DNA from: Rhodospirillales bacterium
GTDB taxonomy: Bacteria > Pseudomonadota > Alphaproteobacteria > Rhodospirillales > WMHbin7
Assembly: GCA_016214125.1 (NCBI GenBank)
Contig: JACRPC010000041.1
Location: 62,001-126,000, forward strand
Reading direction: 5' to 3'
DNA length: 64,000 bases
A model generated the notes under the pieces. That model was not told the origin of the DNA. It saw only the letters and a program-made list of their open reading frames with translations, and ran no database searches. Of this stretch, positions 1-64,000 are shown piece after piece. The translations under genes and the position numbers were made by a program. The stretch's first letter is position 1; every line of letters begins with the position of its first letter.

Positions 1-400
1 TGGCCTCGCTGGCCGCCAGGCCTTCGGCGACCACGATGCAGGCGTCGTTGCCCGACTGGACGATGATGCCGCGCAAGAGGTCTTCCACCCGCACCCGGTC
101 GCCCACCTTGACGAACATTTTCGAGCCGCCCATCCGCCAGGCCTTCTCGCTCACCGCCAGCGTGTCGTCGAGCGACAGGCTGCCCTCCTTCAGGCGCTGG
201 AAGACCATGTAGATGGTCATCATCTTGCTCATCGACGAGGGCGGCATCAACTCGTCGGCATTCTTCTCCATCAGCACGGTTCCGGTGCGGTAATCGATCA
301 GCAGCGCCTGTTTGGCGTTGCTGTCGATCGCCTGGGCCGGCGGGACAAACCCAAGGCTCGCCAACACCAGCGAGACGGCCAACAGAAGCTTACGCATCAT
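1..400 (-). CDS. D-alanyl-D-alanine carboxypeptidase, peptidase S11 (C-terminal part outside window)
   Basis: Penicillin-binding carboxypeptidase that trims the terminal D-Ala of peptidoglycan pentapeptides in the periplasm. I translated the minus strand from tandem ATG codons at 400/397 to the window edge (133 residues). Residues 1-24 form a signal peptide ending in PPAQA. The SxxK catalytic tetrad SMSK is at about residues 56-59, and the second active-site motif SGN at 116-118, with the spacing expected of the S11 (DacA/DacC/DacF) family. The KTG motif and C-terminal anchor lie beyond position 1. It is followed on the same strand, upstream, by rlpA and mltB, so this is a cell-wall gene group. 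Which DacA-type paralogue it is cannot be told from this half. Confidence 0.9.
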   Translation of the reverse strand, partial: MMRKLLLAVSLVLASLGFVPPAQAIDSNAKQALLIDYRTGTVLMEKNADELMPPSSMSKMMTIYMVFQRLKEGSLSLDDTLAVSEKAWRMGGSKMFVKVGDRVRVEDLLRGIIVQSGNDACIVVAEGLAASEA

Positions 401-438
401 GAGAGGCGATCCATGAAAGAGGGCCATGAAAAAGGGAC

Positions 439-1425
439 TCAATCGACAACCGTGCGCGCGTCGGGATAGCCCGAGCGCAGCACCAGATCGAGGACGCGGT
501 CGGCCTCTTCAACAGACGCCAAGGGGCCGATGCGGACACGGAACAGTTCCTGCTGCCCCACCATCACCGAAGTCACTTTGGCCGGGCCGATCGGTGACAC
601 ACCGGCGCGCACCCGGTTGGCGTTGTCGAAGCGGGCGTAGGCGCCGGCCTGGACGAACAGGTTCGAGGGCTTGACCGCTTCCATCTGCACGGTCTGGGTC
701 TTGAGGTCGGCCGGCACGGTGGCGTGGTTGTTGTTCGTCGGACGGCTGGGCGCGCTGGCCGAAACGGGCGTCACCTGGCGGTTGCCGGAACCGGGATTGG
801 ATTTGCTGCCTTGGGGCGCCGGCAGGCTTTCCGCCTGCACGCTCTCGCGTGGTGCGCTCGCCACCTTGGTTTCGTCGGGCAAGGCTTGGCCCTTCAGCTC
901 GGCCGCCAGCTTGCGGCTTTCCTCGGCCAGGATCTGGACGCGGACCTTGGCGGTGCCCTGGCGATCGATGCCGAGAAGCTGGGCGGAACGGCGCGACAGA
1001 TCGATGATGCGCCCGTTGGCGTAAGGCCCGCGATCGTTGATCCGCACCACCAGGGCACGACCGTTTTCGAGATTGGTGACGCGGACCAGACTGGGCATCG
1101 GCAGCGTGCGATGGGCGGCAGTGACGTCGTTCATGTCGTATGACTCGCCGTTCGCGGTGTTCTTGCCGTGGAAGCCCGGCCCGTACCAAGAGGCGATGCC
1201 GGTCTCGTCGTAATCGTAATCCTCGGCCGGATAGTACCAGACGCCATTGATCTGATAGGCGTTGCCGACCTTGTAGGTGGTCGAGGGTTTGGCGGCGGGC
1301 GAAGCGTCGGGCAGTTGCTTGGCGGCATGGATGACAAGCTTCGATTCCGCACAGGCCGACAGCCCAAGCGCCAGCGCCGCCAGCGCCAATCCGCGTGCCG
1401 TTCCGGAAATCCTCGATGCCACCAT
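439..1425 (-). CDS. rlpA: RlpA-family septal ring lytic transglycosylase (lipoprotein, SPOR domain)
   Basis: Lytic transglycosylase acting on denuded glycan strands at the septum. From ATG at 1425 the protein has 328 residues: a lipoprotein signal with lipobox LSAC (Cys about residue 25), a double-psi beta-barrel domain from about 76 to 165 with the hallmark stretches GIASWYGPGFHGKNTANGE and NDRGPYANGR, a low-complexity linker, and a C-terminal SPOR domain (about 255-328, starting NLFVQAGAY) that binds denuded peptidoglycan. The frame stays open to a TTG at 1494, which would overlap mltB; I prefer 1425 because the lipoprotein signal then begins at the N-terminus. Downstream of mltB and upstream of the carboxypeptidase, all on the minus strand. 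Confidence 0.9.
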   Translation of the reverse strand: MVASRISGTARGLALAALALGLSACAESKLVIHAAKQLPDASPAAKPSTTYKVGNAYQINGVWYYPAEDYDYDETGIASWYGPGFHGKNTANGESYDMNDVTAAHRTLPMPSLVRVTNLENGRALVVRINDRGPYANGRIIDLSRRSAQLLGIDRQGTAKVRVQILAEESRKLAAELKGQALPDETKVASAPRESVQAESLPAPQGSKSNPGSGNRQVTPVSASAPSRPTNNNHATVPADLKTQTVQMEAVKPSNLFVQAGAYARFDNANRVRAGVSPIGPAKVTSVMVGQQELFRVRIGPLASVEEADRVLDLVLRSGYPDARTVVD

Positions 1426-1468
1426 CCTTGGTAGGTTCAAACCCGTCGTCCTAAGCAGATATGGTAGT

Positions 1469-2548
1469 TTACTTGGCGCCGATGCGATCGGCAAGAGAGC
1501 CGGCGGCCAAGGCGAAGAAATGGGAGCGGTTCCATTTCATGATGATCCGGTAATTGTCATTGACCAGGAAAGCCGCCCCCCCCGGCCCTTCGGGCAGGAC
1601 CAGCGAGGCGTTCAGATCCTTGCCGGCGACCGGCTTGCCGTTTTGCAGGGTAATGCCCCGCTTGGCCCAGGCGCTCATCGGCAGCTTGGTCTCCAAATCG
1701 GTCTTGGCCTCGGCGAAGCCCTCGGCCGGCAGGCGAACCTCGCGGCCCCAATTCTCCTCGGCCCGCCAGCCCGATTTCGAAAGGTAATTGGCGGCCGAGG
1801 CAAGGGCGTCGGCGGTCGAGCCCCAAAGGTCGCGCTTGCCATCGCCATCCCAATCCTCGGCGTAGCGCAGGAAGCTTGACGGCATGAACTGCACCTGACC
1901 CATCGCTCCGGCCCAGGAGCCGATCATGGTCTTGGGCGTCACATGGCCGCCATCGAGGATGCGCAGCGCATCGAGCAGCTCGCCCTTGAAGAAGGCCGAG
2001 CGCCGTCCGTCATAGGCCAAGGTCGCCAGAGCCGGCACGACGCGAAACCCGCCGGTGACGCGGCCGAAATCGGTCTCGATGCCCCACAGCGCCACCACGA
2101 AGCGGGCCGGCACGCCGTACTTCTTGGCCACGGCATCGAGGAGCGCCTTGTGCTCCTTGTATTTGAGGCGCCCCTTCTCGACCCGAGAGCCGGGCGCCAC
2201 CCGGTCCATGTATTGGCGGTAGGTGAGCTTGAATTCCGGCTGCGCCCGGTCGAGTTCGAGAACCCGGGGAATGGGCTTCACGTCCGAAAGCGCCGCCTCG
2301 ATGGTCGGCTGCCCGATGCCCTTGGCGCGCGCCTCCTCGCGCAAGGCGGCCAGCCAGGCCAGGAATTCCGGCTTGGGTGGCTCCTCCTCGGGGCCTTCGG
2401 CCTTGGCCGGCGGCGGAGACGGCTCGGCCGCCGGGGCCGGGGCCGGCACCGCGGGGGGCGGCTTCTCGACCTCGGCCACATCCGAAGTGCAGGCCGCCGC
2501 CAGGAGGACCGCCACCAGACCGAAGCGCCAGAATCCCGTCACGCCCAT
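1469..2548 (-). CDS. mltB: MltB-family membrane-bound lytic murein transglycosylase
   Basis: Cleaves the glycan backbone of peptidoglycan to give 1,6-anhydromuropeptides. It has 359 residues; the N-terminus is a lipoprotein signal with lipobox AAAC (Cys20), followed by a Pro/Ala/Glu-rich linker to about residue 58. The catalytic domain contains ALWGIETDFGR with the presumed catalytic Glu near residue 158, and the family stretch SWAGAMGQVQFMPSSFLRYA. The downstream DGDGKRDLW segment matches the EF-hand-like calcium site of MltB/Slt35. Length fits the family. The stop lies 43 bp inside the open frame of rlpA but before its preferred start. Confidence 0.92.
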   Translation of the reverse strand: MGVTGFWRFGLVAVLLAAACTSDVAEVEKPPPAVPAPAPAAEPSPPPAKAEGPEEEPPKPEFLAWLAALREEARAKGIGQPTIEAALSDVKPIPRVLELDRAQPEFKLTYRQYMDRVAPGSRVEKGRLKYKEHKALLDAVAKKYGVPARFVVALWGIETDFGRVTGGFRVVPALATLAYDGRRSAFFKGELLDALRILDGGHVTPKTMIGSWAGAMGQVQFMPSSFLRYAEDWDGDGKRDLWGSTADALASAANYLSKSGWRAEENWGREVRLPAEGFAEAKTDLETKLPMSAWAKRGITLQNGKPVAGKDLNASLVLPEGPGGAAFLVNDNYRIIMKWNRSHFFALAAGSLADRIGAK

Positions 2549-2602
2549 AACGCCGTCAACCTCTTAAGCTTCGACATCTTGTGGCACAAACCGACCCCAC
2601 CC

Positions 2603-3394
2603 TCAAGGGGCGGGAAAGACCGCGTCGGTCCGGCCCATCGAATAATAGCTGATCAGCCCCAGCCATTCATGCACCGGCCCCAGGATCGAGACCAGCCCTC
2701 CGCCGACATCGAAACGCGGCGACCAATCGCCCTGGCCGTCGGTCTGATAATCGACCGGATAGGCGATCACCGTCCAGCCCGCCTGGCGGAAACAGCCGAC
2801 CGCCCGGGGCATATGGAAGGCCGAGGTGATGAGGACCCAATTCTCGCCCGCCTTCGGGGCCGCCAGATCTTTGGTGAAGGCGGCGTTCTCGAACGTGTTG
2901 CGCGAGCGGTCCTCGAAGAGCACCCGGGCGGTGGGAAAGCCGATCTCGTCCAAAAGACGGCGCAGCGCGGCGGCCTCCTTGGCCTCGGGATAAAGCGGGC
3001 TTCCGGCCCCCCCCGAGAAGACCAGCTTGGCCTCGGGGTACCGGTGTGCCAGTTCGAGGAAGGCGGTGAGCCGGTCGGCCGATCCGCCCAGCGCCACCTG
3101 GTCGCGGCGGCGCGAAAGCTCGGGATCGACGAAGCCGCCCAAGAGGACGATGCCATCGAGGCGCGCCGGCAAGGCGCGAGCCATCGGGAAGCGGTCTTCG
3201 AGGGGCGCCACCAGCCATTTGCCGATCGGCAGCACCGCCAGAACCGCCATCACGCCCAGCACGAAGCCGATGATCACAATGGCCGGGCGCTGGCGGCGAA
3301 GGATCAGCAGCCCCAGCCCCAGGAGGAGCAGGAAAAAAAGAAGGTTGCCGGGTTGAACCAGCAACCAGAGGATTTTCGAGAGAACGTGGCTCAT
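2603..3394 (-). CDS. YdcF/DUF218-family membrane protein (ElyC/SanA-like)
   Basis: It has 263 residues with two N-terminal membrane segments (about 8-32 and 38-58) and then a DUF218 domain. Family signatures are visible: GIVLLGG, LVFSGGAG, the run EDRSRNTFENA, and LITSAFHMPRAVGCFRQAGW. Members such as E. coli ElyC influence envelope and peptidoglycan precursor metabolism, and the gene sits beside mltB and rlpA, so an envelope role is plausible; the enzymatic activity of the family is not settled. A 54-bp gap separates it from mltB on the same strand. Confidence 0.85.
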   Translation of the reverse strand: MSHVLSKILWLLVQPGNLLFFLLLLGLGLLILRRQRPAIVIIGFVLGVMAVLAVLPIGKWLVAPLEDRFPMARALPARLDGIVLLGGFVDPELSRRRDQVALGGSADRLTAFLELAHRYPEAKLVFSGGAGSPLYPEAKEAAALRRLLDEIGFPTARVLFEDRSRNTFENAAFTKDLAAPKAGENWVLITSAFHMPRAVGCFRQAGWTVIAYPVDYQTDGQGDWSPRFDVGGGLVSILGPVHEWLGLISYYSMGRTDAVFPAP

Positions 3395-3438
3395 CGCCGG
3401 CGGTTTGGTGATGCCGGCCCGGGCCGACTGATCTTGGG

Positions 3439-3460
3439 CCGCCGGCTTTCAGACCGGCGG
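3439..3460 (-). terminator. GC hairpin after the 46-aa peptide gene
   Basis: CCGCCGG, an 8-nt loop, CCGGCGG. It lies 17 nt past the stop of the small secreted peptide and before the YdcF gene. There is no T-run, so it is a weak terminator candidate or an mRNA-stabilising hairpin. Confidence 0.35.
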
Positions 3461-3476
3461 AAACTCGAAAGCGCGA

Positions 3477-3617
3477 TCAGCCCTTGTCGGAGGGCGGCGG
3501 CGCGCTGGTGGTGGTGGGCGCCGAAACGGCCTTCACATGGCCGGGGCAATCGGCCAGAGCCGTGCCGGCGATGGAGAGGACGAAGGCTGCGACAAGAGCA
3601 GATGCCAGAAGCTTCAT
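3477..3617 (-). CDS. small secreted peptide (46 aa) with CPGHVKA motif
   Basis: Short minus-strand ORF: ATG at 3617 preceded by a strong AAGGAGG ribosome site. The 46 residues comprise a clear Sec signal peptide (residues 2-22, ending GTALA) and a short mature part beginning DCPGHVKAVSAP, then a Thr/Ser/Pro-rich tail. The CPxHVKA element is shared with the small secreted protein at 32578-32823 (CPKHVKAID), so it is probably a shortened paralogue. Function unknown; the single Cys could allow metal or thiol chemistry but that is speculation. It sits between an AT-rich upstream region with promoter-like boxes and the YdcF gene. Confidence 0.6.
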   Translation of the reverse strand: MKLLASALVAAFVLSIAGTALADCPGHVKAVSAPTTTSAPPPSDKG

Positions 3618-4228
3618 GAGTCCCTCCTTACGGAAAACGGGATAAGGGATCATATAGCATGCCGGGCGGTTCCGACAAGATGGAGCCCCGCCGATTTGTC
3701 GCCCAAGCCGGCGGCGCCCGCCCGTGCTCGATCGGAGCCAGATTGGGCCCGGAATCGACCGTTCAGGCGTCGATGCGAGCCCGATCGGCGCCGCTTTGAC
3801 TCAGGTAACTACTTGATTTTACAAAAAATACACCAATTTTCGGGCATTTTATTTAGCATTTTTACCCATAGCGCGATGATTTCACAGGCGGATTTTGAGT
3901 CATTTGCAAATCGCTCGCAAAACCCACCAAAAAAGCCACTCCGAGGGCCAAAAAAACGACCAAACGATTGATTTTTAATATGTATTACGCCGCTATTGCC
4001 AATAGCGACCCGAAATAAGTTTCCTATTTGTACAGATATTTGGTTTTTTGTCAAGTAAAATATCGTGATGTTCGCTTTTGTCAAACGTGGCCGCCCGGCG
4101 ACCCGCCCACGGTCCCTCGCCCACGGCCCGAGAAGCCCCAGCCTCCTTCCGCAGCACGGCCTGCACTTTTTTCTTCGCGCTCTGTATCCCCGCCTTGCCG
4201 CTTGCTATTCTGCCGCCCGCCCAAGGAT
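3618..4228. other. 611-bp intergenic region, AT-rich core about 3800-4085
   Basis: No convincing gene. The middle is markedly AT-rich against the GC-rich surroundings. It holds a perfect 7-bp inverted repeat CGCTATT-GCC-AATAGCG (3991-4007) and two TTGACA boxes on the minus strand (4084-4079 and 4054-4049). A 91-codon minus-strand frame (3809-4084) starts with a TTG inside one TTGACA box and has no family features, so I do not call it a gene. Confidence 0.6.
4027..4054 (-). promoter_or_regulatory. possible minus-strand sigma70-type promoter
   Basis: Read on the minus strand: TTGACA (4054-4049), 16 bp, TACAAA (4032-4027). The next minus-strand gene is the 46-aa peptide at 3617, giving a leader of about 400 nt. 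Supported only by box match and AT-rich context. Confidence 0.3.
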
Positions 4229-4318
4229 GGATGGGTGGCCGAGCGGTTGAAGGCACCGGTCTTGAAAACCGGCAGGGGTGCAAGCTCCTCGTGGGTTCGA
4301 ATCCCACCCCATCCGCCA
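4229..4318 (+). tRNA. tRNA-Ser (anticodon TGA)
   Basis: Complete class II tRNA of 90 nt with encoded CCA. The acceptor stem GGATGGG pairs with CCCATCC; the D-arm begins GCCGAGCGG. The anticodon stem CCGGT/ACCGG encloses loop CTTGAAA, with anticodon TGA at 4263-4265, reading UCA. A long variable arm (about CAGGGGTGCAAGCTCCTC) and a T-arm GTGGG-TTCGAAT-CCCAC follow. The last 18 nt of the gene are repeated at 4492-4509. Confidence 0.97.
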
Positions 4319-4356
4319 ACAACCAAGGTCCCCCTTAGGGGCCCTTGGTTGTTGGC
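4315..4356 (+). terminator. long perfect hairpin abutting the tRNA 3' end
   Basis: GCCAACAACCAAGG (4315-4328) pairs perfectly with CCTTGGTTGTTGGC (4343-4356), with a further CCCC/GGGG inside. The stem includes the tRNA's own terminal GCCA. There is no T-run; it may act as a processing or termination structure for the tRNA transcript. Confidence 0.45.
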
Positions 4357-4464
4357 GCAGGGCGTGGCGTGGACGGAACCACCGGTTCGGCGAGCCGGCA
4401 AGAGCCGGCGAGCGACGCCGACGCGCAAGCGAGGCGGTCCGAGGGTCCGTAGGCCCGAGGATGA

Positions 4465-4487
4465 AAAATCCGCCTTGGGCGGATTTT
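4465..4487. terminator. bidirectional rho-independent-type terminator
   Basis: AAAATCCGCC-TTG-GGCGGATTTT: a 10-bp stem with A-run on one side and T-run on the other, just before the second copy of the tRNA 3' end. Likely the real terminator of the tRNA-Ser transcript. Confidence 0.6.
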
Positions 4488-4509
4488 CACCATCCCACCC
4501 CATCCGCCA

Positions 4510-4717
4510 TCGACCAGGGTGTCCGGCCCGGAGACATGGGTAACGGACTGTACCTAAGACATGGGTGACACCCCTTTGCCGAAGGGGTTGCGAAGGGCGG
4601 GCATAGGCCTTCGGTCGAGACCAAGGCATCCAAGATTCCAATCAAGAAACGCCGCTCATCCGCTTTGATTCGGTGCAATCAATGCTTACACTTCGAACAA
4701 AGCTTCGGAGGGTCAAA
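4510..4717. other. spacer with tandem AGACATGGGTRAC motif, possible IS end remnant
   Basis: AGACATGGGTAAC (4532-4544) is repeated as AGACATGGGTGAC (4557-4569), 25 bp apart, with GTGTCCGG just before. This resembles terminal sequences near some transposase genes, but no transposase is present. Nothing else recognised. Confidence 0.3.
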
Positions 4718-4888
4718 ATGGCCAGCATCACGATTCGCAATCTCGCCGCAGCCATCCGGGCCCGCGTAGCGCCTCTTGACGGCATCGATCTTGTCTTGGC
4801 GGCGCGTGAACCGATGCGCGAGCCGCACGCATGTTTCGTGACGGCCGCCTTCGGCGACCTCCTCAGCATGAGGAAAGCGAGAATTTAG
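4718..4888 (+). pseudogene. antitoxin-like remnant (FitA/VapB-type N-terminus with unrelated tail)
   Basis: A 56-codon ORF with a good GGAGGG ribosome site ending 4 nt before ATG at 4718. The first 17 residues (MASITIRNLAAAIRARV) match the ribbon-helix-helix N-terminus of FitA-like antitoxins, but the remainder is not antitoxin: it runs into what looks like a palindromic intergenic repeat (about 4830-4885) and stops. No PIN-domain toxin follows. I read it as a decayed toxin-antitoxin locus fused to repeat DNA; a functional short RHH peptide is a less likely alternative. Confidence 0.45.
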
Positions 4889-4910
4889 GTTCATCCTCCG
4901 CCCGAGGAGG
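4826..4910. repeat. palindromic intergenic repeat fragment
   Basis: On the minus strand the segment reads CCTCATGCTGAGGAGGTCGC then CGAAGGCGGCC..., with an internal GGTCGCC/GGCGGCC near-palindrome. Similar CTCATxCTGAGGAG repeats are scattered between genes of many alphaproteobacteria (from memory, not searched). It overlaps the tail of the antitoxin remnant. Confidence 0.35.
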
Positions 4911-4982
4911 ACCGCAGGTCCGGCGTGAAGGGTGGGGAACGTTGGGAGAAGTCCCCACAGCCGCTCGCCAAAACGACAAGCC

Positions 4983-5043
4983 AACCACGAAGACACAAAG
5001 ACACGAAGATCCCGCATCTTGGTGCCTTGGTGTCTTGGTGGTT
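4983..5043. repeat. imperfect inverted repeat of ACGAAGACAC type
   Basis: Left arm AACCACGAAGACACAAAGAC (continuing ACGAAGAT) pairs imperfectly with the right arm ATCTTGGTGCCTTGGTGTCT (continuing TGGTGGTT). Each arm is itself built from 8-9 bp GAAGACACA/CTTGGTGTC units. It is a non-coding dispersed-repeat type between the relic zone and the glycosyltransferase. Confidence 0.6.
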
Positions 5044-5117
5044 CCGTCTTTCCTGAACATCATCGGCGCTAGCTGGTGTGTTAGGCCGGTTGCGGAAATA
5101 GTCTCGATGCCCGTCCT

Positions 5118-5831
5118 CTATCGCGGCGGCGGGGGAAGGTCGGCCAGATGCGCGGTGGCATCGTGGTACTGAACGACATGGTTGGGCTGGGCGTAGAATT
5201 CCGTCACCGCCTCGATGTAGGCCGGCGGATCGGCATAGTGATGCCAAATCTTCAAGGGGCCGAAGAAGCTTTTCTGCCATTGGGGGCGGAAGTTCCAATT
5301 GCAGGGCAGCACGAAGGGATTGACGCCCGTCCGTTCGAGGGCGGCGGCAAAGCTGCCCTGATCGTTCGCCGGCATGATTTTGACCTCGCCGCCCTGGGTG
5401 TAGAGGATGCTGGCATCCAGGCTTTGCGCGCCATCCTTCCAGGCGTCGAACAGGGGCTCGGCCGCCCGGGTGAAAAAGATCACTCCGGTGTTGTATTCGA
5501 TCTCGTCGCCGCGAAAAATCTTGTGATAGCGGCGCGCCCAGGGGTTTTCGCAAATCGAAAGCGCGACGCCGTATCGGGCCGCCTTTTCGAAGCCGAAATC
5601 CAAGCGCCCCAACACCACCGTGTCGGCATCGAGATAAAGCGTTTCCTCGAAGGGCGAGCGATCGAACATGCGCGCCTTTTCCAGAAGCGCGTGCGGGCCG
5701 GGGGCGGCGCCGTCGATTTCGATGATCCGATGCGAAAGTTCCGGATGATGGCGCGCGGTCGAGCGCAGCAGCCGATCCAGGGGCAGCTTGCCCTTGTCGC
5801 CCCAAACGATCGTGATGATCCCACGCGTCAT
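5118..5831 (-). CDS. putative glycosyltransferase, GT-A fold with DxD motif
   Basis: It has 237 residues and no signal peptide. The N-terminus RGIITIVWGD and the motif LYLDADTVVLG (DxD at about residues 68-70) are those of GT8/GT-A nucleotide-sugar transferases, where DxD binds the metal-sugar nucleotide. Later IEYNTGVIFF and the C-terminal VVQYHDATAHL resemble acceptor/base-contacting parts of this fold. Acceptor and donor are unknown. It stands alone on the minus strand between the repeat zone and the sensor kinase gene, with no polysaccharide operon in sight. Confidence 0.75.
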   Translation of the reverse strand: MTRGIITIVWGDKGKLPLDRLLRSTARHHPELSHRIIEIDGAAPGPHALLEKARMFDRSPFEETLYLDADTVVLGRLDFGFEKAARYGVALSICENPWARRYHKIFRGDEIEYNTGVIFFTRAAEPLFDAWKDGAQSLDASILYTQGGEVKIMPANDQGSFAAALERTGVNPFVLPCNWNFRPQWQKSFFGPLKIWHHYADPPAYIEAVTEFYAQPNHVVQYHDATAHLADLPPPPR

Positions 5832-5986
5832 CCGTTCACCTTCCTGCTTGGGCGTTCATTACGCCGCCCGTTCCAGACCAGACCCTGCCTTCTTGGGAGT
5901 ATTGGCCCCGCCCCCCGTGGCTTGGCAAGAAAATCATCGCCTGCGGGATGGCGCGGGCTTGGCCGCGCCGCCAGCCATTCGCCCCT

Positions 5987-8215
5987 TTAGCCGGCGGCGG
6001 ATTCGGCCGACACCGGCCGGGACTCGATCTCGACGCGATCGGGAAAGTCGAGATGGAACACCGCGCCCGCACCGTCGGGGGCGGGCGTGGCCCAGATGCG
6101 TCCGTGATGGCGTTCCATGATGCGCCGGCAGATGGCCAGCCCGACGCCGGTGCCGGGATAGGCCTGGCTGGCATGCAGGCGCTTGAAGATGACGAAAATC
6201 TGCTCGGCATATTGCGGATCAATGCCGATGCCGTTGTCGCGGAAGGTGAGATGCCAGCGATCGGCCTCGTGGAAGGCGGCGATCTCCAGGCGCGGGAACT
6301 GATCCTTGCGGCGGAATTTCAGCGCGTTGCCGACCAGATTCTGGAAGAGCTGGTAGAGCTGGATCTTCACCCCCATGACGCGGGGCAAGGGCTGGGCGGC
6401 GATCGCCGCATAGGCCTGCTCGATCGCCGGCCCCAGATCCTGGCGCACCTCGTCGAGAACCTCGTTGAGGTCGATCGGCTCGAAGGGCTGGTCGTCGTTG
6501 GAGACCCGCGCGTAAGTGAGCAGGTCGGAGACCAGGCTGTCCATTCGCTTGGCGGCGGCGACGATGAAATCGAGAAATTCGCGCACTTCTCCCTGGACCT
6601 CGGCACCCAGCCGTCGCCCAAGCAACTGCGAGTAGCTCACCAAGGTGCGCACCGGCTCGCGCAGATCGTGGGAGGCGACATAGGCGAAGCGCTCCAACTC
6701 GGTGTTGGAGGTGGCCAGACGCTCGAGCGAGGCGTGCAACTGCTTTTCCACCGCCTTGCGGTCGGTGATGTCGCGCAGGAAGCAGAAAATGCGGCCGCCC
6801 ATGACATCGGCATAGGAGACGCGCGATTCGACATCCCAAAGCGCGCCCGACTTCGTCCGATGCTGCGTTTCAAAATGCTCGCTGCCTTTGGCGCGGATCG
6901 CCTGGATATGGGCGGCGGTGTCAGCGGGACTTTCGATCGTGTTCAATTCGTAGACCGGCTTGCCCAGCAATTCCTGGCGGGAATAGCCGGAGCGCCGAAC
7001 ATAAGCGTCGTTGACGCCGACGATGCGGCCATCGAGGTCGAGCATCCAAAAGCCGTCGGCCGAAGTTTCGATGACGGCGCGGTAAAGCTCGGCGCTTTGC
7101 CGGATCGCCCGCTGTTCGCGAATCCGCGACCGAACATGGATCGCCAGGCCGAAGACGATCACCAGGGCCAGGGCCAGCAAGAGGGCGCGAATGATGCGCA
7201 CGTTTTGCCGCGCCGCCCAATCGTTCTCCAGCCAATCCTTGAAAAGGAACCCCTCGAGAGAAAAATCGGGCGCCGTCATGCCAAGCCCGACGAAGGTTTC
7301 GGCGATGTGCCGCCAGCGGTACGGATTCATGTGGCCGATCTCGACCAGATCGGCGTTGATGAGCCCGGCCATCGCCTTAGCTTCGTAGAGCAGATGGTCG
7401 CGGGTCCGCACCTGGCTGTAATGGGCGAGCACCAGATCGACGATTTCCTGGGGATTCTGCAGCGTGTAATGCCAGCCGCGCAGGCTGGCGCGCAGGAACG
7501 CCCGAACCCGATCGAGATCGCCTTTGACCTCGGCTTCGCTGGTGACCAGGATGTCGCCATAGAAATCGATGCCGTAGGTCGAGGGCCGGATGATCGCCGG
7601 CGCCACGCCCAGCCGCTCCATCAGATAGGGTTCGTTGGTCAAATAGGCGGTGCGCGCATCGACCTTGCCGTCAATCAGTTCGTCGAGCGCGGCGCTGATC
7701 GGGACCGACTGGAACGAGGCCATCGAAAGCCCCTCGTTGCGCAGCATGGCCAGGATTTCCGGGCTGCTGTCGCGGGCGATCATCACCTTGCGCCCGGCCA
7801 GATCGGAGGGGGTCGCGATTCCCGAATCCTTGCGGGCCAGGGCAATGGTCGGCGAATGCTGGAAGACCGAGGCCAGGGCCACGACCTTCTTCCCCGCCAG
7901 ACGGTCGAGCAGGACATTGGGGCTGCTGACTCCGAAGGTCGCCCGGCCGGCCATCACCTCCTCGACCGAATAATAGCTCGCGCCGCCCTCGCGCAGCGTG
8001 ACGCTCAGCCCCTCCTCCTCGTAGAATCCTTTGTGAAGAGCGGCGTAATACCCGGCAAATTGAAAGCCGTGATACCATTTGAGTTGCAGCACCACCCGCT
8101 CGTGGTGGGGTTGGGGCGGGGCCGCGCGTTCCGATGGGGCTGTCCAAGCCGGCGCCGCCGGCCACAGGGCCAAGAGGAAGACCAGAAGGATGGCGCGCTT
8201 GTTGCTCGCGGCCAT
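5987..8215 (-). CDS. sensor histidine kinase with periplasmic NMT1/THI5-like binding domain
   Basis: It has 742 residues. Order of parts: signal sequence (7-25); periplasmic substrate-binding domain of the NMT1/THI5 type (about 41-320, LQLKWYHGFQFAGYYAAL near its start); one membrane segment (342-361); PAS domain (about 375-488); HisKA with phospho-acceptor His516 in ASHDLREP; and HATPase_c (about 610-735) with N, DNGIGI and GTGVGLAI boxes. So a ligand bound outside would control autophosphorylation inside. The same domain type is found in the SsuA-like protein of the adjacent island, and this gene is divergent from the molybdenum hydroxylase operon, so it may sense the same compound. No partner response regulator is adjacent. 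Confidence 0.88.
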   Translation of the reverse strand: MAASNKRAILLVFLLALWPAAPAWTAPSERAAPPQPHHERVVLQLKWYHGFQFAGYYAALHKGFYEEEGLSVTLREGGASYYSVEEVMAGRATFGVSSPNVLLDRLAGKKVVALASVFQHSPTIALARKDSGIATPSDLAGRKVMIARDSSPEILAMLRNEGLSMASFQSVPISAALDELIDGKVDARTAYLTNEPYLMERLGVAPAIIRPSTYGIDFYGDILVTSEAEVKGDLDRVRAFLRASLRGWHYTLQNPQEIVDLVLAHYSQVRTRDHLLYEAKAMAGLINADLVEIGHMNPYRWRHIAETFVGLGMTAPDFSLEGFLFKDWLENDWAARQNVRIIRALLLALALVIVFGLAIHVRSRIREQRAIRQSAELYRAVIETSADGFWMLDLDGRIVGVNDAYVRRSGYSRQELLGKPVYELNTIESPADTAAHIQAIRAKGSEHFETQHRTKSGALWDVESRVSYADVMGGRIFCFLRDITDRKAVEKQLHASLERLATSNTELERFAYVASHDLREPVRTLVSYSQLLGRRLGAEVQGEVREFLDFIVAAAKRMDSLVSDLLTYARVSNDDQPFEPIDLNEVLDEVRQDLGPAIEQAYAAIAAQPLPRVMGVKIQLYQLFQNLVGNALKFRRKDQFPRLEIAAFHEADRWHLTFRDNGIGIDPQYAEQIFVIFKRLHASQAYPGTGVGLAICRRIMERHHGRIWATPAPDGAGAVFHLDFPDRVEIESRPVSAESAAG

Positions 8216-8400
8216 GTTCGCGTCGCTCCCGGTTGAGAGATTCTCGTTGTCGTTGAAGGTGATTTTCCGCCGGTTTTGTTCGCCTTGGCAAGCCCTTTCC
8301 GGGCCGACGTCAGAATTTGTCGTTGTTTTTCTTTTACTTATCTAACGGGTGACAATCCCTCTGGCTTGGCCTTACCCAGCCGAAGGACGCGCCGGATCAT

Positions 8401-8419
8401 TAACGAACATCATTCGTTA
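8401..8419 (+). promoter_or_regulatory. operator palindrome upstream of the molybdenum hydroxylase operon
   Basis: TAACGAA-CATCA-TTCGTTA: a perfect 7-bp inverted repeat with 5-bp spacer, immediately followed by TTGACA (8420-8425), a consensus -35 box on the plus strand; no clear -10 is visible. The same 7-5-7 pattern occurs at 21417 and 31850. A TetR-type dimer site is the natural reading, probably for the regulator at 31959. Confidence 0.65.
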
Positions 8420-8502
8420 TTGACAGACTCCCCCCGCTTCTGCAAAGGTTAACAGAGACCCGCGATCAAGACGGGCATCCGACCCTGGGAGCGAGCGCCA
8501 GC

Positions 8503-8997
8503 ATGAAAATCGAGGAACGCTTTACCGTCGCCGCGCCGCCCGACCGTGTTTGGGCGGTGATCACCGATCCGGTGAAGATGATGCCCTGCATTCCGGGCTG
8601 CGAGGCGATCGAGGTCGTGAGCCCCACCCAATACAAGGCCAAGGTGGTGGTGAAGGTGGGGCCGATCACCGCGCGCTTTTCCTTCGACGTCGAAATCACC
8701 GAACAGGTCCATCCTTCGCATATCCTGTCGGTGACGCGGGGCGAGGAAGGCTCGCGCGCCAGTCTGGTGACCACCAACAACGAATTGCGCCTGACGCCGC
8801 AGGCTGACGGACGGACGGAAATCTACTACAGTTCGGAAATCTCGGTGACCGGCCGGCTGGCCAAGTTCGGCTTGAGCATCATGAAAAAGAAAGCGAAGGC
8901 GATGGGCGAGGATTTCGCCAACACCTTCCGCGATCTGGTCGAGAAAGGTGAATTGAGCCATGATGGAACCCAGCTTTCACCAGCCGCGAACGCTTGA
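8503..8997 (+). CDS. coxG: CoxG-like SRPBCC protein (carbon monoxide dehydrogenase subunit G family)
   Basis: It has 164 residues in an SRPBCC/START-like fold; N-terminal MKIEERFTVAAPPDRVWAVI and MMPCIPGCEAIE are CoxG-family signatures. CoxG proteins accompany molybdenum hydroxylases and are thought to help membrane attachment or assembly of the enzyme; the family's usual C-terminal hydrophobic tail is absent here (the protein ends near KGELSHDGTQLSPAANA). It is the first gene of the plus-strand unit, 83 bp after the operator, and overlaps the FAD-subunit gene by 38 bp, so co-translation is likely. Confidence 0.85.
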   Translation: MKIEERFTVAAPPDRVWAVITDPVKMMPCIPGCEAIEVVSPTQYKAKVVVKVGPITARFSFDVEITEQVHPSHILSVTRGEEGSRASLVTTNNELRLTPQADGRTEIYYSSEISVTGRLAKFGLSIMKKKAKAMGEDFANTFRDLVEKGELSHDGTQLSPAANA

Positions 8998-9826
8998 CGC
9001 GGCCCTGAAGCTTCTCGCCAGTCACGAGGACGCCCGCCCGCTGGCCGGCGGCGCCACCCTGGTGGCGATGATGAATGCCGGGCTGGCCGAACCGCCGGTG
9101 CTGGTGAGCCTGCGCCACATCAAGGAACTGAAAGCCGTGAAGGCCCTGCCCGATGGCGGGCTGCGGCTGGGCGCCATGATCCTGCACCGCGAGCTGGCAA
9201 GCGAAAAGCGCCTGAAAGGCGGCTTTGCGGTGCTGCGCGAAGCGGCCGGCCAGGTCGCCGTGCCGCCGGTGCGCAACATGGGCACGCTGGGCGGCGCCAC
9301 CGCCTTCGCCGATCCGGCCGCCGATTATCCCCCCGCCCTGGCGGCCTTGGGCGCCCGCATCGAGGCGGCGAGCACCAAGGGCAGGCGCAGCATCGCCGCC
9401 GACGAATTCTTCCTTGATTGGTACGCTCAGGCCTTGGAGCCGGGCGAGATGATCGCCGCCATCACCCTGCCCGCTTGGCCCAAGAACGCGGTCGGCGTTT
9501 ACGAGAAACTGGCCAAGGTAACCGGCGACCTCGCCATCGTCTCCATCGCGCTGGTTCTGGCCCAGGACAAGGGCGTGGTCACCCATCTGGGTGTCGCGGT
9601 GGGCGGATGCGGTCCCAAGCCGGTCACCGCCCCCGAGGCCGCCCGGGCGATGATCGGCAAGCCAATCGACGACGCGGCGATCGCTCGCCTGGGCCAGGCC
9701 CTGGCCGAGGCCGCCGATCCGGTCGATGACGTGCGGGCCAGCGCCGATTACCGCCGTCTGGTTCTGCCGCGCATGTTGGCCAAGGCTTTTGTTCGCGCCA
9801 GCCTGCCGGCCAAGGAGCGCCGCTGA
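8960..9826 (+). CDS. coxM: molybdenum hydroxylase FAD-binding (medium) subunit, CoxM/CutM family
   Basis: It has 288 residues and carries electrons from the Fe-S clusters to an acceptor through FAD. Family features: the N-terminal FHQPRTLDAALKLL, the flavin-binding loop RPLAGGATLVAMM (about 27-39), and the second FAD motif VRNMGTLGGATAFADPAADY; a CoxM C-terminal domain follows from about 175. It starts inside coxG and its stop codon shares bases with the start of the Fe-S subunit gene (9826). Gene order M-S-L is the one used by CO dehydrogenase-like hydroxylases, which says nothing about substrate. Confidence 0.92.
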   Translation: MMEPSFHQPRTLDAALKLLASHEDARPLAGGATLVAMMNAGLAEPPVLVSLRHIKELKAVKALPDGGLRLGAMILHRELASEKRLKGGFAVLREAAGQVAVPPVRNMGTLGGATAFADPAADYPPALAALGARIEAASTKGRRSIAADEFFLDWYAQALEPGEMIAAITLPAWPKNAVGVYEKLAKVTGDLAIVSIALVLAQDKGVVTHLGVAVGGCGPKPVTAPEAARAMIGKPIDDAAIARLGQALAEAADPVDDVRASADYRRLVLPRMLAKAFVRASLPAKERR

Positions 9827-10317
9827 TGAGAAGGACCAAACAAGCCAGCCCGCTGATCACCTTGTCGATTAACGGCAACGACCACATGGCGGTGGTGAAG
9901 CCCTTTACCACCCTTCTGCAGGTGCTGCGCGACCAATTGGGGCTGACCGGCGCCAAATGCGGCTGCAACCAGGGCGTCTGCGGCGCCTGCACGGTGCTGA
10001 TCGACGGCAAGCCGGCCCGCGCCTGCCTGTCGCTGGCCGCCAATTGCACCGGCCGCCAAATCGTCACCATCGAGGGCGTCGGCTCGGTCGCCCAGCCCAG
10101 CCGGGTCCAGCAGGCCTTCATCGATGCCGGCGCCGTGCAATGCGGCTTCTGCACGCCGGGCATGGTGCTGTCCTCGGAATCGCTGCTGGCCGAGAATCCG
10201 AAACCCAGCGTCGCCGAGATCCGCACCGCGCTGTCGGGCAATCTCTGCCGCTGCACCGGCTACAAGCGGATCATCGAAGCGGTTCGGCTGGCCAGCAAAG
10301 CGGAGGCCCAGCCATGA
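9826..10317 (+). CDS. coxS: molybdenum hydroxylase 2Fe-2S (small) subunit, CoxS/CutS family
   Basis: It has 163 residues with two [2Fe-2S] domains. The plant-ferredoxin-type cluster uses Cys45, 47, 52, 55 and 67 region (KCGCNQGVCGACTV ... ARAC). The second, all-helical cluster uses QCGFCTPG (Cys106, 109) and LCRCTGY (Cys141, 143). All expected cysteines are present, so the electron path from the Mo centre to FAD is intact. The stop overlaps the ATG of the large-subunit gene (ATGA at 10314-10317), showing tight translational coupling. Confidence 0.95.
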   Translation: MRRTKQASPLITLSINGNDHMAVVKPFTTLLQVLRDQLGLTGAKCGCNQGVCGACTVLIDGKPARACLSLAANCTGRQIVTIEGVGSVAQPSRVQQAFIDAGAVQCGFCTPGMVLSSESLLAENPKPSVAEIRTALSGNLCRCTGYKRIIEAVRLASKAEAQP

Positions 10318-12623
10318 CCGTTCACACCCCGATCGTCGGCACCAGCGTTCCCAAGCGCGACGCCAAGGAAAAGGTGCTGGGCCAGGCCCGCTACATCGCC
10401 GACATGACCCGGCCGGGCATGCTGCACGGCGCCATCTTGCAAAGCCATGTCGCCCACGCCCGCATCCTGGGCTACGACGTCTCCGAGGCCCTGAAGGTGC
10501 CGGGCGTGCACGCCGTGCTGACCGGCGACGATGTCGGCGATTTCCGCATGGGCGCCTTCGTCAAGGACGAAACCGCCATCGCCAAGGAGAAGATCCTCTA
10601 TCTGGGCGAACCGGTGGCGGCGGTGGCCGCCGACGACGAGGAAACCGCCCGCTACGCCGCCCGCCTGATCAAGGTCGCGGTCGAGGAATTGCCGGGCGTC
10701 TTTTCCCCCGAGGAGGCGCTGGCGCCCGGCGCCCCCATCCTGCACGAGAAGCTGGAGAGCTATTTCAAGGTCTTCCCGGCCGTCTGCGGCGGCAATCTGT
10801 TGAGCCAGACCGAGATCACCGAGGGCGATGTCGCCAAGGCCTGGGCCGAATGCGACATCATCGTCGAGGGCGAGTACGAGACCCAACCGCAATACCATCT
10901 GTCGATGGAGCCTTGCGGCGCGCTGTCGGAAATCGATGTCGATGGCCGGATCACCCTGTGGTCGGCCAACCAATCGGTGTTTCGCGTCCAGGCCAATGTC
11001 TGCGAATCGCTGGGTCTGCCGATGTCGCGCCTGCGCTGCCTGACGCCCAAGGTGGGCGCCGGTTTCGGCAACAAGATGGAGCCGCACATCCAGCCGATCT
11101 GCGTAGCGCTGACCATGAAGACCGGGCGGCCGGTGAAGATGATCCTCAACCGCGCCGAGGATATGGAGACCGTGCGTGCCCGCCATCCCTTCAAGGTCAA
11201 GATGAAGACCGGCGCCAAGAAGGACGGCACCTTGGTGGCGCGCGAGGTCGAGGCGCTGCTCGATGGCGGCGCCTTCGGCGACGACAGCCCCGGCGTCTTG
11301 GGCTACAGCCTGTTGATGGCGCGCGGCCCCTACCGCATTCCCAACGCCCGCTGCTTCGGCCGGGTCGCCTACACCAACAAGATGCGCTTCGGCGCCTTCC
11401 GGGGCTTCGGCAATCCGCAAGTGAGCCTGGCCGGCGAAACCCAGATCGACCAGATCGCCGACAAGCTCGGCATCGACCACTTCGAGATTCGCCTGAAGAA
11501 CGCGCTCAAGGACGGCGAACGCTGGTTCGGCGGCCAGCTCCTGAAATCGAACGGCCTGATCGAATGCATCGAGAAGGCCCGCGCCGCCAGCGAATCGGTC
11601 AAGCACCTGAAGAGCCAGGCGGCCAAGGGCAAGCTGCGCGGTCGCGGCATCGCGGTAGGCGGCCACATCTCGGGTCTGTTGGCGACCGGCGCCATCGTGC
11701 GCCTTCTCGAAGACGGCACGGCGGTCTTGAACACCGGCGCCGTCGATATCGGCCAGGGTTCCGACACCGTGCTCACCCAGCTTTGCGCCGAAACGCTAAG
11801 GCTGCCGCTCGACAAGGTGGCGCTGGCCAGCCCCGACACCGACGGCTCGCCCTACAACTGGGGCACCACGGCCAGCCGCGTCACCTACACCACCGGCCGC
11901 GCCGTGGTGGCGGCGTCCAAGGACGTCGAACGCCAGATCAAGGACCATGCCGCGGCGATGCTTAACACCACGCCCGACCAGTTGGAGCTGCGCGACGGCG
12001 GTTTCGTTGGCATCAAGGGATCGAACACCCAGTTGCCCTATCTGGCGGTTTCGGCGCGCGCCCATTGGGGCGTCGGCGGGCCGATCGTCGGCACCAACAC
12101 GCTGGTCTTCGACACGCCCACCATCGATCCCAAGCACGGCGCCGCCACCGGCCTGCCCTTCGGCCAGATCGGCGTCTTCAGCTTCTGCGCCATGGTCTGC
12201 GAGGTCGATATCGACGAAACCACCGGCAAGGTCGAGCCGGTGCGCGCCTGGTACGCTGCCGATGTCGGCAAGGCGATCAATCCGCGCCTGGTGGAAGTGC
12301 AGATGGAGGGCGGTTTCGTTCAAGGCATGGGCTTCGCGCTCACCGAGGAGCTGGTGTGGGAAGGGCCCCGCCTGGTCAATCCCAATCTGCGCGACTACAA
12401 GGCGCCGACCATGCTCGACGCGCCCTACGACATCCACACCCAGATCGTCGAACATCCCGAGCCGGATGGCCCCTGCGGCGCCAAGGGGGTGGGCGAGATC
12501 AGCCTGGTGCCGGTGCCGGCCGCCATCGCCAACGCCATCGCCGATGCCGCCGGCATCCACCTGACCCAATTGCCCTTCACCCCCGAGCGGGTGCTGAACG
12601 CCATGCTGGCGAAGAAATCCTAG
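10314..12623 (+). CDS. coxL: molybdenum hydroxylase large (Mo-cofactor) subunit, xanthine dehydrogenase family
   Basis: It has 769 residues from the ATG overlapping coxS. It contains the aldehyde-oxidase/xanthine-dehydrogenase a/b-hammerhead (N-terminal about 20-130) and the molybdopterin-binding domain. Active-site loops: GAFRGFG (about 360-365), the Mo-proximal GQGSDT (about 480), and KGVGEISLVP with the conserved catalytic Glu (about 725). The Arg-Gly-Phe-Gly loop is that of xanthine dehydrogenase, 4-hydroxybenzoyl-CoA reductase and N-heterocycle hydroxylases; it lacks the Ser-selanyl-Cys loop (AYRCSFR) of form I CO dehydrogenase. So it probably hydroxylates an aromatic or N-heterocyclic carbon, or an acyl-CoA, rather than CO. 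Confidence 0.92.
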   Translation: MTVHTPIVGTSVPKRDAKEKVLGQARYIADMTRPGMLHGAILQSHVAHARILGYDVSEALKVPGVHAVLTGDDVGDFRMGAFVKDETAIAKEKILYLGEPVAAVAADDEETARYAARLIKVAVEELPGVFSPEEALAPGAPILHEKLESYFKVFPAVCGGNLLSQTEITEGDVAKAWAECDIIVEGEYETQPQYHLSMEPCGALSEIDVDGRITLWSANQSVFRVQANVCESLGLPMSRLRCLTPKVGAGFGNKMEPHIQPICVALTMKTGRPVKMILNRAEDMETVRARHPFKVKMKTGAKKDGTLVAREVEALLDGGAFGDDSPGVLGYSLLMARGPYRIPNARCFGRVAYTNKMRFGAFRGFGNPQVSLAGETQIDQIADKLGIDHFEIRLKNALKDGERWFGGQLLKSNGLIECIEKARAASESVKHLKSQAAKGKLRGRGIAVGGHISGLLATGAIVRLLEDGTAVLNTGAVDIGQGSDTVLTQLCAETLRLPLDKVALASPDTDGSPYNWGTTASRVTYTTGRAVVAASKDVERQIKDHAAAMLNTTPDQLELRDGGFVGIKGSNTQLPYLAVSARAHWGVGGPIVGTNTLVFDTPTIDPKHGAATGLPFGQIGVFSFCAMVCEVDIDETTGKVEPVRAWYAADVGKAINPRLVEVQMEGGFVQGMGFALTEELVWEGPRLVNPNLRDYKAPTMLDAPYDIHTQIVEHPEPDGPCGAKGVGEISLVPVPAAIANAIADAAGIHLTQLPFTPERVLNAMLAKKS

Positions 12624-12642
12624 AACCCAAGAGGAGGACGTC

Positions 12643-13821
12643 ATGCTTGCACGCTTCTCGCGCGCGCTTCTGGTTGCCGCCGGCCTGGCCGGTCTTGGCG
12701 GAACGGCGATGGCCCAATCGGCCCCGCCGGTGAAGATCGGTTTCTCGATCGCCAAGACCGGCCTGTTCGCCGCCGCCGCGCCCTCGCAACTCACCGCCTA
12801 CGAGCTGTGGCGCGATCAGGTCAACGCCAAAGGCGGGCTCGATGTCGGCGGCACCAAGCGCCGGATCGAGTTCGTGCAGTATGACGACCAGTCGGACCCC
12901 TCGCAGGCGGTGCGCATCTACGAGAAGCTGGCGAACGACGACAAGGTCGATCTCCTGCTGGCGCCCTGGGGGACGCCCCATCACTTCGCGCTCGCCGGCG
13001 TGCTCGAACGCCTGAAATTCCCGATGGTCGGCAATTCGGCGGCCTCGTCGCAATTGCGCGACATCAAGCCCGGCTACATCTGGTTCCCCACTTCGGCCAT
13101 TCCCGATCGCATGGCGACCGAGCTGGCGACCATGATGAAGGGCCAGGGCGTGAAGACCGCCGCGGTGACCGGCGTCCAGCTTCCCTTCTCGATCGAGATC
13201 CGCAAATTCCTGATGCCGGCCTTGGAAAAGGCGGGGATCAAAGTGGTGGTGTCGCAGGAATATCCGCCCGACGCCAAGGATCTGACGGCGGTGCTGACCC
13301 AGGTGCGCAACGCCAAGCCCGACGCCATCCTGTCGCTCTCCTATCCCAACGATTCGGTCGGCTTCATGACCCAGGCGAAGGAGCTGGGCGTTTCGGCGCC
13401 CTTCCAGTTCGTGCTGGTCGGCCCCACCATCGACTTCTTCCCCAAGATGTTCGGCCCCGCCGCCGACGGCCTGATCACCATCGGCCATTGGAGCCCGCAC
13501 CAGAAGGCCTGGCCGCGCGCCAAGCCCTTCTTCGACGCCTATGTCGCCAAGTTCAACGCGAGGCCCGATTATCTCGACACCGCGCTGGCCTATATGTCGT
13601 GCGAGATTCTCGAACAGGCGGTGGCAAAATCTGGGCTGGACCGCGAGAAGCTGCGCGCCGCCATCGCCGGGGGCACCTTTGACACCATCAACGGCCCGGT
13701 GAAGTTCGACGGCGTGCAGAACGCCATCACCCCCACCGCCTTCTTGCAAATCCAGAAGGGCGAGTTCCATCTGGTGTGGCCGAAGACCGTGGCGACCAGC
13801 GACTTCCAGCCGCGTAAGTAA
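12643..13821 (+). CDS. LivK-type periplasmic substrate-binding protein of ABC importer
   Basis: It has 392 residues with a signal peptide (1-24, ending TAMA) and a type I periplasmic binding fold: VKIGFSIAKTGLFAAAAPSQ at the N-terminus and a YDDQSDPSQAVRIYEKL stretch typical of HAAT/branched-chain amino acid receptors. Within this family many members bind aromatic acids instead of leucine, and its position 19 bp after the molybdenum hydroxylase genes argues for a catabolic substrate. It is the receptor for the permease/ATPase genes that follow. RBS GAGGAGG lies upstream of the ATG. Confidence 0.9.
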   Translation: MLARFSRALLVAAGLAGLGGTAMAQSAPPVKIGFSIAKTGLFAAAAPSQLTAYELWRDQVNAKGGLDVGGTKRRIEFVQYDDQSDPSQAVRIYEKLANDDKVDLLLAPWGTPHHFALAGVLERLKFPMVGNSAASSQLRDIKPGYIWFPTSAIPDRMATELATMMKGQGVKTAAVTGVQLPFSIEIRKFLMPALEKAGIKVVVSQEYPPDAKDLTAVLTQVRNAKPDAILSLSYPNDSVGFMTQAKELGVSAPFQFVLVGPTIDFFPKMFGPAADGLITIGHWSPHQKAWPRAKPFFDAYVAKFNARPDYLDTALAYMSCEILEQAVAKSGLDREKLRAAIAGGTFDTINGPVKFDGVQNAITPTAFLQIQKGEFHLVWPKTVATSDFQPRK

Positions 13822-13848
13822 CGACGAGTCCGCCGGGCGGGGCCGAAC

Positions 13849-14733
13849 GTGTCGAGCCTCCTTTCGGGCCAGTTGCTCTTTGCGGCGCTGGCCACCGGCG
13901 GGCTTTACGCCCTGGTCGCCTTCGGGCTCAACCTGATCTATGGCACGCTTCGCCTCTTGAACGTCGCCCATGGCGAGATCGTCATGCTGGGCGCCTACGC
14001 CGCCTATTGGGCAATGACCATGATGGGCGGCGCTCCTTTGTTCGCTTTGCCCTTGGCCGCCCTGCTGCTGGGCGCTTTCGGCTTCGCCCTTTATGGCGGG
14101 CTCTTCCGCCTGGCCCTGTCGCGCCCGGCGCTGATGAAGCGGATCGAGGGCAATTCTCTGCTCTTGTTCTTCGGCGTCTCGATCATCTTGCAAAACGCGG
14201 TGTCGCTGGTCTTCTCGGCCAGCCCGCGCGCCAACAAGGCCGATGACGCCTTGATCGCCTTTGCCGACATCCAAACCTCGCAAAGCCGACTGATGGCGGT
14301 GGCCATCACCTTCCTGGTCTGCCTCAGTCTGGCGATTGCGCTGAAGACGAGCTGGGCCGGCCGCGCGGTGCGGGCGATGATCCAGAATCGCGACGCCGCC
14401 GCGATCGTCGGGATTCCGCTCGACCGCCTTCAGGCCTGGAGCTTCGCCATCGGCTTCGCGGTCGCCGGACTGGCCGGCGCGCTGGTCAGCCTGTTCGAGC
14501 AAATCTCGCCCTTCATGGGCTTCCCCTACACGGTGGCCGCCTTCGTCGTCATCATTCTGGGCGGCCTTGGCAATCTGGCCGGCAGCCTGGCCGCCGGATT
14601 GCTGTTGGGCGTGGTGGAAACCTTCGGGGTGGCGGCGACGTCGGCCAATTGGCGTTCGATCCTGGTTTGGGGGATTTTCATTCTGGTGATGCTGCTGAAG
14701 CCCCAGGGCCTGTTTGGGGGATCGCGCCGATGA
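13849..14733 (+). CDS. LivH-type ABC importer permease
   Basis: It has 294 residues starting with GTG at 13849. It is a highly hydrophobic protein of the LivH family with eight or so membrane segments; YALVAFGLNLIYGTLRLLNV and AHGEIVMLGAYAAYW at the N-terminus and GGLGNLAGSLAAGLLLGVVE near the C-terminus are family hallmarks. With the next gene it forms the heterodimeric channel. Its stop overlaps the livM start (ATGA at 14730). Confidence 0.92.
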   Translation: MSSLLSGQLLFAALATGGLYALVAFGLNLIYGTLRLLNVAHGEIVMLGAYAAYWAMTMMGGAPLFALPLAALLLGAFGFALYGGLFRLALSRPALMKRIEGNSLLLFFGVSIILQNAVSLVFSASPRANKADDALIAFADIQTSQSRLMAVAITFLVCLSLAIALKTSWAGRAVRAMIQNRDAAAIVGIPLDRLQAWSFAIGFAVAGLAGALVSLFEQISPFMGFPYTVAAFVVIILGGLGNLAGSLAAGLLLGVVETFGVAATSANWRSILVWGIFILVMLLKPQGLFGGSRR

Positions 14734-15629
14734 TCCGACGAACGGCCTGGATGTGGGTCGGATTGGCCTTGGCGATGGCGGCGCTGCCCCAATTGGGCGG
14801 CGATTACCTGATCGGGCTTGGCATCACGCTTCTCATGTGGATCGCGCTGGCGGAAAGCTGGATCGTGCTGTCGGGAATGACCGGCTATGTCTCGTTCGGC
14901 CATGCGGTGTTCTATGGGCTGGGCGCCTATGTGATGGTGGTGTGCTGGAACAATCTGCCCGGCTGGGCGGGTTTTCTCGGCGCCGGACTGGCCGCCGGGC
15001 TGTTCGCACTGGCCATCGGCTATCCGGTGCTGAGGGTGCGCGGCCCCTATTTCGTCATCCTCACCTATGGCCTGGCCGAGTTGGTGAAGTTCCTGATCAT
15101 CAACACCGAGGCCGCGCTGGGCAAGTTCGGTCGCCTGGTGTTCGGCGCGCCGCCGCTGGCCACCCTCTATTACCTGATGCTGGGCCTGGCCACCTTGGCG
15201 GTGCTGATCGCCTGGACGGTACGCCGCTCGCGCCTGGGGCTGGGGCTGGCCGCCATCCGCGAGGACGAAACGGCGGCCGAGAACGCCGGCGTGCCGGTGG
15301 CCCGCTTGAAGCTGATCGCCTTTGCCCTGTCGGCGGCGATTCCCGGCATGGTCGGCGCGGTGATGGCGCTGCGCTCCAGCTATTTCGAGCCCTTGCAGGC
15401 TTTCAGCCCCACCGTGTCCTTCAACATCGTCGCCATGGCGGTGATCGGCGGCGGCGACGATGCGCCCGGCCCCATTCTGGGCGCCCTGTTCCTGGTGCTG
15501 CTTTCGGAATTGCTGTGGGCCCATCTGCCCGAAGTCTACATGATCATCCTGGGCCTGTTGGTGATCGGCTTCGTGCTCTTCGCTCCCGAGGGGCTGCATG
15601 GCCGTTTGCAACGCTTGAGGCGGCCATGA
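14730..15629 (+). CDS. LivM-type ABC importer permease
   Basis: It has 299 residues from ATG 14730; an in-frame upstream start at 14649 would lie inside livH and is rejected. LivM-family traits are SGMTGYVSFGHAVFYGLGAY, VRGPYFVILTYGLAELVKF and the C-terminal IGGGDDAPGPILGALFL cytoplasmic loop that docks the ATPases. The stop overlaps the livG start at 15626. Confidence 0.92.
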   Translation: MIRRTAWMWVGLALAMAALPQLGGDYLIGLGITLLMWIALAESWIVLSGMTGYVSFGHAVFYGLGAYVMVVCWNNLPGWAGFLGAGLAAGLFALAIGYPVLRVRGPYFVILTYGLAELVKFLIINTEAALGKFGRLVFGAPPLATLYYLMLGLATLAVLIAWTVRRSRLGLGLAAIREDETAAENAGVPVARLKLIAFALSAAIPGMVGAVMALRSSYFEPLQAFSPTVSFNIVAMAVIGGGDDAPGPILGALFLVLLSELLWAHLPEVYMIILGLLVIGFVLFAPEGLHGRLQRLRRP

Positions 15630-16360
15630 GCGCCGGCTTGGTCCTGGAAGGGGTGGGCAAGAATTTCGGCGGCTTGAAGGCCGTGTCGGATGTGAGCTTC
15701 GCCGTGCCCGAGGGCGCCATCGTCGGACTGATGGGCGCCAACGGTGCCGGCAAGACCACCTTGTTCGCGCTCATTGCCGGCAACGAACGCCCCAGTGAAG
15801 GCGCCATTCGCTTCGACGGTCCGCGCATCGACGGGCTTTCGCCCGATCGGGTGGTGAAAAAGGGCATCGCCCGGACCTTCCAGATCGTGCGGCCCTTTGC
15901 CGGCCTGAGCGTGCGCGACAATGTGCGCGTCGCCGCTTTGTACGGGCGCGGCGGCTTTGCCGGATCGGCCGAGGATTGGGTGGCGGCCGTGCTGGACGAA
16001 ACCGGCCTGGCCGAGCAGGCCGACAAGCCGGCCCAGGCCCTGACGCTTTCCGGGCGCAAGCGCCTGGAGGTGGCGCGCGCGCTCGCCACCAGGCCCCGCC
16101 TGTTGTTGCTCGACGAGGTGCTGGCCGGCCTTACCCCCACCGAAGTGGCCGAAGCGCTGGTGATGCTGCGCGCCATCCAGGCCAAGCACGGGCTGGCGAT
16201 TTTGGTGATCGAGCATGTGATGAAGGCCTTGATGCGGCTGTGCGCCACCATCGTGGTGCTGCATCACGGGCTCAAGATCGCCGAAGGGACGCCCGAGGCG
16301 ATCGCCGCCGATCCCGCCGTGATCGAGGCCTATCTGGGCGAGAGCGCCGCCCATGCTTGA
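15626..16360 (+). CDS. LivG-type ABC importer ATP-binding protein
   Basis: It has 244 residues. Walker A is GANGAGKTT (about residues 36-44), the Walker B stretch is LLLLDEVLAGL, and the C-terminal LivG extension IAEGTPEAIAADPAVIEAYL is present. The ABC signature reads LTLSGRKRLEVARAL, i.e. LSGR in place of the usual LSGGQ/LSGGE: the second glycine of the signature is replaced by Arg. LivG-family members do tolerate changes here (e.g. LSYGQ). The start is the ATG overlapping the livM stop. Confidence 0.92.
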   Translation: MSAGLVLEGVGKNFGGLKAVSDVSFAVPEGAIVGLMGANGAGKTTLFALIAGNERPSEGAIRFDGPRIDGLSPDRVVKKGIARTFQIVRPFAGLSVRDNVRVAALYGRGGFAGSAEDWVAAVLDETGLAEQADKPAQALTLSGRKRLEVARALATRPRLLLLDEVLAGLTPTEVAEALVMLRAIQAKHGLAILVIEHVMKALMRLCATIVVLHHGLKIAEGTPEAIAADPAVIEAYLGESAAHA

Positions 16361-17057
16361 GATCGAGCGCCTCGAGGCCGGCTATGGCGATGTGGCGGTG
16401 CTGCACGGCATCGACCTCACGGTCGAGGCGGGCGCGGTGACCGCCCTGCTGGGATCGAACGGCGCCGGCAAGACCACGCTCATGAGCACCCTGGCCGGGC
16501 TGATCGCGCCCAGCGCCGGCCGTCTGCGCTTTGCCGGCCAGCCGATCGAACGCCTGCCCGCCAGCCGGCGCGTGGAAATGGGTTTGGTGCTGGTGCCGGA
16601 AGGGCGGATGCTGTTTCCCGATTCCTCGGTCGAGGAGAATCTGCTGCTGGGTGCCTATACCCACGCCGCGCGGCCGATGGCGCGGGCGCGGCTTAGCGAG
16701 ATCTATGCCCTGTTCCCGCGTCTGGCCGAACGGCGCCGCCAACGCGCCGGCAGTCTCTCGGGCGGCGAGCAGCAGATGGCGGCCCTGGGGCGCGGCCTGA
16801 TGGCGGGGCCGAAGATTCTGCTGCTCGACGAACCGTCGCTGGGGTTGGCGCCCAAGATGGCTCAATTGGTGTTCGAAACCATCGCCGCCATTCGCGCCCA
16901 GGGCATCGGCATCCTGCTGGCCGAGCAGGACGCCCACGCCGCGCTCAAGCTGGCCGACAGCGCCCTGGTGCTGGAAAACGGCCGACCGGTTCTGGCCGGC
17001 CCCGCCGCCCAATTACGCGCCAACACGCAGGTGCGGGAAAGCTATCTGGGATTGTGA
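16353..17057 (+). CDS. LivF-type ABC importer ATP-binding protein
   Basis: It has 234 residues, overlapping livG by 8 bp. Walker A is GSNGAGKTT, the signature is SLSGGEQQM, and Walker B is ILLLDEPSLGLAP followed by the LivF-type AEQDAHAAL (His switch replaced by Asp as in this family). It is the last gene of unit A and is followed at once by two hairpins. Confidence 0.92.
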   Translation: MLEIERLEAGYGDVAVLHGIDLTVEAGAVTALLGSNGAGKTTLMSTLAGLIAPSAGRLRFAGQPIERLPASRRVEMGLVLVPEGRMLFPDSSVEENLLLGAYTHAARPMARARLSEIYALFPRLAERRRQRAGSLSGGEQQMAALGRGLMAGPKILLLDEPSLGLAPKMAQLVFETIAAIRAQGIGILLAEQDAHAALKLADSALVLENGRPVLAGPAAQLRANTQVRESYLGL

Positions 17058-17079
17058 GCGCCCCCTTTGCGGGGGGCGC
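17058..17079 (+). terminator. GC hairpin after livF
   Basis: GCGCCCCC (17058-17065) pairs with GGGGGCGC (17072-17079), beginning right after the livF stop. It has no T-run of its own and probably reinforces the next terminator. Confidence 0.45.
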
Positions 17080-17085
17080 CAAGAA

Positions 17086-17118
17086 AAAGGCCGGGGCGAT
17101 GGGAGCGCCCCGGCCTTT
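17086..17118. terminator. bidirectional terminator between livF and ubiD
   Basis: AAAGGCCGGGGCG-ATGGGAG-CGCCCCGGCCTTT: a perfect 13-bp stem (17086-17098 with 17106-17118), A-rich before and T-rich after on both strands. It separates the convergent units A and B. Confidence 0.8.
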
Positions 17119-17137
17119 CGTTATCACCAAAGCGAGC

Positions 17138-18541
17138 TTACTTGCGCCAAGCCAGCTTGTTGCCCCACTTCTTTTCGACCTTCGCCACCATCTCGGGATC
17201 GTCGACGGTGCGCGGGGCCTTCTCGCCCCAGAACTCGTATTCCTCGTTGCACATGGTGGCGTCGATGCCGAAGCCGGTCTGCCAGCCCTTCTCGCGCAGC
17301 GAGACCGCCGGATCGAGCCATTGGCCGGCGCGGCGCGGCAGGATGTTGACGTCGCGGTCGGCCCGCACCCGGGTGGACAGGGCCCAATGGACGCTGTCGT
17401 AATTCCAGATGTCGATGTCCTTGTCGACGACGATGACGTGCTTGTAGCGGGCGTAGGTGGCGCCCCAAACCGCGTCCATCACCTGCTGGGCGTGGCCGGG
17501 GAAGAGCTTGTCGATCTTGACGATGCACTCGTAGGTGACGTCGCAGCGCATGTCGAGCACGCCCGGCACCAGCTTGCGCACGGTGTCGAAAGCCACCGCC
17601 TGCGACGACTTGCCCACCGCCAGGGCGCTTTCCGACGGATACCATTGCTCGCGGGCGCCCAAATAGATGGGCTTCTTGCGCATGGTGACGCGCTGGACCT
17701 CGAACACCGGGTTCGAGCGCGCCTCGCCGTAATAGCCGGTGTACTCGCCGAAGCCGCCTTCGATCTTGCGGTAGTCGGGCCGCACGATGCCCTCGAAGAC
17801 GAATTCGCAGGTGGCGGGAACGTGGATGTCGTTGGTCATGCACTTGACCATGTCCATCGGTTCGCCGCGCAACGCGCCCGCCAGTTGGAACTCGTCGATG
17901 TCGGGCGGCGTGCGGGTGCAGGACGCGATGAAGACGGTGGGATCGTAGCCGGTGATCACCGCCATCGGCATCACCTTGCCCATGCGCTCGTATTTCATGT
18001 AGTGCTGGCGGCCGTGGGTGTATTCCGGCGCGCCCCAGCCCAGCGTGTTGCGCGACAGCGTGCCCATGCGGTAGATGCCGGCATTGAGGACGCCGGTTTC
18101 CGGGTCCTTGGTCACCGACACCGAGAGCGTGCCGGGGAACTCGCCGCCGTCATACTGGTGCCAGGTGATGTTGCAGATCTTGTGCAGATCGATCTGCTTG
18201 CCGGTGAGCACGACCTCTTGGCAGGGCGCCTTCTTGACGACCCGCCAGGGCAGAAGCTTCTGGGTGCGCCGGCACCATTCCTCGTTGAAGTCGCTCCACT
18301 TGGCGATGCCGAGTGCCCACAGGAAGCGCCGATCGGTGCCCAAGAGATTGGTCGCCAGCGGATAGTTGGCGCCCTTGACGTTGTCGAAGATGATCGCCGG
18401 AGCGTGCTCCTGCAGACCCAAGCGGGTGATGCCGTTCACCTCCCATTTCGGATCGACCGAATCCTTGATGGTGATCACGTCCTTCTTCTTCTCGAGGAAG
18501 GCGATGAATTCCCGCATGTCGTACCATTTGCGCTGTAGCAT
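17138..18541 (-). CDS. UbiD-family prenylated-FMN-dependent (de)carboxylase
   Basis: Reversible decarboxylase of aromatic, heteroaromatic or alpha,beta-unsaturated acids using prenyl-FMN. It has 467 residues from ATG 18541, chosen because AAAGGAGAGG lies just upstream; an in-frame ATG at 18562 overlaps that ribosome site. Catalytic residues are intact: NAGIYRM gives Asn153 and Arg158, and EGGFGEYTGYYG gives Glu261 and Glu266, the R-E-E set of the family. Length suits the VdcC/BsdC/HmfF-type catabolic branch rather than a fragment. It is the last gene of unit B, 42 bp after the permease gene; its cofactor enzyme UbiX is encoded in the divergent unit C. Substrate unknown. Confidence 0.92.
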   Translation of the reverse strand: MLQRKWYDMREFIAFLEKKKDVITIKDSVDPKWEVNGITRLGLQEHAPAIIFDNVKGANYPLATNLLGTDRRFLWALGIAKWSDFNEEWCRRTQKLLPWRVVKKAPCQEVVLTGKQIDLHKICNITWHQYDGGEFPGTLSVSVTKDPETGVLNAGIYRMGTLSRNTLGWGAPEYTHGRQHYMKYERMGKVMPMAVITGYDPTVFIASCTRTPPDIDEFQLAGALRGEPMDMVKCMTNDIHVPATCEFVFEGIVRPDYRKIEGGFGEYTGYYGEARSNPVFEVQRVTMRKKPIYLGAREQWYPSESALAVGKSSQAVAFDTVRKLVPGVLDMRCDVTYECIVKIDKLFPGHAQQVMDAVWGATYARYKHVIVVDKDIDIWNYDSVHWALSTRVRADRDVNILPRRAGQWLDPAVSLREKGWQTGFGIDATMCNEEYEFWGEKAPRTVDDPEMVAKVEKKWGNKLAWRK

Positions 18542-18583
18542 GAAGCCCTCTCCTTTCGACAAAAGCTGATTGAATGGCGATCT

Positions 18584-19432
18584 CTAAACCGGGCCGATCT
18601 GGCGCTCCGGCATGTAGTGCAGCACCCGGCGTTCGGCCAGGATCACGGCTAGATAGGCCAGGATGCCAATAACGGTGAGCAAGATGATGGTGACGAAGAC
18701 CATGGCCGTGTTGCCCTGGCCCTCGCCCAGCACCAAGAGATAGCCCAGCCCCTTGTTGCCGCCCACCAATTCGCCCACCACGATGCCGATCACCGCCAGG
18801 GTCGAGCCGATGCGCAGGCCGGCGAACAGGTTGGGCATCGAGGCCGGGAACTCGATCTTCCAGAAAATCTGCGCCCGGCTGGCCGAAAACGAACGCGCCA
18901 GATTGATCATCGCCGGATCGATGGTGCGCACCGAGGACAGCACGTTGATCAGCACCGGGAAGAAGACGATCAGGATCGCCACCAGAATCTTCGGATAGAC
19001 GGTGTAGCCCAGCCACATGATGAAGAGCGGCGCGAAGGCCACCTTGGGGGTGATCTGCAGCGCCAGGATGTAGGGCGACAGCACGAATTCCAGCATCGGC
19101 GATAGGCCGAGCGCGTAGCCCACCACCATGCCCAGCAGGCTGCCCAGCACGAAGCCGATGATGACCTCGATCAGGGTGAGTCCGGTGTGCAGAAAGAGAT
19201 TTTCCACATGCAACAGGCGGAAGAATTCCTTAAACACCGCCGAGATCGGCGGCAGGATGTAGGGCGGAATCTTCGCCAGGGGCGGCAGCCATTCCCAGAT
19301 GGCCAGGAACAGAACCAGGAATCCCAGGCTTATCCACACCTCGCGCCGGGAAAGCGCCAGGGCGATCTTCTCACCCAGGCTTGGCCCGGCGGAAGAGCGG
19401 GACGGTTGGCCGTGATCAGCGGACGAAGTCAT
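18584..19432 (-). CDS. SsuC/TauC-type ABC importer permease
   Basis: It has 282 residues and about six membrane segments. It has the cytoplasmic coupling (EAA) loop NLARSFSASRAQIFWKIEFP that contacts the ATPase. The family imports sulfonates, nitrate, pyrimidine precursors or aromatic acids. Its start overlaps the end of the binding-protein gene by 17 bp, so the two are translationally coupled. The grouping with a UbiD gene suggests the cargo is the acid to be decarboxylated. Confidence 0.9.
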   Translation of the reverse strand: MTSSADHGQPSRSSAGPSLGEKIALALSRREVWISLGFLVLFLAIWEWLPPLAKIPPYILPPISAVFKEFFRLLHVENLFLHTGLTLIEVIIGFVLGSLLGMVVGYALGLSPMLEFVLSPYILALQITPKVAFAPLFIMWLGYTVYPKILVAILIVFFPVLINVLSSVRTIDPAMINLARSFSASRAQIFWKIEFPASMPNLFAGLRIGSTLAVIGIVVGELVGGNKGLGYLLVLGEGQGNTAMVFVTIILLTVIGILAYLAVILAERRVLHYMPERQIGPV

Positions 19433-20411
19433 CGCTGTACAAATCCTTCACCGGAACCTTGGATTGGATGATCTTTTCCGCGAGATAGAAGTCTTGCAGC
19501 TTGGCCAGCTTCTCGGCGTCCATCTGGCCCATCACCTTCTGATCGGAATAGACCATGCTGGTGTAAAGCGAGAGCGCCCGGGTCATTTCGGGCAGGCGCT
19601 CGGCGTTCGACGGCACCGCCTTGACGAAGTCCTGGGCGGCCTTGGCGGGATCGTCCATGACGTCCTTCATGCCGCGCAGCGTCGCTTTGACGAATTTGCG
19701 GATCATACCGGGGTTCTTGGCGATCATCTCATCGGAAGCGATGATCACCTGCGCCATCGAGGGAAAGAACTTGTCGGTGGGGAATATCTTGATCTTGGCC
19801 CCGGCCGCTTCGGCGGCGGCCAGCCAATCGGGCACGCCCACCATGGCGTCGGCCTGACGGGCGGCGAAGAATTTCCAGACGTTGGTGGGGCCGACGACCT
19901 GGATGTTGACGTCGTCCTTGGAAAGTTTGGCGGACGCCAGCGCGCCCAGGAGCGCGTAGTAATTGGTGTCCTGCAAGGCCCAGGTGGTGACGATCTTGCC
20001 TTTGAGATCGGCGGGACCGTTGATCGAGCTGTCAGCGTGCGAGGCCAAGGCGACCAGCGAATGGCCGCCCAGAAGGGCCACCGCCTTCACCGGCACGCCG
20101 TTGGGGCGCACGATGATGACGCTATCGGCGATGCCGCCGCCCAATTGGGCGTTGCCGGCGCCGACCTGCTTGGCGACATCGACGCCGCCCTTGCCGGTCT
20201 GGAAATCGACATCGAGGCCCTCGGCCTTGTAATAGCCCTTGTGCTGGGCGATCTGGAAGGGCGAGAAGGCCGGCAGCACGGCGAGCGAGGGAAAGAGGTA
20301 GGTGATCTTTTCCTGGGCGCCGGCGGCGCTGGGCAGAAGAACGGCAAGCGCCGCCAGGGTGCCAAGAAGGTTTGTGCGGGTTCGCGCCCGATTCGTCGCA
20401 ACGCGTTTCAT
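19416..20411 (-). CDS. SsuA/NMT1/THI5-type periplasmic substrate-binding protein
   Basis: It has 331 residues. A signal peptide runs to about residue 33 (AAGAQ), after an Arg-rich start (MKRVATNRARTRTN). The mature part has the NMT1/THI5 layout: QIAQHKGYYKAEGLDVDFQ near residues 53-71, GGIADSVIIVRPNGVPVKAV, then APTNVWKFFAARQADAMVGV-like parts in the second lobe. It belongs to the same fold class as the sensor domain of the kinase at 5987-8215. It follows the ATPase gene by 24 bp. Confidence 0.9.
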   Translation of the reverse strand: MKRVATNRARTRTNLLGTLAALAVLLPSAAGAQEKITYLFPSLAVLPAFSPFQIAQHKGYYKAEGLDVDFQTGKGGVDVAKQVGAGNAQLGGGIADSVIIVRPNGVPVKAVALLGGHSLVALASHADSSINGPADLKGKIVTTWALQDTNYYALLGALASAKLSKDDVNIQVVGPTNVWKFFAARQADAMVGVPDWLAAAEAAGAKIKIFPTDKFFPSMAQVIIASDEMIAKNPGMIRKFVKATLRGMKDVMDDPAKAAQDFVKAVPSNAERLPEMTRALSLYTSMVYSDQKVMGQMDAEKLAKLQDFYLAEKIIQSKVPVKDLYSDDFVR

Positions 20412-20435
20412 CGTGGCCTCCCATGTCCGGTGTGA

Positions 20436-21248
20436 CTACGCATCGGCTTTCCGCTCGTCTTCCAGCGTGCCGTCGACGATGCCGAGCAAGCCCAGAAGCT
20501 CGGTCACGTACTCGCCCATGCGCGGATGGCGGCGCCGTTTGAAGGGATCGGGGCGATCGGGAATCTCGATGATCATTTCGCGGATGATGGTGCCCGGCCG
20601 GCGCGACATCACCAGCACCCGGTCCGACAGCGACACCGCTTCGGAAATGTCGTGGGTGATGAAGAGCGCGGTCTTCTTCTCTTCCCACAGCACCTGGGCC
20701 AGGTCCTTTTGCAAGACCAGCTTGGTCTGGGCATCGAGCGCCGAAAAGGGTTCGTCGAGCAGCACCACATCGGGATTCATCGCCATGGTGCGCGCCAAGG
20801 CGGCGCGCTGGCGCATGCCGCCCGAAAGCTGGTGCGGATAATGTTGGGCGAAATCGCCCAGATGGTAGCGGGCCAGAAGCTCGGTGCCGCGCTTGACGCG
20901 ATCGGATTTCGAGGCGCCCTGGATTTCCTGGCCCAATTCGACGTTTTCAAGAATGTTGCGCCAGGGCAGCAGCAAATCCTTTTGCAGCATGAAGGCGACG
21001 TGCGAATTGGGCTTGGTGACCAAGTCGCCATCGACAAAGACCTGGCCGGCGGTGGGGCGATCGAGACCGGCGCCCATGTTGAGGAGCGTGCTCTTGCCGC
21101 AACCCGACGGGCCGATGATGGAGACCACCTCGCCGTCGGAAAGCGCCACCGAGACGTCGCGCACGGCGACCAGCGGCTCGCCGCGCCCCTTCTTGGTGGC
21201 GAAGGTCTTGGTGACGCCGCGAAATTCCAGGCGATAGGCTGCGCTCAT
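20436..21248 (-). CDS. SsuB/TauB-type ABC importer ATP-binding protein
   Basis: It has 270 residues from ATG 21248 (MSAAYRLEFRGV). The frame extends to 21416, but that start lies at the predicted transcription start next to the -10 box, so it is rejected. Walker A is GPSGCGKST, the signature is LSGGMRQRAAL, Walker B is VVLLDEPFSALD, and the switch is FITHDISEA. First gene of unit B (ATPase, receptor, permease, UbiD). Confidence 0.92.
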   Translation of the reverse strand: MSAAYRLEFRGVTKTFATKKGRGEPLVAVRDVSVALSDGEVVSIIGPSGCGKSTLLNMGAGLDRPTAGQVFVDGDLVTKPNSHVAFMLQKDLLLPWRNILENVELGQEIQGASKSDRVKRGTELLARYHLGDFAQHYPHQLSGGMRQRAALARTMAMNPDVVLLDEPFSALDAQTKLVLQKDLAQVLWEEKKTALFITHDISEAVSLSDRVLVMSRRPGTIIREMIIEIPDRPDPFKRRRHPRMGEYVTELLGLLGIVDGTLEDERKADA

Positions 21249-21416
21249 GCGCCGCCCCCACGCCTCATCGCGGTCCAATCCCCTGTCGGCAGGGCAATGC
21301 TGTGGCCCATGACCTTGGACGTCTCCCGCCGGCCTTGGCGCCGGCTGTTCGCGTTTCCCCGTTCCGCCCCGCGTTTCTTGGTGGGTGCGATCGACGGAGG
21401 CTTGAGCCACCGCCAA

Positions 21417-21435
21417 TAATGAATTATATTCACTT
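21417..21435 (-). promoter_or_regulatory. operator in the ssuB/ubiX divergent region
   Basis: TAATGAA-TTATA-TTCACTT: same 7-5-7 layout as the sites at 8401 and 31850, with 17 of 19 positions readable as the consensus TAAYGAA-N5-TTCRYTW. It overlaps the minus-strand -10 box, so bound protein would block unit B. Confidence 0.65.
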
Positions 21436-21453
21436 TTGGGCGGGCATTGTCAA
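21423..21453 (-). promoter_or_regulatory. promoter of the ssu/ubiD unit
   Basis: Minus strand: TTGACA (21453-21448), 19 bp, TATAAT (21428-21423). Both boxes are perfect; the spacer is 2 bp longer than the optimum, which would make activity weak or regulator-dependent. Confidence 0.6.
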
Positions 21454-21566
21454 GCCCTCTCACGCAAGGTCGAACGATAATTATTTCCGCCGGGGTTTTC
21501 AGGAGCCGTTTCCTCGGGCAGTATGGGGGAAAGGATCGGACGTTCCGGCCAATCAGGGAGGTTTCT

Positions 21567-22124
21567 ATGTCGCTGCCCCTCGTCGTTGCCATCACCGGCG
21601 CCACCGGCGTCGTCTATGGCGTCGAGATGATGAAAGTGTTGAACCGGCTCAACATCGAGACGCACCTGATCTTGAGCGAATCGGCCGAGCGCAATCTGCA
21701 GATCGAGACCGAATACACCGCCGAGCAGGTGCGCGCGCTGGCCAAGGTGAACTATTCGAACAAGGACGTCGGCGCCGCGGTGGCCTCGGGCTCCTTCCTC
21801 ACCATGGGCATGATCGTGGCGCCCTGCACGGTGAAGACCCTGTCGGCGATCGCCAACTCCTTCACCTTCAATTTGATCATTCGCGCCTCGGACGTGACGC
21901 TCAAGGAAAAGCGCCGCCTGGTGCTGATGGTGCGCGAAACCCCCTTGCACAAAGGCCATCTCGATCTGATGGCCCGAGCCGCCGACATCGGCGCCGTCAT
22001 CCTGCCGCCGGTGCCGGCCTTCTATCACGGCCCGCAGACCATCATGGACATCGTCCATCAGAGCGTCGGCAAGGCGCTCGACCAGTTCCACATCGAGCAC
22101 AATCTCTTCAAACGCTGGAAATAA
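21567..22124 (+). CDS. ubiX: UbiX-family flavin prenyltransferase
   Basis: Makes prenyl-FMN from FMN and dimethylallyl phosphate for UbiD enzymes. It has 185 residues from ATG 21567, which has AGGGAGG 5 nt upstream; the open frame from 21447 is untranslated leader. The N-terminal PLVVAITGATGVVYGVEMM is the UbiX FMN-binding motif (GATG at 11-14); GSFLTMGMIVAPCTVKTLS and the C-terminal IGAVILPPVPAFYHGPQT are conserved family segments. It is divergent from the unit carrying UbiD and shares its control region, so cofactor and apoenzyme are probably made together. A role in ubiquinone synthesis is possible but context favours catabolism. Confidence 0.93.
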   Translation: MSLPLVVAITGATGVVYGVEMMKVLNRLNIETHLILSESAERNLQIETEYTAEQVRALAKVNYSNKDVGAAVASGSFLTMGMIVAPCTVKTLSAIANSFTFNLIIRASDVTLKEKRRLVLMVRETPLHKGHLDLMARAADIGAVILPPVPAFYHGPQTIMDIVHQSVGKALDQFHIEHNLFKRWK

Positions 22125-22142
22125 TCCGCCCGGCCGGCGCCG

Positions 22143-22529
22143 ATGCGGGCCAAGGCGAAAAAAGCGCTGCTGCTGGCGCTGGGCTTTCTGTGCGTCGGGC
22201 TGGGAATCCTGGGCGCCTTTTTGCCGGTTCTTCCGACCACGCCCTTCCTGATCGTCGCGCTCTGGGCCTTTGCCCGCTCCTCGGCACGCTTCCACGCCTG
22301 GCTTTTGCACCATCCGCGATTCGGGCCCTCGCTCAGACTTTGGGAAAAGCATCGGGTGATTCCGACGCGGGTCAAGGCGATCGCCCTTCTCGGGATGGCG
22401 GCCAGCCTGATCTACGTGCTGGGATTGACCGAAACGCCGACATGGGGCTTGGTCGGCATGGGCGCCAGCATGTTGGCCGGCGCCCTTTACGTGCTTTCGA
22501 AACCAAGCGCGGTACCGAGTCCGAAGTGA
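22143..22529 (+). CDS. DUF454 (YbaN-family) inner-membrane protein
   Basis: It has 128 residues with hydrophobic stretches at about 8-45 and 78-118. The segment [20 protein letters not shown] followed by [15 protein letters not shown] is the DUF454 signature. Function of the family is unknown. It lies 18 bp after ubiX in the same unit, and its stop is 7 bp from that of the convergent CoA ligase gene, with no terminator between. Confidence 0.85.
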
Positions 22530-22536
22530 ATACCTT

Positions 22537-24096
22537 CTATTCCTGCTTGGCCAGCAGGACGCGCAATTCCTTGCGGTCGATCTTGCCTACCGTGGTGCGC
22601 GGCAATTCCTTCACCAGATAAAGCTTGGACGGCACCTTGTAGCGGGTAAGGTTGGTCTTGCAATGGGCCATCAGCTCGTCGACCGTGGCCTTGGCGCCTT
22701 CCTTCAAGACGACGTAGGCGCGAATCGCCTCGCCATAATAGGAATCGGGCACTCCGGCCGAGGCCGCTTCCTTGACCGCCGGATGGGCAAACAGAACCTC
22801 GTCGATCTCGCGCGGATAGACGTTGTAGCCGCCGACGATCGCCATGTCCTTCTTGCGGTCGCGGATGTAGAAATAGCCGTCGGCATCGAATTCGCCGATG
22901 TCGCCGGTGTAGAGCCAGCCATCGCGCAAGGCCTCGGCGGTCTCCTTCGGCCGGTTGCGGTAGCCGCTCATGATCTGCGGTCCGCGCGCCCGGATTTCTC
23001 CCAATTCCCCCTGCCCCAGCACCTTGGTGCCGGTCTCGACATCGACAATCTGCAGCTCGGTGAGCGGCAGCACCGGTCCCACCGAACCCGGCTTGTAGGG
23101 ACCGCCATCGCGGATGTAGGTGAGCACCGGCCCGGCCTCGGTCTGGCCGAAACCTTCCAGGATCGGCGAGCCGACCCGCTTTTCCCATTCGCGCAGCGTA
23201 TCTTCGGGCAAGGGCGCCGAGCCGGAATAGGAACAACGCAGGCTGGAGAAATCGGTCTTGTCGAAGGTTTCGTAGTTCAGAAGCCCGATGAAGATGGTGG
23301 GTCCGGCGGGCAGCCGGGTGATGCGCTCCTTCTGGATCAGCTCGAGCACCCAATCGGGCTTGTAACGCGGCATGATCACCAATCTGCCCCGGCAATAGAC
23401 CGAGAGATGCAGGCAGACCGAGACCGCGAAAACATGGAAGAGCGGCATCATGCACAGCACGCTCTCGTCGTCGGGCCGGGTGGGCAGCACGGCTTCGCGC
23501 TGGCTGATGTTCACCGCCATCTGATAATGACTGATGTTGACGCCCTTGGGCAGGCCGGTGGTACCGCCGGTGTATTGCAGCGTGGCGAGGTCGGTGGGAG
23601 CGGGCAACGGCTCGGGCAGACGACGGGAGGTCGTGTCGGAACTTTGCCAAAGCCGCCGCCCGCTCGTTCCGCCGACCTTGAAGCCGTGGCGGATCTTGTA
23701 TTCGGCAAGCAGCGGCTCGACCAGCGCCGCCACGTCGAAATCGTAGACGCAGGCGATGGGCGCCGCATCGGCCAGAATATGGCCCAACTCGCGGGCCGTG
23801 TAGGCGGGATTGATCGGCACCGCCTGGGCGCCGGCGGCATGGACGGCGAACATGGCGATCGGGATGTCGAGCGAATTGGCGCAGATGAGCGCCACCCGCT
23901 GGCCCCGCGCCCCCAGCCCGAGCAGCTCCTGGGCGAACTGGGCAACCCGGTCGCGGTACTGGGCGTAGGTCAGCCGATCTTCGCCCAGCACCAGAGCGGT
24001 GGCCGAGGGGCTTTTCTCGGCCGCCTCGGCCAACATGTGAACCACCGTCGGATGGACCTTGGGCAGAACCCCAAGGTCCCAGGCGGGCGCCGCCAT
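22537..24096 (-). CDS. acyl-CoA ligase (AMP-dependent synthetase)
   Basis: It has 519 residues from ATG 24096 (ribosome site GGGGAG); the same frame stays open to 25404 inside the upstream gene, but that part is a shadow. ANL-superfamily motifs: LQYTGGTTGLPKG (P-loop, about 180-192), GFGQTEAGPV (A5), LYTGDIGEFDADGYF (A7), RKKDMAIVGGYNVYP (A8) and the catalytic Lys in RTTVGKIDRKEL near the C-terminus. It activates a carboxylic acid to its CoA thioester; the sequence resembles medium/long-chain and aromatic-acid ligases and does not fix the substrate. Last gene of unit D, 14 bp after hyuB. Confidence 0.9.
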   Translation of the reverse strand: MAAPAWDLGVLPKVHPTVVHMLAEAAEKSPSATALVLGEDRLTYAQYRDRVAQFAQELLGLGARGQRVALICANSLDIPIAMFAVHAAGAQAVPINPAYTARELGHILADAAPIACVYDFDVAALVEPLLAEYKIRHGFKVGGTSGRRLWQSSDTTSRRLPEPLPAPTDLATLQYTGGTTGLPKGVNISHYQMAVNISQREAVLPTRPDDESVLCMMPLFHVFAVSVCLHLSVYCRGRLVIMPRYKPDWVLELIQKERITRLPAGPTIFIGLLNYETFDKTDFSSLRCSYSGSAPLPEDTLREWEKRVGSPILEGFGQTEAGPVLTYIRDGGPYKPGSVGPVLPLTELQIVDVETGTKVLGQGELGEIRARGPQIMSGYRNRPKETAEALRDGWLYTGDIGEFDADGYFYIRDRKKDMAIVGGYNVYPREIDEVLFAHPAVKEAASAGVPDSYYGEAIRAYVVLKEGAKATVDELMAHCKTNLTRYKVPSKLYLVKELPRTTVGKIDRKELRVLLAKQE

Positions 24097-24110
24097 ACCC
24101 GTCGCTCCCC

Positions 24111-26093
24111 TTACCAGCCCGGCGGGCGCGAGATGGTGATGTGGGGCGTCACTTCTTCCTCGGTCGGCACCCAACCCACCTTGATCTTTCGGCCCAAGGG
24201 ATGGATCTGGTGCGGGCCGTAGCCTTCCTTGATGTAGTCCTTCTTCTTTTTCAAGGTGGCGCGCAGCTTTTTGGTTGCCGCCAGGTCGATCTTGTAATCG
24301 AGCGCCTCGGCGTCGATCGCCTTGATCACCACGCCATAGAATTTCTTGGCGGCCTCGATGCTCAGCCACTCGTCCATCACGTCTTCCAGCACCAGTTCGG
24401 GCTCGCGGTCGAGCGCCTCGCCGAAGCCGCCGCCGCCCGAGGACGAGTAGTAGATCTTGTCGCCCTTCTTGAGTTCGACGCCCGTGGCGTACATGCCGGC
24501 GTTGAACTCCTTCTTGGTGCCTTTGTTGATGATCAGCATGCTGCCGCCGGCGTTGCCGCCGCCCGACAGGCCGAAGGGCGCGAACTTCTCGCGGTCGCCA
24601 TGGATGGTCATGGTGACGTCGGTCAGCACTTCCAGTTCGCGCACCAGAGCAAAGCCGCCGCGCCGCTTGCCGTGCCCGCAGGAATCGACGCGAGCCTCGT
24701 AGGCGGTGTAGACGACCGGGAACCAGCGTTCCTCCAGCTCTTGCGGAATGGTGCGGGCGTTGCAGAAGCGCATGAAGATAAGCGACTTGCCATCCTTGAA
24801 GGTGCGGGCGTTCTCGCCGCCCACCGCGTAGGTGTACTGGACGAAGTTCTTCTTGGTGCGCGGGTTGAAACCGCCCATGCAGAGATTGGTGAGGCTCACC
24901 GCCGCCGGATAGACGCGCCAGGGTTGGACCTTGCCCAGCGGCCCGGCCAGACAGGCGATGGTGACGGCCTCCACCTTGTCGAAGGCGCCCGAGCAATAGC
25001 CGGTGGTCGGCGCCGGCTCGAGCACGTCGACGCAGGTGCCCTTCTTCGAGATGACCTCGAGATTGCGGATGATGCCGTCGTTCAAGGGGAAGAGCTGCGG
25101 GAAGCAGATCATGAAGCCCAGATAATTGCCGCCGGTCAGGGTGGCGTAGCTGCAGCCCCACGAGGCGCGCGGCTGCGGATCGGATTTCGACCAGTCGAAG
25201 CTGAGCTTGGTGCCCTTCTTGACCATCTTGCAATGGACGCGGATCGGCGGCTTGCCTTCCGCCATCACGTCCTGGTCGCCGAAATCCTCGAATTCCCAGG
25301 TGCCGTCGGGCAGGGTTTCCAGTTCGGCCAGCATCAGCCGTTCGGTGTAGTTGAACTGCTCCTCGAAGGCCTGGTGCATGGTGGCGACGCCGTAGCGCTT
25401 GCACAGATCCTTGACCCGCGAATCGATCAGCTTCGCCGCTTCGTACTGGGCTTGCAGATCGGCGCGGCGCTCGATCGAACCGCGGATGTTGATGGCGATC
25501 AGGCTGAACAGTTCCTCATCCAGCACGTCTTCCTTGAACAGGCGGATCGGCGGGATGCGGATGCCCTCGGCGTAGCAGGTGGTGGCCTCGGGGTTGAAGG
25601 TGCCGGGCATCGGCCCGCCCATATCGGCCCAGTGGATCACCGTGCAGGAGAAGGCGACGATCGCGCCTTCGTAGAAGATCGGCCGAATGAGGCGGGTGTC
25701 GTTGACGTGCGAGCCGGTCCGATAGGGATCGGAGAAGAGGAAGGTGTCGCCCGGCTTCATGGTCACGGCCGGAATCGACTTCAGCAGCTCCTTCACCGAA
25801 GGGCCGAACGAGGCGTAGTGGGCCGCCGCGTCGGTGTGGCCGTGCGCCACCAGCCGCCCGTCGAGCGTCAGGAGCGCGTTCGAGCGGTCGCGGCCCATGC
25901 CGATCACCGGATGGTAGGCGACGCGCTCGATGATGTTCGAGGCTTCGTAGCAGGCGGCGACAAAGGCGTTGCGCATCACTTCGAAGGTGATGAGGTCCAT
26001 GCCGATGCCGTGGCCGGCCACCTTTTCCTTGAGGCCGGCTTCCGAGGTCGCGCTGGGCTTGCCCGACTTCTTGACTTTGCTGATCTTGTTCAT
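24111..26093 (-). CDS. hyuB: HyuB-type hydantoinase/oxoprolinase/acetone carboxylase alpha-like subunit
   Basis: It has 660 residues. After a Lys-rich N-terminus (1-25) comes the HyuB domain: FEVMRNAFVAACYEASNIIE, GDTFLFSDPYRTGSHVNDTRL, and near the C-terminus FGLSGGGNAGGSMLIINKG. HyuB partners HyuA in ATP-dependent opening of lactam/hydantoin rings, or in carboxylation of ketones (acetone and acetophenone carboxylases). The small zinc-binding gamma subunit of those carboxylases is not seen nearby. It sits between hyuA (18 bp upstream) and the CoA ligase. Whether it hydrolyses or carboxylates cannot be decided from sequence alone. Confidence 0.88.
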   Translation of the reverse strand: MNKISKVKKSGKPSATSEAGLKEKVAGHGIGMDLITFEVMRNAFVAACYEASNIIERVAYHPVIGMGRDRSNALLTLDGRLVAHGHTDAAAHYASFGPSVKELLKSIPAVTMKPGDTFLFSDPYRTGSHVNDTRLIRPIFYEGAIVAFSCTVIHWADMGGPMPGTFNPEATTCYAEGIRIPPIRLFKEDVLDEELFSLIAINIRGSIERRADLQAQYEAAKLIDSRVKDLCKRYGVATMHQAFEEQFNYTERLMLAELETLPDGTWEFEDFGDQDVMAEGKPPIRVHCKMVKKGTKLSFDWSKSDPQPRASWGCSYATLTGGNYLGFMICFPQLFPLNDGIIRNLEVISKKGTCVDVLEPAPTTGYCSGAFDKVEAVTIACLAGPLGKVQPWRVYPAAVSLTNLCMGGFNPRTKKNFVQYTYAVGGENARTFKDGKSLIFMRFCNARTIPQELEERWFPVVYTAYEARVDSCGHGKRRGGFALVRELEVLTDVTMTIHGDREKFAPFGLSGGGNAGGSMLIINKGTKKEFNAGMYATGVELKKGDKIYYSSSGGGGFGEALDREPELVLEDVMDEWLSIEAAKKFYGVVIKAIDAEALDYKIDLAATKKLRATLKKKKDYIKEGYGPHQIHPLGRKIKVGWVPTEEEVTPHITISRPPGW

Positions 26094-26111
26094 GATCGAC
26101 TCTCCTTCGCC

Positions 26112-28169
26112 TCAGCGATCGACTTGAATGATGAGATTGCCGAACTCGTCGACCCGGCAATGGGTGCCGGGCGGCAGCACGCTGGTGGTGTCGGGCTGCT
26201 CGACGATCGCCGGACCGTCGAAGCTCGACCCCACCGGCAGACGGCCGCGCTCGTAGATGGACGCCTCGACGAAGCCGCTATCCTTATACCACACCCGGCG
26301 CCGACCTTTGAGGGCCTGGGCGAGCGTGCCGCCGGGCGCCTTCTTGGGCAGGCTGGGCTTGGGGATTTCGCCCTTGGCCACGACGCGCAGATTGACCAGC
26401 TCGACCGGCGCGTAGCCGGGCGGCAGGGTGTAGCCATAGGCGGTCTGCATCGCCGTCATGAAGTTGGCGGTGATGGCAGCCAGATCGTTGATCGGGCCCT
26501 TCGGCACCTCGACGGTGAAGAAGCGGCTTTGGCTGAAGTACTTGACGTCGACGAAGCGGCTGACCGTGATCTGGTCCTCGCGCATGCCTTCCTTCTTCAG
26601 CACCGTCTCCGCCTTCTTCACCAGATCGTCGAACTGCTTGTTGAGCTGGGGGAATTTCAGCTCGGCCTCGATCTTGTGGATCGCCTGGGTGAATTCGTGC
26701 TTGACGTCGACCCGGATGGCGCCAAAGGCCGAGGCGTAGCCGGGAAGCGGCGGGATCACCACCGTGGTGGCGCCGATCTCGCGCGCCAGATCGCAAGCGT
26801 ACATGGCGCCGCCGCCGCCATAGGGCACGATAGCGAAATCGCGGGGGTCCCAACCGCGGCTGACGGTTTGAATGCGCATCGCCATCATCAGGTTGGTGAG
26901 CGCCACCATGTACATGTTGGCGGCCGAGGTTTCGGCATCCCAGCCATATTGGCTGCCGATCTTCTCTTTCAAGGCCTTCTTGGACAGGGCGCCATCGACG
27001 GTGAGTTCGCCGCCCAGATAATAGTCGGGATCGATGCGGCCCAGGACGATCTGGCAATCGGTGTTGGTCGGCTGGTCGCCGCCCATGCCGTAGCAGGCCG
27101 GGCCGGGCACGGCACCCATCGATTGCGGACCGACATTGAGGATCTTGCCCTTGTCGACCCAGCCGATCGAGCCGCCGCCGGCGCCGATGTAGACGGTATC
27201 GACCGAAGGCAGGCAGCAGGGCACGTTCCACAGAATCTTCCATTCGTGGGTGATCGCGGGCGTGCCCTTGTAGATCATCGAGACGTTGTTGGTGGTGCCG
27301 CCGGTCTCGAAGGCGATGACGTTGTCGAACCCGGCCAGGCCGCCGATGTAGCCGGCCATGCCGACCGCGCCCGACACCGGCGAGGAGTGGAAGGTGCGGG
27401 CGGGGAACTTGACCGCCTCGTCCATGCCGATGACGCCGCCGCCCGAGGTGGTGACCAGGATCGGCCCGGCGTAGTTCCAGTCCTTCTTCAGGCGCCGGGA
27501 CAGCCCGCCCAGATAGTTCTTGAGGATGGGCGAGATGTAGGCGTTCAGGACCGTGGTGCAGGTGCGCTCGAATTCCAGCATCTGCGGCAGGACTTCATGC
27601 GACACCGTGATGTCGAGATCGGGCAGTTCGGCGTGGAGGATTTCGCGGGCCCGCTTCTCGTGAACCGTGTTCATGAACGAATCCATGAAGACGATCGCCA
27701 CCGATTCAATGCCGCGCTTCTTGATCTTACGCGCCGCGGTCTTCACGTCCTTCTCGCTCAAGGGCACCAGGATCTCGCCATAGGGGCTGATGCGCTCGCG
27801 GATGCCCAGCACGTTGCGGCGCGGAATGATGATTTCCGGCGGGTCCCAATCAAGCTCGAAGGCGCTGATGCGCTCGGCCCGGCCGCCGCCCAAGACGTCG
27901 CGGAAGCCCTCGGTGGTGATGAGCGCCGTCTTGACGCCCTTGCGCTCGAGAATGGCGTTGGTCGACACGGTGGCGCCATGGCGGAAGGACAGCACCTCCT
28001 CGCCCTTGATGCCGGCGCGGACCAGCCCGTTGATCACCCCGTCGAAATAGGTGGGGGGCGTCGAGGGCACCTTGCCGATGCGCTGCTCGCCGGTCTCCAG
28101 ATTGACCCCGATGATATCGGTGAAGGTGCCGCCGATATCGGTCCCCACCACCCACATTGGCTTGCTCAT
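26112..28169 (-). CDS. hyuA: HyuA-type hydantoinase/oxoprolinase/acetone carboxylase beta-like subunit
   Basis: It has 685 residues from ATG 28169 (ribosome site AGGAGA); an earlier in-frame start at 28244 lies beyond the ribosome site. ASKHA fold: the phosphate-1 motif VGTDIGGTFTDI (8-19), a HGATVSTNAILERKG segment (64-78), and YIGAGGGSIGWVD (about residue 330) are conserved. The ATP-binding segment that usually reads D-x-GGT-S/T-x-D here reads ETGGTTNNVS (288-297), so the Asp is Glu and the later Asp is Asn. The subunit binds ATP to phosphorylate the substrate or bicarbonate. It follows the rbsB-like gene after a hairpin. Confidence 0.88.
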   Translation of the reverse strand: MSKPMWVVGTDIGGTFTDIIGVNLETGEQRIGKVPSTPPTYFDGVINGLVRAGIKGEEVLSFRHGATVSTNAILERKGVKTALITTEGFRDVLGGGRAERISAFELDWDPPEIIIPRRNVLGIRERISPYGEILVPLSEKDVKTAARKIKKRGIESVAIVFMDSFMNTVHEKRAREILHAELPDLDITVSHEVLPQMLEFERTCTTVLNAYISPILKNYLGGLSRRLKKDWNYAGPILVTTSGGGVIGMDEAVKFPARTFHSSPVSGAVGMAGYIGGLAGFDNVIAFETGGTTNNVSMIYKGTPAITHEWKILWNVPCCLPSVDTVYIGAGGGSIGWVDKGKILNVGPQSMGAVPGPACYGMGGDQPTNTDCQIVLGRIDPDYYLGGELTVDGALSKKALKEKIGSQYGWDAETSAANMYMVALTNLMMAMRIQTVSRGWDPRDFAIVPYGGGGAMYACDLAREIGATTVVIPPLPGYASAFGAIRVDVKHEFTQAIHKIEAELKFPQLNKQFDDLVKKAETVLKKEGMREDQITVSRFVDVKYFSQSRFFTVEVPKGPINDLAAITANFMTAMQTAYGYTLPPGYAPVELVNLRVVAKGEIPKPSLPKKAPGGTLAQALKGRRRVWYKDSGFVEASIYERGRLPVGSSFDGPAIVEQPDTTSVLPPGTHCRVDEFGNLIIQVDR

Positions 28170-28244
28170 GACGTACGTCTCCTTTCCTGGACGGCCACGC
28201 GGGCCTCCGAATTCAAAATCTTCCCCGGGAGGTCGCCCGCGCAA

Positions 28245-28265
28245 CCGCCGGCCGGGGACCGGCGG
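28245..28265 (-). terminator. intra-operon hairpin between rbsB-like gene and hyuA
   Basis: CCGCCGG-CCGGGGA-CCGGCGG. No T-run follows. It may attenuate transcription or protect the 3' end of the transporter part of the mRNA, since binding-protein genes are often followed by such structures. Confidence 0.4.
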
Positions 28266-28281
28266 CGCGCGGTCGGCCCGC

Positions 28282-29223
28282 TTAGTTCTTGGGCGGCGGC
28301 GGCGGCGGCATCAGCGCCGCCACGTTGCCCTTGTCAACCAGCGTGTGCTTCAAGAACGCCTTGTCCTTGGCGGTCTTCTGGCCCTTGAGCCAGGAGTCCA
28401 TCGTATCGACCCCGAGCTTGCCCCAAGCCATCGGGTTGAGGGCAACCGTGAGATCGATGTTGCCGTCGGCCACCGCCTTCATCGCCGGCGGAATGCCGTT
28501 CAGGCCGGTGATGATGACCTTGCCCTTCTTGCCGGCCGCCGCCACCGCCTGGGCGGCGCCCAGAGCGATCTCGTCGTTGCCGCAATAGATGGCGCGGATA
28601 TCGGGATGGGCGACCAGCACGTCCTCGGCCTGGTTCAAACCCTGTTCGCGGGTCAGCGCCAGGTCGCGCGAATAGACGATCGGCATGCCGGACGCCTTCT
28701 TGATCTCCTCCTCGAACCCCTGCTTGAGGTTCTTGAAGGTGGCGGCGCCGGCCGGACCGGCCAGCACGGCGACTTTGCCCTTGCCTTCCGCCGCTTTGGC
28801 GACGAAGGCGGCGATCTCGCGGCCGATCTGGACCTCGTCCATGATGACGTGCAGCGATTCGAAGGGCGAGCGCGAGTGCCGGGCGATCGAGATGATCGGG
28901 ATCTTCGCCTTGTTAGCGGCCTCGTAGGCGGCGCTGGTCGCCACCTCGTCGATCGGCGAGATCAGGATGCCGGTGACCTTTTGCGCCACCAGATCCTGGA
29001 CGCCGTTGACCTGGGCGTTGACCTGCTCGTTGGCGGTGACGAAGCGGGCTTCCCAGCCCAGTTCCGCCGCCCGAGCCTCGATGCCCTTGCGCATGGCGAT
29101 GTAGAAGGGGTTGGTGTCGGAGGCAAGCGAAATGCCCAACACCACCTTGTTCTGCGCCTGGGCGGGTTGGCCAACCGACCAAAGACCCGCCAGAGCCAGA
29201 ACCGCGATCAGAAACCTTTTCAT
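28282..29223 (-). CDS. RbsB-type periplasmic sugar-family binding protein
   Basis: It has 313 residues from ATG 29223 (ribosome site AGGGAGG). Signal peptide 1-23 ends PAQAQ. The type I periplasmic binding fold begins NKVVLGISLASDTNPFYIAM, followed by DEVATSAAYEAANKAKIPII and IYCGNDEIALGAAQAVAAAG, typical of ribose/xylose/autoinducer-2 receptors. The C-terminus ends in a run of prolines (MPPPPPPKN). In this context the ligand may not be a sugar. Receptor for the rbsC/rbsA-like proteins encoded just upstream. Confidence 0.9.
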   Translation of the reverse strand: MKRFLIAVLALAGLWSVGQPAQAQNKVVLGISLASDTNPFYIAMRKGIEARAAELGWEARFVTANEQVNAQVNGVQDLVAQKVTGILISPIDEVATSAAYEAANKAKIPIISIARHSRSPFESLHVIMDEVQIGREIAAFVAKAAEGKGKVAVLAGPAGAATFKNLKQGFEEEIKKASGMPIVYSRDLALTREQGLNQAEDVLVAHPDIRAIYCGNDEIALGAAQAVAAAGKKGKVIITGLNGIPPAMKAVADGNIDLTVALNPMAWGKLGVDTMDSWLKGQKTAKDKAFLKHTLVDKGNVAALMPPPPPPKN

Positions 29224-29266
29224 GCGACCTCCCTGTTGCATGGACGACACGATAGACACGAGATCC

Positions 29267-30262
29267 TCAGCGCTTGCGCGCCTTCATCTGGTCGGCGGCG
29301 GCGGCAACGATGATGACCATGCCGACCGCGATCCGCTGCCAGTAGGAATGAACGTTGAGCAGGTTCAGGCTGTTGGCCAGAACCACCATGATGAACACGC
29401 CGACGATGCTCTTGTAGAGCTTGCCCTCACCGCCGGCCAAGGACGCGCCGCCCAGCACCACGGCAGCGATCGCCGTCAGCTCGTAGAATTCGCCGGCCGT
29501 CGGCTGGCCCGATTGCAGGCGCGCCGCCAGCATCACCCCGGCCACCCCAGCCAGCGCCCCGCACCAGGCGTAGGCGGCAACGGTGATCCGATCGACATCG
29601 ATGCCGGCCAGGAACGCCGCTTCGCGCCCGCCGCCGGTGGCGAAGACCCGCCGGCCAAAGGCGGTCATGTGCAGAAGCCAGGTGAGCAGGCCGAACAGCA
29701 CCAACGGCACCCAGATGAGATAATGGACGCCCAGTACCCGATCGCGGCCCAAGGCCAGAAACAGCGCCGGCAGCCCATCGTCGTCGCCGACGATCGGCCG
29801 GCCGTCGGTGAGCAGCAGCGCCAGCCCGCGCACCACCACCATCGTACCCAGGGTGGTGATGAAGGGGCTGACCTTGAATTTGGCGACGCATAACCCGTTG
29901 ACGACGCCGACCAGGGCGCCGATGGCGACGCCGGCGCCGATGCCCACCGCGACACCCGCTTGCATCATTACCCAGGTGGCGACGCAGCCCGACAGCGCCA
30001 CCACCGAACCGACGGAAAGATCGAAGCCGCCCGAAACGATGACGAAGGTCATGCCCATGGCGACGATCGCCATCACCGAAGCCTGAAGGAGAATGTTGAC
30101 CAGATTGGTGGGAGTGAAGAAGCGGTCGGTCAACAGGCCGGTGCCGATCGCCAGCACCACCAGGGTGATGATCGGCATCTGCTCGAACAGGGTGCGCCCG
30201 GTGATGCGGATACCGCTCCGGCGCGCCGTGGCCTCGCGATGGTCGGAATGGGCTGCGTTCAT
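29267..30262 (-). CDS. RbsC-type ABC importer permease
   Basis: It has 331 residues with about eight to ten membrane segments. Family motifs: MAIVAMGMTFVIVSGGFDLS and VGSVVALSGCVA near residue 70-90, KFKVSPFITTLGTMVVVRGL, and the C-terminal VVLGGASLAGGEGK. Second gene of unit D, 16 bp after the ATPase gene. Confidence 0.92.
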   Translation of the reverse strand: MNAAHSDHREATARRSGIRITGRTLFEQMPIITLVVLAIGTGLLTDRFFTPTNLVNILLQASVMAIVAMGMTFVIVSGGFDLSVGSVVALSGCVATWVMMQAGVAVGIGAGVAIGALVGVVNGLCVAKFKVSPFITTLGTMVVVRGLALLLTDGRPIVGDDDGLPALFLALGRDRVLGVHYLIWVPLVLFGLLTWLLHMTAFGRRVFATGGGREAAFLAGIDVDRITVAAYAWCGALAGVAGVMLAARLQSGQPTAGEFYELTAIAAVVLGGASLAGGEGKLYKSIVGVFIMVVLANSLNLLNVHSYWQRIAVGMVIIVAAAADQMKARKR

Positions 30263-30278
30263 CGCTTTCCCCCCTCCC

Positions 30279-31781
30279 CTAGCCGCCCAGATAGGCGCGC
30301 AGCGCCCGTTCGGAGAATTCGCCGGCGCCGCGCGCCATTTCCGCCACCACCCGGCCCTGGCGCATGGCGAGGAGGGTGTCGCTCATCGACACCACTTCGA
30401 CCATTTCCGAGGAGGCGAACAGAACCCCGCCGCCCTTGGCGGCGAATTCGCGCATCAGCCGGTGGATGCGGGCCTTGGCGGCGACGTCGATGCCGTGTGT
30501 CGGCTCATCGAGCAGAAGAACCGTCGCCTTGCTGGCCAGCCAGCGGGCGAAGATCACCTTCTGCTGGTTGCCGCCCGACAGTTCGCGCACCAGACGGTGG
30601 GGATCGCGCGGCCGGATGTCCAGGAGCTCGATCAGGCTTTTCGTCAGCCGATCCATGCCTTTGGTATCGAGATTCCAGCGCCCGCCCAGCGTGTCGAGAT
30701 TGGGCAGCACGATGTTGTCGCGCACCGACAGGCTCATCACCAAACCGAGCGCCCGCTCGCCCGGCACCAGCCCCAGACCGGCTTTGATCGCTTGGGCTGG
30801 GCTGGCGAATTCGTTCTTGCGGCCCTCGACGGTGATCGGCGTCTTGGTGCCGGCGGCGCCGAACAGGCGATAGAGAAATTGCGTGGTGCCGCTGCCCAAA
30901 AGCCCGGCCAGCCCCACCACCTCGCCCCGGCGCATGCACAATCGGCGTTCGGAATGGGCGCCATCGATCCGTTCGGCTTCCAGAAGCGGGGGGCCGAATT
31001 CCCGGCTGTGCGGCTGCTGCAGCTCTTCGAGATCGCGCCCGGTCATCAGGCGGATCAATTCGTCCTTGTCGATGCCGCCGCGCGCCCGGCGCGCCACCAC
31101 CTTGCCGTCGCGCAGCACCGTGCAATGGTCCGAAAGTGCCACCACCTCGTCCAAGCGATGCGAGACATAGATGATCGCCACGCCCTGCGCCTTCAGACCT
31201 TCGATCAGTTCGAACAGGCGCTGGGCCTCGCGGCTTTCCAAGGAGGCGGTCGGCTCGTCGAGGATCAGCCCCCGCGCCTTGCGCAACAGCGCCCGGGCAA
31301 TCACCACCATCTGGCGTTCGGCAAAACTGAGGGAATCGACGCGTGCCGCGAGCGGCAGCGAGACTTTGAGGCGTTCGAGCGCCTCGGCGGCCATCGCCCG
31401 CATCCGCGTCTTGTCAAGAATCGGCAGGGCGCCCAGGAGTTTCGTCGACGGCCATTGGCCAAGCGTGACGTTTTCGGCCACCGTGGCAGCCGGCACCACC
31501 CGCAATTCCTGGGGAATGACGACGATGCCGGCGGCAGCCGCAGCGCCCGGACCCTCGAAACGGCATTCGATGCCGTCAAGGAGAATCGTGCCGCGGTCTT
31601 GCGGATAAATGCCGCAGAGGATCTTGATTAGCGTCGATTTGCCGGCGCCGTTCTCGCCCACCAGGGTATGGATCGCGCCCTGCACGAATTCGACCGACAC
31701 GTCTTCCAGGGCCTTGGTGGCCTGAAAGCGCTTGTCGATGTTTCGCGCCGACAAGGCGATGATCGGATCGTTACCCAACAC
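30279..31781 (-). CDS. RbsA-type ABC importer ATPase (two nucleotide-binding domains)
   Basis: It has 500 residues, GTG start at 31781. First ATPase half: Walker A GENGAGKST (about 38-46), degenerate signature LSFAERQM, Walker B GLILDEPTASL. Second half: the Walker A region is degenerate (GLAGLLGSGTTQFL), the signature LSGGNQQK is canonical, and Walker B is VLLLDEPTHGIDV. This asymmetry is normal in RbsA-type proteins. First gene of unit D, about 65 nt downstream of the operator-covered promoter. Confidence 0.92.
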   Translation of the reverse strand: MLGNDPIIALSARNIDKRFQATKALEDVSVEFVQGAIHTLVGENGAGKSTLIKILCGIYPQDRGTILLDGIECRFEGPGAAAAAGIVVIPQELRVVPAATVAENVTLGQWPSTKLLGALPILDKTRMRAMAAEALERLKVSLPLAARVDSLSFAERQMVVIARALLRKARGLILDEPTASLESREAQRLFELIEGLKAQGVAIIYVSHRLDEVVALSDHCTVLRDGKVVARRARGGIDKDELIRLMTGRDLEELQQPHSREFGPPLLEAERIDGAHSERRLCMRRGEVVGLAGLLGSGTTQFLYRLFGAAGTKTPITVEGRKNEFASPAQAIKAGLGLVPGERALGLVMSLSVRDNIVLPNLDTLGGRWNLDTKGMDRLTKSLIELLDIRPRDPHRLVRELSGGNQQKVIFARWLASKATVLLLDEPTHGIDVAAKARIHRLMREFAAKGGGVLFASSEMVEVVSMSDTLLAMRQGRVVAEMARGAGEFSERALRAYLGG

Positions 31782-31849
31782 GTTTCCACCCTTCTTAAAC
31801 GCTTGCGCGTCACCGGCCTCTTGGGGCCAACCCGGTTTGCCGGGCTCAA

Positions 31850-31868
31850 TAACGAATTATATTCACTT
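31850..31868 (-). promoter_or_regulatory. operator between unit D and tetR
   Basis: TAACGAA-TTATA-TTCACTT. Over about 29 bp the sequence matches the 21.4-kb site with a single substitution (AATAAYGAATTATATTCACT then TTTGGG). It overlaps the minus-strand -10 box and lies 90 bp before the tetR start, so both the unit and the regulator could be controlled. Confidence 0.68.
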
Positions 31869-31886
31869 TTGGGGTTGCCTTGTCAA
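31856..31886 (-). promoter_or_regulatory. promoter of the rbs/hyu/ligase unit
   Basis: Minus strand: TTGACA (31886-31881), 19 bp, TATAAT (31861-31856). Same boxes and same unusual 19-bp spacing as the promoter at 21423-21453. Confidence 0.6.
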
Positions 31887-31958
31887 CGCCTTTCCATCAT
31901 CCTTGCCTAGACGGGGCCCTCGGGGGTAAAAAAACAGCGCTCCGGCAAAGGAATATCG

Positions 31959-32585
31959 ATGGCGCAGATCAAGAAGGAAGCGGTCCGAAAGGCAATCCTG
32001 GAAAGCGCCCGGCGCCATTTCATGCAGCGCGGCTATTCCCGAACCACCCTGGCCCAGATCGCCAAGGGCGCCAAAGTTACCATCTCGAACATCTACAACT
32101 ACTTCAACTCGAAACTCGAGATCATCTACGCCCTTTACGAACCCTGGCTGCTCGAGCGCCTTGAAAAACTGGAACGCGAACTGCCGCCCCTGGCCACCCC
32201 GCGCCAAAAGCTGCGCCAGGTGATCCTGGCGGTGTTGCGCGATATCCCGACCGATCAGAACGGCTTCGCCAACAACGTGCTGCAGGCGATCTCGACGCGC
32301 GACGCCGACGAAGCCTATTCCCGCGATCTGCTGCTGAAATCCGAGGCCCTGGTTTCCGCCATCCTGGCCCGCATCCTGCCCGGCGACCGCCTGTGGCTGA
32401 TCGAGGACGATCGCTTTTCCCATCTCCTGTTCATGGCCTTCGACGGCTTCGCGGTGAATTACAAGCTGAACGGCCCATCGCGGCGCGTCGAAGCGATCGC
32501 CGACCTGATGTGCGACCTCGTCCTCGGCCCGGCGCCCGATTTGACCGGCGTGCCGGTGGGCGCCGAGATCGAGGGCATTACTTGA
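31959..32585 (+). CDS. TetR-family transcriptional regulator
   Basis: It has 208 residues. N-terminal helix-turn-helix (about 10-55): ILESARRHFMQRGYSRTTLA and QIAKGAKVTISNIYNYFNSK are standard TetR features; the rest is a variable ligand-binding helical domain, rich in hydrophobic residues (about 60-190). ATG 31959 has AAAGGA upstream. It is divergent from unit D and the only DNA-binding regulator within the island, so it is the best candidate to bind the 19-bp operators at 8401, 21417 and 31850, including its own promoter region. The inducer may be a pathway acid or CoA thioester. Confidence 0.92.
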   Translation: MAQIKKEAVRKAILESARRHFMQRGYSRTTLAQIAKGAKVTISNIYNYFNSKLEIIYALYEPWLLERLEKLERELPPLATPRQKLRQVILAVLRDIPTDQNGFANNVLQAISTRDADEAYSRDLLLKSEALVSAILARILPGDRLWLIEDDRFSHLLFMAFDGFAVNYKLNGPSRRVEAIADLMCDLVLGPAPDLTGVPVGAEIEGIT

Positions 32586-32823
32586 TTCCGAGAATCGCTT
32601 CCGCCTCGGTGAGCTTGGCCATCGATTCCGCGTGCTTGCCGGCGTTGTGAAGGGCTTCGCCCTCATTGCGCAGGGCCTTGGCCTTCGTGGCCTTGTCGGC
32701 CATGGTCATGGGATTGGCGGCCAGATAATCGTCGATCGCCTTGACATGTTTGGGGCAGGAACTGGCGAAAGCGGGACTGGCGGCCATGAGCAGCGCCGCC
32801 GCCGCAAGGGCAAACCGATTCAT
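32578..32823 (-). CDS. small secreted protein (81 aa) with CPKHVKA motif
   Basis: It has 81 residues from ATG 32823 with ribosome site GGAGG; a longer frame to 32871 has no such site. Signal peptide 1-20 (ending AFASS) then CPKHVKAIDDYLAANPMTMA and a charged, helical remainder with an ALHNAGKHAESMAKLTEAEA repeat-like stretch resembling one TPR hairpin. The CPxHVKA element is shared with the 46-aa peptide at 3477-3617. Function unknown. Its 3' end overlaps that of the convergent tetR by 8 bp. Confidence 0.75.
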   Translation of the reverse strand: MNRFALAAAALLMAASPAFASSCPKHVKAIDDYLAANPMTMADKATKAKALRNEGEALHNAGKHAESMAKLTEAEAILGIK

Positions 32824-32913
32824 GAATAACCTCCTCCGGGTTGTGGATTCGAGGCGCGATCGCCTCACCAACCGGAGATGGGGACGACCCTCCCCCTTGT
32901 TAAGGGGGCGGCG

Positions 32914-35217
32914 TTAGGAGGGCGGCACCTCCTGGTCCATCCGCCAGGCGTTCAAGGCCAAGAGCGAGGTATCGACGAGATCGGTCAGGGCATCGGTTTG
33001 CTCCCCCAGGCCGTCGGTCGCCCCCGTCTTGGCCTGCCGTTCAATTTCCTTGGCCAAATTGGTGAGCGCCGCCAGCCCGAAACTGCCGGCGGTGCCTTTG
33101 AAGTCGTGGGCAAAATTGGCGACCGCCGCCCAATCGCGCGACCGCGCCGCCTGCGAGAGCAAGGCCGCCAGTTCCCGCCAATGGGGCGGTAGGCGGCGAA
33201 GCCCTTCGTCGAAGGTTTCCGGCCCCAGGGATTCGTAGAGTTCGGCGACCAGCTCCTGGTCGAGAATGGCGCCCTCCGACCGCTGGGGCGGCGCCACAGT
33301 CATCGGCCAAAACGTCGATTGGCCGACCGCCTGGGCCAGCGCCTGCACCAGCCGCTGGGGAACGATCGGTTTGCCGACGAAACCGTTCATGCCCGCCTCG
33401 AGATACTCGCGGATGGTGGCCTCGCCGTCATTGGCGGTCAGGGCGATGATCGGAATCTGAGCCTTGGCGGCATCGGGCATGGCGCGGATGCGTTTGGTTG
33501 CCTCGATGCCGTCCATCACCGGCATCCAGCCATCCATCAGGATCACGTCGTAGCTGTTGGCCTGAACGGCCCTTAAGGCCGCCTGGCCGTTGCCGGCGAG
33601 ATTGGGGCGATGGCCGAAGCGGCGCAGAAGGCCGACGATGACCTGCTGGTTGATCGGATTGTCCTCGACCACCAGAATGCGCAAGGAGGGCAGCGGCGCG
33701 GTTTGAGCCTCTTCATCGGCCAAGGGCACCGACGCCTTGCCATGGTCGAAGGCGATGGTGAAGGAAAAGGTGCTGCCCTTGCCGCGCTCGCCATCGACCT
33801 CGATCTTCGACCCCATGGCGTCAAGCAGCCGGGAGGTGATCGCCAGACCGAGCCCAGTGCCGCCGAAGCGCCGGGCGATCGAGGGGTCGGCCTGAACGAA
33901 TTCGCTGAACAGACGGGCGCGGTCGTGGGGGTTGATGCCGATGCCGGTATCGATCACCGAGAATTTGAGCCGGATGGAATCGTCGTCGGCCTCGACATAC
34001 TCGACGGTGACGACCACCGAACCCTTTTCAGTGAACTTGACGGCGTTGCTGATCAGATTGAGCAGCACCTGGCGCAGGCGCGCCGGATCGCCGACCACGC
34101 GCCTCGGCAGATCGGGGTCGAACATCAGGCGCAGCGACAGGCCTTTTTCCTCGGCAGTCGGCGTCATCAACAGGAACAGATCGTCGACCAACTCACGCGG
34201 ATCGAAGGCGAGGCGTTCAAGTTCGATGCGCCCCGATTCGAGCCGCGACAGATCGAGGATGCCGTTCAACAGCCCCATCAGCGCGTCACCGGAACGATGG
34301 ATCACCTCGGCACAGGCGCGCTGATGCTGGTCAAGCTCGGTGTCGAGCAGCAGGCGGGCCATGCCGATCAGGCCGTTCAAAGGCGTACGGATTTCGTGGC
34401 TCATCACCGCCAGGAAATGCGTCTTGGCCTGGGCGGCCTCGTCCGCCTTCTGCTCGGCCTCCTTGCGCCGGGTGATGTCGGTCACCGTCGACAGCAGGCA
34501 GGGCTCGTCGCCATAGGCGAAGGGGATGCAGGAGATCAGGGCCCAGAATTCGCTGCCGTCGAAGCGGCGGAAGCGGGTTTCAAAATCGGTGACGAAGCCC
34601 TGCGCTTTCAGGATGGCGATCATCCGTTGCCGGTCGAGCGGATCGACGTAATGATCGACGGCCGGCTGGCCCGCGATGGTCTCGAACGGCCCCCCATACA
34701 TGGCGATGGCGCGCGGATTGCCGTAGCGCACGGCGCTGGTCGCCACGCTGGTGATGACGAAGGGCACCGGCGCCTTGTCGAGCATCGATTCCAACTGGGC
34801 CCGCGTGTCGCGCAGGCTCGCCAGGGCGGCGTGGCGTTCCGAGATGTCCTCGATGATCCAGGTGCTGCCCTGGTCGGTTCGTTTGGGATCGATGGCGCGG
34901 CCGGTGATGCGGCACCAGATGAGCGTGCCGTCCTTGCGCTTCATCGTCCGCTCGGCAACATAGACTTTGCCGGCGGCCAGCAGGGGATAGGCCTGGGCGC
35001 CGAACGCCTGGTAGCTCTCCCGATCAGGGTAAAGACTTTGCGTGGTCTTGCCGATCAGACTGGCCCCGGAATGACCGAACATCGTCGCCATCGCCGGGTT
35101 GAGCCAGACGAAGCGCCGGTCCTTGAGATAGGCGACCCCGATCGGCAGATGTTCGAGGATCGTGCGGTTGACGCTGGGTTTCAGGGGGGGCGCGGCGGAC
35201 GCCTTGCGGGCGGGCAT
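32914..35217 (-). CDS. hybrid sensor histidine kinase (PAS-PAS-HisKA-HATPase-REC-Hpt)
   Basis: It has 767 residues, cytoplasmic (no membrane segment seen). Two PAS domains (about 15-130 and 140-255), HisKA with phospho-acceptor His in [17 protein letters not shown] (about 278-290), HATPase_c with [19 protein letters not shown] and GGTGLGLAI, receiver domain with [10 protein letters not shown] and phospho-acceptor Asp in [13 protein letters not shown], and C-terminal Hpt domain with [13 protein letters not shown]. All phosphorelay residues (His-Asp-His) are present, so it can pass phosphate to a separate regulator. The single-domain receiver encoded 5 bp upstream on the same strand is a likely partner. 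Confidence 0.92.
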
Positions 35218-35221
35218 CGAA

Positions 35222-35650
35222 TCACGACCGGCCGGGATAGCGGGTGAGCAGGCGGGTCAGGCGCTCCTGCAGGTTCTTGGCCGACAGGGGCTTGCTCACG
35301 AAATCGCGAACCACGCCGGCCTCGCGCGCCGCCTGCACGTTCTCGGGCGTCGAGTGGCCGGTGACCATGACGACGATGATGTTGGCGTTCTTGTTGGCTT
35401 GGTCGTTGCGCAGCATCTGGGCAAACCAGATGCCGTTGATCGGCTCCATATTGATGTCGACCAGGGCGACGTCGATGGGAAATTTGTGCAGAACCTGGAT
35501 GGCGTCGGCGCCGTTGGCGGCCTCGTGAAAGGTTTGGACCCCGAAACGGGTGAGCACCGACCGCAACAGCCAACGAAATTCGGCATTGTCGTCGGCCAAA
35601 AGAAACGAATAGCGCGCCCAGGAAAACGGTTTGACGGAGGTCTCGGCCAT
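35222..35650 (-). CDS. single-domain response regulator (CheY-like)
   Basis: It has 142 residues comprising one receiver domain: acidic pair in FLLADDNAEF (about 20-21), phospho-acceptor Asp in VALVDINMEPINGI, switch residue in VVMVTGHST and Lys in DFVSKPLS. No output domain, so it acts by protein contact or phosphotransfer. It lies immediately upstream of, and probably in an operon with, the hybrid kinase gene (4-bp gap), whose Hpt domain may phosphorylate it. Confidence 0.9.
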   Translation of the reverse strand: MAETSVKPFSWARYSFLLADDNAEFRWLLRSVLTRFGVQTFHEAANGADAIQVLHKFPIDVALVDINMEPINGIWFAQMLRNDQANKNANIIVVMVTGHSTPENVQAAREAGVVRDFVSKPLSAKNLQERLTRLLTRYPGRS

Positions 35651-35727
35651 TATGATTCCGTCGAATGTTGTATACTTCGTGCCATTCTATCCGAAGGCAC
35701 GAACCACTACCACCGGATTTCACCCGC

Positions 35728-37050
35728 ATGGCTCCCCTGACCTGGATCAGCGAGGCCTTTACCGAAGCCCTGGCGGCATCGGCCGCCGGCGATTGGGACA
35801 AGGTCGCCAAGCTTTGCCGACCGATCCTGGCCGCGCTTCCGGTGCATGCCGGCGCCTTAAGCCTGTTGGGGAGCGCCCGGCTGGCCCAGGGCGAACCGGC
35901 CGAGGCGGCGTCTTATCTGGAAGAAGCGGTGCGGATCGATCCCGCAATGTTCGCCGCCTGGCTCGATTGGGCGCGGGCGCTGCAAAGCGTGGGAGAGCGC
36001 GAGCGGGCGGGCGCCGTCTTGGCCGAAGCGGGTGCCCACGCCCCCCGCGAAGCGGGCGCGCTGACCACGCTCGCCAACCGTTTGCAGGACGCCGGACGAT
36101 TCGAAGCGGCGCTCGATCGGTACCAGCAGGCGGCGGCGATCGACCCCGGCAACGCCGTCGCCCAACACAATCTTGGCCTGGCGCTGCTGCTGGAAGGCCG
36201 CTACCGGGAAGGCTGGCCGCATTACGCCTGGCGCTGGCAGGTGGCCGGCCTGCCCCTTGAGCGCACCGATGTTCCCGTCCCCGCCTGGTCGGGCGAGCCT
36301 TTGGACGGGCTCTCCCTGCTCCTGTGGGCCGAGCAGGGTTTGGGCGATACCCTTCAATTCTGCCGCCTGATTCCCCGCTTGGCCGATCAAGGGGCGCGGG
36401 TGCATCTGCTGGCGCCGCGCTCGCTGCACCCGCTTCTCGCCTCGCTCGAAGGCCTGGCTGGGCTCCATGCCGAGGGCGACCCCCTCCCCGCCTTCGATCG
36501 TCATCTTCCCCTGCTCGCCCTGCCCGGCCGCCTCGACCTTGGCGCCGAGGCGATGGCGGCCGAGACTCCCTATCTGGCGGCGCCGCGCGCCAAGATCGAG
36601 GCCTGGCGCGAAAGGCTGGGAACCGGCTGGATCGGGCTGTGCTGGCGGGGCAATCCGCATCACCGGGGCGACGCCACCCGCTCGTTGGCAATTGAAAGCG
36701 TGCGCCCGCTGGCCGAGCACAAGCTGGTCTCGCTGCAGATTGATGCCGCGCCCGACGAGATCGCCGTCTTGGGCCTGTTCGATGCGGCGCCGATGATCAC
36801 CGATTGGTCGGACACCGCCGCCCTGGTCGAGACGCTCGATCTGGTGATCACCGTCGACACCTCGGTGGCGCATTTGGCCGGGGCGCTGGGCCGGCCGGTC
36901 TGGACGCTCTTGCCCTTCGTGCCCGATTGGCGCTGGGGGCGGGCCGGCGCACGGACGCCCTGGTACCCCTCGATGCGCCTGTTTCGCCAGCCGGAGCCCG
37001 GCGACTGGTCACGCGTGATCGACGCCGTGCTGAGGGCGCTCGACGATTAG
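35728..37050 (+). CDS. TPR-repeat protein with glycosyltransferase-like C-terminal domain
   Basis: It has 440 residues from ATG 35728 (MAPLTWIS); the open frame begins at ATG 35665, 21 codons earlier, and neither has a strong ribosome site. The N-terminal 165 residues hold about four TPR units (RIDPAMFAAWLDWARALQSV, AIDPGNAVAQHNLGLALLLE). The C-terminal half (about 190-440) has LLWAEQGLGDTLQFCRLIP, IGLCWRGNPHHRGDATRSLA and VDTSVAHLAGALGRPVWTLL, the pattern of GT-B/GT9-like domains in TPR proteins of this group. Donor and acceptor unknown. Its stop overlaps that of the convergent RND gene by 4 bp. Confidence 0.8.
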   Translation: MAPLTWISEAFTEALAASAAGDWDKVAKLCRPILAALPVHAGALSLLGSARLAQGEPAEAASYLEEAVRIDPAMFAAWLDWARALQSVGERERAGAVLAEAGAHAPREAGALTTLANRLQDAGRFEAALDRYQQAAAIDPGNAVAQHNLGLALLLEGRYREGWPHYAWRWQVAGLPLERTDVPVPAWSGEPLDGLSLLLWAEQGLGDTLQFCRLIPRLADQGARVHLLAPRSLHPLLASLEGLAGLHAEGDPLPAFDRHLPLLALPGRLDLGAEAMAAETPYLAAPRAKIEAWRERLGTGWIGLCWRGNPHHRGDATRSLAIESVRPLAEHKLVSLQIDAAPDEIAVLGLFDAAPMITDWSDTAALVETLDLVITVDTSVAHLAGALGRPVWTLLPFVPDWRWGRAGARTPWYPSMRLFRQPEPGDWSRVIDAVLRALDD

Positions 37051-40000
37051 GCGGCGTGGGCCGCCGGAGCCGCCGGCTCGTCGGCCACCGCCGGTTTGCG
37101 GGTACGGGCCAGCAGCGTGTAGGCGGTGGGCACGACGAAGAGAGTGAGCAGCGTGCCCAAGGCGATGCCGCCGACGATCACCCAGCCGATCGGCTGGCGG
37201 CTTTCCGCGCCCGCCCCTTGCGCGAAGGCCAGCGGCGCCGCGCCCAGCACCATGGCGCCGGTGGTCATCAGGATCGGACGCAGCCGGAGCGTTGCCGCCT
37301 CGATCACCGCCTCGCGCTTGCGCCGTCCCTGATCCTGGAGCTGATTGGCGAATTCGACGATCAGGATGCCGTGCTTGGTGATCAGCCCGACCAGCGTCAC
37401 CAGGCCGATCTGGCTGTAGACGTTGAGCGTGCCGCCGCTGAGCTTCAAGGCCAAGAGCGCCCCGGTCATCGACAACGGCACGGTCAGCATGATGATGAAG
37501 GGGTCGATGAAGCTTTCGAATTGCGCCGCCAGCACCAGATAGATGAAGAACAGCGCCAGCACGAAGGTAAGCATCAGATCGGCGCGCGAGGTCTTGAATT
37601 CACGCGACTGGCCGTTGAAATCATACTGGGCCGAGGCCGACAAGGTGCGCGCCGCGATCTCTTCCAGGATGGTCAGCGTCTCGCCCAGGGCGTAGCCGGG
37701 CGCCACGTTGGCGGAAATCGTCGCCGCCCGCATCTGGTTGAAGTGATTCAATTCGCGCGGCGCCACGGTTTCCTCGATCGACACCAGATTGGAAAGCTGG
37801 ATCATCCGATCGCCCTTGCCGCGCACATAGATCGCCGAAAGGTCGTCGGGATTGCGCCGCTCGGCATCGCCGATCTGGACGATGACGTCGTACTGCTCGC
37901 CCTCGCGCTTGAAGCGGGTCACCTGTCGGCCGCCCAGCATGGTCTCCAGAGTGCGGCCCACCGCCTCGACCGAGGCGCCGACATCGGCCACCTTCTCGCG
38001 GTTGACGTTCACCCGAAGCTGCGGCTTGTTGAGACGCAAATCGGAATCGAGCGCCATGAAGGCCGGATGCTTGGCGGCCTCGGCCATCAGGGCGCCGACG
38101 ATGCGGCTCAGTTCCTCGTAGCCCTGCGAGGTTTGGACGACGAACTGGATCGGCTTGTCGCTGGCGCGCTGGCCGAAAGCCGGCGGGTTGATGGCGAAGG
38201 CGAGCACGCCCGGAATGGCGAACAGCTTGGGCGTGATCTCCTGGACGATCGCCTGCTGCTTGCGCGAGCGCTGGCTCCAATCCTTCAGGCGGGTGAAGGA
38301 AATCGCTTGCGACACCACCGGCACTCCGGCGATCGCCATGTAAGCCTCGGTCTCCGGAATGGCGGCGAAATACTGCTCCATGCGCCGCAGATAGGTGTCG
38401 GTGTAGGCGATGGTCGAGCCCTCGGGCGCGATGGCGATCGAGAGGAAGGCGCCGCGATCCTCGGTCGGCGCCAGCTCGGCCTTCAATTCCTTGATCAGCA
38501 GGTAGGAGGCGCCCGCCACCATCAGTCCCAGGGTGACGATCGCCGGCCGGAAGCCCAGCGAAAGCGAAAGAGCGCGCCGATAGCCAGCGGTCAAAGCCTC
38601 CAGAAAGCGCTCGATGGCGTTGTAGAGGGCGCTGTGCCGCTTCTGATGGCGCAGCATGCGCGAGCACATCATCGGCGTCAGCGTCAGGGCGACGAAGCCC
38701 GAGACCAGCACCGCGCCGGCCAGGGTGAGCGCGAATTCGGTGAACAGCCGGCCGGTCCGCCCGGTCATGAAGCCGATCGGCACATAGACGGCGGCCAAGG
38801 TCACGGTCATCGCCAGAACGGCGAAGGCGATCTCGCGGCTGCCCTGGATGGCGGCCTTGACGGGCGGAATCCCCTCTTCGATATGGCGATAGATGTTTTC
38901 CAGCATGACGATGGCGTCGTCGACCACCAGCCCGATCGCCAGCACCATCGACAGAAGCGTCAAGGTGTTGATGGAGAAATTGAAGGCGTACATGAGGACG
39001 GCGGCGCCGACCAGCGACACCGGAATGGTAACCAACGGAATCAGGGTGGCGCGTAGCGTGCGCAGGAAGAAGAAGATCACCAGCATCACCAGCCCCACCG
39101 CCTCGGCGATGGTGCGGAAGACGTTGTCAATCGAACGGTCGATGAAGATGGTGGAATCGTAGCCGATCACCACCTTCATGCCCTCGGGCACTCCGGCCTC
39201 GATGGACGGAATGGCGGCGCGAATCGCCTTGGCGACTTCGAGCGGGTTGGCGGTCGATTGCTTGACCACCCCCATCGCCACCGAACTGTTGCCCATGAAA
39301 CGGGCGACCCGGCGCTCGTCGGCCGAGCCCAACTCGACCTTGCCGACATCGCGGATGCGTACCATATAGCCGCCGATCTCGCCCAGAATGACGGCGCCGA
39401 ACTGTTCGGGCGTCTGCAGGTCGGTTTCCGACAGCACGGTGAATTCGCGCTTCTGGCTTTCGATCCGCCCGGCCGGGATTTCCACGTTCTGGCGCTTGAG
39501 CGCGGCCTCAACGTCCTGCGGCGTCAGGCGGTAGGCCGCCAGGCGGGCGCGATCGAGCCAGATGCGCATGGCGTAGCGTCGCTGGCCGTAGATGATGACG
39601 TCGGCGACGCCGGTCAGGCTTTGCAGCCGGTCCTTGACGTAACGATCGGCGAAATCGCTGATGAACAGCGGATCGTGGCGGTCCGACGAAAAGGAAAGAT
39701 AGAGGATCGGGGTGGCGTCGGCCTCGACCTTGGCGATGATCGGCTCGTCGATGCCCTCGGGCAAGCGGCCGCGCACCCGGCCGGTGCGGTCGCGCACGTC
39801 GCTGGCCGCCGATTCCGGATCGCGGTTGGAGCGGAAGCGCACGGTGATCTGGCTCAGCTCCGGGCGGCTGATCGAGGTCAGCACGTCGACACCCTCGATC
39901 CCCGACAGAGAATCCTCGAGCACGCGGGTGACCTGGGTCTCGATGATCTCGGAGCTGGCGCCCAGATATTTGGTCTCGACCGTCACCACCGGTTCGTCGA

Positions 40001-40118
40001 TGTTGGGGTATTCGCGGATGGTCAGGCGCTGGATGGCCATCAGGCCAAGCAAAGCCAGCAGCAGGCTCATCACGGAGGCCAGCACCGGGCGGCGGATACA
40101 AAGCTCGGGCAAACGCAT
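37047..40118 (-). CDS. RND efflux transporter, HAE1/AcrB-MexF-like inner-membrane pump
   Basis: It has 1023 residues, 12 predicted membrane segments. N-terminal LCIRRPVLASVMSLLLALLG, the large periplasmic loops after TM1 and TM7, and TM4 with the proton-relay motif IGLVVDDAIVMLENI (Asp-Asp pair) are RND hallmarks. TM10 has a Lys in the GLITKHGILIVEFANQ segment. It exports hydrophobic or amphiphilic compounds using the proton gradient. The fusion-protein gene lies 5 bp upstream; no outer-membrane channel gene is adjacent. Confidence 0.93.
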   Translation of the reverse strand: MRLPELCIRRPVLASVMSLLLALLGLMAIQRLTIREYPNIDEPVVTVETKYLGASSEIIETQVTRVLEDSLSGIEGVDVLTSISRPELSQITVRFRSNRDPESAASDVRDRTGRVRGRLPEGIDEPIIAKVEADATPILYLSFSSDRHDPLFISDFADRYVKDRLQSLTGVADVIIYGQRRYAMRIWLDRARLAAYRLTPQDVEAALKRQNVEIPAGRIESQKREFTVLSETDLQTPEQFGAVILGEIGGYMVRIRDVGKVELGSADERRVARFMGNSSVAMGVVKQSTANPLEVAKAIRAAIPSIEAGVPEGMKVVIGYDSTIFIDRSIDNVFRTIAEAVGLVMLVIFFFLRTLRATLIPLVTIPVSLVGAAVLMYAFNFSINTLTLLSMVLAIGLVVDDAIVMLENIYRHIEEGIPPVKAAIQGSREIAFAVLAMTVTLAAVYVPIGFMTGRTGRLFTEFALTLAGAVLVSGFVALTLTPMMCSRMLRHQKRHSALYNAIERFLEALTAGYRRALSLSLGFRPAIVTLGLMVAGASYLLIKELKAELAPTEDRGAFLSIAIAPEGSTIAYTDTYLRRMEQYFAAIPETEAYMAIAGVPVVSQAISFTRLKDWSQRSRKQQAIVQEITPKLFAIPGVLAFAINPPAFGQRASDKPIQFVVQTSQGYEELSRIVGALMAEAAKHPAFMALDSDLRLNKPQLRVNVNREKVADVGASVEAVGRTLETMLGGRQVTRFKREGEQYDVIVQIGDAERRNPDDLSAIYVRGKGDRMIQLSNLVSIEETVAPRELNHFNQMRAATISANVAPGYALGETLTILEEIAARTLSASAQYDFNGQSREFKTSRADLMLTFVLALFFIYLVLAAQFESFIDPFIIMLTVPLSMTGALLALKLSGGTLNVYSQIGLVTLVGLITKHGILIVEFANQLQDQGRRKREAVIEAATLRLRPILMTTGAMVLGAAPLAFAQGAGAESRQPIGWVIVGGIALGTLLTLFVVPTAYTLLARTRKPAVADEPAAPAAHAA

Positions 40119-40123
40119 GGGCG

Positions 40124-41299
40124 CTAGCTTCCCGGCTTGGGCGGATTGGCGGGCGAATTGGCGGGCGGGCCGCCCGGTGGCATGACACTGACCGGCGCCC
40201 CCTCGCGCACCTTCATGTGCCCGGCGGTGATCACCTGGTCGCCCGCCTTCAGGCCTTCGAGGATTTCCACCTTCCCCTCGCGGCGCAGGCCGGTGCGAAC
40301 CGGCGCCGCCACCACCTTGCCCTCGACCACCTTGTAGATCAGAAGCTGGGAGCCCCTGGAAATCAAAGCCTCCTCGGGTGCCAGGAGCGCGTCGTCGGAT
40401 CGTGAAACCACCAGCCCGACCCGAACGAACAGGCCCGGGCGCAGGATCGCTCCCTCGTTGGGCAATCGTGCCCGCACCGCCACCGAGCGGCCGTTGGGAT
40501 CGATCTTGGGATCGATGGCGTAAACCTCGCCCTGGAAAGTGCGGCCGGGAAAGGCGTCGGCGGTGACGTTCAGCTTCTGACCGTCCGACAGGGTGGACAG
40601 CGCCATTTCCGGCACCTGAAACTCGACCTTGATGGGATCGATGCTTTCCAGATTGACGATGTCGAGCCCCGGCGTGACATAGGCGCCGACGCTGACCTTG
40701 CGCAAGCCCACCACCCCATCGAACGGCGCCACCATCACCGTTTTCTCCAGATTGGTCTTGGCCTGTTCGAGCCGGGCCTGATCGACCCGAAGCTTGGAAA
40801 CGCCCTCGTCCTTGGCGCGCTCGGTGCCGGCCCCCTGGGCGTAGAGCTTTACCGCCCGATCGTTGTTGGCGCGGCTCAATTCCAGGCTGGCGCGGGCCTG
40901 CTCAAGCTCGGCGACATAGCTGGAATCGTCTAGCTTGACCAGCACCTGGCCCTTCTTGACCTTCTGCCCTTCCTCGAAGGACAGGCGGACGATGCGTCCG
41001 GCAAGTTCGGGACGGATCATCACCGACTCATTCGACATCAGGGTGCCGACGGCGGTGACTTCGCGCAGGATTTGCCCGGTCGCCACCGTGACCGCCTCAA
41101 CCGGCGGTCCCTTGGGCGGGCCGGCCTGCGGACCGCCCGGCGAAGCCGGGGCCGGCGGTGCGGCCGGCGCCGGACTGGCGCCCTTGCCGGGACCGCCAAC
41201 CGTCGAGACCAAGGACGGACCGGAAAAATACCACCAGGTTGCCAGGCCGCCGGCCAGGACGATCAGCACGGCCAGGATCGACCGGGTCTTATGCACCAT
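40124..41299 (-). CDS. RND efflux periplasmic adaptor (membrane fusion protein)
   Basis: It has 391 residues from ATG 41299 (MVHKTRSILAVLIV, a membrane anchor); the frame to 41443 upstream is untranslated. A Pro/Ala/Gly-rich linker (about 32-66) is followed by the split biotinyl-lipoyl domain (AGRIVRLSFEEGQKVKKGQV and TVMVAPFDGVVGLRKVSVG) with a short coiled coil between, then beta-barrel and membrane-proximal domains ending in a Pro/Asn/Gly tail (GGPPANSPANPPKPGS). Bridges the pump encoded downstream to an outer-membrane channel. Confidence 0.92.
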   Translation of the reverse strand: MVHKTRSILAVLIVLAGGLATWWYFSGPSLVSTVGGPGKGASPAPAAPPAPASPGGPQAGPPKGPPVEAVTVATGQILREVTAVGTLMSNESVMIRPELAGRIVRLSFEEGQKVKKGQVLVKLDDSSYVAELEQARASLELSRANNDRAVKLYAQGAGTERAKDEGVSKLRVDQARLEQAKTNLEKTVMVAPFDGVVGLRKVSVGAYVTPGLDIVNLESIDPIKVEFQVPEMALSTLSDGQKLNVTADAFPGRTFQGEVYAIDPKIDPNGRSVAVRARLPNEGAILRPGLFVRVGLVVSRSDDALLAPEEALISRGSQLLIYKVVEGKVVAAPVRTGLRREGKVEILEGLKAGDQVITAGHMKVREGAPVSVMPPGGPPANSPANPPKPGS

Positions 41300-41457
41300 T
41301 GGAAATTTCCCAAGAATTGATCTGTACCAAAGGGGTAAGCGCTCTATAATCGGGTTTGGCTCCCGGCGCAATCGACCGCTTGGAGCCAGCGGGTGGTTAT
41401 TGTAATCAAGGTTACTCGACCCGCAAGGCCAACCGGAACGCACGAGGGCGCGGCACC

Positions 41458-42789
41458 ATGACCCATCTTGGCACCTTTCTTCTCGCTGGAGCCGATAAAA
41501 AGAGCGGCGAGGCGCTGATCGCCGCGCTGGGCAAGAACGGGCTGCGCGGCCATCACGAGCCCGGATTGGCCGCCATCATCGACCGCGCCCGCGCCGATCA
41601 CCCCGATATCCTGGTCGTCGACCGGGCGATCGAGGGCGGCGACATCCTCGAACTGGCCCGCCAGGTCAAAGCCTATCCGGAAACCTGCGACATTCCGATC
41701 TGCCTTTTGGCCGAGCGCTTCGATTCGGCGATGGCCCGCGCCGTGCTCGCCCAGGGCTTGGACGACCTCATCATCGCCCCCTTCAACACCGACATGCTGA
41801 CCGCTCGGCTGAAGCCGCTGCTGCGCCTGTCGACCATGCACACCGAACTCTTGCGCCGCGCCCAGGTGGCGACCAGCTTCGGCCTGATGGTGCCGGAACG
41901 GGTGGAGACCGCGGTCAATCTCGACAAGCAATCCCTGCTCGTCGTGTGCGCCGGCTCGGCCCAGGAAAAGCTCGATTACCGCGACGCGCTTTCGCCGGCC
42001 GACCTCATCATCACCGAAAGCCTGTACGAAGCGGAAAGCCTGCTTACCCAGCGCAATTTCGACGCCGCGCTCCTTGATGTGCGCGGCAAGCCGGCCGACT
42101 ATCTGGGCTTCTGTTCGCAGGTGCGTAACAATTCGCGCCTGTTTAATCTGCCGGTGGTGCTGGCGATGCGGCCCGAGGATATGGGCGACGGCATCGAGGC
42201 CTATCGGCGCGGCGCCAGCCGCGTCATCCCCAAGCCGATCGATGCCGACCGGCTGCAACTGGGCACCCAAATCCTGGTGCGCCGCCAGCGCCTGCGCTGG
42301 AAGATCCGCGAGGCGCTCTTGAAGACCCTGGCCCAGCCGACCGCCGACGCCCATACCGCCACCTATGGCGCGCCCTTCTTCCATTCCTATGTCGAAAGCC
42401 GGCTCGATTTCGCCAAGGCCGGTAACCGCCACCTGTCGGTGGTGTTCGTCAACATTCCCAACGTGCCCGGCATCGCCCAGCAGTTCGGCGACGAGGCCGC
42501 CGGCATGCTGATGTCGCAGTTGGGCAATTGGATCAACGGCCTGCTGCGGGTCGAGGACCTCGTCTCGCGCACCGACACCAGCGAATTCTGCCTGGTGCTG
42601 CCCGACACCCCGATCGAGGAGGCCGAAGTGGTGATGCACCGCATCGCCAGCGTCCTCACCTACACCGATTTCGCGGTGCCGGAGGTCTATCAGCCGGTGC
42701 GGGTGTGGGTGGAAATCGGCAGCGCCATCGCCCAGCAAAACGACACCGTCGCCTCGCTGCTGGCGCGCGCCCATACCAACATCAATTAG
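41458..42789 (+). CDS. PleD-like protein: two receiver domains and a degenerate GGDEF domain
   Basis: It has 443 residues from ATG 41458. Receiver 1 (about 5-125) has HPDILVVDRAIEG with Asp55 as phospho-acceptor. Receiver 2 (about 155-275) has FDAALLDVRG with an Asp at the same place and ends VIPKPIDADR. The C-terminal domain (about 290-443) aligns with a diguanylate cyclase, but the signature GG(D/E)EF is replaced: the segment reads SRTDTSEFCLVLP, losing both glycines and the catalytic acid. It therefore probably does not make cyclic di-GMP, and may act as a scaffold or receptor in PleD/DivK-type control. It is divergent from the RND operon. Confidence 0.85.
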   Translation: MTHLGTFLLAGADKKSGEALIAALGKNGLRGHHEPGLAAIIDRARADHPDILVVDRAIEGGDILELARQVKAYPETCDIPICLLAERFDSAMARAVLAQGLDDLIIAPFNTDMLTARLKPLLRLSTMHTELLRRAQVATSFGLMVPERVETAVNLDKQSLLVVCAGSAQEKLDYRDALSPADLIITESLYEAESLLTQRNFDAALLDVRGKPADYLGFCSQVRNNSRLFNLPVVLAMRPEDMGDGIEAYRRGASRVIPKPIDADRLQLGTQILVRRQRLRWKIREALLKTLAQPTADAHTATYGAPFFHSYVESRLDFAKAGNRHLSVVFVNIPNVPGIAQQFGDEAAGMLMSQLGNWINGLLRVEDLVSRTDTSEFCLVLPDTPIEEAEVVMHRIASVLTYTDFAVPEVYQPVRVWVEIGSAIAQQNDTVASLLARAHTNIN

Positions 42790-42796
42790 GGCGGCG

Positions 42797-43915
42797 TTAG
42801 GGCGGCGCCTCGGGCGCGGCGCCCTCCCAGGCCATGACATGGATGGCCTGGCCCAGGAGCGACACCGTCACCCGGTCGCCCGGCTTCAAATCGTTGCGCG
42901 CCGCGGCGTGGCGGGTGAGCGTCATCGCCAGCGTCTCGCCACTCTCGACCGCCAGGGTCACCGTCTCGGTCTCGCCCAGCGGCAGACGGTCGCGCACCAC
43001 GCCCTCGATCGGATTCTCCTTCTCGCCCTTCGAGGGCTTGAAGCGGCTGTGCAGCAGCACATCGGCCGCCGGGATCAGCCAATGCACCTTCTGGCCCTTC
43101 ACGAAGCCGGGCTGCGGCCGGGCCTCCAGCACCCGGCCTTGCCAGACCAGGCGGGTGGCGGTGGAATCGAGATCGAGAATGTGGGCCTCGAACAGATTGG
43201 TGTGGCCGACCTGGCGGGCCACAAGCGGGCTGGCCGGGCGCGCCAGGATTTCGGCCGGCGGCGCGGTTTGCAAGGTGCGGCCGCGATACAGAATCGCCAT
43301 CCGGTCGGCCAGCATCACCGCCTCGTCGAGATCGTGCGTCACCAGCACCACCGGCATCCGCAATTGGCGGTGCAACTGCGCCAATTCGCGGCGCAGGCGT
43401 CGCCGCGTCATCTGATCGACGGCGGCGAAGGGTTCGTCGAGCAAGAGAACATCGGGCTCGCGGGCCAAGGCGCGGGCCAGGGCGACCCGTTGCTGCTGGC
43501 CGCCGGAAAGTTCCCCCGGCAGCCGATCCTGAAAACCCGACAGATGGACGAGATCGAGCAGCGCCTCGACGCGGCGCTCGCGGTCAAGGCGCGGGCGATG
43601 GCTCATCGCCGCCATGATGTTGCCGGCGACGCTGAGATGCGGAAACAGGGCGTAGCTCTGGAACACCACCCCCACCGAGCGCGCCTGCACCGGCTCGATG
43701 CGGTTCGCTTGGGTATCGAGCCAGGTCCGGCCGGCGCAGATCACCCGGCCCCGCTGCGGATGGTTCAGCCCGGCGATGGCGCGCAGGATGGTCGATTTGC
43801 CGCTGCCCGACGGCCCCACCAGGGCCAGCAACTCGCCGGGCCCGCAATCGAACGTCACATCGAGCGGGATCGGCCGCTCCTGGATCAGACGAACCGACAG
43901 ATCGCGCTCAGCCAC
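42797..43915 (-). CDS. modC: molybdate ABC transporter ATP-binding protein
   Basis: It has 372 residues. ATPase domain: Walker A GPSGSGKST (about 33-41), signature LSGGQQQRVALARAL, Walker B DVLLLDEPFAAVD and VTHDLDEA. The C-terminal third (about 225-372) carries TOBE/Mop-like segments (NLFEAHILDLDSTATRLVW and DRVTVSLLGQAIHVMAWEG) that bind oxyanions as a feedback sensor. Overlaps modB by 8 bp. Tungstate or sulfate uptake is a weaker alternative, but the ModA neighbour and box support molybdate. Confidence 0.9.
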   Translation of the reverse strand: MAERDLSVRLIQERPIPLDVTFDCGPGELLALVGPSGSGKSTILRAIAGLNHPQRGRVICAGRTWLDTQANRIEPVQARSVGVVFQSYALFPHLSVAGNIMAAMSHRPRLDRERRVEALLDLVHLSGFQDRLPGELSGGQQQRVALARALAREPDVLLLDEPFAAVDQMTRRRLRRELAQLHRQLRMPVVLVTHDLDEAVMLADRMAILYRGRTLQTAPPAEILARPASPLVARQVGHTNLFEAHILDLDSTATRLVWQGRVLEARPQPGFVKGQKVHWLIPAADVLLHSRFKPSKGEKENPIEGVVRDRLPLGETETVTLAVESGETLAMTLTRHAAARNDLKPGDRVTVSLLGQAIHVMAWEGAAPEAPP

Positions 43916-44573
43916 GGCGGCCTCCCCGCCCGGTGACGAGATAGACCAGCGCCATCACCGCCACCGAAACCACCAGCAGAAGCGCCGCCATCGCGCCTGC
44001 CCCGGAATCGTCAAAGGCCTGGACGCGGTCGTAGATGGCGATCGACAAGGTGCGGGTGGCGCCGCTGATGTTGCCGCCCACCATGAGGACGACGCCGAAC
44101 TCGCCCAGCGTGTGGGCGAAGACCAGGGCGAAGGCCGCGGTGACCCCGGACCGCGCCAAAGGCAACTCGATGCGCCGAAAGGCGGCCAGACGCGACAGGC
44201 CCGAACACCAGGCGGCCTCACGCACCTCGCGGGGAATGCCCTCGAAGGCGCGCAAGATCGGCTGCACCGCGAAGGGAATGTTGACGAGCAACGAGGCGAT
44301 CAACAGCCCCTCGAAGGAAAAGGCCAGGGGATGGCCGAACACGCCTTGCCACAGGCGCCCCAAAGGCGCCGCCGCCCCGAATTGGCCCAAGAGATAATAG
44401 CCGAGCACCGAGGGCGGCAGCACCAGGGGCAGCGCCACCAGCATTTCGATCACCGCGCGGCCGCGCACGCCGGGCAAGGAGAGCCAGCGCGCCAGCAGAA
44501 TGGCCGGCGGCAGGAGCAGGACCGAGGTCCAGCCGGCCAGTTCGAGCGAAAGACGAAGCGCTGCCCAATCCAT
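43908..44573 (-). CDS. modB: molybdate ABC transporter permease
   Basis: It has 221 residues, five or six membrane segments. Features of ModB: VALPLVLPPSVLGYYLLGQF near residue 50-70 and the coupling loop REAAWCSGLSRLAAFRRIEL. Sits between modA (12 bp upstream) and modC (overlap). The channel delivers molybdate, needed by the island's molybdenum hydroxylase as well as other Mo enzymes. Confidence 0.9.
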   Translation of the reverse strand: MDWAALRLSLELAGWTSVLLLPPAILLARWLSLPGVRGRAVIEMLVALPLVLPPSVLGYYLLGQFGAAAPLGRLWQGVFGHPLAFSFEGLLIASLLVNIPFAVQPILRAFEGIPREVREAAWCSGLSRLAAFRRIELPLARSGVTAAFALVFAHTLGEFGVVLMVGGNISGATRTLSIAIYDRVQAFDDSGAGAMAALLLVVSVAVMALVYLVTGRGGRRG

Positions 44574-44585
44574 GTCCGCGGCCTT

Positions 44586-45338
44586 TCAGGGCGGTGCATA
44601 GCCGTGACGGGCGAAGATCGCCTGCGCCTCGGCCGAGAGGATGAAATCGTGGAAGGCTGACGCCTGCGGATCGACCGGTCGGATGACCACCATGCGCTGG
44701 GCAAGCGGCGCCGCATAACGATCGGCGATGAGCCCAATCCGCCCCTTGTCCTTGAGCGCCCCGACGAATGCGGCGGGGAGGATCGCCGCATCAACCGAGC
44801 CGGTGAGCGCGAAATGGGCCGTCTGGGCGACGCTTTCGCCCAAGACCAGCTTGGGCCGGATCGCCGGCCACAGCCCCAGGGCTTCCAGGACCTTGACCGC
44901 CTGGCGCCCGTAGGGCGCGTAATCGGGATTGGCGATTGCCAGCCTGGCCAGCCGGCCGGCCTCGAAATCGGCTTTGAGCAGGCCAAGGTCGAGCGTCGTG
45001 GCCGAGCCTGTGGGTACGAAGAGGATCGACAGTCCCCGGGCATAGACGGCCCCTTCGTCGCGGGTGCGCCCCTTGGCGACCAGGATCCGAGCCGTCTCCT
45101 CGTCGGCCGACAGGAACAGGCGGTGCGGCGCTCCCTGTTCGATCTGGCGGGCGAGGTTGCCGGAACTGCCGTAGCTGATCGACGGTTCGGTTCCGGTGCG
45201 GACCCGATAAAGGGCGGCGATTTCGCTAAGCGCCGGCTGGAGATTGGCGGCGGCGGCAACCCGCAGTTCGGCCGCCTCGGCGCCTCCGCCAAGGACCGCC
45301 AAACCTGCAACGAAAATTCCGGCGGCGCCTCTTCCCAT
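44586..45338 (-). CDS. modA: molybdate-binding periplasmic protein
   Basis: It has 250 residues, signal peptide to about residue 22 (GAEA). The mature protein begins AELRVAAAANLQPALSEIA and has the ligand-shell segments SYGSSGNLARQIEQGAPHRL and LFLSADEETA, matching ModA (Ser and Asn/Tyr contacts with the oxyanion). ATG 45338 is preceded by GAGGGA, and a ModE-like box ends just upstream of the ribosome site. First gene of modABC. Confidence 0.9.
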   Translation of the reverse strand: MGRGAAGIFVAGLAVLGGGAEAAELRVAAAANLQPALSEIAALYRVRTGTEPSISYGSSGNLARQIEQGAPHRLFLSADEETARILVAKGRTRDEGAVYARGLSILFVPTGSATTLDLGLLKADFEAGRLARLAIANPDYAPYGRQAVKVLEALGLWPAIRPKLVLGESVAQTAHFALTGSVDAAILPAAFVGALKDKGRIGLIADRYAAPLAQRMVVIRPVDPQASAFHDFILSAEAQAIFARHGYAPP

Positions 45339-45348
45339 CTTCGTCCCT

Positions 45349-45372
45349 CGTTATATATGAATAGATATAGCG
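45349..45372 (-). promoter_or_regulatory. ModE-box-like palindrome at modA
   Basis: CGTTATATA-TGAATA-GATATAGCG, 24 bp, matches the layout of the E. coli modABCD operator (CGTTATATT...TACATAACG; same length, same TATATA cores). It lies 11 bp before the modA start, where a molybdate-loaded regulator would repress the operon. No modE gene is in the window. Confidence 0.7.
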
Positions 45373-45415
45373 AAAGGCGGCTCCCGCGCCAACCGAAACC
45401 TGATAGGATGGGCGC

Positions 45416-46063
45416 ATGCGCATCGATGTGGTTTTCGACACCGTCTGCCCCTGGTGCTATGTCGGCAAGCGCCGCCTGGAGCGCGCCCTATCCAGCCGCC
45501 CCGAGCTCAAGGTTGCGCTGCGCTGGCAGCCCTTCTTGCTCAATCCCGACATGCCGGAAGGCGGCATCGAGCGACGCGCCTATCTGGAGCGCAAATTCGG
45601 CGGCGGCCATCGGGTGCAGCAGATGTTTGGCGCCATCATCGCCGCCGGTCAGGCCGAGGACATCCCCTTTGCCTTCGACAAGATCGACCGCGCCCCCGAT
45701 TCGGTGGCCTCGCATCGACTGATCCGCTATGCGGGCCGCTTCGGCCACGACGCGGCGGCCGTCGAGGCGGTGTTCGACGCCTATTTCGTTAAGGGTCGGG
45801 ACATCGGCGCCCTCGACGTTCTGGTGGCGATCGGCGAGAGCCTGGGCATCGAATCCAACGGCCTATGCGCCTATCTGAAAAGCGACGAGGACGTCGCCAC
45901 CATCCATGCCGACAACACAAGGGCACACCGGCTGGGGGTGAGCGGCGTACCCAGCTATCTGTTCGACGGGGTCTTTGCCCTGGCCGGCGCCCAGGAAACC
46001 GACATTTTCCTGCGCCTTCTCGATCTGGCGCGCGAGAACGAGGCCGCCCTGCCGGTCAGTTGA
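45416..46063 (+). CDS. DsbA-family oxidoreductase (FrnE-like)
   Basis: It has 215 residues and no signal peptide, so cytoplasmic. The N-terminus MRIDVVFDTVCPWCYVGKRR carries the CPWC redox motif (Cys11, Cys14) of the FrnE/2-hydroxychromene-2-carboxylate isomerase-like branch of DsbA; the C-terminal AHRLGVSGVPSYLFDGVFAL includes the cis-Pro loop (GVP). Likely a thiol-disulfide or glutathione-linked reaction; substrate unknown. Divergent from modA, sharing the short region containing the ModE-like box, which might affect both. Confidence 0.85.
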   Translation: MRIDVVFDTVCPWCYVGKRRLERALSSRPELKVALRWQPFLLNPDMPEGGIERRAYLERKFGGGHRVQQMFGAIIAAGQAEDIPFAFDKIDRAPDSVASHRLIRYAGRFGHDAAAVEAVFDAYFVKGRDIGALDVLVAIGESLGIESNGLCAYLKSDEDVATIHADNTRAHRLGVSGVPSYLFDGVFALAGAQETDIFLRLLDLARENEAALPVS

Positions 46064-46099
46064 TCGGCTCATCCCCAAAGAAAAAACCCCGGCCAAAGA

Positions 46100-46131
46100 A
46101 AAACCCCGGATCGTCGCCGATCCGGGGTTTT
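46100..46131. terminator. bidirectional terminator between DsbA-family gene and hppA
   Basis: AAAACCCCGGATCG-TCGC-CGATCCGGGGTTTT: a perfect 14-bp stem with A-run and T-run at the ends, between two convergent genes. Confidence 0.85.
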
Positions 46132-46152
46132 CCTTGCGAAACGCCGAAGCGC

Positions 46153-48255
<2,103 letters not shown>

Positions 48256-48339
48256 GATGATGGATCCCATTCTTTGGAAGAATTCCGGGTAGGGTGTTTG
48301 CAGACCCCCCCTCGAATGGGACCGCACCATGCCAGAAGG

Positions 48340-48364
48340 AAAAGCCTTAGGCAACAGGGCTTTT
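48340..48364. terminator. hairpin terminator candidate between fliL and hppA
   Basis: AAAAGCC (48340-48346), an 11-nt loop, GGCTTTT (48358-48364). A T-run follows on the plus strand; on the minus strand, the direction of fliL, it reads AAAAGCC...GGCTTTTCC. Loop is large, so moderate support. Confidence 0.4.
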
Positions 48365-48391
48365 CAATTTTTTTGCGGTGCAGCAAACAGC

Positions 48392-48409
48392 CCCGCCCGA
48401 ACGGGCGGG
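48392..48409 (-). terminator. GC hairpin downstream of fliL
   Basis: CCCGCCCG-AA-CGGGCGGG: perfect 8-bp stem about 50 bp past the fliL stop. Together with the hairpin at 48340 it suggests fliL and hppA are at least partly separate transcripts. Confidence 0.45.
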
Positions 48410-48456
48410 ACGTCAGAAATATTAGGTTAAGCTAATTTGTCTTCGGTCAAGCCGTC

Positions 48457-48894
48457 TTAGCGCTCGAAGACCTCGGAGATCAGGATGTTACGGGCGATTC
48501 CGGGGCCAATTACCTTTTCGGTCGCCGCCATCATCCTTTGCTTGACGACCACGAGATCGGCCGACTTCCGATTCCGCATGTGATCGGGCATGAAGGCGTG
48601 CAGGTCGCGCAGGATCAAGTCGCGCACCCTCGGCATTTTCTCTTGTAAAATCTTGCGCTTATCCATGTCGACCTCGAAACGCAAGGTCATGTAGAGCTGC
48701 TTGGGCGCCTTGTCGGTGAGGAAGATCGGGATGGAAATCGACTCCATGTCGACGAAGACCGGCTTGGGCGGTTCGGGAATCTTGGCCACTTGGTCGGCCG
48801 GCTTGAAGGGGCCAATCCCGAACACCACCATGGCGCCGACGGCGCCGCCGATCAGCATGAACAGGATCAAGACCAGCAAGACGACCTTTTTCAT
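48457..48894 (-). CDS. fliL: FliL-like flagellar basal body-associated protein
   Basis: It has 145 residues with one N-terminal membrane anchor (about 4-27: VVLLVLILFMLIGGAVGAMV) and a periplasmic domain. The layout KPVFVDMESISIPIFLTDKA, a charged central helix (KMPRVRDLILRDLHAFM) and the C-terminal VIGPGIARNILISEVFER follow FliL. FliL supports stator function of the flagellar motor. No other flagellar gene is in the window; the gene lies 10 bp after thiL. Confidence 0.78.
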   Translation of the reverse strand: MKKVVLLVLILFMLIGGAVGAMVVFGIGPFKPADQVAKIPEPPKPVFVDMESISIPIFLTDKAPKQLYMTLRFEVDMDKRKILQEKMPRVRDLILRDLHAFMPDHMRNRKSADLVVVKQRMMAATEKVIGPGIARNILISEVFER

Positions 48895-48904
48895 CGAACC
48901 CCCT

Positions 48905-49885
48905 CTAGAGATGCCGGTACCCGGTCATCGTTACGGCAACCGGGTCGCCCGCCGCATCGACCACCCTCACCCCCTCACCTTCCACCATCCTTCCGATGGC
49001 GGTCAAGGGAAGGCCAAGGCGCCCGGATAGGGCCTTGAAAGCTGGATCGGCATCGGGATCGGCGGTGAAGAGAAGCTCGTAATCGTCGCCGCCGCCCAAC
49101 ACCTGATCGATCAGGCGCCGATCGGCCGAAAGGGCGGCCCGAGAGGCCGGGCTTAACGGCAAGGAATCTTGCTCGATCACCGCCCCCAATCGGCTGGTTG
49201 CGCCGATATGGGCCAAATCGCCCACCAACCCATCGGAGATATCCATCGCCGCGTTGGCCAACCCGCGAAGCGCGCGGCCCAATTCCAAGCGCGGCGTGGG
49301 CAGTTGATAGCGCGCCACCAGATGGGCTTTCGATTCGGCGTCCAGTTGCGCCAGCCCCCCTTTGAGGACCATCAGGCCAAGGGCGGCGTCGCCCAGGGTG
49401 CCGGAAACCCAGATGCGATCGCCCTTTCGGGCTCCCGAACGAAGCAGGGCCCGCCCGGTTTCGATCTCGCCCAGCGCGGTGATGGTGACGGTGAAGGGAC
49501 CGGGCGTGACCACCGTGTCGCCGCCAATCAGAGGCACGTTGAATCGATCGAGATCCTGGCCCAGCCCCTTCGCATAGGCCTCGATCCACGCGAAACCGAT
49601 GCCGATCGGAAAGGCGACGGCTTGCAGAAGGCCGATCGGGCGGGCGCCCTTGGCCGCCAGATCCGACAGATTGACCCGGACCGCCTTCTGGGCGATGCGG
49701 TCCGGCGGGTCTTCGGGGCGGAAATGGACACCGGCCACCAGGGCGTCGGTAGTGATCGCCAGGCTGCGGCCGGGCGGCAGATCGATCAGGGCGACGTCGT
49801 CGGTAAGCCCCAGGGCGCCCGGCTGGCCCTTGGCAAGCGGCGCAAACAGCCGCGCGATCAGTTCGAACTCACCCGGCTCCGCCAT
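48905..49885 (-). CDS. thiL: thiamine-monophosphate kinase
   Basis: Phosphorylates thiamine monophosphate to thiamine diphosphate. It has 326 residues of the AIR-synthase/PurM-like fold. ThiL hallmarks: N-terminal GEFELIARLFAPL, DVALIDLPPG, AITTDALVAGVHFRP (metal-binding Asp), GGDTVVTPGPFTVTITALGE, DISDGLVGDLAHI and GGGDDYELLFT. Overlaps nusB by 17 bp, in the common alphaproteobacterial order ribH-nusB-thiL. Confidence 0.95.
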   Translation of the reverse strand: MAEPGEFELIARLFAPLAKGQPGALGLTDDVALIDLPPGRSLAITTDALVAGVHFRPEDPPDRIAQKAVRVNLSDLAAKGARPIGLLQAVAFPIGIGFAWIEAYAKGLGQDLDRFNVPLIGGDTVVTPGPFTVTITALGEIETGRALLRSGARKGDRIWVSGTLGDAALGLMVLKGGLAQLDAESKAHLVARYQLPTPRLELGRALRGLANAAMDISDGLVGDLAHIGATSRLGAVIEQDSLPLSPASRAALSADRRLIDQVLGGGDDYELLFTADPDADPAFKALSGRLGLPLTAIGRMVEGEGVRVVDAAGDPVAVTMTGYRHL

Positions 49886-50402
49886 CGAATTCCGCCTCGC
49901 GCAGGCGCTTGGCCAAAGTTTCGAGAAGGGCGTTGATCATCGCCGGCTCGGGGCCGGCGTAAAAGGCATGGGCGAGATCGACATATTCGTTCATCGCCAC
50001 CCGGGCGGGCACGTCGGCGCGGCGCCAAAGTTCGTACAGCGCGGCCCGCAGCAGCGCCCGATGCAGGGCCTCCAGCCGCTCGAAAGGCCATTCGGGGCTC
50101 AGAGCGCCTTGGATCATCGCGTCCAATTCCGCGCGATGCCCTTCGACGCCGCGCAGCAGATCAGCGAAGAAATCGGGATCGATGTCGCCCAGGCGCTTGC
50201 CGGCATCGTCCAAGGGAATCGGGCCGCTCAGATATTGCGCCAGGGCGTCGGCGATCGGCGTTTCCGCGATGTCCATCTGATAGAGGGCCTGCACGGCGGC
50301 CAGCCTTGCCGCCGCTCGCGCCTGGGGACTGCCACGCGGCCGCTTGCGCCGGTTGCTGGATTTTCGCCCCCGGGTCTTGCGCTCCGTCGGGGACGGAGTC
50401 AT
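49869..50402 (-). CDS. nusB: transcription antitermination factor NusB
   Basis: It has 177 residues. After a basic N-terminal tail (TERKTRGRKSSNRRKRPRGS), the NusB helical domain starts ARAAARLAAVQALYQMDIA and includes ALYELWRRADVPARVAMNEY, the conserved helix, and a C-terminal FYAGPEPAMINALLETLA. It binds boxA RNA with S10 in rRNA antitermination. The Lys/Arg-rich tail is longer than in E. coli NusB. Overlaps ribH by 4 bp. Confidence 0.93.
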   Translation of the reverse strand: MTPSPTERKTRGRKSSNRRKRPRGSPQARAAARLAAVQALYQMDIAETPIADALAQYLSGPIPLDDAGKRLGDIDPDFFADLLRGVEGHRAELDAMIQGALSPEWPFERLEALHRALLRAALYELWRRADVPARVAMNEYVDLAHAFYAGPEPAMINALLETLAKRLREAEFDGGAG

Positions 50403-50860
50403 TTCGGGATCAGCGACAATTCGCGCTTGATTTCGATCATCCGCAAGCAGGCGCGCGCCGCCTGACTGCCGAAATTGCGGCCCTCAACCGACGCCCGCTC
50501 CAAGGCCTGATCCTCGTCGTGACAGGTGAGGATGCCGTTACCCAAAGCCAGCGTATATTGGATGGCCAAATCCTGCAGAGCCTGGAAGGTGGATCGGCAG
50601 ATGTTGTCGTAATGGTCGGTCTCGCCCCGCAGGGCGCAGCCGATCGCGACATAGCCGCCATAGCGTTCGTCGGTGGCGCGCAGTTCCATGGCGCGGATGG
50701 CGTAGCGGATGGCGGCCGGGATCTCGAAGATGCCGGGCACGATCACCCGCTTGTAGCCGGCGCCGACGGCGGCCAATTCGCCCACCACGCCGCGAATGAG
50801 ATGATCGGTGATCTCATCGTAGAAGCGGGCTTCGATGATCAGGATGCGCAAGCCGGCCAT
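50399..50860 (-). CDS. ribH: 6,7-dimethyl-8-ribityllumazine synthase
   Basis: Condenses 3,4-dihydroxy-2-butanone 4-phosphate with the ribityl-pyrimidine. It has 153 residues. Substrate loops: RFYDEITDHLIRGVV (N-terminal), VPGIFEIPAAIRYAI, YVAIGCALRGETDHYDNICR with the catalytic His, and LGNGILTCHDEDQALERA. Start ATG 50860 touches the stop of ribBA. Confidence 0.95.
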   Translation of the reverse strand: MAGLRILIIEARFYDEITDHLIRGVVGELAAVGAGYKRVIVPGIFEIPAAIRYAIRAMELRATDERYGGYVAIGCALRGETDHYDNICRSTFQALQDLAIQYTLALGNGILTCHDEDQALERASVEGRNFGSQAARACLRMIEIKRELSLIPK

Positions 50861-51984
50861 TAGTCCTCCTTCTCGAGCGGAATCGGGCGACGTTCGACCA
50901 CGCTCAGGCCGTAGCCATCGGCCAAGCCGACGATCGTGCGCCGGGAGTTCGACAACAGGATCATATCCTTGATTCCAAGGTCGAGCAAAATCTGGGCACC
51001 AACGCCATAATCGCGCAATTCGCGCGACGGCGCCACCCCGTCGCGCGAGCGAATCCGGTCGGACAGGGAAGTGGGCATCGGTTCGCGGATCAGCACCACC
51101 GCGCCCCGGCCCTCGCGGGCGATCAGGCGCATGGCGGCATGCAGCTCGCCGCCCCGCCCGCTTTCCCGGTCGCCCAGAACGTCGTTCAGGATATTAAGCG
51201 CATGGACGCGCACCAGGGGCGGTCCGCCGCCGGGCGCCGCCAGATCGCCCTTCACCAGCGCGACATGCTCGGCATAGGAGACGGTGTTGACGTAGATCAG
51301 CATCTTCCAGGCGCCGCCATAGACCGAATCGAAGGTGGTCTCGATCGACCGGCTCACGATCTTGTCGTAACGGCGGCGGTAGGCGATCAGATCGGCAATG
51401 GTGGCAATCTTGATCTCATGCGTCTTGGCGAAGGCGATCAATTCCGGCAGACGGGCCATGGTGCCGTCGTCGTTCATGATCTCGCAGATCACGCCCGAGG
51501 GGTTGAGCCCGGCCAGGCGGGCGATGTCGACCGCGGCCTCGGTATGGCCGGCCCGCACCAGCACGCCGCCGTCGCGCGCCATCAAGGGGAAGACATGGCC
51601 GGGCGTGACGATGTCGTATTTCGAGCGCTCGGGATCGATCGCCACCGCGATGGTGCGCGCCCGATCGGCCGCCGAAATGCCGGTGGTGACGCCCTCGCGG
51701 GCCTCGATCGAGACGGTGAAGGCGGTTTGGTGCCGGGTGCCGTTCTGGCGCGACATGAAGGGCAATTCCAGGGCCTCGATCCGCTCGCGGGTGAGCGACA
51801 GGCAGACCAAGCCGCGCCCGTGCTTCGCCATGAAATTGACCGCCTCGGGCGTGGCGTGGGCGGCCGGGATCACCAGATCGCCCTCGTTCTCGCGGTCTTC
51901 GTCATCGACCAGCACCACCATCCGCCCTTGGCGGGCGTCTTCGATGATGGCTTCGATCGGCGACAGATGGGCGCTAAGCGGCAC
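50860..51984 (-). CDS. ribBA: RibBA-like: 3,4-dihydroxy-2-butanone 4-phosphate synthase with degenerate GTP cyclohydrolase II domain
   Basis: It has 374 residues starting with GTG 51984; the frame is open to 52359 but overlaps ribE. RibB half (about 5-200): metal/substrate motif VDDEDRENEGDL (26-37), and GITTGISAADRA plus VFPLMARDGGVLVRAGHTEA are intact, so DHBP synthase should be active. RibA half (about 205-374): where active GTP cyclohydrolase II has three zinc Cys (ECLTGDVFGSLRCDCG), this protein reads HALNILNDVLGDRESGRGG with no Cys. So the GTP cyclohydrolase II activity is probably lost and must come from another gene. Next to ribE (5-bp gap) and ribH. Confidence 0.92.
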   Translation of the reverse strand: MPLSAHLSPIEAIIEDARQGRMVVLVDDEDRENEGDLVIPAAHATPEAVNFMAKHGRGLVCLSLTRERIEALELPFMSRQNGTRHQTAFTVSIEAREGVTTGISAADRARTIAVAIDPERSKYDIVTPGHVFPLMARDGGVLVRAGHTEAAVDIARLAGLNPSGVICEIMNDDGTMARLPELIAFAKTHEIKIATIADLIAYRRRYDKIVSRSIETTFDSVYGGAWKMLIYVNTVSYAEHVALVKGDLAAPGGGPPLVRVHALNILNDVLGDRESGRGGELHAAMRLIAREGRGAVVLIREPMPTSLSDRIRSRDGVAPSRELRDYGVGAQILLDLGIKDMILLSNSRRTIVGLADGYGLSVVERRPIPLEKED

Positions 51985-51989
51985 GGGGC

Positions 51990-52583
51990 TCAATCCTTGT
52001 CCAGAAGGCGAGCAACATAGCGCGCCAGCATGTCGATTTCCAGGTTGACGCGATCCCCCGGTCGATAATGCCCGAAGGTGGTGACCGCCAGGGTGTGGGG
52101 GATGATGTTGACGCCGAAGCGCGCCCCCTCGACCTCGTTGACGGTGAGCGAGACGCCATCGACCGCCACCGATCCCTTGGGGGCGATGAATTTCCGCAAG
52201 CTCTCGGGCACGGCGATGAGAAAGCGTTTCGATTCGCCCTCGGGGCGAATCGAGTCCACCGTCCCCACCCCGTCGACATGGCCGGAAACGATATGGCCGC
52301 CCAGCTCGTCGCCCACCTTCAAGGGCCGCTCGAGATTGACCGGCGCGCCGGCCTTCCAACTGCCCAGCGTCGTCTTGTCGAGGGTCTCCAGCGAGGCGAA
52401 GACCGCGAACCAGCCCGGCCCCCGCTCGACCACGGTGAGGCAGACGCCGTTATGGGCCACCGAGGCGCCGATCGGGATCGCTTCGGCCGGATAGGCGGTG
52501 GCGATCTCGAAGCGAACCTCACCGCCCGGCTGGCGGGTGACGGAGCGGACCTTGCCCAAATCGGTGACGATGCCGGTGAACAT
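51990..52583 (-). CDS. ribE: riboflavin synthase, alpha subunit
   Basis: Dismutates 6,7-dimethyl-8-ribityllumazine to riboflavin. It has 197 residues from ATG 52583, two tandem lumazine-binding domains. N-terminal MFTGIVTDLGKV, first-domain VAHNGVCLTVVE, second-domain GHIVSGHVDGVGT and VAVDGVSLTVNEVEGARFGV are diagnostic. Located 5 bp after ribD and before ribBA. Confidence 0.95.
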   Translation of the reverse strand: MFTGIVTDLGKVRSVTRQPGGEVRFEIATAYPAEAIPIGASVAHNGVCLTVVERGPGWFAVFASLETLDKTTLGSWKAGAPVNLERPLKVGDELGGHIVSGHVDGVGTVDSIRPEGESKRFLIAVPESLRKFIAPKGSVAVDGVSLTVNEVEGARFGVNIIPHTLAVTTFGHYRPGDRVNLEIDMLARYVARLLDKD

Positions 52584-52588
52584 ACGAA

Positions 52589-53713
52589 TTAGCGTCCCTT
52601 GGTTACGGTGAAGATTTCCATCATATCGGACTCGATCGGTCCCGCCGCCAGCCTCTCCAGCCCGATCGCCTCGCTCAGCCGATCGACCCCGAAGGCGACC
52701 AGGGCCGGCACGCCGTCGCCGCCGATCAGCATCGGCGCCCGGAACCAGGCGACGCGGTCGATCAGCCCATGGCGCAAGAGCGCGGCCGCCAGATGGGCGC
52801 CGCCCTCGACCAGCACCCGCGTCAAGCCGCGTTCGCCCAGGGCCGCCATCGCCAGACCGTGATCGACATTGCCCTCGGCGTCGGGCGCGATCTCGATGAT
52901 CTCGACCCCGCAAGATTCAAACACCTTGCGCCGCGAGGCCTCTGCGCCCTTGCGGGTGATCAGCCACAGTGGATGGGTGCCGGCCTGGCGAACGAGCTTG
53001 GACGTGAGCGACAGACGCAGCCGGCCATCGACGACGATGCGGACCGGCTGGCGCTGCTCGAAGCCGGGCAGGCGGACGGACAATTCGGGGTCGTCGGCCA
53101 TCGCGGTGCCGATGCCGATCATGACCGCGTCGTGTTCGGCGCGCAGCCGATGCACCTCGGCGCGGGCGACCGGGCCGGTGATCCAGCGGCTTTCGCCCTT
53201 GTGGGTGGCGATCCGCCCGTCTTGCGAGGTGGCGAGCTTCAAGGTGACGAGCGGACGGCCGGCGATGGCGCGGCGAAAGAAGCCGGCGTTGATCTCTTCG
53301 GAGTCACCCGCCAGCAGGCCCACCTCGACCGCGATGCCCGCCGCGCGCAAAAGGTCGAATCCGCGGCCGGAGACCCGGGGATCGGGGTCCTCGATCGCGG
53401 CGACCACCCGCGCCACCTTGGCCTCGGCCAGGGCCTTGGCGCAGGGCGGCGTCTTGCCGTGATGGGCGCAGGGCTCGAGCGTCACATAGGCGGTGGCGCC
53501 GCCGGCCAAGCCGCCGGCCCGGCCCAGGGCCTCGGTCTCGGCATGGGGTCGGCCGCCCGGCTGGGTCCAGCCGCGCCCAACCACCTTGTCGTCCTTGACC
53601 AGGATGCAGCCCACCGCGGGATTGGGCCAGACGCGGCCCAGTCCGCGCCGGGCCAGACCCAGCGCGGCCCGCATATGACCGGTATCGACGCTATTCGAGG
53701 GGACGGCCACCCG
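52589..53713 (-). CDS. ribD: bifunctional pyrimidine deaminase/reductase
   Basis: Converts the GTP-derived diaminopyrimidine by deamination and side-chain reduction. It has 374 residues if started at GTG 53713 (upstream GGAAGCGG); ATG 53674 is an alternative without a clear ribosome site. Deaminase half: PHAETEALG and [12 protein letters not shown] provide the zinc ligands. Reductase half (about 155-374): [12 protein letters not shown], and [18 protein letters not shown] at the NADPH/substrate side. Overlaps the end of nrdR by 23 bp with the GTG start. Confidence 0.92.
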
Positions 53714-54164
53714 GACCGCTTCCCAGGCTGCCCACGAAATCCTCGAAATCCTTGGCCTCGCGGAAATTCTTGTAGACCGAGGCGAAGCGGACATAGGCCA
53801 CCGGATCGAGGCTGGCCAGGGCTTCCATCACCAACTCGCCGATCATGGTCGAGGAGATTTCCGACTCGCCCGAGCTTTCCAAGCGGCGCTGGATGGAATT
53901 GACGATCCGCTCAACCCGCTCGGGATCGACCGGGCGCTTGCGAACCGCGATGGCGATCGAGCGCGCCAGCTTGTCGCGGTCGAACGGCGCCCGCTGGCCG
54001 TTCTTCTTCACCACGGTCAGTTCGCGCAACTGCACCCGCTCGAAGGTGGTGAAGCGCGAGCCGCAGGCCGTGCAGAACCGGCGCCGGCGGATGGCGGAAT
54101 TGTCCTCGGTCGGACGGGAATCCTTGACCTGAGTGTCTTCGTGACCGCAGAACGGACAGCGCAT
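53691..54164 (-). CDS. nrdR: transcriptional repressor NrdR
   Basis: Represses ribonucleotide reductase genes according to ATP/dATP. It has 157 residues: N-terminal zinc ribbon ([20 protein letters not shown] then [16 protein letters not shown]) with four Cys, and an ATP-cone domain starting [19 protein letters not shown]. Length is typical. Lies 27 bp after glyA and overlaps ribD. Confidence 0.96.
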
Positions 54165-54191
54165 GCCCTCGTCTCCCCCTTAAGCCCGCGT

Positions 54192-55466
54192 CTAATATAT
54201 CGGAAATTTCCGGCAAAGCTCGCCGATTTTGGTCCGCACGGCCTTTTCGGCCGCCGAATTGTCGTCGGGATGGCGGGCCAGACCGTCCAGGACGTCGCCG
54301 ATCAACCCGCCCAGATGCTCGAAGTCCGCCGCCCCCAGGCCACGCGTGGTCGCCGCCGGTGTGCCCAGCCGAACGCCCGAGGTGATGGTCGGCTTCTCGG
54401 GATCGAAGGGGATGCCGTTCTTGTTGCAGGTGATGCCGGCGCGCTCCAGGCTGGCTTCCGCCGCCTTGCCGGTGAGCGTCTTGGGCCGCAGATCGACCAA
54501 CATCAGATGGGTGTCGGTGCCGCCGGACACGATATCCACCCCACGCCTGACCAAGGTGGCGGCCAGAATGCGGGCGTTCTCGGCCACCGCCTTGGCGTAG
54601 GCCTTGAATTCGGGGCGAAGGGCCTCGCCGAAGGCCACCGCCTTGGCGGCGATCACATGCATGAGCGGACCGCCCTGCAGGCCGGGGAACATCGCCGAAT
54701 TGATCTTCTTGCCGATCTCGGCGTCGTTGGACAAGATCATGCCGCCGCGCGGACCGCGGAGCGTCTTATGGGTGGTGGTGGTGACGATGTGGGCATGCGG
54801 CAGCGGGCTTGGATGCACGCCACCCGCCACCAGCCCGGCGAAATGCGCCATGTCGACCATCAGATAGGCGCCCACCGAATCGGCGATGGCGCGGAAGCGG
54901 GCAAAATCGATGATTCGCGGATAGGCCGAGCCGCCGGCGATGATGACGCGCGGCTTGTGCTCGTGGGCCAGACGCTCGACCTCGTCGAAATCGATGCGGG
55001 CGTCCTCGCGCCGCACGCCGTACTGGACGGCCTTGAACCATTTGCCCGACAGGTTGGGTGCCGCGCCATGGGTAAGATGGCCGCCCGAAGCCAAGCCCAT
55101 GCCCAAAAGGGCATCGCCCGGCTGGGCCAAGGCGAGCAGCACGCCCTGATTGGCCTGCGAGCCCGAATGGGGTTGGACGTTGGCGTAGGCGCAATCGAAC
55201 AGGCGGCAGGCGCGATCGATGGCAAGCTGCTCGGGGATATCGACATACTCGCAGCCGCCGTAATAGCGCTTGCCGGGATAGCCTTCGGCGTATTTGTTGG
55301 TGAGCACCGACCCTTGCGCCTCCAGCACCGCCTTGGAGACGATGTTCTCGGAGGCGATCATCTCGATCTGGTCCTGCTGGCGGTGCAGTTCCTGGCTGAT
55401 CGCCTTGGCGATCTCGGGATCGGCTTCGGCCAGGTTGGCGGTGAAAAATCCCAATGCGCGGGTCAT
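54192..55466 (-). CDS. glyA: serine hydroxymethyltransferase
   Basis: Interconverts serine and glycine with tetrahydrofolate, using PLP. It has 424 residues from ATG 55466 (the frame runs on to 55679 inside rpiB). Conserved: [14 protein letters not shown] near the N-terminus, [20 protein letters not shown], and the PLP-Lys motif [14 protein letters not shown] (around residue 230), followed by FPGLQGGP and the C-terminal [16 protein letters not shown]. 25 bp after rpiB. Confidence 0.97.
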
Positions 55467-55491
55467 CGATGATCCTTGAAACAAGAGACGG

Positions 55492-55947
55492 TCATGAAGA
55501 GGCGGGAAGGCGCGACAGTTTCTCGACCCGCCTGGCGTGGCGGCCGCCGCCTTCGAAGGCGGTGTCGAGAAAAACGGCCAGGCAGTCCTTGGCGATTTCG
55601 GGGCCGATGGTGCGCCCGCCCAAAACCAATACGTTGGCGTCGTTATGGGCGCGCGCCATGCGGGCGGTGAAGGCATCATGCACCAAGGCGGCGCGCAGGA
55701 AGGGGTGGCGGTTGGCGGCGATCGACATGCCGATGCCGGTGCCGCAGATAAGAATGCCGCGCCTGGCCTTGCCGGCGCCGATCGCCTGCGCCAAGGCTTG
55801 GGCGTAATCGGGATAATCGACCGAGTCGCGGTCGTTCGAACCCAAATCGATCACCGCATGGCCGCGCGCCGCCAACTCCTCCTTGAGGAGCGCTTTCAGC
55901 TCGAAGCCGCCATGGTCGGAGGCAATCGCAATCGGGTCTGGGGACAT
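55492..55947 (-). CDS. rpiB: ribose-5-phosphate isomerase B
   Basis: Interconverts ribose 5-phosphate and ribulose 5-phosphate. It has 151 residues from ATG 55947. RpiB/LacAB features: [20 protein letters not shown] at the start, [10 protein letters not shown], and the catalytic-Cys loop [20 protein letters not shown], then [15 protein letters not shown]. First gene of the minus-strand block running through glyA, nrdR and the riboflavin genes. Confidence 0.95.
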
Positions 55948-56337
55948 GGGACGAATCGGCCGGAGAGTTGCGGTCGGGGCTCGGCGATCCTCTACCATAT
56001 CTCGGCAAGGCTTGCCAATAAGCCACTAACCCTGTGGCGGCTGGAATCCCGGCATCGGGCAACCGGTGCAAGACGAACCGCCGGCCCGGCCCGCGAAATC
56101 CGCCAGGGGCCCGACTGGGCGAACTATTTCCCCCCCGCTAAACAATCGATCATGCCAATCTTGGCGTCATCGTCCTTAATAGGGCCTGCAATAGGCGTTT
56201 TCGAAACTGTCGATTACTCGCTAAGGCCGAAAATTCGTAATACTCATTATTCTTCTGGAAATCGAAAATAATTGACAGAAATCTATCCGATCGGCATTGT
56301 CGTTGGACGATCAGTAACATCAGCAAAGAAGACAGAC
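55948..56337. other. 390-bp intergenic region between rpiB and mucR
   Basis: Divergent control region. The part beyond 56140 becomes AT-rich, and TTGACA (56272-56277) lies 61 bp before the mucR start and makes a plausible -35 box; the best -10 (CATTGT, 56295-56300) is poor. The TTG inside this box opens a longer frame that I reject as a start. MucR proteins usually repress their own gene at AT-rich sites like this. Confidence 0.5.
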
Positions 56338-56775
56338 ATGAGCGACAATAACGACGGCAAAGGTCAACGCGGCGCGCTGCTCAAGATGGCCGCCGACATC
56401 GCCACCGCCTATGTCGGGCATAACAGCTTGGCGCCCAACCAGATTGGCGACTTGATCCAAACGATTTTCCGGACCTTGAGCGGGCTCGACGGCGCTGCGG
56501 CGCCCGAATCGCCATCCGCCAAGCCAGCCGTCAATCCAAAACGCTCGGTCTTTCCTGACTATGTGATTTGTCTGGAGGATGGCAAGAAGCTGAAAATGCT
56601 GAAGCGCCATTTGCGCACCACTTACGGGCTTACTCCGGATGAATATCGCGTCAAATGGGGGCTTCCGGCCGATTATCCGATGGTCGCACCCAACTATGCC
56701 GCCCAGCGTTCGGCTTTCGCCAAGAAGATCGGCTTGGGACGCAAGGCGGGCGGTCGCAAATCGCGATCGAAATAG
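56338..56775 (+). CDS. MucR/Ros-family transcriptional regulator
   Basis: It has 145 residues from ATG 56338. N-terminal helical oligomerisation part (about 12-50: LLKMAADIATAYVGHNSLAP), an Ala/Pro linker, and the C-terminal zinc-finger domain: FPDYVICLEDGKKLKMLKRH, then YGLTPDEYRVKWGLPADYPM and VAPNYAAQRSAFAKKIGLGR, ending in a basic tail. These are the conserved segments of MucR/Ros. MucR proteins bind AT-rich DNA and silence surface, motility and virulence genes in an H-NS-like way. The gene is flanked by AT-rich spacers on both sides. Confidence 0.92.
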   Translation: MSDNNDGKGQRGALLKMAADIATAYVGHNSLAPNQIGDLIQTIFRTLSGLDGAAAPESPSAKPAVNPKRSVFPDYVICLEDGKKLKMLKRHLRTTYGLTPDEYRVKWGLPADYPMVAPNYAAQRSAFAKKIGLGRKAGGRKSRSK

Positions 56776-57148
56776 ACCGTTATTTTCGCTTTCTTTTTGA
56801 TTCAGTCCTATTTAATAGGCCTGAATGGGTAATTATTTTACTTTTAACCACAGGTTGGGTTGTGTTATTACGGGGATCGCCATATTCACCTAATAGATTT
56901 GTAATTAAAAGTATATAAATATATTAAATTTAGGCCGATTTAGGCCACCATTGGCTCTGGAGGATTGAAGGCGCTCCAAGCCGTTGGTTTCGAGTGAAAT
57001 GCCCATGTTAATTCAAAAAGCGTTTTTTGTTTGACGCCAACCCCATCTTGATGAAATCCTTGATGAAGATTGGCGGCGTGGTTTGCCGCAACCGCCGCCG
57101 CGCCAATCCACCATCCTTCGGAAAATCCGCGTCCATGCCTTGTCCCCG
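56776..57148. other. 373-bp AT-rich intergenic region after mucR
   Basis: Contains the hairpin at 56800-56826, then a strongly AT-rich stretch (about 56830-56935, with TATATAAATATATTAAATTT). No gene recognised. It separates mucR from the MerR-like gene, whose frame stays open back to 57083. Confidence 0.6.
56800..56826 (+). terminator. hairpin downstream of mucR
   Basis: ATTCAGTCCTAT-TTA-ATAGGCCTGAAT: 12-bp stem with one mismatch, 25 bp past the mucR stop. It is preceded by CTTTTT and followed by GGGTAATTATTTTA; a plausible terminator without a strict T-run. Confidence 0.5.
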
Positions 57149-57697
57149 ATGAAACGAAAAGCGACTGGCCTTACCCTCGCCGATCTTGGACGCCTAGCCG
57201 GGGCGAAGCCGCGTTCGCTGCAGCTTTGGACCGATTCGGGCGTGCTCAAGACGCTCGCCGGCACCGACCGGGCGGGCAGCGGCGCCTATCGCCATTATTC
57301 GAAGGCGGAAGCCGAACTGGCCATCATCCTGGCCCGCCTGCACCAGGCGATGCGTCCGCCGGTGGGAAGTCTGATCCGCCTGGCCGCCATCATCCGCCCG
57401 CTCCTCACCCAAGCGGCTGCCTTCTACGAGCGCGCCCGCAAAGGCGAGGTCACCGTGCAATCGAAAGAAGACGAGCAGCTCTACAGCGACGGCGAAGCGA
57501 TCGACCGGGCGCGGCGCAAGGCGGTTCCGGTCTGGCTGATCCTGACGCCCGAGGACGGGCATGACGGCCCGGCAGCGCGACTGGTTTCCGGCCAGATGAT
57601 CCCCACCGCCGGCGGCGACGATCCGCTGCGGGCGCGCGGCTTCTTCATCGCACTCAATTTAAGTGATCTTCTGGGCACCGGGCGGAACGGCGATTAA
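57149..57697 (+). CDS. MerR-like HTH protein
   Basis: It has 182 residues from ATG 57149 (MKRKATGLTLADLGRLAG); the frame to 57083 adds 22 residues without a ribosome site. The segment LTLADLGRLAGAKPRSLQLW then YRHYSKAEAELAIILARL resembles a MerR-type winged helix domain (about 7-70). The rest (about 75-182) is helical then beta-rich and not recognised. It may be a DNA-binding regulator; the typical MerR effector part is missing. It ends 4 bp into the convergent CHAD gene. Confidence 0.7.
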   Translation: MKRKATGLTLADLGRLAGAKPRSLQLWTDSGVLKTLAGTDRAGSGAYRHYSKAEAELAIILARLHQAMRPPVGSLIRLAAIIRPLLTQAAAFYERARKGEVTVQSKEDEQLYSDGEAIDRARRKAVPVWLILTPEDGHDGPAARLVSGQMIPTAGGDDPLRARGFFIALNLSDLLGTGRNGD

Positions 57698-59085
57698 AGC
57701 CAGAATTTCTTGGCGTGCCGGAAAGCTCGCCAAGGCCCTTCCGCCTGCTCGAGCAAACGCCGCTCGCGGGCGGCGTGCCAGCCGGCGATCAAGCCGATCG
57801 CGTGTCGGTGCGCAGCCGGAACCTTCGCCTCGTCGACCTCCGCCAGCCGCGCCCGTGCCGCCTCGATGTCGTTCAATTGGCCCAAGGCATCGAGCAGGGC
57901 CTCCAGACGCGCCCGCGTCTTGCGCGCCCGCTTGCCAGGATAGAGATCGATCAGGAACTCCATGGCGTAGCGCAGCTTCTTGGCGCGGATGCGCTGCCGA
58001 TGGCGCGCTGCTCCGCTTAACGCGGAAAGCGGCCGGCGTTCCTTGATGAGCTTGCGCCAGCGCGTTTCCAGGCGCTGGCGCGCAAAATCCGCCAGCGTCG
58101 GGGCGCCGGCGGGCGGATGGTCGGCAAGATCGGCCGCCTCGACGAACAGATCGATCAAGAGCGCGTTGAAGGCGGGAGCGGCGATCGCCGCCCGTGCCGT
58201 CGTGAGCGCCGTCTGGCGCTGACGCTTGAGATGGGCGGCCAAGAGATCCAGCGTCGATTCCGCGGTAAAGGCTTGGCGCACCGGCCCCAAAATGTCGGCG
58301 GCGAAAACATCGTGATCGCGCACCGGCCCCAGCGCCGAGGCCAGGGCCTTGGCGCGCTCCGAGAGCGTCTGGCGCAGGGGTTCGGCAAAGAGCGGCGCGA
58401 ACAGAGCCAGGGCCGAGCGCAACCGGCGCAAGGCAACGCGAACCTGATGGATGGGTTCGAGGGTATCGCGCCCTTTCAAGCCCTCGGCATTGACCGCCAA
58501 ATGATCGAGGATGCTGGCCAGGATCGACTGGAAGGCTTGGCCCAACGTGGCCCCTTCCTTAAGCGCAATCGCGCTAGCCTTTCGCGCCCCCGCCGGCCTA
58601 CCGCGCGCCCAATCGGTCAGATGCGCCCCTTCCTGGAATTCGAAACGGGCGGGAACCGCTTCGAGAAGATTCTGTATCAGGCGACCGCCCGCCGACCAAC
58701 GGCCCTTGGTCATTCGGATCGTCGCGCGTGCCCGATCGCGCTGGCGTCGCCCCATTTGGGCCACGCCTTGATCGAGGCTGACCTCGGCGGTCCAATGTCG
58801 TCCGCCCAGAAGATAGACGGTGCGCCGGCCGCGAAAGACGATTTGCTCCGCCACTTTCTTGGCCGATTTGCCGAGACGTCGGCGATCGTGATCCGTCAAG
58901 CCTTCCGGAGCACCACGGTGATAACGCCCCTTCTCGGCCAAATCGAAGTTGGGCGTGTCGCACCAGCTTTCGCTAAAGGCGACCGGCCGACGGCGTTCCT
59001 GAAACGCCGGATGGCCGCGAAGCGCTCGTTCCAAACGCCCCGCATGGGCCGGATCGACCCGCAACGCCAAAGATATCGCCGACAT
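57694..59085 (-). CDS. CHAD-domain protein with degenerate CYTH-like N-terminus
   Basis: It has 463 residues. The C-terminal half (about 180-463) is a CHAD domain: IHQVRVALRRLRSALALFAP (conserved His and Arg cluster), LGPVRDHDVFAADIL and RIRAKKLRYAMEFLIDLYPG. CHAD proteins bind inorganic polyphosphate. The N-terminal part (about 1-170) sits where a CYTH triphosphatase domain usually is, with FSESWCDTPNFDLAEKG like the CYTH YFDT..L segment, but the ExExK metal motif is absent (the start reads MSAISLALRV), so catalysis is unlikely. Confidence 0.82.
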   Translation of the reverse strand: MSAISLALRVDPAHAGRLERALRGHPAFQERRRPVAFSESWCDTPNFDLAEKGRYHRGAPEGLTDHDRRRLGKSAKKVAEQIVFRGRRTVYLLGGRHWTAEVSLDQGVAQMGRRQRDRARATIRMTKGRWSAGGRLIQNLLEAVPARFEFQEGAHLTDWARGRPAGARKASAIALKEGATLGQAFQSILASILDHLAVNAEGLKGRDTLEPIHQVRVALRRLRSALALFAPLFAEPLRQTLSERAKALASALGPVRDHDVFAADILGPVRQAFTAESTLDLLAAHLKRQRQTALTTARAAIAAPAFNALLIDLFVEAADLADHPPAGAPTLADFARQRLETRWRKLIKERRPLSALSGAARHRQRIRAKKLRYAMEFLIDLYPGKRARKTRARLEALLDALGQLNDIEAARARLAEVDEAKVPAAHRHAIGLIAGWHAARERRLLEQAEGPWRAFRHAKKFWL

Positions 59086-59198
59086 TCGGTTAAGGTCCCC
59101 TTCTCGGCGGAAACTTTAGCCGATGCCCCCTCCCCTTGTCCCGTGAAGGTTCGGGATCGATTATTTCGGGAGTCTTGCGCCAAGGCATGGTATAAGCT

Positions 59199-60653
59199 AT
59201 GGTTGTTCGACACAAAATCTGGTGTATGGGGATGGAAGCAGGAAAGGGGGCGGCGTTCCCGGGCGCGGCAGGTCGGTTTGTGGTCGCCATGGCGCTGGTA
59301 TTATGGACCGGCGGCTGCGCCATGTTGTGGGACCCGGAAGCGCCGACACCGGTTTCGCCCAGCGCCCTGCTCGATCCCACGGGCGGCGTCGATCCCGCCG
59401 AAACCGCCTTGGCCGCTTTGACGAAGGGCGATTACAGCCGCGCCGAAGTGAGCGTCAATCAGGCGCTGCGGCGCAATCCGCGCGATCCCTATGCGCTTTT
59501 GGCCGGCGCCCTCCTCTTCCAGAACACCGATCGACCGCAAAAGGCCCGCCAGCTTTACGAGGATCTGGTGGCGCTGCGCCCCAACCTGGTCACCACCTTG
59601 GGCGGCAATCAGCGCCTGATTCCGCGCAGCCTGGGCGAAGTGGCGGAACAGAATCTCGCCGGCCTCACCCCATCACGCCCGCTGCCTGCCCTGCGCGGCA
59701 ATCAAGCCCCTGCCCCGATGACACAAGCCCCGGCGCCGATGCCGATCTCGCCCCAGGCGGCCATGGCCGCCGGTCTGCCGATGGGCATGGGCGACGGCGG
59801 TATTGCCGGCCCGCTGGTGCTCAACTCGGCGGCCGACAACAACGCCGCCCAGCGTTTTCTCATTCTCCGCCGCTTGGCCGAAGAGGGCCTGATCACCGAA
59901 GAGGAATACCGCACCCGGCGTTCGGCCAATCTGGGGGCGCTCTTGCCCTTGTCGGCGACCCCGCCCCCTGCTACCGGGCTCGATCGTCCGGTGCCGGCGC
60001 CCGAACAGATCGTCGACCGGCTGCGCGCCCTGGCCCGCGCCTATGAGGGGCGCACGATCAGCGCCGCCGAACAGGCCGCCGAGCGGACCATCATTCTGGA
60101 ATCGCTGCTGCCCGCGCAACCGCGCAACCGCGCGATGGCCATTCAGGCCCCGAAGAGTCTGCTCGATGCGGCGGCCGCCGCCGGTCGGATCGAACGGCTG
60201 CGCGGCTTCAATCTGATCACCGCCGACGAACAGATGCGCGAGCGCGACGCGTTGGAAAAGGCCAGCCAGACCCTGGCCGGGGCGAGCCCCGCCCCTTCCA
60301 TGGCCGGGGCACCCACCGCGCTGGCCGGGGCCGGATCGCAAAAAGCCAGCGGCACCACCGCACCCGCCGCCAAAGGCAAGGGCGCCGCCACCAAGGGCGG
60401 CAAGGGCCGACCGGCCGTGCATCTGGCCTCGTTCAAGAGCCGCGAACAGGCCGACAAGGATTGGCCGGGCATCCGCGCCAAGAATCCGGAACTGGCCAAG
60501 CTCTCGATGCAGGTGAGCCGCGTCGATCTCAAGGGCAAAGGAACCTATTGGCGCCTGAAGGCCGGGCCTTTGGCCAGCGCCAAAGCGGCCGCCGATCTGT
60601 GCAAGACGCTGAAAGCCCGTCGCCAATATTGCGATGCGGCGACCATGGATTGA
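59199..60653 (+). CDS. SPOR-domain lipoprotein with TPR-like and SHOCT-like segments
   Basis: It has 484 residues from the first ATG; ATG 59226 or 59232 are alternatives. Lipobox WTGGC places the lipidated Cys near residue 41. Next comes a TPR-like pair (about 68-127: KGDYSRAEVSVNQALRRNPR, NTDRPQKARQLYEDLVALRP), an Ala/Pro/Met-rich linker, a SHOCT-like helix pair FLILRRLAEEGLITEEEYR (about 220-240) partly repeated as VDRLRALARAYEGRTISAAE, and a C-terminal SPOR domain (about 400-484; VHLASFKSREQADKDW, YWRLKAGPLAS). It probably binds denuded peptidoglycan. Divergent from the CHAD gene. Confidence 0.78.
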   Translation: MVVRHKIWCMGMEAGKGAAFPGAAGRFVVAMALVLWTGGCAMLWDPEAPTPVSPSALLDPTGGVDPAETALAALTKGDYSRAEVSVNQALRRNPRDPYALLAGALLFQNTDRPQKARQLYEDLVALRPNLVTTLGGNQRLIPRSLGEVAEQNLAGLTPSRPLPALRGNQAPAPMTQAPAPMPISPQAAMAAGLPMGMGDGGIAGPLVLNSAADNNAAQRFLILRRLAEEGLITEEEYRTRRSANLGALLPLSATPPPATGLDRPVPAPEQIVDRLRALARAYEGRTISAAEQAAERTIILESLLPAQPRNRAMAIQAPKSLLDAAAAAGRIERLRGFNLITADEQMRERDALEKASQTLAGASPAPSMAGAPTALAGAGSQKASGTTAPAAKGKGAATKGGKGRPAVHLASFKSREQADKDWPGIRAKNPELAKLSMQVSRVDLKGKGTYWRLKAGPLASAKAAADLCKTLKARRQYCDAATMD

Positions 60654-60693
60654 CGCGCTTGCGGAGACGCGCGCCCGGCGATTGAGGGGCCGA

Positions 60694-61224
60694 TCAACGC
60701 CTGGGCGGCGGCAGCGGGCTTGAGGTGATGGGCGCCGAGGGCGCCGCCGCTGGAGCCGGCGCGAAACCGCCGGTCGCGCTGCGATTGCCCGCACCTTGCG
60801 GGGCAACGGTGAAATCGACCACCGCCCCCAGAAGGGTGCCCGAGCGAATTTGGATGGTCGCCACCCTTTCGCCCCGCTGGTAGGTGAGCACGCTGGTTGC
60901 CGAACGCAGACTGGCCAGTTCCTGCCAGCCGAAGCGGTTCATCTCGGCCTTATGGAAATCGAACATCTCGCCCACCGATTGGCGGGTCGAATAGGAGAGC
61001 CGCCCCATCCAACTGTCGCCGCCGCCCAGGATCAGGGTGCGGTCGAGGTCCATGCTGGCGCCGGCGGGCACCGGAATGTCGGCGAACTGGCCGAAGGTGG
61101 GGGTGATGGCGCCCCCTTCGCCCTCGGCGCGGGCGCTGGGTTGGATCGAGGGGCCGCCGCAAGCCGCGACGAGCAAAAGCGCGGCCAAGCCGAGGAGCGT
61201 CAAACGATACGGAGCCGTTTTCAT
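60694..61224 (-). CDS. putative outer-membrane lipoprotein of unknown function
   Basis: It has 176 residues. A lipoprotein signal ends in VAAC (lipobox Cys at about residue 22). The mature protein has a compact domain (about 47-140) with FADIPVPAGASMDLDRTLIL and DFHKAEMNRFGWQELASLRS, then LTYQRGERVATIQIRSG; this resembles small periplasmic domains seen in alphaproteobacterial lipoproteins, but I do not recognise the family. It ends in a Pro/Ala/Ser tail (PAPAAAPSAPITSSPLPPPR). Convergent with the SPOR gene. Confidence 0.7.
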   Translation of the reverse strand: MKTAPYRLTLLGLAALLLVAACGGPSIQPSARAEGEGGAITPTFGQFADIPVPAGASMDLDRTLILGGGDSWMGRLSYSTRQSVGEMFDFHKAEMNRFGWQELASLRSATSVLTYQRGERVATIQIRSGTLLGAVVDFTVAPQGAGNRSATGGFAPAPAAAPSAPITSSPLPPPRR

Positions 61225-61256
61225 AGCGATAAGGGTAACACGGAAAAACGCCGAAA

Positions 61257-63794
61257 TCAGCCCCTCTTCATCGGCGCCGGTCGCAAGGAGGCCCCAAAAA
61301 GATCCTGCGCGAACAGGCTGGAGAAATTCTCGGCGGTCAAGGGGCGGCTGACCAAGAAACCCTGGATTTCGTCGCAGCCGCGCTCTTGCAGAAAGGCGAT
61401 CTGCTCCTTGGTCTCGACCCCCTCCGCCACCACGTTGAGCCGAAGATTGTGGGCGAGCGCGATGATGGCCGACACGATCTCGGCGTCGCCCTCGTCGGTG
61501 GCGACGTCGCGCATGAAGCTGGCGTCAATCTTCAAGGAATCGATGGGAATGCGCTTCAAGTAAGCCAAGCTGGAATAGCCGGTGCCGAAATCGTCGATCG
61601 AGGTGTGAACGCCCAACTCGCGCAGTTCGTTCAACATATGGGCGGCGATGTCCATATGCTCCATCAGCACCGTTTCGGTCACTTCGAGTTCGAGATAGCG
61701 CGGCACCAAGCCGGTTTCGTTCAAGATGGCGCGCACCTTGCCCACCAGATCGGGCTGGCGGAATTGGTGCGGCGAGATGTTGACGGCGATCCGGATGGAA
61801 GGCAGGCCCTGGCGCTGCCAGGCGGCGTTCTGGGCGCAGGCGGCTTTCAGCACCCAATCGCCGATCGGCACGATCAGGCCGGTATCCTCGGCCAGGGGAA
61901 TGAAATCGGCCGGCGAGACCAGGCCGAGATCGGGGTGATGCCAGCGAATCAAGGCCTCGGCGCCGCCGATCTGGCCGGTTTGCAGATTGATCTTGACCTG
62001 GTAGTTGAGCCGGAATTCCTGGCGCTCGATCGCCTTGCGGAGCGCCCCTTCCATCGCCAGCCGCTCGAAGGATTGGGCGTTCATGGCCGGCGTGTAAAGC
62101 TGGTAGCTGTTGCGTCCCAGATCCTTGGCCCGGTACATGGCGGTGTCGGCGTTCTTGACCAGCACCTCCGTCTGATCGCCGTCTTCCGGATAGACGCTGA
62201 TGCCGATGCTGGTGGTGAGATAAAGCTCGCGGCCCTCGATCAGGAAGGGCTGGGTGACCGACTCGATGATCCGCCTTGCCAGGCGGGCCGAATCCTCGGC
62301 GCCCTCGATCTCGGCTTGCAAGATGGTGAATTCGTCGCCGCCCATGCGGGCGACCGTGTCGCTGTCGCGCACGCAGGCCTTGAGGCGGGCGGCCATCTCG
62401 ACCAGCACCTGATCGCCCACCGAATGCCCGAGCGAATCGTTGATGCGCTTGAAGAGATCGAGATCGAGGAACATCACCGCCAGATGCTGCTGGTGCCGCC
62501 TTGCCATGTTGATCGCCACCGCCAGGCGGTCGTTGAACAGGCGCCGGTTGGGCAAGCCGGTGAGCACGTCGAAATAGGCGAGGTTGCGGATGCGCTCCTC
62601 GGTCCGCTTGCGCTCGGTGATGTCGCTGAAGATGCCCGCATACTTGACCGCGCCGGGATCGCCCTCATTGTCGATGCGGGTGATGGTCAGCCATTCGGGA
62701 AAAACCACCCCGTTCTTGCGTCGGTTCCAGATCTCGCCCTGCCAATGGCCGTTGGCGTTGAGCGAATCCCAGAGCGACCGGTAGAAGGTGGCATCGTGCC
62801 GGCCGGAACTGAGGAGACTGGGCTTGCGGCCGATCACCTCCGCCGGCGTGTAGCCGGTGACGCGGGTGAAGGCCGGGTTGACCGCTTCGATATAACCCTG
62901 GGCATCGGTGATGATGATGCCGTCGAGCGAGGCCTCGATCACCCGATGCGCCAGCAAGAGGTGACGCCGCGAATCCTGAAGGGCCTGGTCGCGCTGGCGG
63001 AGCGCCTCTTCCAGGCGTCGCACATATTCGATTTCCAAACTGGTGAGGATATCGGACATCGAAAGCAGGCCGATCAGCGCGCCCCCCTGGCCGATGACGC
63101 CCAGATGGCGAAAGCCGCGCGCATCGAGAAGATCGCGGGCGTGCAAGAGCGGCGTGTTCTCGGAAATCGTGTGCAGGGGGCGGCTGGCGACGTCGCGCAC
63201 CGTGCCCTCGGTGTTGCGCAGGGCGATGCGGCGCACCAGATCGCGCTCGGTGATGATGCCGTCGGGCACATTTTGGGCGTTCCGCACCACGGCGGCATCG
63301 ACCCGCTTCTCGTGCATCTGGCGGATCGCCGCCTGGAAGGACAGCGATTCCGAAACCGCCAGCACGGTACGCGGCAGCGCCGATTTGACGTCGCGCATCA
63401 AAAGATAATGTTCGACCCCGAAATGCCGCACGACATCGGTCTGGCTCACCATGCCGAGCAGCGCCCCTTGGGCATCGACCACCGCCAGATGGCGCAAATT
63501 CTCGGCCTTCATCCGCCGGCCGGTCTCCGAGACGGTGATTTCGGGACCGACGGTGCGCACCGGCGAACTCATCACCTGCCCGACTGGCGTTTCCACCACC
63601 CGGGGATCGTCGAGATCAAGCGAGAGGGCGTCATGCTCGGTCCAGATGCCGACCATCCGATCGCCATCCATGACCAGAACGGAGCCGCAGCCGGCCTTCT
63701 GCATGTTGGCCGCCGCCTCGGCGATCGGCGTCGCGGGCGCGCAGGTCACCAGATTGGAATTGACAATATCGCGCACGGTGAGATCGTCGGACAC
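61257..63794 (-). CDS. cyclic di-GMP signalling protein: CBS domains, PAS, GGDEF, EAL
   Basis: It has 845 residues from GTG 63794, which has GAGGAG 7 nt upstream; the frame runs to 63878 but without a ribosome site. Four CBS motifs in two pairs (about 5-265; e.g. VTCAPATPIAEAAANMQKAG, VRDVASRPLHTISENTPLLH) probably bind adenine nucleotides. PAS domain (about 285-405) has ASLDGIIITDAQGYIEAVNP. The GGDEF domain is intact (ARMGGDEFTIL) with an RxxD product-inhibition site (RDSD) 5 residues before. The EAL domain is intact: EALIRWHHPDLG, ELEVTETV, DDFGTGYSSLAYLKRI, DSLKIDASF and EGVET. So both synthesis and breakdown of c-di-GMP are possible. Its start follows the Hpt protein end by 35 bp. Confidence 0.92.
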   Translation of the reverse strand: MSDDLTVRDIVNSNLVTCAPATPIAEAAANMQKAGCGSVLVMDGDRMVGIWTEHDALSLDLDDPRVVETPVGQVMSSPVRTVGPEITVSETGRRMKAENLRHLAVVDAQGALLGMVSQTDVVRHFGVEHYLLMRDVKSALPRTVLAVSESLSFQAAIRQMHEKRVDAAVVRNAQNVPDGIITERDLVRRIALRNTEGTVRDVASRPLHTISENTPLLHARDLLDARGFRHLGVIGQGGALIGLLSMSDILTSLEIEYVRRLEEALRQRDQALQDSRRHLLLAHRVIEASLDGIIITDAQGYIEAVNPAFTRVTGYTPAEVIGRKPSLLSSGRHDATFYRSLWDSLNANGHWQGEIWNRRKNGVVFPEWLTITRIDNEGDPGAVKYAGIFSDITERKRTEERIRNLAYFDVLTGLPNRRLFNDRLAVAINMARRHQQHLAVMFLDLDLFKRINDSLGHSVGDQVLVEMAARLKACVRDSDTVARMGGDEFTILQAEIEGAEDSARLARRIIESVTQPFLIEGRELYLTTSIGISVYPEDGDQTEVLVKNADTAMYRAKDLGRNSYQLYTPAMNAQSFERLAMEGALRKAIERQEFRLNYQVKINLQTGQIGGAEALIRWHHPDLGLVSPADFIPLAEDTGLIVPIGDWVLKAACAQNAAWQRQGLPSIRIAVNISPHQFRQPDLVGKVRAILNETGLVPRYLELEVTETVLMEHMDIAAHMLNELRELGVHTSIDDFGTGYSSLAYLKRIPIDSLKIDASFMRDVATDEGDAEIVSAIIALAHNLRLNVVAEGVETKEQIAFLQERGCDEIQGFLVSRPLTAENFSSLFAQDLFGASLRPAPMKRG

Positions 63795-63829
63795 GATCCA
63801 CTCCTCAACGGACTTCCCCCGGGAATCTT

Positions 63830-64000
63830 TTACTCCCCGCCCGGCGGCTCCACAAGGGCGGCTTCGAGTCGGCGCCAAGCCGCCTGAAGACGCACCGCCG
63901 CCATCTTTCGGTCGGTGGATGGAGTCTCCATTAGGCGGCGCGCCAAACCCGCCAATTCGCCGGCGCCGGCGTTCAACGCCGCTCCGGCCAAGCGATGGGC
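63830..64000 (-). CDS. C-terminal end of an Hpt-domain protein (partial)
   Basis: Translation of the minus strand from the window edge to TAA at 63830-63832 gives 56 residues beginning AHRLAGAALNAGAGELAGLA then RRLMETPSTDRK, ending EAALVEPPGGE. HRLxGA-x-x-xGA is the phosphotransfer (Hpt) helix with its acceptor His, and the rest is the second half of that domain. The upstream part lies outside the window; it could be a hybrid kinase or a free Hpt protein. Same strand as the c-di-GMP protein, with 35 bp between, so likely one operon. Confidence 0.75.
   Translation of the reverse strand, partial: AHRLAGAALNAGAGELAGLARRLMETPSTDRKMAAVRLQAAWRRLEAALVEPPGGE

Follow-up and report, generated by a model that had tools for sequence, protein, structure and literature searches.

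A probable ModE operator in front of modABC in a Rhodospirillales genome whose detected ModE is a DNA-binding domain only

The 24-bp palindrome in front of the molybdate transport operon modABC of this Rhodospirillales bacterium very probably binds a ModE-type regulator. We hold, with reasonable confidence, that it is the modABC operator and that the short ModE of this genome, which is a winged-helix protein and lacks molybdate-binding domains, would bind it, probably as a dimer and most likely with repression as the outcome. Five things are observed directly: the dyad in the 64 kb window (the whole stretch of DNA that was analyzed), its uniqueness, its spacing to modA, the short ModE itself, and, across many genomes, the association of short ModEs with 24-bp boxes at modA. 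In textbooks ModE is the sensor of molybdate; this bacterium and many of its relatives have retained the operator, and their regulator lacks its sensor half.

Coordinates of the features are collected in Table 1. Read from the window, the dyad has the form CGTTATATA-N6-GATATAGCG, exactly as the sequence-only reading of this DNA had described it, and it matches the pattern CGNTATAT-N8-ATATNNCG with 0 mismatches on both strands. The exact pattern occurs a single time in the genome of 3,986,285 bases (3.99 Mb). When up to two mismatches were allowed, no second site was seen in the 64 kb window; 100 shuffles of the window gave a mean of 0.28 matches at this tolerance, and 10 of the 100 reached the observed 2 strand-matches. 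The window count is weak by itself, and the genome-wide uniqueness of the exact pattern is the stronger fact. Two mismatches were found at 14 other places in the genome, 11 of which are intragenic according to a crude gene caller that can over-extend genes upstream. A search for the same box at other Mo-enzyme genes, which had been proposed earlier, gave no further exact box in the genome. The window also encodes the large subunit of a xanthine-dehydrogenase-type Mo hydroxylase with MoCoBD domains (9957-12623, plus strand). A possible regulatory link to this enzyme had been suggested, and no ModE-type box with up to two mismatches was found near it.

Table 1. Features at the modA-DsbA intergenic region (window coordinates).
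Feature	Position	Strand	Basis or sequence
modA, molybdate-binding protein	44586..45338	-	TIGR01256, 137.9 bits (cut-off 62.5); PF13531
modB, permease	43908..44573	-	TIGR02141, 205.3 bits (cut-off 182.6)
modC, ATPase, one C-terminal TOBE domain	42797..43915	-	ABC_tran and TOBE domains; operon position
24-bp dyad, predicted Mo-box / ModE operator	45349..45372	.	CGTTATATATGAATAGATATAGCG
Divergent DsbA-family gene	45416..46063	+	PF01323; neighbour, candidate member at most
Promoter-like pair, weak, by eye	45364..45392	-	TTGGCG 45392-45387, 17 nt, TATATC 45369-45364

The CGNTATAT...ATATNNCG dyad, its 24-bp length and its place directly before a molybdate transport operon are those of a ModE operator (Mo-box) of the E. 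coli type. ModA and ModB exceed their NCBIfam cut-offs; ModC scores under the TIGR02142 cut-off (221.4 vs 285.05) and was assigned from its operon position and TOBE domain. The box sits between modA on the minus strand and the divergent DsbA-family gene, 10 bases from the modA start codon (45338) and 43 bases from that of the DsbA-family gene (45416). A weak promoter-like pair agrees with the sigma-70 consensus at 8 of 12 positions, with its TATATC inside the box, and a promoter scan called no sigma-70 promoter, this pair included. ModE proteins are generally dimeric, and together with the symmetry of the dyad this suggests that the short ModE would bind as a dimer. Because of the position of the box, a ModE bound 10 bp from the modA start codon would most likely block the start of transcription, and the modABC transporter would then be repressed.

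A genome free of ModE-like proteins had been named as the finding that would overturn the proposed operator, and this objection no longer applies. One ModE-domain match was found, outside the window (G000:C35:31466-31717; E 8.6e-25 to TIGR00637), and together with the dyad and the 10-bp distance to modA it supports the proposal of a ModE-type operator before modABC. The protein is not a full-length ModE: it scores 88.5 bits against TIGR00637, below the cut-off of 98.5, and the two C-terminal TOBE domains are absent. Its frame is 145 aa, of which about 121 aa follow from the likely start, with a single winged-helix match (PF00126) and nothing else, and the 15 aa after the ModE domain leave no room for a TOBE domain. 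The best PDB match is 2ijl (135 aa; E 3e-27), while E. coli ModE (1b9m) matches with E 2e-12. A genome-wide search with the PF03459 model alone (54 contigs, 98.9% complete) gave one TOBE match, the tail of ModC, and no second. With a DNA-binding domain as the only ModE and a lone PF03459 match in ModC, the further claim of a link, through the box, between molybdate supply and a sensor is unsupported.

The short modE does not adjoin modA in this genome. No box was found in its 3.4 kb locus at 11/13 positions, and 46 bp separates it from its divergent neighbour. This neighbour encodes a fused DUF2478-DUF4213/DUF364 protein (L002:168-1397, G000:C35) that may have a role in molybdenum metabolism, since relatives of both its parts stand near full-length modE in two other genomes (G215, G148). 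We considered it as a partner of the short ModE and rejected it for the same reason. On the other side, the modE stop codon overlaps the start of a chpT-like histidine phosphotransferase gene (PF10090; L002:1806-2441, G000:C35) by 4 bp; a chpT relative adjoins a short modE in just one other locus (L283, genome G324).

Across the order, ModE proteins fall into two groups. A ModE-domain match (E <=0.001) was obtained in 179 of 248 genomes, the weakest of which may be other helix-turn-helix proteins, and the number of residues after the ModE domain was bimodal in the loci readable in full, about 10-39 vs about 158-179. We classed the proteins first by open-frame length and then corrected the classes by the residues after the domain, in regions chosen partly for their boxes (G232, G012, G009, G022, G014, G199) and partly for ambiguous frames; G239 was classed as full-length although it is clipped by a contig end. 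In a tree of 84 DNA-binding domains, 43 short ModEs, that of the window's genome included, lie on one side of a branch with support 94/92, which falls below the 95/80 mark, and the full-length ModEs lie on the other side together with E. coli ModE. The tree was built from 96 alignment columns with an unsettled bootstrap; E. coli ModE sits on a long branch, and its placement is unsure. The sole "short" row among the full-length proteins (G157) is really a 271-aa frame clipped by its locus. In the recognition region the usual reading is MSYRRAW for short ModEs and LSYKAAW for full-length ones; E. coli ModE has ISYKSAW. Both ModE types are carried by G003, from the window's own family, and by G227.

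The two groups go with two box lengths. Each modA place was scored for CGNTATAT-Nn-ATATNNCG, a pattern with 13 set positions, over the 300 bp ahead of the modA homology plus the first 31 bp of the homology itself. The sample comprised, among the matches listed, 150 modA places (145 genomes) and 150 ModE places (131 genomes); the modA places divide into 62 from genomes with short ModE only, 48 from genomes that have a full-length ModE, whether or not a short one is also present, and 40 without a listed ModE. With at least 11 of 13 positions matching, a threshold picked after inspection of the data, the 24-bp box (n=8) was present at 27 of the 62 short-only places and the 25-bp box (n=9) at none. 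For the full-length class the counts were 2/48 and 20/48, respectively (Fisher 8e-12 for the spacer split). Neither box was seen at 35/62 short-only and 26/48 full-length places, and the 40 places without listed ModE, which were set aside, had three 24-bp and no 25-bp boxes. The ratio of 24-bp to 25-bp boxes in short-only vs full-length genomes was 36:1 vs 2:24 at threshold 10 and 20:0 vs 0:13 at threshold 12. In shuffled sequence each combination of class and spacer gave 0 to 0.4 places; counts at spacers 6/10 and 7/11 were taken to echo spacers 8 and 9 by way of the TATA periodicity. The two 24-bp exceptions with full-length ModE (G051, G034) are near-identical sites from one genus. At 11/13 the 24-bp boxes span 12 genera and the 25-bp boxes 7, and these associations track clades, so that independent events are fewer than the counts imply.

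The same division was seen at modE itself. In the 700 bp upstream of full-length modE the 25-bp form was found in 22 of 30 loci and the 24-bp form in one, with 0 in shuffles at either spacer; the lone 24-bp locus belongs to G227 and has both box lengths. The modA beside the full-length gene of G003 has a 25-bp box, and three members of the window's family with short ModE only (G001, G002, G004) have weak 24-bp boxes, matching at 11/14 positions of a slightly stricter pattern. From the 24-bp pattern alone, genomes with full-length ModE had appeared to lack boxes; this view was dropped when their sequences revealed the 25-bp form. One genome, G095, has 15 exact 24-bp matches per strand. We rejected a large ModE regulon there, as 6 of 9 fetched sites are intragenic (by crude calls) and one lies between convergent genes. 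Many spacers of the fetched sites are themselves palindromic, and instead of a regulon the matches may form a family of hairpin repeats; G095 was used for its modA box alone.

We also used the window's short ModE as a query against 289 genomes of the class, which gave relatives in 71, itself included, one of them full-length (G025). All 29 of the non-own loci that were fetched encode a DNA-binding-only ModE. Nine of these 29 loci have the 24-bp form of the box, and the 25-bp form was found in none; one shuffle per locus gave a 24-bp match in 1 and a 25-bp match in 0. In the loci with modA in view (n=9) the box lies at the 5' end of the modA frame, whose start codon was not fixed, in 7, away from modA in one (G524), and is missing from one (G262). 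A search of a draw of 289 genomes of the class with a full-length ModE from the order gave one full-length match and two matches to the TOBE half only; a single query of this kind could let more distant full-length ModEs escape. The two TOBE-half-only matches (G289, L310; G415, L309) are from one genus, of which G511 has a short-ModE match in a 118-aa frame.

Taken together, about 70 of 289 class genomes have relatives of the sensor-less ModE, 29 of them checked, vs one full-length hit with one full-length query. A tentative wider picture is that the order has two ModE lineages, sensor-less proteins on 24-bp dyads and full-length proteins on 25-bp dyads, which could run as two parallel molybdate regulons where both occur in one cell, and that the sensor-less form is the commoner ModE of the class, with molybdenum sensing moved to another protein or given up. 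Several points speak against the preferred reading of the box as the operator of the short ModE: 35 of 62 modA places of short-ModE genomes are boxless at 11/13, modE lies apart from modA, modE itself has no box, the associations track clades, E. coli pairs a 24-bp box with a full-length ModE, and the promoter scan called no sigma-70 promoter.

How a molybdenum signal could reach such a regulator was approached through the TOBE domains. In 34 short-ModE genomes with at least 11/14 positions at modA, PF03459 matched in 30 and not in 4 (G238, G222, G192, G176). The match lies in a frame of at most 111 aa, which could be a free molybdate-binding protein, in 4 of the 34 (G062, G160, G182, G080); in G182 this free TOBE gene and modA are transcribed divergently, and the box lies between them. 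In G160 a separate TOBE gene follows at once on the short ModE gene on the same strand (C26:310114-310734), so that the halves of a classical ModE are neighbours. With a small-frame TOBE in 4/34 and no PF03459 match in another 4/34, a free TOBE partner does not offer a general solution, at least as judged by PF03459. The molybdenum cofactor riboswitch RF01055 had no match in a search of the genome (276 candidates, 150 scored), and no Rfam family matched at gathering scores in window positions 40000-50000. It is quite possible, at close to an even chance, that the molybdenum signal is relayed by another protein, for instance through the TOBE domain of ModC or by a free TOBE protein where present. 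A short ModE without any molybdate response is possible too, with somewhat less in its favour, and direct binding of molybdate by the short ModE seems unlikely.

The strongest competitor of the preferred reading, which we nevertheless regard as somewhat unlikely, is a short ModE with no response to molybdenum whatsoever, which either sets a fixed modABC output or follows another signal. The lack of a general free TOBE partner (as counted above in the 34 genomes) and the 4-bp overlap of modE with the chpT-like gene are in line with this. Against it, short modE often lies close to mod genes: of 85 short places, 27 are no more than 4 kb from a listed modA, and of the 29 class loci, 13 have a mod gene at a distance of up to about 1.5 kb. 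A chpT relative beside modE in just a single other locus also counts against it.

A classical switch, in which molybdate binds ModE and modABC is repressed as in E. coli, would require a sensing ModE that was missed or that falls in a gap of the genome. The box does have the form of the E. coli operator and the assembly is in 54 contigs at 98.9% completeness, but the ModE and PF03459 searches gave only the short ModE and ModC, and in the order the 24-bp modA boxes go with short-only genomes (27 vs 2) while full-length ModE goes with the 25-bp form, which makes this reading improbable. Still less probable is an AT-rich promoter element or a chance palindrome with no dedicated regulator: the box may overlap a -10 region, and the G095 palindromes illustrate that such sequences can multiply for other reasons, but modA places of 12 genera share the CG ends, the half-sites and the exact spacing (11/13), and boxes are rare in shuffles and at neighbouring odd spacings. 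That the box chiefly serves the DsbA-family gene is equally remote, for although it lies 43 bp from that start codon, boxes recur at modA whereas the other modA loci fetched, most of which span 1.3-1.5 kb upstream of modA, gave no DsbA homologue. The sequence-only reading was right that the box lies physically upstream of this gene, and conservation lends no support to control of the gene by the box.

ModE operators are already known, and so are DNA-binding-only ModEs. A literature search over titles and abstract openings, in which subscription papers were thinly covered, gave no paper that deals with a 24/25-bp split, with DNA-binding-only ModEs of this group or with the pairing of short ModE and E. 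coli-type boxes. The closest solved relative of the short ModE, PDB 2ijl, is likewise short and has the MSYRRAW stretch. It is named "Molybdenum-binding transcriptional repressor", a name that alone is no proof of molybdenum binding, and the literature search found no functional study of it. The MopA and MopB proteins of Rhodobacter capsulatus are ModE-like repressors that act on Mo-boxes, as would be the case here; according to the parts of PMC6925177 that describe them they repress mopA-modABC, anfA and morAB with molybdate. They thus respond to molybdate, whereas no full-length ModE was found in the present genome.

The likeness to the E. coli modA operator in length and core, which had been noted from the sequence, holds. 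That operator, CGTTATATTGTCGCCTACATAACG in the K-12 record (NC_000913), is also a 24-bp dyad with the CGTTATAT half-site just before modA, and the E. coli ModE consensus is given as ATCGNTATATA-N6-TATATANCGAT in the section of PMC545781 that deals with it. The E. coli operator lies 19 bp before modA instead of 10 bp, and E. coli ModE has 262 aa with molybdate-binding domains, compared with about 121 aa without them here. Our data suggest a one-base-pair rule that would predict which ModE reads which box; since E. coli pairs a 24-bp box with a full-length ModE, spacing does not track domain content everywhere. DNA-binding-only proteins of the present kind have a counterpart in two Desulfovibrio species and D. 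psychrophila, for which a single-domain ModE is described in the relevant passages of PMC545781. The box predicted there for Desulfovibrio, CGGTCACG-N14-CGTGACCG, is absent from the intergenic sequence before modA, and the E. coli-type box is kept instead. The mechanism of molybdenum sensing in Desulfovibrio was called "not clear" in the same passages in 2004, and with short ModEs and recognizable boxes in this genome and its relatives the question becomes testable in other bacteria.
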